10,220 bases of DNA, taken from an uncultured beta proteobacterium. Its GTDB lineage: Bacteria; Pseudomonadota; Gammaproteobacteria; Burkholderiales; Burkholderiaceae_C. The stretch covers positions 1 through 10,220 of the forward strand of contig CAIQEX010000237.1 in NCBI GenBank assembly GCA_903870955.1. Direction: 5' to 3'. Below are positions 1 to 10,220 of the stretch, one piece after another; within the stretch, counting starts at the first letter, position 1, and each line of letters starts with the position of its first letter. The notes beneath the pieces were generated by a model, which did not search any database, was not told the DNA's origin, and saw nothing but the letters and a program-made list of their open reading frames with translations. Made by a program: the position numbers and the translations under genes.

Positions 1-170
1 CCGCTGCGGGCAAACTTGCTGAGAAAAAGGAATCCAATAAGAATGAGAAGAAGAAGGCCGGCGGCGTCCGCACAGTCAAGGTAAAAAATGCGGAACCAGA
101 GTTCTTCACCGCCACCGATGGCGCGACCACCAAAAAGAAGAAAGCCGCATCAAAAAGCGCCGCGCCCTAA
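1..170 (+). CDS. C-terminal end of an unidentified Lys/Ala-rich protein (partial)
   Basis: The reading frame is open from base 3 to a TAA at 168-170 and gives about 55 residues. The tail is strongly basic, with Lys runs (KNEKKK near the start, TTKKKKAASK near the end) and Ala/Ser between them, and a short less charged stretch (RTVKVKNAEPEFF) in the middle. Such disordered Lys/Ala tails are common at the C-termini of RNA- and DNA-binding proteins in Burkholderiales, but nothing here identifies the family. The gene converges on the ferredoxin gene, whose stop lies 27 bases further on; I see no clear terminator hairpin in that gap. The in-frame codon use and the stop just before the next gene favour a real gene end. 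The function is unknown. Confidence 0.55.
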   Translation, partial: AAGKLAEKKESNKNEKKKAGGVRTVKVKNAEPEFFTATDGATTKKKKAASKSAAP

Positions 171-197
171 GTCAGGCCAGGGCGGCACAAAAGCGAA

Positions 198-547
<350 letters not shown>

Positions 548-1975
548 ATGAGCACCGTCACCGAGCAATCGCTGCCACTGCACGCATGGACCGCATCGTC
601 ACTCGCCGATGCCTACCGTTGCCGCGCACTTTCGCCGGTCGAAGTGACGCGGGCCGTGCTGGACCACATTGCGCGATGGGAACCGCATCTATGCGCCACC
701 TATCTGCTGCGCCCGGAGCAGGCTCTGGACAGCGCCCGTGATTCTGAGTCGCGCTGGTTCAAAAAGGAACCCCTGAGCGCCATTGACGGCGTTCCCTGCA
801 CCATCAAAGACAACATCGCCACGCAAGGCGACCGCACGCCCCTGGGCACACGGGCCACCGACAACAGCCCACCCGCGCTGCGTGATGCGCCCCCGGCTGC
901 GCGCATGCGTGAAGCCGGTGCCGTGCTGATCAGCAAAACCACCATGCCTGATTACGGCATGTTGACCTCCGGTGTCTCCAGCTTTCACCCGCTGGCGCGC
1001 AACCCCTGGGATTTGCGCAAGACGCCGGGTGGTTCCAGTGCGGGCGCAGCAGCGGCCGCGGCGGCGGGCTATGGCCCTCTGCATGTGGGCACCGACATTG
1101 GCGGCTCAGTTCGCTTGCCCGCCGGTTGGTGCGGCATCTTCGGCCTCAAGCCCAGCCTGGGCCGCATCCCGATTGACCCGCCCTACACCGGCCGCGCTGC
1201 GGGCCCCATGACACGCACCGTCGGTGACGCCGCTCTGATGATGCAGGCGCTCAGCTGGCCCGACGAACGCGACAGCATGAGCCTGCCCTTTGAGGCCATT
1301 GACTGGGGCAGCTTTGACACGCCGCTCACCCAGCTCGATGGGGTGCGCATCGGCTTGCTGATGGACGCAGGTTGCGGCTTGCCCGTCGACCCCGAAGTGC
1401 ATTTCGCCGTGCAACGCACCGCCTTGCTGCTGGAAAGCGCCGGCGCCATCGTCACGCCGATGCAACCGTTTTTGACGCGTGAGATGCTGGACGGCATGGA
1501 CCATGCCTGGCGTATGCGTTCGCACATTGACCTGGCCGATCTTAGCGAGGAACGCCGCTCCTCCGTTTTGCCCTATATCCGCGCTTGGGCAGACAGTGCG
1601 GCCGGCATGTCGGGCGCGGCGGTGTTCAAGGCGATGAGCCAGTTCCACGCCACGCGCGTGGCCACGGTGCAGGCCTGCAATGCTTTTGACTACGTCATCT
1701 CGCCCACCGCACCGATTGCCGCTTATGACGCGGAACTGCCCTCGCCCACCAACGACCCGCTAAGGCCGCTGGAGCACATCGCCTTTACCGTGCCGTTCAA
1801 TATGTCGGAGCAGCCTGCTGCCAGCATCAACTGTGGCTATACCCAAAGTGGCTTGCCCATCGGCCTGCAGATTGCCGGGCGGCGTTTTGATGATCTGGGT
1901 GTGCTGCAGGTCAGCCACGCGATTGAGGTGCTGCGTGGACCGCAACGACCCTGGCCACAGCCGCCAAACGCCTGA
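548..1975 (+). CDS. Amidase-signature family hydrolase
   Basis: This 475-residue protein belongs to the amidase signature family, which hydrolyses carboxamide bonds with a Ser-cisSer-Lys triad. All three residues are visible: Lys87 in the GVPCTIKDN motif, cis-Ser163 in TPGGSSAGAAAA, and nucleophile Ser187 in GTDIGGSVRLPA. The 24-residue step from Ser163 to Ser187 equals that in FAAH, GatA and malonamidase E2. It is followed by the usual GIFGLKP segment, and length is normal for a single-domain family member. There is no signal peptide, so it should be cytoplasmic. It is unlikely to be GatA, because no gatB or gatC adjoins it and the C-terminal half differs, so the substrate cannot be named. 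The ATG has no clear Shine-Dalgarno; it is kept because the protein aligns well from its N-terminus. It runs opposite to its neighbours and converges on coaD with a 20-base gap. Confidence 0.93.
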   Translation: MSTVTEQSLPLHAWTASSLADAYRCRALSPVEVTRAVLDHIARWEPHLCATYLLRPEQALDSARDSESRWFKKEPLSAIDGVPCTIKDNIATQGDRTPLGTRATDNSPPALRDAPPAARMREAGAVLISKTTMPDYGMLTSGVSSFHPLARNPWDLRKTPGGSSAGAAAAAAAGYGPLHVGTDIGGSVRLPAGWCGIFGLKPSLGRIPIDPPYTGRAAGPMTRTVGDAALMMQALSWPDERDSMSLPFEAIDWGSFDTPLTQLDGVRIGLLMDAGCGLPVDPEVHFAVQRTALLLESAGAIVTPMQPFLTREMLDGMDHAWRMRSHIDLADLSEERRSSVLPYIRAWADSAAGMSGAAVFKAMSQFHATRVATVQACNAFDYVISPTAPIAAYDAELPSPTNDPLRPLEHIAFTVPFNMSEQPAASINCGYTQSGLPIGLQIAGRRFDDLGVLQVSHAIEVLRGPQRPWPQPPNA

Positions 1976-1979
1976 CCTT

Positions 1980-2003
1980 AAACTTAGCCTAAACCTTAAG
2001 TTT
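1980..2003. terminator. Weak AT-rich hairpin between amidase and coaD
   Basis: AAACTTA (1980-1986) pairs with TAAGTTT (1997-2003) around a 10-base loop. It sits between the convergent amidase and coaD genes and overlaps the coaD stop codon. The stem is AT-rich and carries only a short T run on the plus strand, so terminator function is doubtful. Confidence 0.25.
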
Positions 2004-2490
2004 TGGCCGCGAGCTTGGCGGTCAGGCGGTCAAACACCTGCGGCGCGACAAACTGCCGCACATCGCCCTTGAGTGTGGCAATCTCGCGCACCAGCGTGCT
2101 GCTGATGAATTGGTAGCGCGAATCCGGGGTGAGAAACAGCGTGTCCACATCCGGCGCCAGCGCGCGGTTCATGCCGGCCAGTTGCGCCTCGTAGTCAAAG
2201 TCGGTCACCGAGCGCACGCCGCGCACCATGACGCTGGCCCCATGGTCTACGGCAAAGTCGCGCACCAGTCCGCTGAATGATTCAACCTGCACGTTGTCGA
2301 GCGCTGCAAACACTTCGCGCACCGTCTCCAGCCGCTCGTCCAGGGAAAACAAAGTCTTCTTGTGGTGGGCAACAGCCACCGCCACGATGACCGTTGAAAA
2401 CAGGTTGGCACTTCGGCGAATCAAGTCCTGATGGCCCAGCGTGATCGGGTCAAACGTGCCGGGGAAAACTGCAATGACGGTCTTGGCCAT
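1996..2490 (-). CDS. coaD: Pantetheine-phosphate adenylyltransferase
   Basis: CoaD catalyses the fourth step of coenzyme A synthesis: ATP plus 4'-phosphopantetheine gives dephospho-CoA and pyrophosphate, in the cytoplasm. At 164 residues it has the standard length. The nucleotidyltransferase signature FPGTFDPITLGHQD lies at residues 9-22, with His20 the T/HxGH-type phosphate-binding residue. Further family landmarks are the HHKKTLFSLDER segment (about 42-53), VRGVRSVTDFDYE near residue 90-100, and YQFISSTLVREIA near 130, which binds ATP. The ATG at 2488-2490 has a GGAG about 10 bases upstream. It lies 29 bases downstream of rsmD on the same strand, and the pair is very likely co-transcribed, as in many proteobacteria. 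Nothing is missing or unusual in the protein. Confidence 0.98.
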   Translation of the reverse strand: MAKTVIAVFPGTFDPITLGHQDLIRRSANLFSTVIVAVAVAHHKKTLFSLDERLETVREVFAALDNVQVESFSGLVRDFAVDHGASVMVRGVRSVTDFDYEAQLAGMNRALAPDVDTLFLTPDSRYQFISSTLVREIATLKGDVRQFVAPQVFDRLTAKLAAKT

Positions 2491-2519
2491 GCTCGGGCTC
2501 CGTGAAATTAGAAAAGGTT

Positions 2520-3143
2520 TCAGGCCAGGCGCAAAAGGTGCGCGTGCACCGCGCCAGCCTTCAGGTACTTGTGCACCACCAGCCCCATCGGCGTGAGCAA
2601 CTCATCGGTCCACTTGGTGGGCGACTCCAGATAAATCCAGCCGGTGGGCGTAATCGCCTTGGCGCAGGCATTGAGCGCGGGCTCCAGCAGCGGCGCATCA
2701 AATGGTGGGTCCAGAAAAATCAAATCACAGCTGGCAGGTGCCGCCTGGCGGATAGACACCACGCCGTCACCGCGCTGCAGTTGAATCGCCGTGGCGGCGA
2801 GTTGGTCCTTGGTCTTTTGCAACTGCGCCACCAGTGCAGAGTCGGACTCCACCAGCACCACGTTGGTAGCGCCGCGCGACGCCGCCTCGAAGCCCAAGGC
2901 GCCGGTGCCGGCGAAGGCGTCAATACAGCGCCAGCCGGTCAAGTCCTGACCCAGCCAGTTAAACAGTGTCTCGCGCACACGGTCGGGCGTAGGACGCAGA
3001 CCGGGCTTGTCGGACACCTTGAGTTTGGTGCGCTTCCACAGCCCGCCGATGATGCGCACTTCATGCGCTTGCACAGCGCGCGGCTTGAAAACGCGCTTGG
3101 GTTTGCCATCCGGGGATGCTTTTTTGGTGACTTTGGTGCTCAT
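2520..3143 (-). CDS. rsmD: 16S rRNA (guanine(966)-N(2))-methyltransferase
   Basis: RsmD transfers a methyl group from S-adenosylmethionine to N2 of G966 in 16S rRNA during small-subunit assembly. The 207-residue protein has a basic N-terminal extension (about residues 1-28) followed by the family start EVRIIGGLWKRTKL. RPTPDRVRETLFNWL lies at 50-64, the SAM-binding motif DAFAGTGALGFEAASRG at 75-91, and the catalytic (D/N)PP(F/Y) motif as DPPF at 145-148. Length is close to the roughly 198 residues of the E. coli protein. No clear Shine-Dalgarno precedes the ATG, so a slightly later start within the basic tail is possible. It is the first gene of the rsmD-coaD pair; its promoter must lie in the 226-base gap shared with the short pilin gene. 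Confidence 0.97.
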   Translation of the reverse strand: MSTKVTKKASPDGKPKRVFKPRAVQAHEVRIIGGLWKRTKLKVSDKPGLRPTPDRVRETLFNWLGQDLTGWRCIDAFAGTGALGFEAASRGATNVVLVESDSALVAQLQKTKDQLAATAIQLQRGDGVVSIRQAAPASCDLIFLDPPFDAPLLEPALNACAKAITPTGWIYLESPTKWTDELLTPMGLVVHKYLKAGAVHAHLLRLA

Positions 3144-3369
3144 GGGGATAGCTTAATGGCTTTTCACGGCCTCGCTCGAAGTCACAGCCTAGCGCCCACG
3201 CTCAATAGGTCCGCCGCACTCCGCAAAATGCGCCCCGTCAAGGCCTGTTACTTGCACTAACAAATGAAAAAAGATTGCGAATTTATGTTACCAATTCGCG
3301 GGTCAATTGCTTAAGGAATTCAGCATTCCGTCGATTAGAAAAATAACATACATTCATTAGGAGCCAAGC
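3144..3369. promoter_or_regulatory. Divergent intergenic region, rsmD / short pilin
   Basis: This spacer marks the junction between the GC-rich housekeeping genes and the fimbrial locus, and GC falls sharply after about 3255. Two symmetrical elements are visible. One is an inverted repeat, GCGAATT at 3277-3283 and AATTCGC at 3293-3299 with a 9-base spacer. The other is a small hairpin, GGAAT at 3315-3319 and ATTCC at 3325-3329 with a 5-base loop. The Shine-Dalgarno AGGAG of the short pilin is at 3359-3363. No strong -35/-10 pair was found for either gene. Confidence 0.5.
3277..3299. repeat. Inverted repeat upstream of the short pilin gene
   Basis: Two perfect 7-base arms (GCGAATT and AATTCGC) are separated by 9 bases and lie about 70 bases upstream of the short pilin start. 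The spacing fits a dimeric regulator binding one face of the helix, but no regulator is identified. The word TTGCGAATT (3275-3283) recurs exactly in the palindrome at 10122-10135 beyond the other end of the locus. Confidence 0.45.
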
Positions 3370-3696
3370 ATGACGAAGGCATCGAAACTCTTTGCGGCAT
3401 TTGCATGGAGCGCGGTTTCATTGGCTCTTTCCAGCGAGGCAAGCGCCGCCGGTGGACGCATCACATTCTCCGGGGCACTGGTTAATCCAAGCTGCCAGCT
3501 CAGCCTAACGCTGGCCTCGCGTGGCAACGATGAACATCGTGGAACAGTCCACACATCGGAGTGCGGCAACGCCCCTTCAACCTTCTCCAACACCGTTAAT
3601 GTCGGTAGCCGAAGCACTTCGATCGGTCAGGGCGTTGGGCAAATATTGCTTCTTGAAACGAAAGCTGGGCCAGTGCTGGAAGTCAGCTACAACTAA
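3370..3696 (+). CDS. Short type 1 pilin-like fimbrial protein
   Basis: This 108-residue protein has a Sec signal peptide (hydrophobic core about 7-20, cleavage likely after the SEASA of residues 22-26). A pilin-like start follows, GGRITFSGALVNPSCQL, with Cys42 and Cys65 able to form the pilin disulfide. It ends in VLEVSYN, with the penultimate Tyr typical of chaperone-usher subunits. The mature part is only about 82 residues, against roughly 150 for the two pilins upstream. The loss therefore seems internal, since both ends are pilin-like. The ATG is backed by a strong Shine-Dalgarno (AGGAG, 3359-3363). It is transcribed toward the fimbrial operon and shares a terminator hairpin with it. It may be a minor or capping subunit, or a degenerate pilin; short pilins of this size are known in Proteobacteria, so it need not be broken. 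Confidence 0.75.
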   Translation: MTKASKLFAAFAWSAVSLALSSEASAAGGRITFSGALVNPSCQLSLTLASRGNDEHRGTVHTSECGNAPSTFSNTVNVGSRSTSIGQGVGQILLLETKAGPVLEVSYN

Positions 3697-3699
3697 GAG

Positions 3700-3728
3700 C
3701 GAATAGTCTTTGTGAAAAAGACTACTCG
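3700..3728. terminator. Bidirectional hairpin between short pilin and adhesin
   Basis: TAGTCTTT (3704-3711) pairs perfectly with AAAGACTA (3717-3724) around a 5-base loop. After one A/C mismatch the stem continues with CGA (3700-3702) against TCG (3726-3728). The hairpin begins 4 bases after the short pilin stop and contains the adhesin stop codon (3722-3724). Its place between two convergent ends fits a shared terminator. There is no U tract beyond the stem on either strand, so an intrinsic mechanism is not certain. Confidence 0.5.
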
Positions 3729-4768
3729 TAGAAAAGGTTGAGCGTCGCCACGCCCTTTACAAGGCCAGAGCCGACGACACCACCGGCGTAATATTGTGCA
3801 TAGTGCTTGATCTGGTAATGGCCTGCTGTCGACACAGTGGCGAGATTTGAATCACCGCCATTGCGAATAGGCGCCATGACACTATCCAGCAACTGCACAA
3901 AAACATTGCTGGCCGGTCCGGAGGCACTGTTGGCGATCGTTGTGGGACCAGCTGCACCCTCCGCAAAGGCCCAACTTGCGTTCACCGAATAAATTTCCCC
4001 CACATTTGTACAACCGCTAAGCGCCAAGGTAAACGGTGTCCGCCCGGCGGTAGCGCCCGCTCCGCCGCTTAGCGCGCCGGTACCAATCTTCGGCAAGGTG
4101 ACAGTTACGTTCTGAGTCGTTAACGTGCAAGCAGTTGAAATGAGACTAAAGGACGAATTAAGCGTACTTGACAGTCCACTCGTACTCGAATACCGCGCCC
4201 ACCACGGGAACACGCTAGTGAGGGCAGTTAAGTTGTTAGCGGCAATATTGGTCGCGGAAGTCATTTTCAAACTTATCGGGAATGAAATGGTGTACGTGCA
4301 AGTCGTAATTGCAGGTTGATTGAACGTTATGTAAGTTAGACCGCCGCTGCTAGCACTTGCAACGAAAGGGCACCTGCCAGTTGGCGAATTCAAATAGGTC
4401 GGAGTTGTAGATTGAACGGTAATCCCGCTCGCTCCGGGTAAGGGCGCGCCGGTACTGTCAACCGGAATCTCCACGGTCAAGGGATAGGCTGTTGGATTGC
4501 TATTCCTGCAGTTGGTCAGCGTTACCTGCAAATTTCCCCGATAGAAAACGGTTCCAACCTGCGTTCCAGAGTCAATGACTCTGTCACCTGCAAAAGGCGA
4601 TGTGATTGACGCGCTCGAACAGGTAATGGCGGATGCAAACACCGTCTTCATCCCCATCAAAATCGTCATCGCCAAAAGCACCTTCACGAGCCAACTTAGA
4701 CGGCTGCCAAATTGCTGCGTTGGGCTCTGTTGCGTAGAAACCGAACCGGCGAAAATAAGTTTGTGCAT
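3722..4768 (-). CDS. Two-domain fimbrial tip adhesin
   Basis: Read from the ATG at 4768 this is a 348-residue secreted protein, last gene of the fimbrial operon. A long basic n-region precedes a hydrophobic segment (about 24-45) ending in VFASA, the likely signal peptidase site. The N-terminal domain (about 48-210) has four cysteines (50, 87, 133, 157), is rich in Ser and Thr, and would be the receptor-binding domain. The C-terminal domain (about 213-348) is a pilin fold with Cys214 and Cys253, the LPKIGTGALSG segment shared with the pilins, and the end LNLFYE with penultimate Tyr. Only the pilin domain is recognisable; the ligand cannot be told. The usher stop is 16 bases upstream. A TTG at 4801 would lengthen it by 11 residues and overlap the usher by 17 bases. 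A GTG at 4687 would give a compact 20-residue signal peptide. By position it corresponds to Bordetella FimD. Confidence 0.85.
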   Translation of the reverse strand: MHKLIFAGSVSTQQSPTQQFGSRLSWLVKVLLAMTILMGMKTVFASAITCSSASITSPFAGDRVIDSGTQVGTVFYRGNLQVTLTNCRNSNPTAYPLTVEIPVDSTGAPLPGASGITVQSTTPTYLNSPTGRCPFVASASSGGLTYITFNQPAITTCTYTISFPISLKMTSATNIAANNLTALTSVFPWWARYSSTSGLSSTLNSSFSLISTACTLTTQNVTVTLPKIGTGALSGGAGATAGRTPFTLALSGCTNVGEIYSVNASWAFAEGAAGPTTIANSASGPASNVFVQLLDSVMAPIRNGGDSNLATVSTAGHYQIKHYAQYYAGGVVGSGLVKGVATLNLFYE

Positions 4769-4784
4769 AGAGGTTTGACCGGTA

Positions 4785-7775
4785 TTAGTGGGCGCTGTCA
4801 AGCAGACTCACTTGGGATTTTTCGGGCTTGTCTAACCACTGCACACTGGCAGTGCATGGGCCAGAGCCTTTCGCGACGCTGGACTCCTTCAGGGTCACAC
4901 GGCAACTGCGCTCCTGTCCTGCAGCACCATCTAGCCAACTGGCCAGCAGACCCTCATGAACCTGTGCTGGTTTCACATATACATGGCCTTCTTCGCCAGT
5001 TACGCCCTCCGGACCACTCGGGTCGGACACTCGCGCACCTTTTGGCAACAGCGTGCCATCTGGCAAACGAATGGTAAGCACTGCGCCTCTGACGGCCGTG
5101 TGAGCTGGCTGTGGCACTTGGGGAAGCTGTCGGGTCATTAGTTTGGGAGCAACATTGGCGACCGGTGTGCAGTCAGCCTTTAGTTGAACAATTTTGTGCT
5201 TATGGTCACTGTCTGCAGGTACTGCGTACGGCAGTACACATCGTTGGTCGGCGCCCTCTCCCCACTTCACTGTGAGTTGGCCTTGCGCTTGTGTCACCCG
5301 CGCTTCAAGGCGTCCAGCCTGGCCCACTGCGCCGATCTGCTGATTCTGTTCGTCGTACACATCTGCGGCAAAAGGCAAGGGTCCACCACCGACCAGGCGA
5401 CCCTCAATCAGAATCGTGTGGCCCGCAATAGCGTTGAACTTCAGCATCACCACCGCACCCGCATGGGGCGCTATGACCTGGTCTGTGGCATCCAGTTGCG
5501 TATCCAACGAGGCTTTCGATAAGTCCAGAACGACAGCGTTCGCAGAATAGGGCGTCAAGTACCGTACAACCGAATAGCCACTGCCATTCACAGGTGCACC
5601 TTGATTGCCCTGCACCTCGATGCCTTCACCGTCCTCCACCTTGACCAGTCCGACCGTGTCACCCAGCGTATTGGAAGCGGTGATGCCGCCTGCGTGCAGG
5701 ACCAACCCACCTTCTGCATTGAGCGTCGTGGTGCTGAAGTTGCTGCCGCTGCTAACACCCAATCCAAACTGACCATAGCTACTGCGGTAACTTATATTCC
5801 CTCCAGCCGTGTCATTAGCTGCCGCGTGGGTGGCAAACAGGCCATAGCCATACTCATAGTTATCACCATAGTTGCCCCAATAGCTAGCCTGCGTGCTGTC
5901 GCCACGGAGGTCGTCGTGCTGCTGCGTAACATTGACTGACCCGGTTCGGTTTGCGCGCGAGTCCAGCGGAATGATGAGGCTGACAAAAATCTGAGAATTT
6001 TCCTGCTGCAAACTCGATGCGGCCTGCCTTGTCAGTCCCATAGATGCGGACACCGAGCCAAACTGCTGCGTATAGCCCATCTGGTAGCTGGTGCTTTGAC
6101 CTTCATAGGACCAATACGAGGTGCTGTTGCCCGAAAAGTAGAGCGAACCCCAACGCCCCATGCTCTGGTTCACCGAAACTCTGAGTGCACTTTGCAACCG
6201 GCTACCGCTACCACCAAACGTAGAATTTGCAACCTGGTCCAGCGCGCTGGCCGCATTTTGCAAGGTGAAGAAGTTTTCCGACGAGTAGCGATAGGCGGCC
6301 AAACTGAAGTTAGTCCGGGTGGGCTCAAATAGTTTGGACCAACTTGCGCGCCAACTATCACCATTGCGCGTCTGTTGCCCTGGCGGACTGAACTGCGAAT
6401 GGGTGTAATCAAGCGCCACGGCGCCCAGGGGCGTATTGAAGGCACCGCCCAGCAAATAGGCCTGATATTCTTTGGTGACGGAAAACCCAGCCTCAGCAGT
6501 GAACGTATTGCTCAACCCGTACTGAACCTGTCCCTGCGCCACATTGATATCTGATACGGATTGGCGGTACTTGCCGCCCGAAAGACTGTAGCGATAGCCC
6601 CCTTCGCGCAACAGTTGTGGCGTAGACGAATAGGCCACCTGTGAGGTACGCCGACTGCCATCGGCCTCGATCACCGTGACTTCCAGGTCGCCACCGAAAC
6701 CCGTGGGATAAAGGTCATTGATCACAAAGGGGCCGGGCGCCACACTGGTCTCGTACAGCAAAACGCCGTTTTGCTTCACTTGCACGTTTGCTTGCGACAA
6801 GGCCTGACCACGAATGGTGGGGGCAAAGCCCCGAAGCGAGTCCGGCAACATGCGGTCGTCACTGGCTAGCGTGACACCCTGCAGACTGTAGCTATCAAAG
6901 AGCTGACCATCGGTATAGGCATCGCCCAGCACAAAGGACGAGCGCAAGTCCACCACGTCATGCCGCAAATAGGTGTTGATACTTTGGTATGTCGTACCGC
7001 TGCTTGAGCCAGAACCATTGCTGTCCACCAGGTTGCCGTCATGGCGCAATTGCCAGCCGCCCAAGTTAATACCGGTATTGAGCCCAAGGTAGCTTTGCGA
7101 TGCGCTCCCACTGTCGGCATGGGTCTGGTAGTTGCTAAAGCGGTAATTCAGCAGGGCTGCGTTGACGCCGTAGTCCCAGCTTTCCGGATCCACATAGCCA
7201 CGGGCACGCCGCGAGGTCAAAGCCTGCGGCACCGTCAGATCCAGGCGTTGCTCCGAAACCTCAAAATGCGAGGTACCGCCTTCAATAATTTGATCCAGTG
7301 ACAGGCATGAAGGGATCGGTGCATCAGCAACAGTCGGCTCGGCGCCTTCTTTAGCCAGATTCAAACCCAGCATGCTGCGCGCCTGTGCACTCAACGCAGC
7401 GCGGTCAATACCCAGGCGATTGACAATCGACTTGTTGAGGCAGGCAGATGCCTGAGAACCTTGCCCGTCCATCTTGATCAGAATATCGGCACGTGCCAGC
7501 CAATTGCCATTCAGATAAATGTCAGCGCGGTAATTGCCTGGCAACACCAAGTTGCCCGTATTGAAGCGACTTAAGTCCACGCGTGGGCCACCAGGGCTTC
7601 GAATCAAGAACTGCTCGTTAAAGTCCAACGCCACACTGGACGAATCCAGTGCCAGTTGAGACTTATCGACGGACTTCTGCTGTGCAGCAACGGGGAAGCT
7701 ACTCCAGAGCAGCAGGCACCCGATGATCTCCGCTACAAGAATGGAATTGACGCGTGAAAATGGAGGAGTGGTCAC
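4785..7775 (-). CDS. Fimbrial outer-membrane usher (FimD/PapC family) with extended C-terminus
   Basis: The usher is the 24-stranded outer-membrane pore that receives chaperone-subunit complexes and assembles the fimbria. The order is: signal peptide about 1-31; periplasmic N-domain about 49-190 with Cys112 and Cys157; beta-barrel strands; plug about 316-382, with NGVLLYETSVAPGPFVIND, then GGDLEVTVIEADGS; further barrel to about 740; CTD1; and CTD2 at 786-869 with Cys846 and Cys869. FimD of E. coli ends at the corresponding point (about 878 residues). This protein continues to 996, and residues 895-964 resemble CTD2 again (separate entry). The start is a GTG at 7773-7775, 18 bases after the chaperone stop, with only a weak GGA upstream; translation is probably coupled. 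No frameshift is visible, and the sequence between plug and CTD is continuous. By position it corresponds to Bordetella FimC. Confidence 0.96.
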   Translation of the reverse strand: MTTPPFSRVNSILVAEIIGCLLLWSSFPVAAQQKSVDKSQLALDSSSVALDFNEQFLIRSPGGPRVDLSRFNTGNLVLPGNYRADIYLNGNWLARADILIKMDGQGSQASACLNKSIVNRLGIDRAALSAQARSMLGLNLAKEGAEPTVADAPIPSCLSLDQIIEGGTSHFEVSEQRLDLTVPQALTSRRARGYVDPESWDYGVNAALLNYRFSNYQTHADSGSASQSYLGLNTGINLGGWQLRHDGNLVDSNGSGSSSGTTYQSINTYLRHDVVDLRSSFVLGDAYTDGQLFDSYSLQGVTLASDDRMLPDSLRGFAPTIRGQALSQANVQVKQNGVLLYETSVAPGPFVINDLYPTGFGGDLEVTVIEADGSRRTSQVAYSSTPQLLREGGYRYSLSGGKYRQSVSDINVAQGQVQYGLSNTFTAEAGFSVTKEYQAYLLGGAFNTPLGAVALDYTHSQFSPPGQQTRNGDSWRASWSKLFEPTRTNFSLAAYRYSSENFFTLQNAASALDQVANSTFGGSGSRLQSALRVSVNQSMGRWGSLYFSGNSTSYWSYEGQSTSYQMGYTQQFGSVSASMGLTRQAASSLQQENSQIFVSLIIPLDSRANRTGSVNVTQQHDDLRGDSTQASYWGNYGDNYEYGYGLFATHAAANDTAGGNISYRSSYGQFGLGVSSGSNFSTTTLNAEGGLVLHAGGITASNTLGDTVGLVKVEDGEGIEVQGNQGAPVNGSGYSVVRYLTPYSANAVVLDLSKASLDTQLDATDQVIAPHAGAVVMLKFNAIAGHTILIEGRLVGGGPLPFAADVYDEQNQQIGAVGQAGRLEARVTQAQGQLTVKWGEGADQRCVLPYAVPADSDHKHKIVQLKADCTPVANVAPKLMTRQLPQVPQPAHTAVRGAVLTIRLPDGTLLPKGARVSDPSGPEGVTGEEGHVYVKPAQVHEGLLASWLDGAAGQERSCRVTLKESSVAKGSGPCTASVQWLDKPEKSQVSLLDSAH
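4884..5093 (-). other. Second PapC_C-like domain in the usher tail
   Basis: These bases encode usher residues 895-964. Aligned by eye to CTD2 (786-869), the two share the pattern small/hydrophobic strand, G-x-LP-x-A-x-V-x-D, a central G-x-G turn, hydrophobic strand, L-x-x-x-W, then Q-x-x-C. In the first unit these are GGPLPFAADVYD, LTVKWGEGADQRC; in the second DGTLLPKGARVSD, LLASWLDGAAGQERSC. A linker rich in Pro, Gln and Ala (870-894) separates them. Cys958 and Cys974 could form a disulfide like Cys846-Cys869 but closer together. Tandem duplication of CTD2 is inferred from this manual alignment. Confidence 0.6.
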
Positions 7776-7793
7776 AATGGAATCCGTGTCGGC

Positions 7794-8537
7794 TCAAGGG
7801 GCCACTTTGAGGTCGGACGTGCCATCGACAAACGCACCGTAGTCATTGACATATTTGAACTTCACCGAAGTGGCGGGTTGGCCCTCCTTGTAGGCCTCTT
7901 CAAATACAAATGTCTGCTCGCTCAATGGGGGGACCATGCCCGACATAGAGTTACCTAGTGAGCCAGTCAAACTTGCCAAAGCCACCTCACCCAGCGAGAC
8001 AAAAAAGGGCGTGGGATTAAACGCAACCAACTTGAGCGATGGTCCATCGCGAACCACCCGCCAATTGAGCAGACCTGGAGCCAGCGCCGGGTCACCGGTC
8101 AGCTCCGGTGGACGCAAGAACAACTTGATGCGGCTGCGCACGGCAAACTGCAGGTTGTTTTCGCCGGCCGACGCATCGGGCTTGGGTGGAATCTCCAACA
8201 CGTTGAGCCAGTACACCGTTTCACGGTCCCGCGCTGCCTTCCCCTCGCCGGTATAGACCAAACGCAAGGTCTGCGAATGCGTTGGGTCGATACGAAACAT
8301 CGGCGGACTCAGGATGAAAGGCACGGAAATAGTTTCCGGGCTTGCAGAGACATTGCCATCATCAATCCAGGCTTGCACCAAGCTGGGGAAGCTTCCGTTA
8401 TTGGTCAGGCGGACACTAACGTCTTTTGCATTCAAAGGGTATACAACCCGTGTGCCCGTAATAACCACGCTGGCCATACTGCTTGCGCAAAGCACCAGTC
8501 CGGTAATGAAGGTCAATAGAAGAGATCGTGCGGTCAT
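7794..8537 (-). CDS. Periplasmic fimbrial chaperone (PapD/FimC family)
   Basis: This 247-residue protein folds pilus subunits in the periplasm by donating its G1 strand, then delivers them to the usher. The signal peptide spans about 1-22 (hydrophobic core SLLLTFITGLVLCASSMA). Mature Arg8 (Arg30, in TGTRVVYP) and the conserved Lys (Lys138, in RSRIKLFLRP, mature about 116) match the two residues of PapD that anchor the subunit C-terminus. The family motif appears as DRETVYWLNVLEIPP (104-118). The run between it and the G1 strand is short, which suggests the FGS (short F1-G1 loop) class that builds rod-like pili. The second domain follows from about 145 to the end. The ATG has no strong Shine-Dalgarno. 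It lies 65 bases after pilin B and 18 bases before the usher. By position it corresponds to Bordetella FimB. Confidence 0.96.
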   Translation of the reverse strand: MTARSLLLTFITGLVLCASSMASVVITGTRVVYPLNAKDVSVRLTNNGSFPSLVQAWIDDGNVSASPETISVPFILSPPMFRIDPTHSQTLRLVYTGEGKAARDRETVYWLNVLEIPPKPDASAGENNLQFAVRSRIKLFLRPPELTGDPALAPGLLNWRVVRDGPSLKLVAFNPTPFFVSLGEVALASLTGSLGNSMSGMVPPLSEQTFVFEEAYKEGQPATSVKFKYVNDYGAFVDGTSDLKVAP

Positions 8538-8602
8538 AGTTGTTCTTATTTGATTGGCGCGAAAAAGGGGACGTACTCTGCTGACTATTTGAAGATAGGC
8601 AG

Positions 8603-9133
8603 CTACTGGTAAGCCAGGGTGTAGACAACTGAGGAGTTGAACCCACCCGCTGTTACGGGCGTTGCGTTGGCGTAGTAAGCGATGGTGTAATTTTGCGTAG
8701 AGCCTTGGTTCACAATGGAAGTAGACGCTGTGTTTTGCGAACCGTACGAACCCGCAAGATTCACGATACTGCCATCCGCGTTCTTTATTTGACCGTCCAC
8801 TGGTGCTGCGCTGGAGCTCTGATTGATCAGACGACCATCCGCATTGGTCGTTGGTCCGGCTTCAAAGTAGGTATTCACCAACGTCGCTGGGCCAACACAA
8901 TTCGTCAACACGATCGAAAAATGGGTGTCACCCGCGGTGCTGCCAACGCCCGTAAGCGCAGAAGTGCCTAACTTGGGCAAGGCAATATTGAAATTTGGAA
9001 TTCCGCCATTGATGGTGCAGGTCTCCAGCAAAACCTCTCCATTGACCGTTACCGTACCGTCCGCTGAAAAAGCAGGCGCAGCGCCAAATACCAGCGCAGA
9101 ACATAGTAGAGGGGAATACCATCTAGTAAACAT
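8603..9133 (-). CDS. Type 1-like fimbrial subunit (pilin B)
   Basis: A 176-residue pilin with a signal peptide ending near PAFSA (residues 20-24). The mature start is DGTVTVNGEVLLETCTINGG, with the disulfide pair Cys39 and Cys79. Landmarks shared with pilin A are ALPKLGTSALTG with TAGDTHFSI (51-74), YFEAGPTTNADGRLIN (89-104), and the end VVYTLAYQ with penultimate Tyr175. The short N-terminus before the first strand and the DGT-V-x-V-x-G pattern recall the Bordetella Fim2/Fim3/FimX subunits. The two pilins are clear paralogues that have diverged well, so this one may be a second major subunit or a minor adaptor. The ATG at 9131-9133 has a weak GTGAG about 10 bases upstream. The chaperone gene follows after 65 bases with no strong hairpin between, so the operon should continue through. 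Confidence 0.93.
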   Translation of the reverse strand: MFTRWYSPLLCSALVFGAAPAFSADGTVTVNGEVLLETCTINGGIPNFNIALPKLGTSALTGVGSTAGDTHFSIVLTNCVGPATLVNTYFEAGPTTNADGRLINQSSSAAPVDGQIKNADGSIVNLAGSYGSQNTASTSIVNQGSTQNYTIAYYANATPVTAGGFNSSVVYTLAYQ

Positions 9134-9155
9134 ATCGATGGCTCACTTTAATTTG

Positions 9156-9168
9156 TGCTCTGAGAGCA
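9156..9168. other. Small hairpin between the two pilin genes
   Basis: TGCTCT and AGAGCA form a perfect 13-base inverted repeat around one central base; as RNA it would fold as a 5-bp stem with a 3-base loop. It lies in the 74-base spacer, 22 bases before the pilin B start, and has no U tract. Such hairpins can cut transcription or protect the upstream message, giving more of the first pilin; here that role is an inference. Confidence 0.3.
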
Positions 9169-9207
9169 GAGGAGCCTTAACAGCCCCCCTGCAACCCGGA
9201 TCGACTT

Positions 9208-9750
9208 TTAGTTGTAAACCAACGAATAAGTGATCGAACTATTCACCAAACCTGAGGTAGAGACTCCAGTCGCGTAGTACCTTGCGATGAAGTTGGAAGT
9301 ACCAGCTGGATTCGTAAAGGTGCCCGGTGTTACGCCTTGCAAACCCGTTCCTTTAGTAAGATTGATCGCAACAGCTGTATTGGCTTGATTGAGCAATTCA
9401 ATTTCAACAAACTTTGCACCAGCGGTGGTGGTATTCATCAGCCTTCCGTCAGCCAAGTTGACATTTGGAGTTGCCTCAAAGTAGGCCGTGTATCCTGCGA
9501 CCGATGCAGAGCAAGCCGTTACATTGATGGAGAAATTGGTCGCACCGGCAGTCTTACCAGCAGCGGCCAAATCAGCAACACTGACTTTTGGCAATGCGAC
9601 TGTAAAGTCTTTGCCAGCGCCACCATTGATAGTACAGGTTGAATCGGTCAGTTCACCCGTAAAAGTAATCGTGCCATCAGATGCCTGAGCAGCCATAGGA
9701 ATGCACAAAGCTGCGGAAATTGCCAGACCCAAGATATTGAGTTTTTTCAT
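9208..9750 (-). CDS. Type 1-like fimbrial major subunit (pilin A)
   Basis: This 180-residue pilin is the first gene of the operon and so the best candidate for the major subunit. The start is the ATG at 9748-9750, giving the classic signal MKKLNILGLAISAALC with cleavage after AQA (residue 23); an upstream TTG at 9777 would only add a non-signal-like leader. AAAGA lies about 9 bases upstream. The mature part begins SDGTITFTGELTDSTCTINGG, with the disulfide pair Cys39 and Cys80. Then come VALPKVSVADLAAAGKTAGATNFSI (51-75), YFEATPNVNLADGRLMN (90-106), and the end ITYSLVYN with penultimate Tyr179. The first strand, DGTITFTG, resembles that of Bordetella fimbrial subunits. The gene is AT-richer than the housekeeping genes (23 GC of 60 in the line starting 9361). 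Confidence 0.94.
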   Translation of the reverse strand: MKKLNILGLAISAALCIPMAAQASDGTITFTGELTDSTCTINGGAGKDFTVALPKVSVADLAAAGKTAGATNFSINVTACSASVAGYTAYFEATPNVNLADGRLMNTTTAGAKFVEIELLNQANTAVAINLTKGTGLQGVTPGTFTNPAGTSNFIARYYATGVSTSGLVNSSITYSLVYN

Positions 9751-9833
9751 AAAATAATCTTTCGTTTTCTTACACAAATAGAACGTCCCGATTCGGAAAA
9801 AGTTCCAAAATGGTTCGACTGAACTGTCCCTGT

Positions 9834-9862
9834 ATTTATTGTTGGACGTGAGTAGGCTTCAA
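9834..9862 (-). promoter_or_regulatory. Candidate promoter of the fimbrial operon
   Basis: On the minus strand TTGAAG (9862-9857) and ATAAAT (9839-9834) are 17 bases apart, a normal sigma-70 spacing. The -35 box is fair and the -10 box poor, as expected for an activator-dependent promoter. It would give a leader of about 75 bases before pilin A. The -35 box overlaps a 13-base word also found upstream of the short pilin (3303-3315). Confidence 0.25.
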
Positions 9863-9984
9863 TTGCCTAAGCTCATCTACCTGTATTTTGAAAGCCGAAA
9901 ATACTTTGGCTTATTAATTGAGCGACTCTCAGCAGACTGTGCTGGATAGAGCTAGCTATTTGAGCTCTTGTCGGATTGCATTCA

Positions 9985-10003
9985 TGCTATCACAAAGATA
10001 GCA
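9985..10003. repeat. Perfect 7-bp stem-loop in the upstream region
   Basis: TGCTATC (9985-9991) and GATAGCA (9997-10003) pair perfectly around a 5-base loop. No U tract follows on either strand, so it is not a typical terminator. From memory, palindromes built on GCTATC/GATAGC are scattered between genes in Comamonadaceae, and this may be one such unit. Confidence 0.4.
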
Positions 10004-10121
10004 AAACCCATATAAAAAGACCGTTAAGTTCGGTATTGAATGAAAATTCAAATAGTTTATTTTCTATATTCAAGCATTTGATAAATACGAATTTTTCATA
10101 TTTGTACAACTCGCTGAAAAG

Positions 10122-10135
10122 TTGCGAATTCGCAA
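10122..10135. terminator. 14-base perfect palindrome after the right-edge gene
   Basis: TTGCGAATTCGCAA is a perfect palindrome starting 25 bases after the stop of the right-edge gene. On the minus strand it is followed by CTTTTC, so it could act as a weak terminator with a 5-bp stem and AATT loop. It could equally be an operator, since its half TTGCGAATT recurs at 3275-3283. The choice is open. Confidence 0.35.
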
Positions 10136-10160
10136 GTGCCTCAAGGAATAGAGGTTTGCT

Positions 10161-10220
10161 TTATGCAGTTTCCTGCAATAGCAACAAGGCTTCTTCATAA
10201 TCAAAACCGGCAATGGCCAC
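10161..10220 (-). CDS. C-terminal end of an unidentified gene, possibly a hybrid sensor kinase (partial)
   Basis: On the minus strand the frame is open from the window edge to a TAA at 10161-10163 and encodes 19 residues ending FDYEEALLLLQETA. The pattern, an aromatic-Asp-aromatic followed by an amphipathic Ala/Leu helix at the very C-terminus, resembles the last helix of Hpt domains in hybrid sensor histidine kinases, where tails such as FDFEAAL-x-L-L are common (from memory). GC content rises again here compared with the adjoining spacer, which supports coding. If correct, a two-component regulator lies directly upstream of the fimbrial operon in the same direction, as would suit BvgAS-like control. 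The identification rests on too few residues to be firm. Confidence 0.4.
   Translation of the reverse strand: MAIAGFDYEEALLLLQETA

Follow-up and report, generated by a model that had tools for sequence, protein, structure and literature searches.

An additional CTD2-like C-terminal domain in the usher of a chaperone-usher pilus operon from an uncultured beta proteobacterium

The window analysed here, a stretch of 10,220 nucleotides from an uncultured beta proteobacterium (assembly GCA_903870955.1, contig CAIQEX010000237.1), contains a chaperone-usher pilus operon on its minus strand, with genes in the order pilin, pilin, chaperone, usher and adhesin-like subunit. The two pilin subunits are 189 aa (9208..9777; PF16970 and PF00419) and 176 aa (8603..9133; PF16970) in length, and are followed by a periplasmic PapD-type chaperone of 247 aa (7794..8537) and by the usher gene (4785..7775). 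The last gene (3722..4801, also minus) encodes a fimbrial subunit with an extra N-terminal part, probably adhesin-like; according to NCBIfam its pilin-like part begins at about residue 207, and Pfam gives no match. Its open frame (4801..3722) overlaps the end of the usher gene by 17 bp, and its start is likely the ATG at 4768. Just past this gene, and convergent to the operon, lies a 108-aa ORF (3370..3696, plus strand) with a signal-peptide-like start and, as read by eye, a pilin-like N-terminus (GGRITFSGALVNPSCQLSL). This ORF is kept in the same place at three related loci (74% at L056, 51% over 78 aa at L057, and 48% at L058), has no Pfam match above the cut-off, and possibly encodes a short pilin-like or regulatory secreted protein.

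The usher gene has a GTG start and an open frame of 996 codons without internal stops (7775..4785, minus), and its product is the only PF00577 usher found in its own genome (86.84% complete). The domain set of the FimD/PapC type is present in order, with Pfam matches to PapC_N at residues 52-214, to Usher (plug, barrel and CTD1) at 229-780 and to PapC_C in two stretches. The protein aligns to FimD (9fw9) over residues 50-872 (E 2.2e-130). The normal CTD2 occupies residues 781-869 (5169..5435, minus; PapC_C match 796-853) and contains Phe802, Glu824, Trp838 and the pair Cys846/Cys869. An earlier note on this DNA placed the normal end of the usher near residue 869 with cysteines at 846 and 869, and both are found at those positions. 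Beyond this point comes a linker containing Pro and Ala (residues 870-894; 5094..5168, minus), which is poorly conserved (residues 871-892 are 54.5% identical to L056 over 22 positions) and is mostly modelled with pLDDT below 50. The linker leads into a third C-terminal domain, for which we coin the name CTD3, at about residues 895-982 (4830..5093, minus; PapC_C match 900-963); its features are seven predicted strands, an LPKGA motif that includes Lys912, Tyr933, Trp947 and the pair Cys958/Cys974. The final residues, 983-996 (4788..4829, minus; ...SQVSLLDSAH), are modelled with low confidence and are kept in relatives.

Several lines of evidence make it very nearly certain that the tail is an extra domain of the CTD2 family. 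The two PapC_C matches that the earlier note had led one to expect are both returned by Pfam, and the tail by itself (residues 866-996) matches PapC_C over 900-963 with E 6.3e-9 and 35.9 bits, above the curated cut-off of 27 bits for PF13953. CTD2 and the tail align by BLASTP over 61 aa with 31% identity, and in tests with two matrices none of 5000 shuffles of the tail scored as high as the real sequence. In a profile comparison by hhalign, seven tails against nine CTD2s from single-domain ushers gave a probability of 95.9% (E 5.3e-9). A plug-type domain was rejected as the identity of the tail, since the same tails scored 0.3% against a control profile of six plug domains. At E up to 1, the tail alone matches usher families only among the Pfam and NCBIfam models (PapC_C and four NCBIfam usher models). 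Among PDB sequences, the tail-only search at E up to 10 returned only 2kt6 and 3l48, both of them the PapC C-terminal domain and both weak matches (E 0.14 each); a nine-tail profile gave no match to PDB sequences at E up to 1. An AlphaFold model built from nine tails only has seven strands, at about residues 895-903, 915-918, 921-928, 931-934, 943-948, 955-962 and 974-982, with pLDDT 70-90 at 69 of 132 residues; the mean of 65.1 reflects the poorly predicted linker and end. The cysteine pair Cys958/Cys974 matches the CTD2 pair Cys846/Cys869, and is present in all seven full-tail protein clusters (the window's own counted) and in the Ideonella usher described below. The earlier note had aligned residues 895-964 with CTD2; the likeness is borne out, and the limits need redrawing to about 895-982, because Cys974 lies beyond residue 964. 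The Q-x-x-C end that was said to recur does so as a similar ending with different spacing (Q844-R-C846 in CTD2, Q954-E-R-S-C958 in the tail).

CTD2 and the plug have been described as similar folds, so the extra domain could also sit in the channel or at the pilus base. In such an arrangement it would rest in or under the idle usher channel as a gate, or would hold the base of the finished pilus. The low-confidence and poorly conserved linker would permit this placement, and no pilus terminator was identified among the genes of the window other than the two pilins and the ORF at 3370. Against it, the tail sequence fits CTD2 and not the plug (see above), and the sites common to the tail and PapC are CTD2 sites. 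We regard a gate or base anchor as unlikely.

The source of the extra domain is a separate question. The earlier note proposed a tandem duplication of CTD2; the second CTD2-like domain stands, and descent from the usher's own CTD2 is neither shown nor rejected. The best scores of the tail profile are on the CTD2s of other ushers (26.4, 25.6 and 24.9 bits), as against 15.3 bits at best on the tailed ushers' own CTD2 among the best 50 matches; in Ideonella the profile scores 19.7 on the tail and 12.6 on the usher's own CTD2. In a domain tree the window tails branch close to CTD2s belonging to a distant usher group (89/90), and the long-branched Ideonella tail is found at another position; with 69 columns, the tree is poorly resolved and has too few positions to settle the donor. 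Constraining all tails to a single clade is not rejected (p-AU 0.449), nor is a clade that also takes in their own CTD2s (p-AU 0.448). Thus the domain sequences establish neither duplication of the usher's own CTD2 nor a shared ancestry for the tails of Ideonella and the window.

Searching 5.8 billion proteins with residues 770-996 yielded 25 clusters, including the window's own. Six of these (P0003-P0008) have the full tail and match residues 770-996 at 72-84%. Cluster P0009 (936 aa) has two PapC_C matches and ends directly after the first tail cysteine, without the second; P0010 is tailless, and P0011 stops short within CTD2. In 15 further usher clusters such a domain is absent from the alignment and one CTD2 match each is found, with Pfam having been run on 10 of the 24 non-identical clusters. 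A search of the same proteins with the tail only gave eight clusters including the window's own, all of the window's usher type. Within the genus, 24 of 103 genomes have an usher match and four have close orthologues (73-100%). Two of the four, the window's own genome (G000) and G006, are tailed, and two, G014 and G490, are tailless; by contig and coordinates the last three correspond to loci L056, L057 and L058, respectively. L056 has the same downstream genes as the window, and its upstream genes are not seen because the contig ends inside the usher. The earlier note had suggested that the tail might track with this operon type, and it does not do so strictly: two relatives with the same operon are tailless.

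A more distant example of the same layout comes from Ideonella sp. 4Y16 (G1111), found in the family set of 399 genomes through its paired PapC_C frame. Its usher, identical to cluster P0028, has an open frame of 1035 codons (1001 aa as annotated) with PapC_C in two stretches by Pfam. The operon has the window's order, namely pilin, pilin, chaperone (52%), usher (38%) and adhesin-like subunit (34%), and the usher occurs in 2 of 16 genomes of its genus. A wide distribution of the tail was considered and rejected, given how seldom two PapC_C matches share one frame: in the relatives set this is so in 2 of 61 genomes (G000 and G006; any PapC_C in 11), in the class set in 1 of 369 (the window's own; any match in 23) and in the family set in 2 of 399 (G000 and G1111; any match in 74), where no more than 16 (class) and 14 (family) candidates per genome were scored, so that weak second copies may be missed. 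In the order set, the only full match to the tail protein among 399 genomes is the window's own; eight other matches have E values of 1.5e-4 to 9.7e-4, seven of them in frames of 829-956 aa and the eighth (G338) in a frame of 111 aa. The phylum set has a match in 60 of 398 genomes; even the window's own second PapC_C is absent among the matches listed, so that pairs in this set may be missed. In a plasmid collection the single match, a weak one, was an Escherichia albertii usher (34.7%, E 4e-3), and a match in G001, interrupted by four stops, was taken as chance.

Comparison with L056 reveals that CTD3 is under purifying selection. The dN/dS ratio is 0.097 in the tail domain and 0.105 across the tail as a whole, compared to 0.070 in CTD2 and 0.072 in residues 145-780, all four values being rough because synonymous sites are near saturation (dS 1.0-1.8); the 22-residue linker has diverged too far for an estimate. 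These results bear on the possibility that the tail is an artefact of a lost stop codon, read-through or misassembly. The genome assembly is fragmented (787 contigs), but the same tail is found in other clusters and in a second assembly (L056), a related tail occurs in Ideonella, and both the purifying selection and the conserved C-terminal residues argue against an accident, leaving this explanation with next to no probability. Read-through after a lost stop, which the earlier note had named as the case that would undo its reading, is excluded by the tails in seven other clusters, the dN/dS of about 0.10 and the shared layout in Ideonella.

The history of the tail was approached with a tree of usher cores truncated after CTD2, so that the tails themselves do not contribute. 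The tree groups Ideonella with the window clade (support 95/90) and places two tailless ushers, P0010 and L028 (at the L057 locus), next to the tailed P0008 (100/100, or 100/99 in a tree without Ideonella). The simplest reading suggests one gain of the tail before the two genera split and one later loss, although Ideonella and the window clade may also have gained their tails separately. The tailless L057 and L058 lack roughly 100 codons in frame; they still end in a short stretch that resembles the C-terminus of the tailed ushers, and they still overlap the adhesin gene. The clean, in-frame nature of this loss, with the other operon genes retained, would fit a tolerated relic: a domain that was duplicated or captured, folds, is kept mainly for the stability of the protein and is cheap to lose. 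The early end of P0009 past the first tail cysteine, which may be a contig end, a frame change or a true end, and a tail dN/dS somewhat above that of other parts, would fit the same explanation. However, if the tree is right the domain has been retained since before two genera split, and Lys912 and Tyr933 are invariant at positions equivalent to PapC contact sites (see below). We consider a relic rather improbable, while giving it more weight than a gate or anchor.

Other ushers of the window's genus also have extended C-terminal ends. Like the window usher, those of G481 and G483 (L063 and L062) and of G436 (L061) have two PapC_C stretches, but in the core tree they do not belong to the window/Ideonella clade, and the LPKGA motif is missing from them. 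In G481 and G483 the second PapC_C follows the first almost directly, with the region of its first strand missing, and both copies group together in the domain tree (98/65), as a real tandem duplication would; these two ushers are apparently independent of the window tail. The L061 usher (8672..5718, minus) is a 985-aa frame on a long branch of the core tree, where its placement is unsure; the Trp and Cys usual in CTD2 are missing from the first of its two copies and present in the second. Two other usher lineages of the genus thus carry two PapC_C domains, apparently gained independently, which suggests that the C-terminal end of the usher has been extended more than once. Loci L030, L031 and L033-L037 of the genus have open frames of 920-1028 aa with one CTD2 match worth the name, and, judged from the position of that match, the extra length follows CTD2 in some of them and precedes it in the rest. 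More distant ushers (L030, L031, L035, L050 and P0012) have long C-terminal extensions containing Pro, Thr and Ala, with Gln at the site of PapC Trp767, and a second domain was not found in them.

The contacts made by CTD2 in PapC provide a guide to what the added domain might do. In one structural study, PapC CTD2 is reported to engage two sites on the chaperone one after the other, by way of F732 and W767, and is proposed to shift between these sites during hand-over; the mutants F732A, W767A and L765A/W767A are disrupted in pilus assembly, and P744, F745 and W781 contact the NTD (PMC8410936). The corresponding sites were mapped, at the level of sequence alignment only, with HMMER alignments and a MAFFT alignment of 76 distinct domains (78 found) plus PapC and FimD. 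The mapped residues are L789, P801, F802, R822, E824 and W838 in the window CTD2, and V899, P911, K912, H931, Y933 and W947 in the tail. The counts that follow leave out six domains of other tandem ushers and the two references, and the 50 single CTD2s among them are not independent, since they come from window-protein or PapC_C searches in related genomes and include near copies. At the W767 site, all ten tails have Tyr and the preceding CTD2s have Glu (9/10) or Gln (1/10); an aromatic is present in 32 of the 50 single CTD2s and missing in 18. The F745 site is Lys in every tail (10/10) and Phe in every preceding CTD2 (10/10); in the single CTD2s it is Phe in 33 of 50 and never Lys (0/50). The F732 site says little, because Phe is kept neither in the tails (Val in 8, Leu in 1 and Lys in 1 of 10) nor in most single CTD2s (mostly Leu, with Phe in 3 of 50). 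Nor does either the aromatic at the W767 site or the tail appear indispensable, because 18 of 50 single CTD2s lack the aromatic and so do the CTD2s of the tailless relatives (P0010 and L057/L058), in which the full operon is kept.

These patterns suggest that the added domain is turned towards the chaperone rather than the NTD. Our preferred explanation, to which we give a probability of roughly 0.5, is that the third C-terminal domain makes contact with the chaperone as subunits are handed over. CTD3 would fold in the periplasm and would dock on the chaperone of the incoming or the last chaperone-subunit complex, using the face employed by PapC CTD2; Tyr933, at the position of PapC Trp767, would form part of this face. 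Locking onto the usher NTD is not expected of CTD3, because the NTD-contact residue Phe745 of PapC is replaced by the invariant Lys912. CTD3 could then serve as a tethered extra arm for capture or hand-over beside CTD2, which would itself keep the NTD contact through Phe802 and Trp838. The docking role in itself is put forward tentatively, at slightly less than even odds, because F732 is not kept, the tailless CTD2s also lack the aromatic, and the sequences compared are related. The changed F732 equivalent, together with the distance of the tail profile from the usher's own CTD2, would also fit a domain that binds peptidoglycan, another outer-membrane protein or a second usher and so positions the usher; the exclusive matching of the tail to usher families speaks against such a partner, which seems quite improbable. 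A bolder version of chaperone docking is a division of labour in which CTD2 has lost the aromatic chaperone contact and keeps the NTD, and CTD3 has done the reverse, with a relay running NTD - CTD2 - CTD3. This scheme is speculative and on balance doubtful; if true, the two-site sliding of the single PapC CTD2 would be split between two tethered domains. An usher with two CTD2-family domains and complementary contact residues would allow the two roles of CTD2 to be studied apart, and the extra domain may give the pilus assembly machine a second handling arm.

The third C-terminal domain is an addition that the well-studied ushers lack, and it is present here and in a few relatives. The earlier note knew of no described usher with this layout, and among the open-licence papers listed in text searches none was seen to describe a third C-terminal domain in an usher. 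The portions available of one review and two structure papers mention two C-terminal domains only (PMC3960871; PMC8410936; PMC12122975), and one survey, in its available part, gives the size of the usher family as 830 +/- 32 aa (PMC4827864), compared to 996 aa for the window usher. The window usher shares the NTD, barrel, plug, CTD1 and CTD2 with ushers of the FimD/PapC type (PF13954, PF00577 and PF13953). FimD and PapC stop after CTD2, with five domains of which two are C-terminal (PMC8410936 and PMC3960871, as far as their available text goes), whereas the window usher has a third; exactly two C-terminal domains are the rule among described members without being a Pfam requirement, and the window usher departs from it. 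The closest solved counterpart of CTD3 is the PapC CTD2, determined alone (2kt6 and 3l48). Unlike that domain, CTD3 is preceded by a linker and followed by about 14 residues, and at the positions of PapC Phe745 and Trp767 it has Lys and Tyr.
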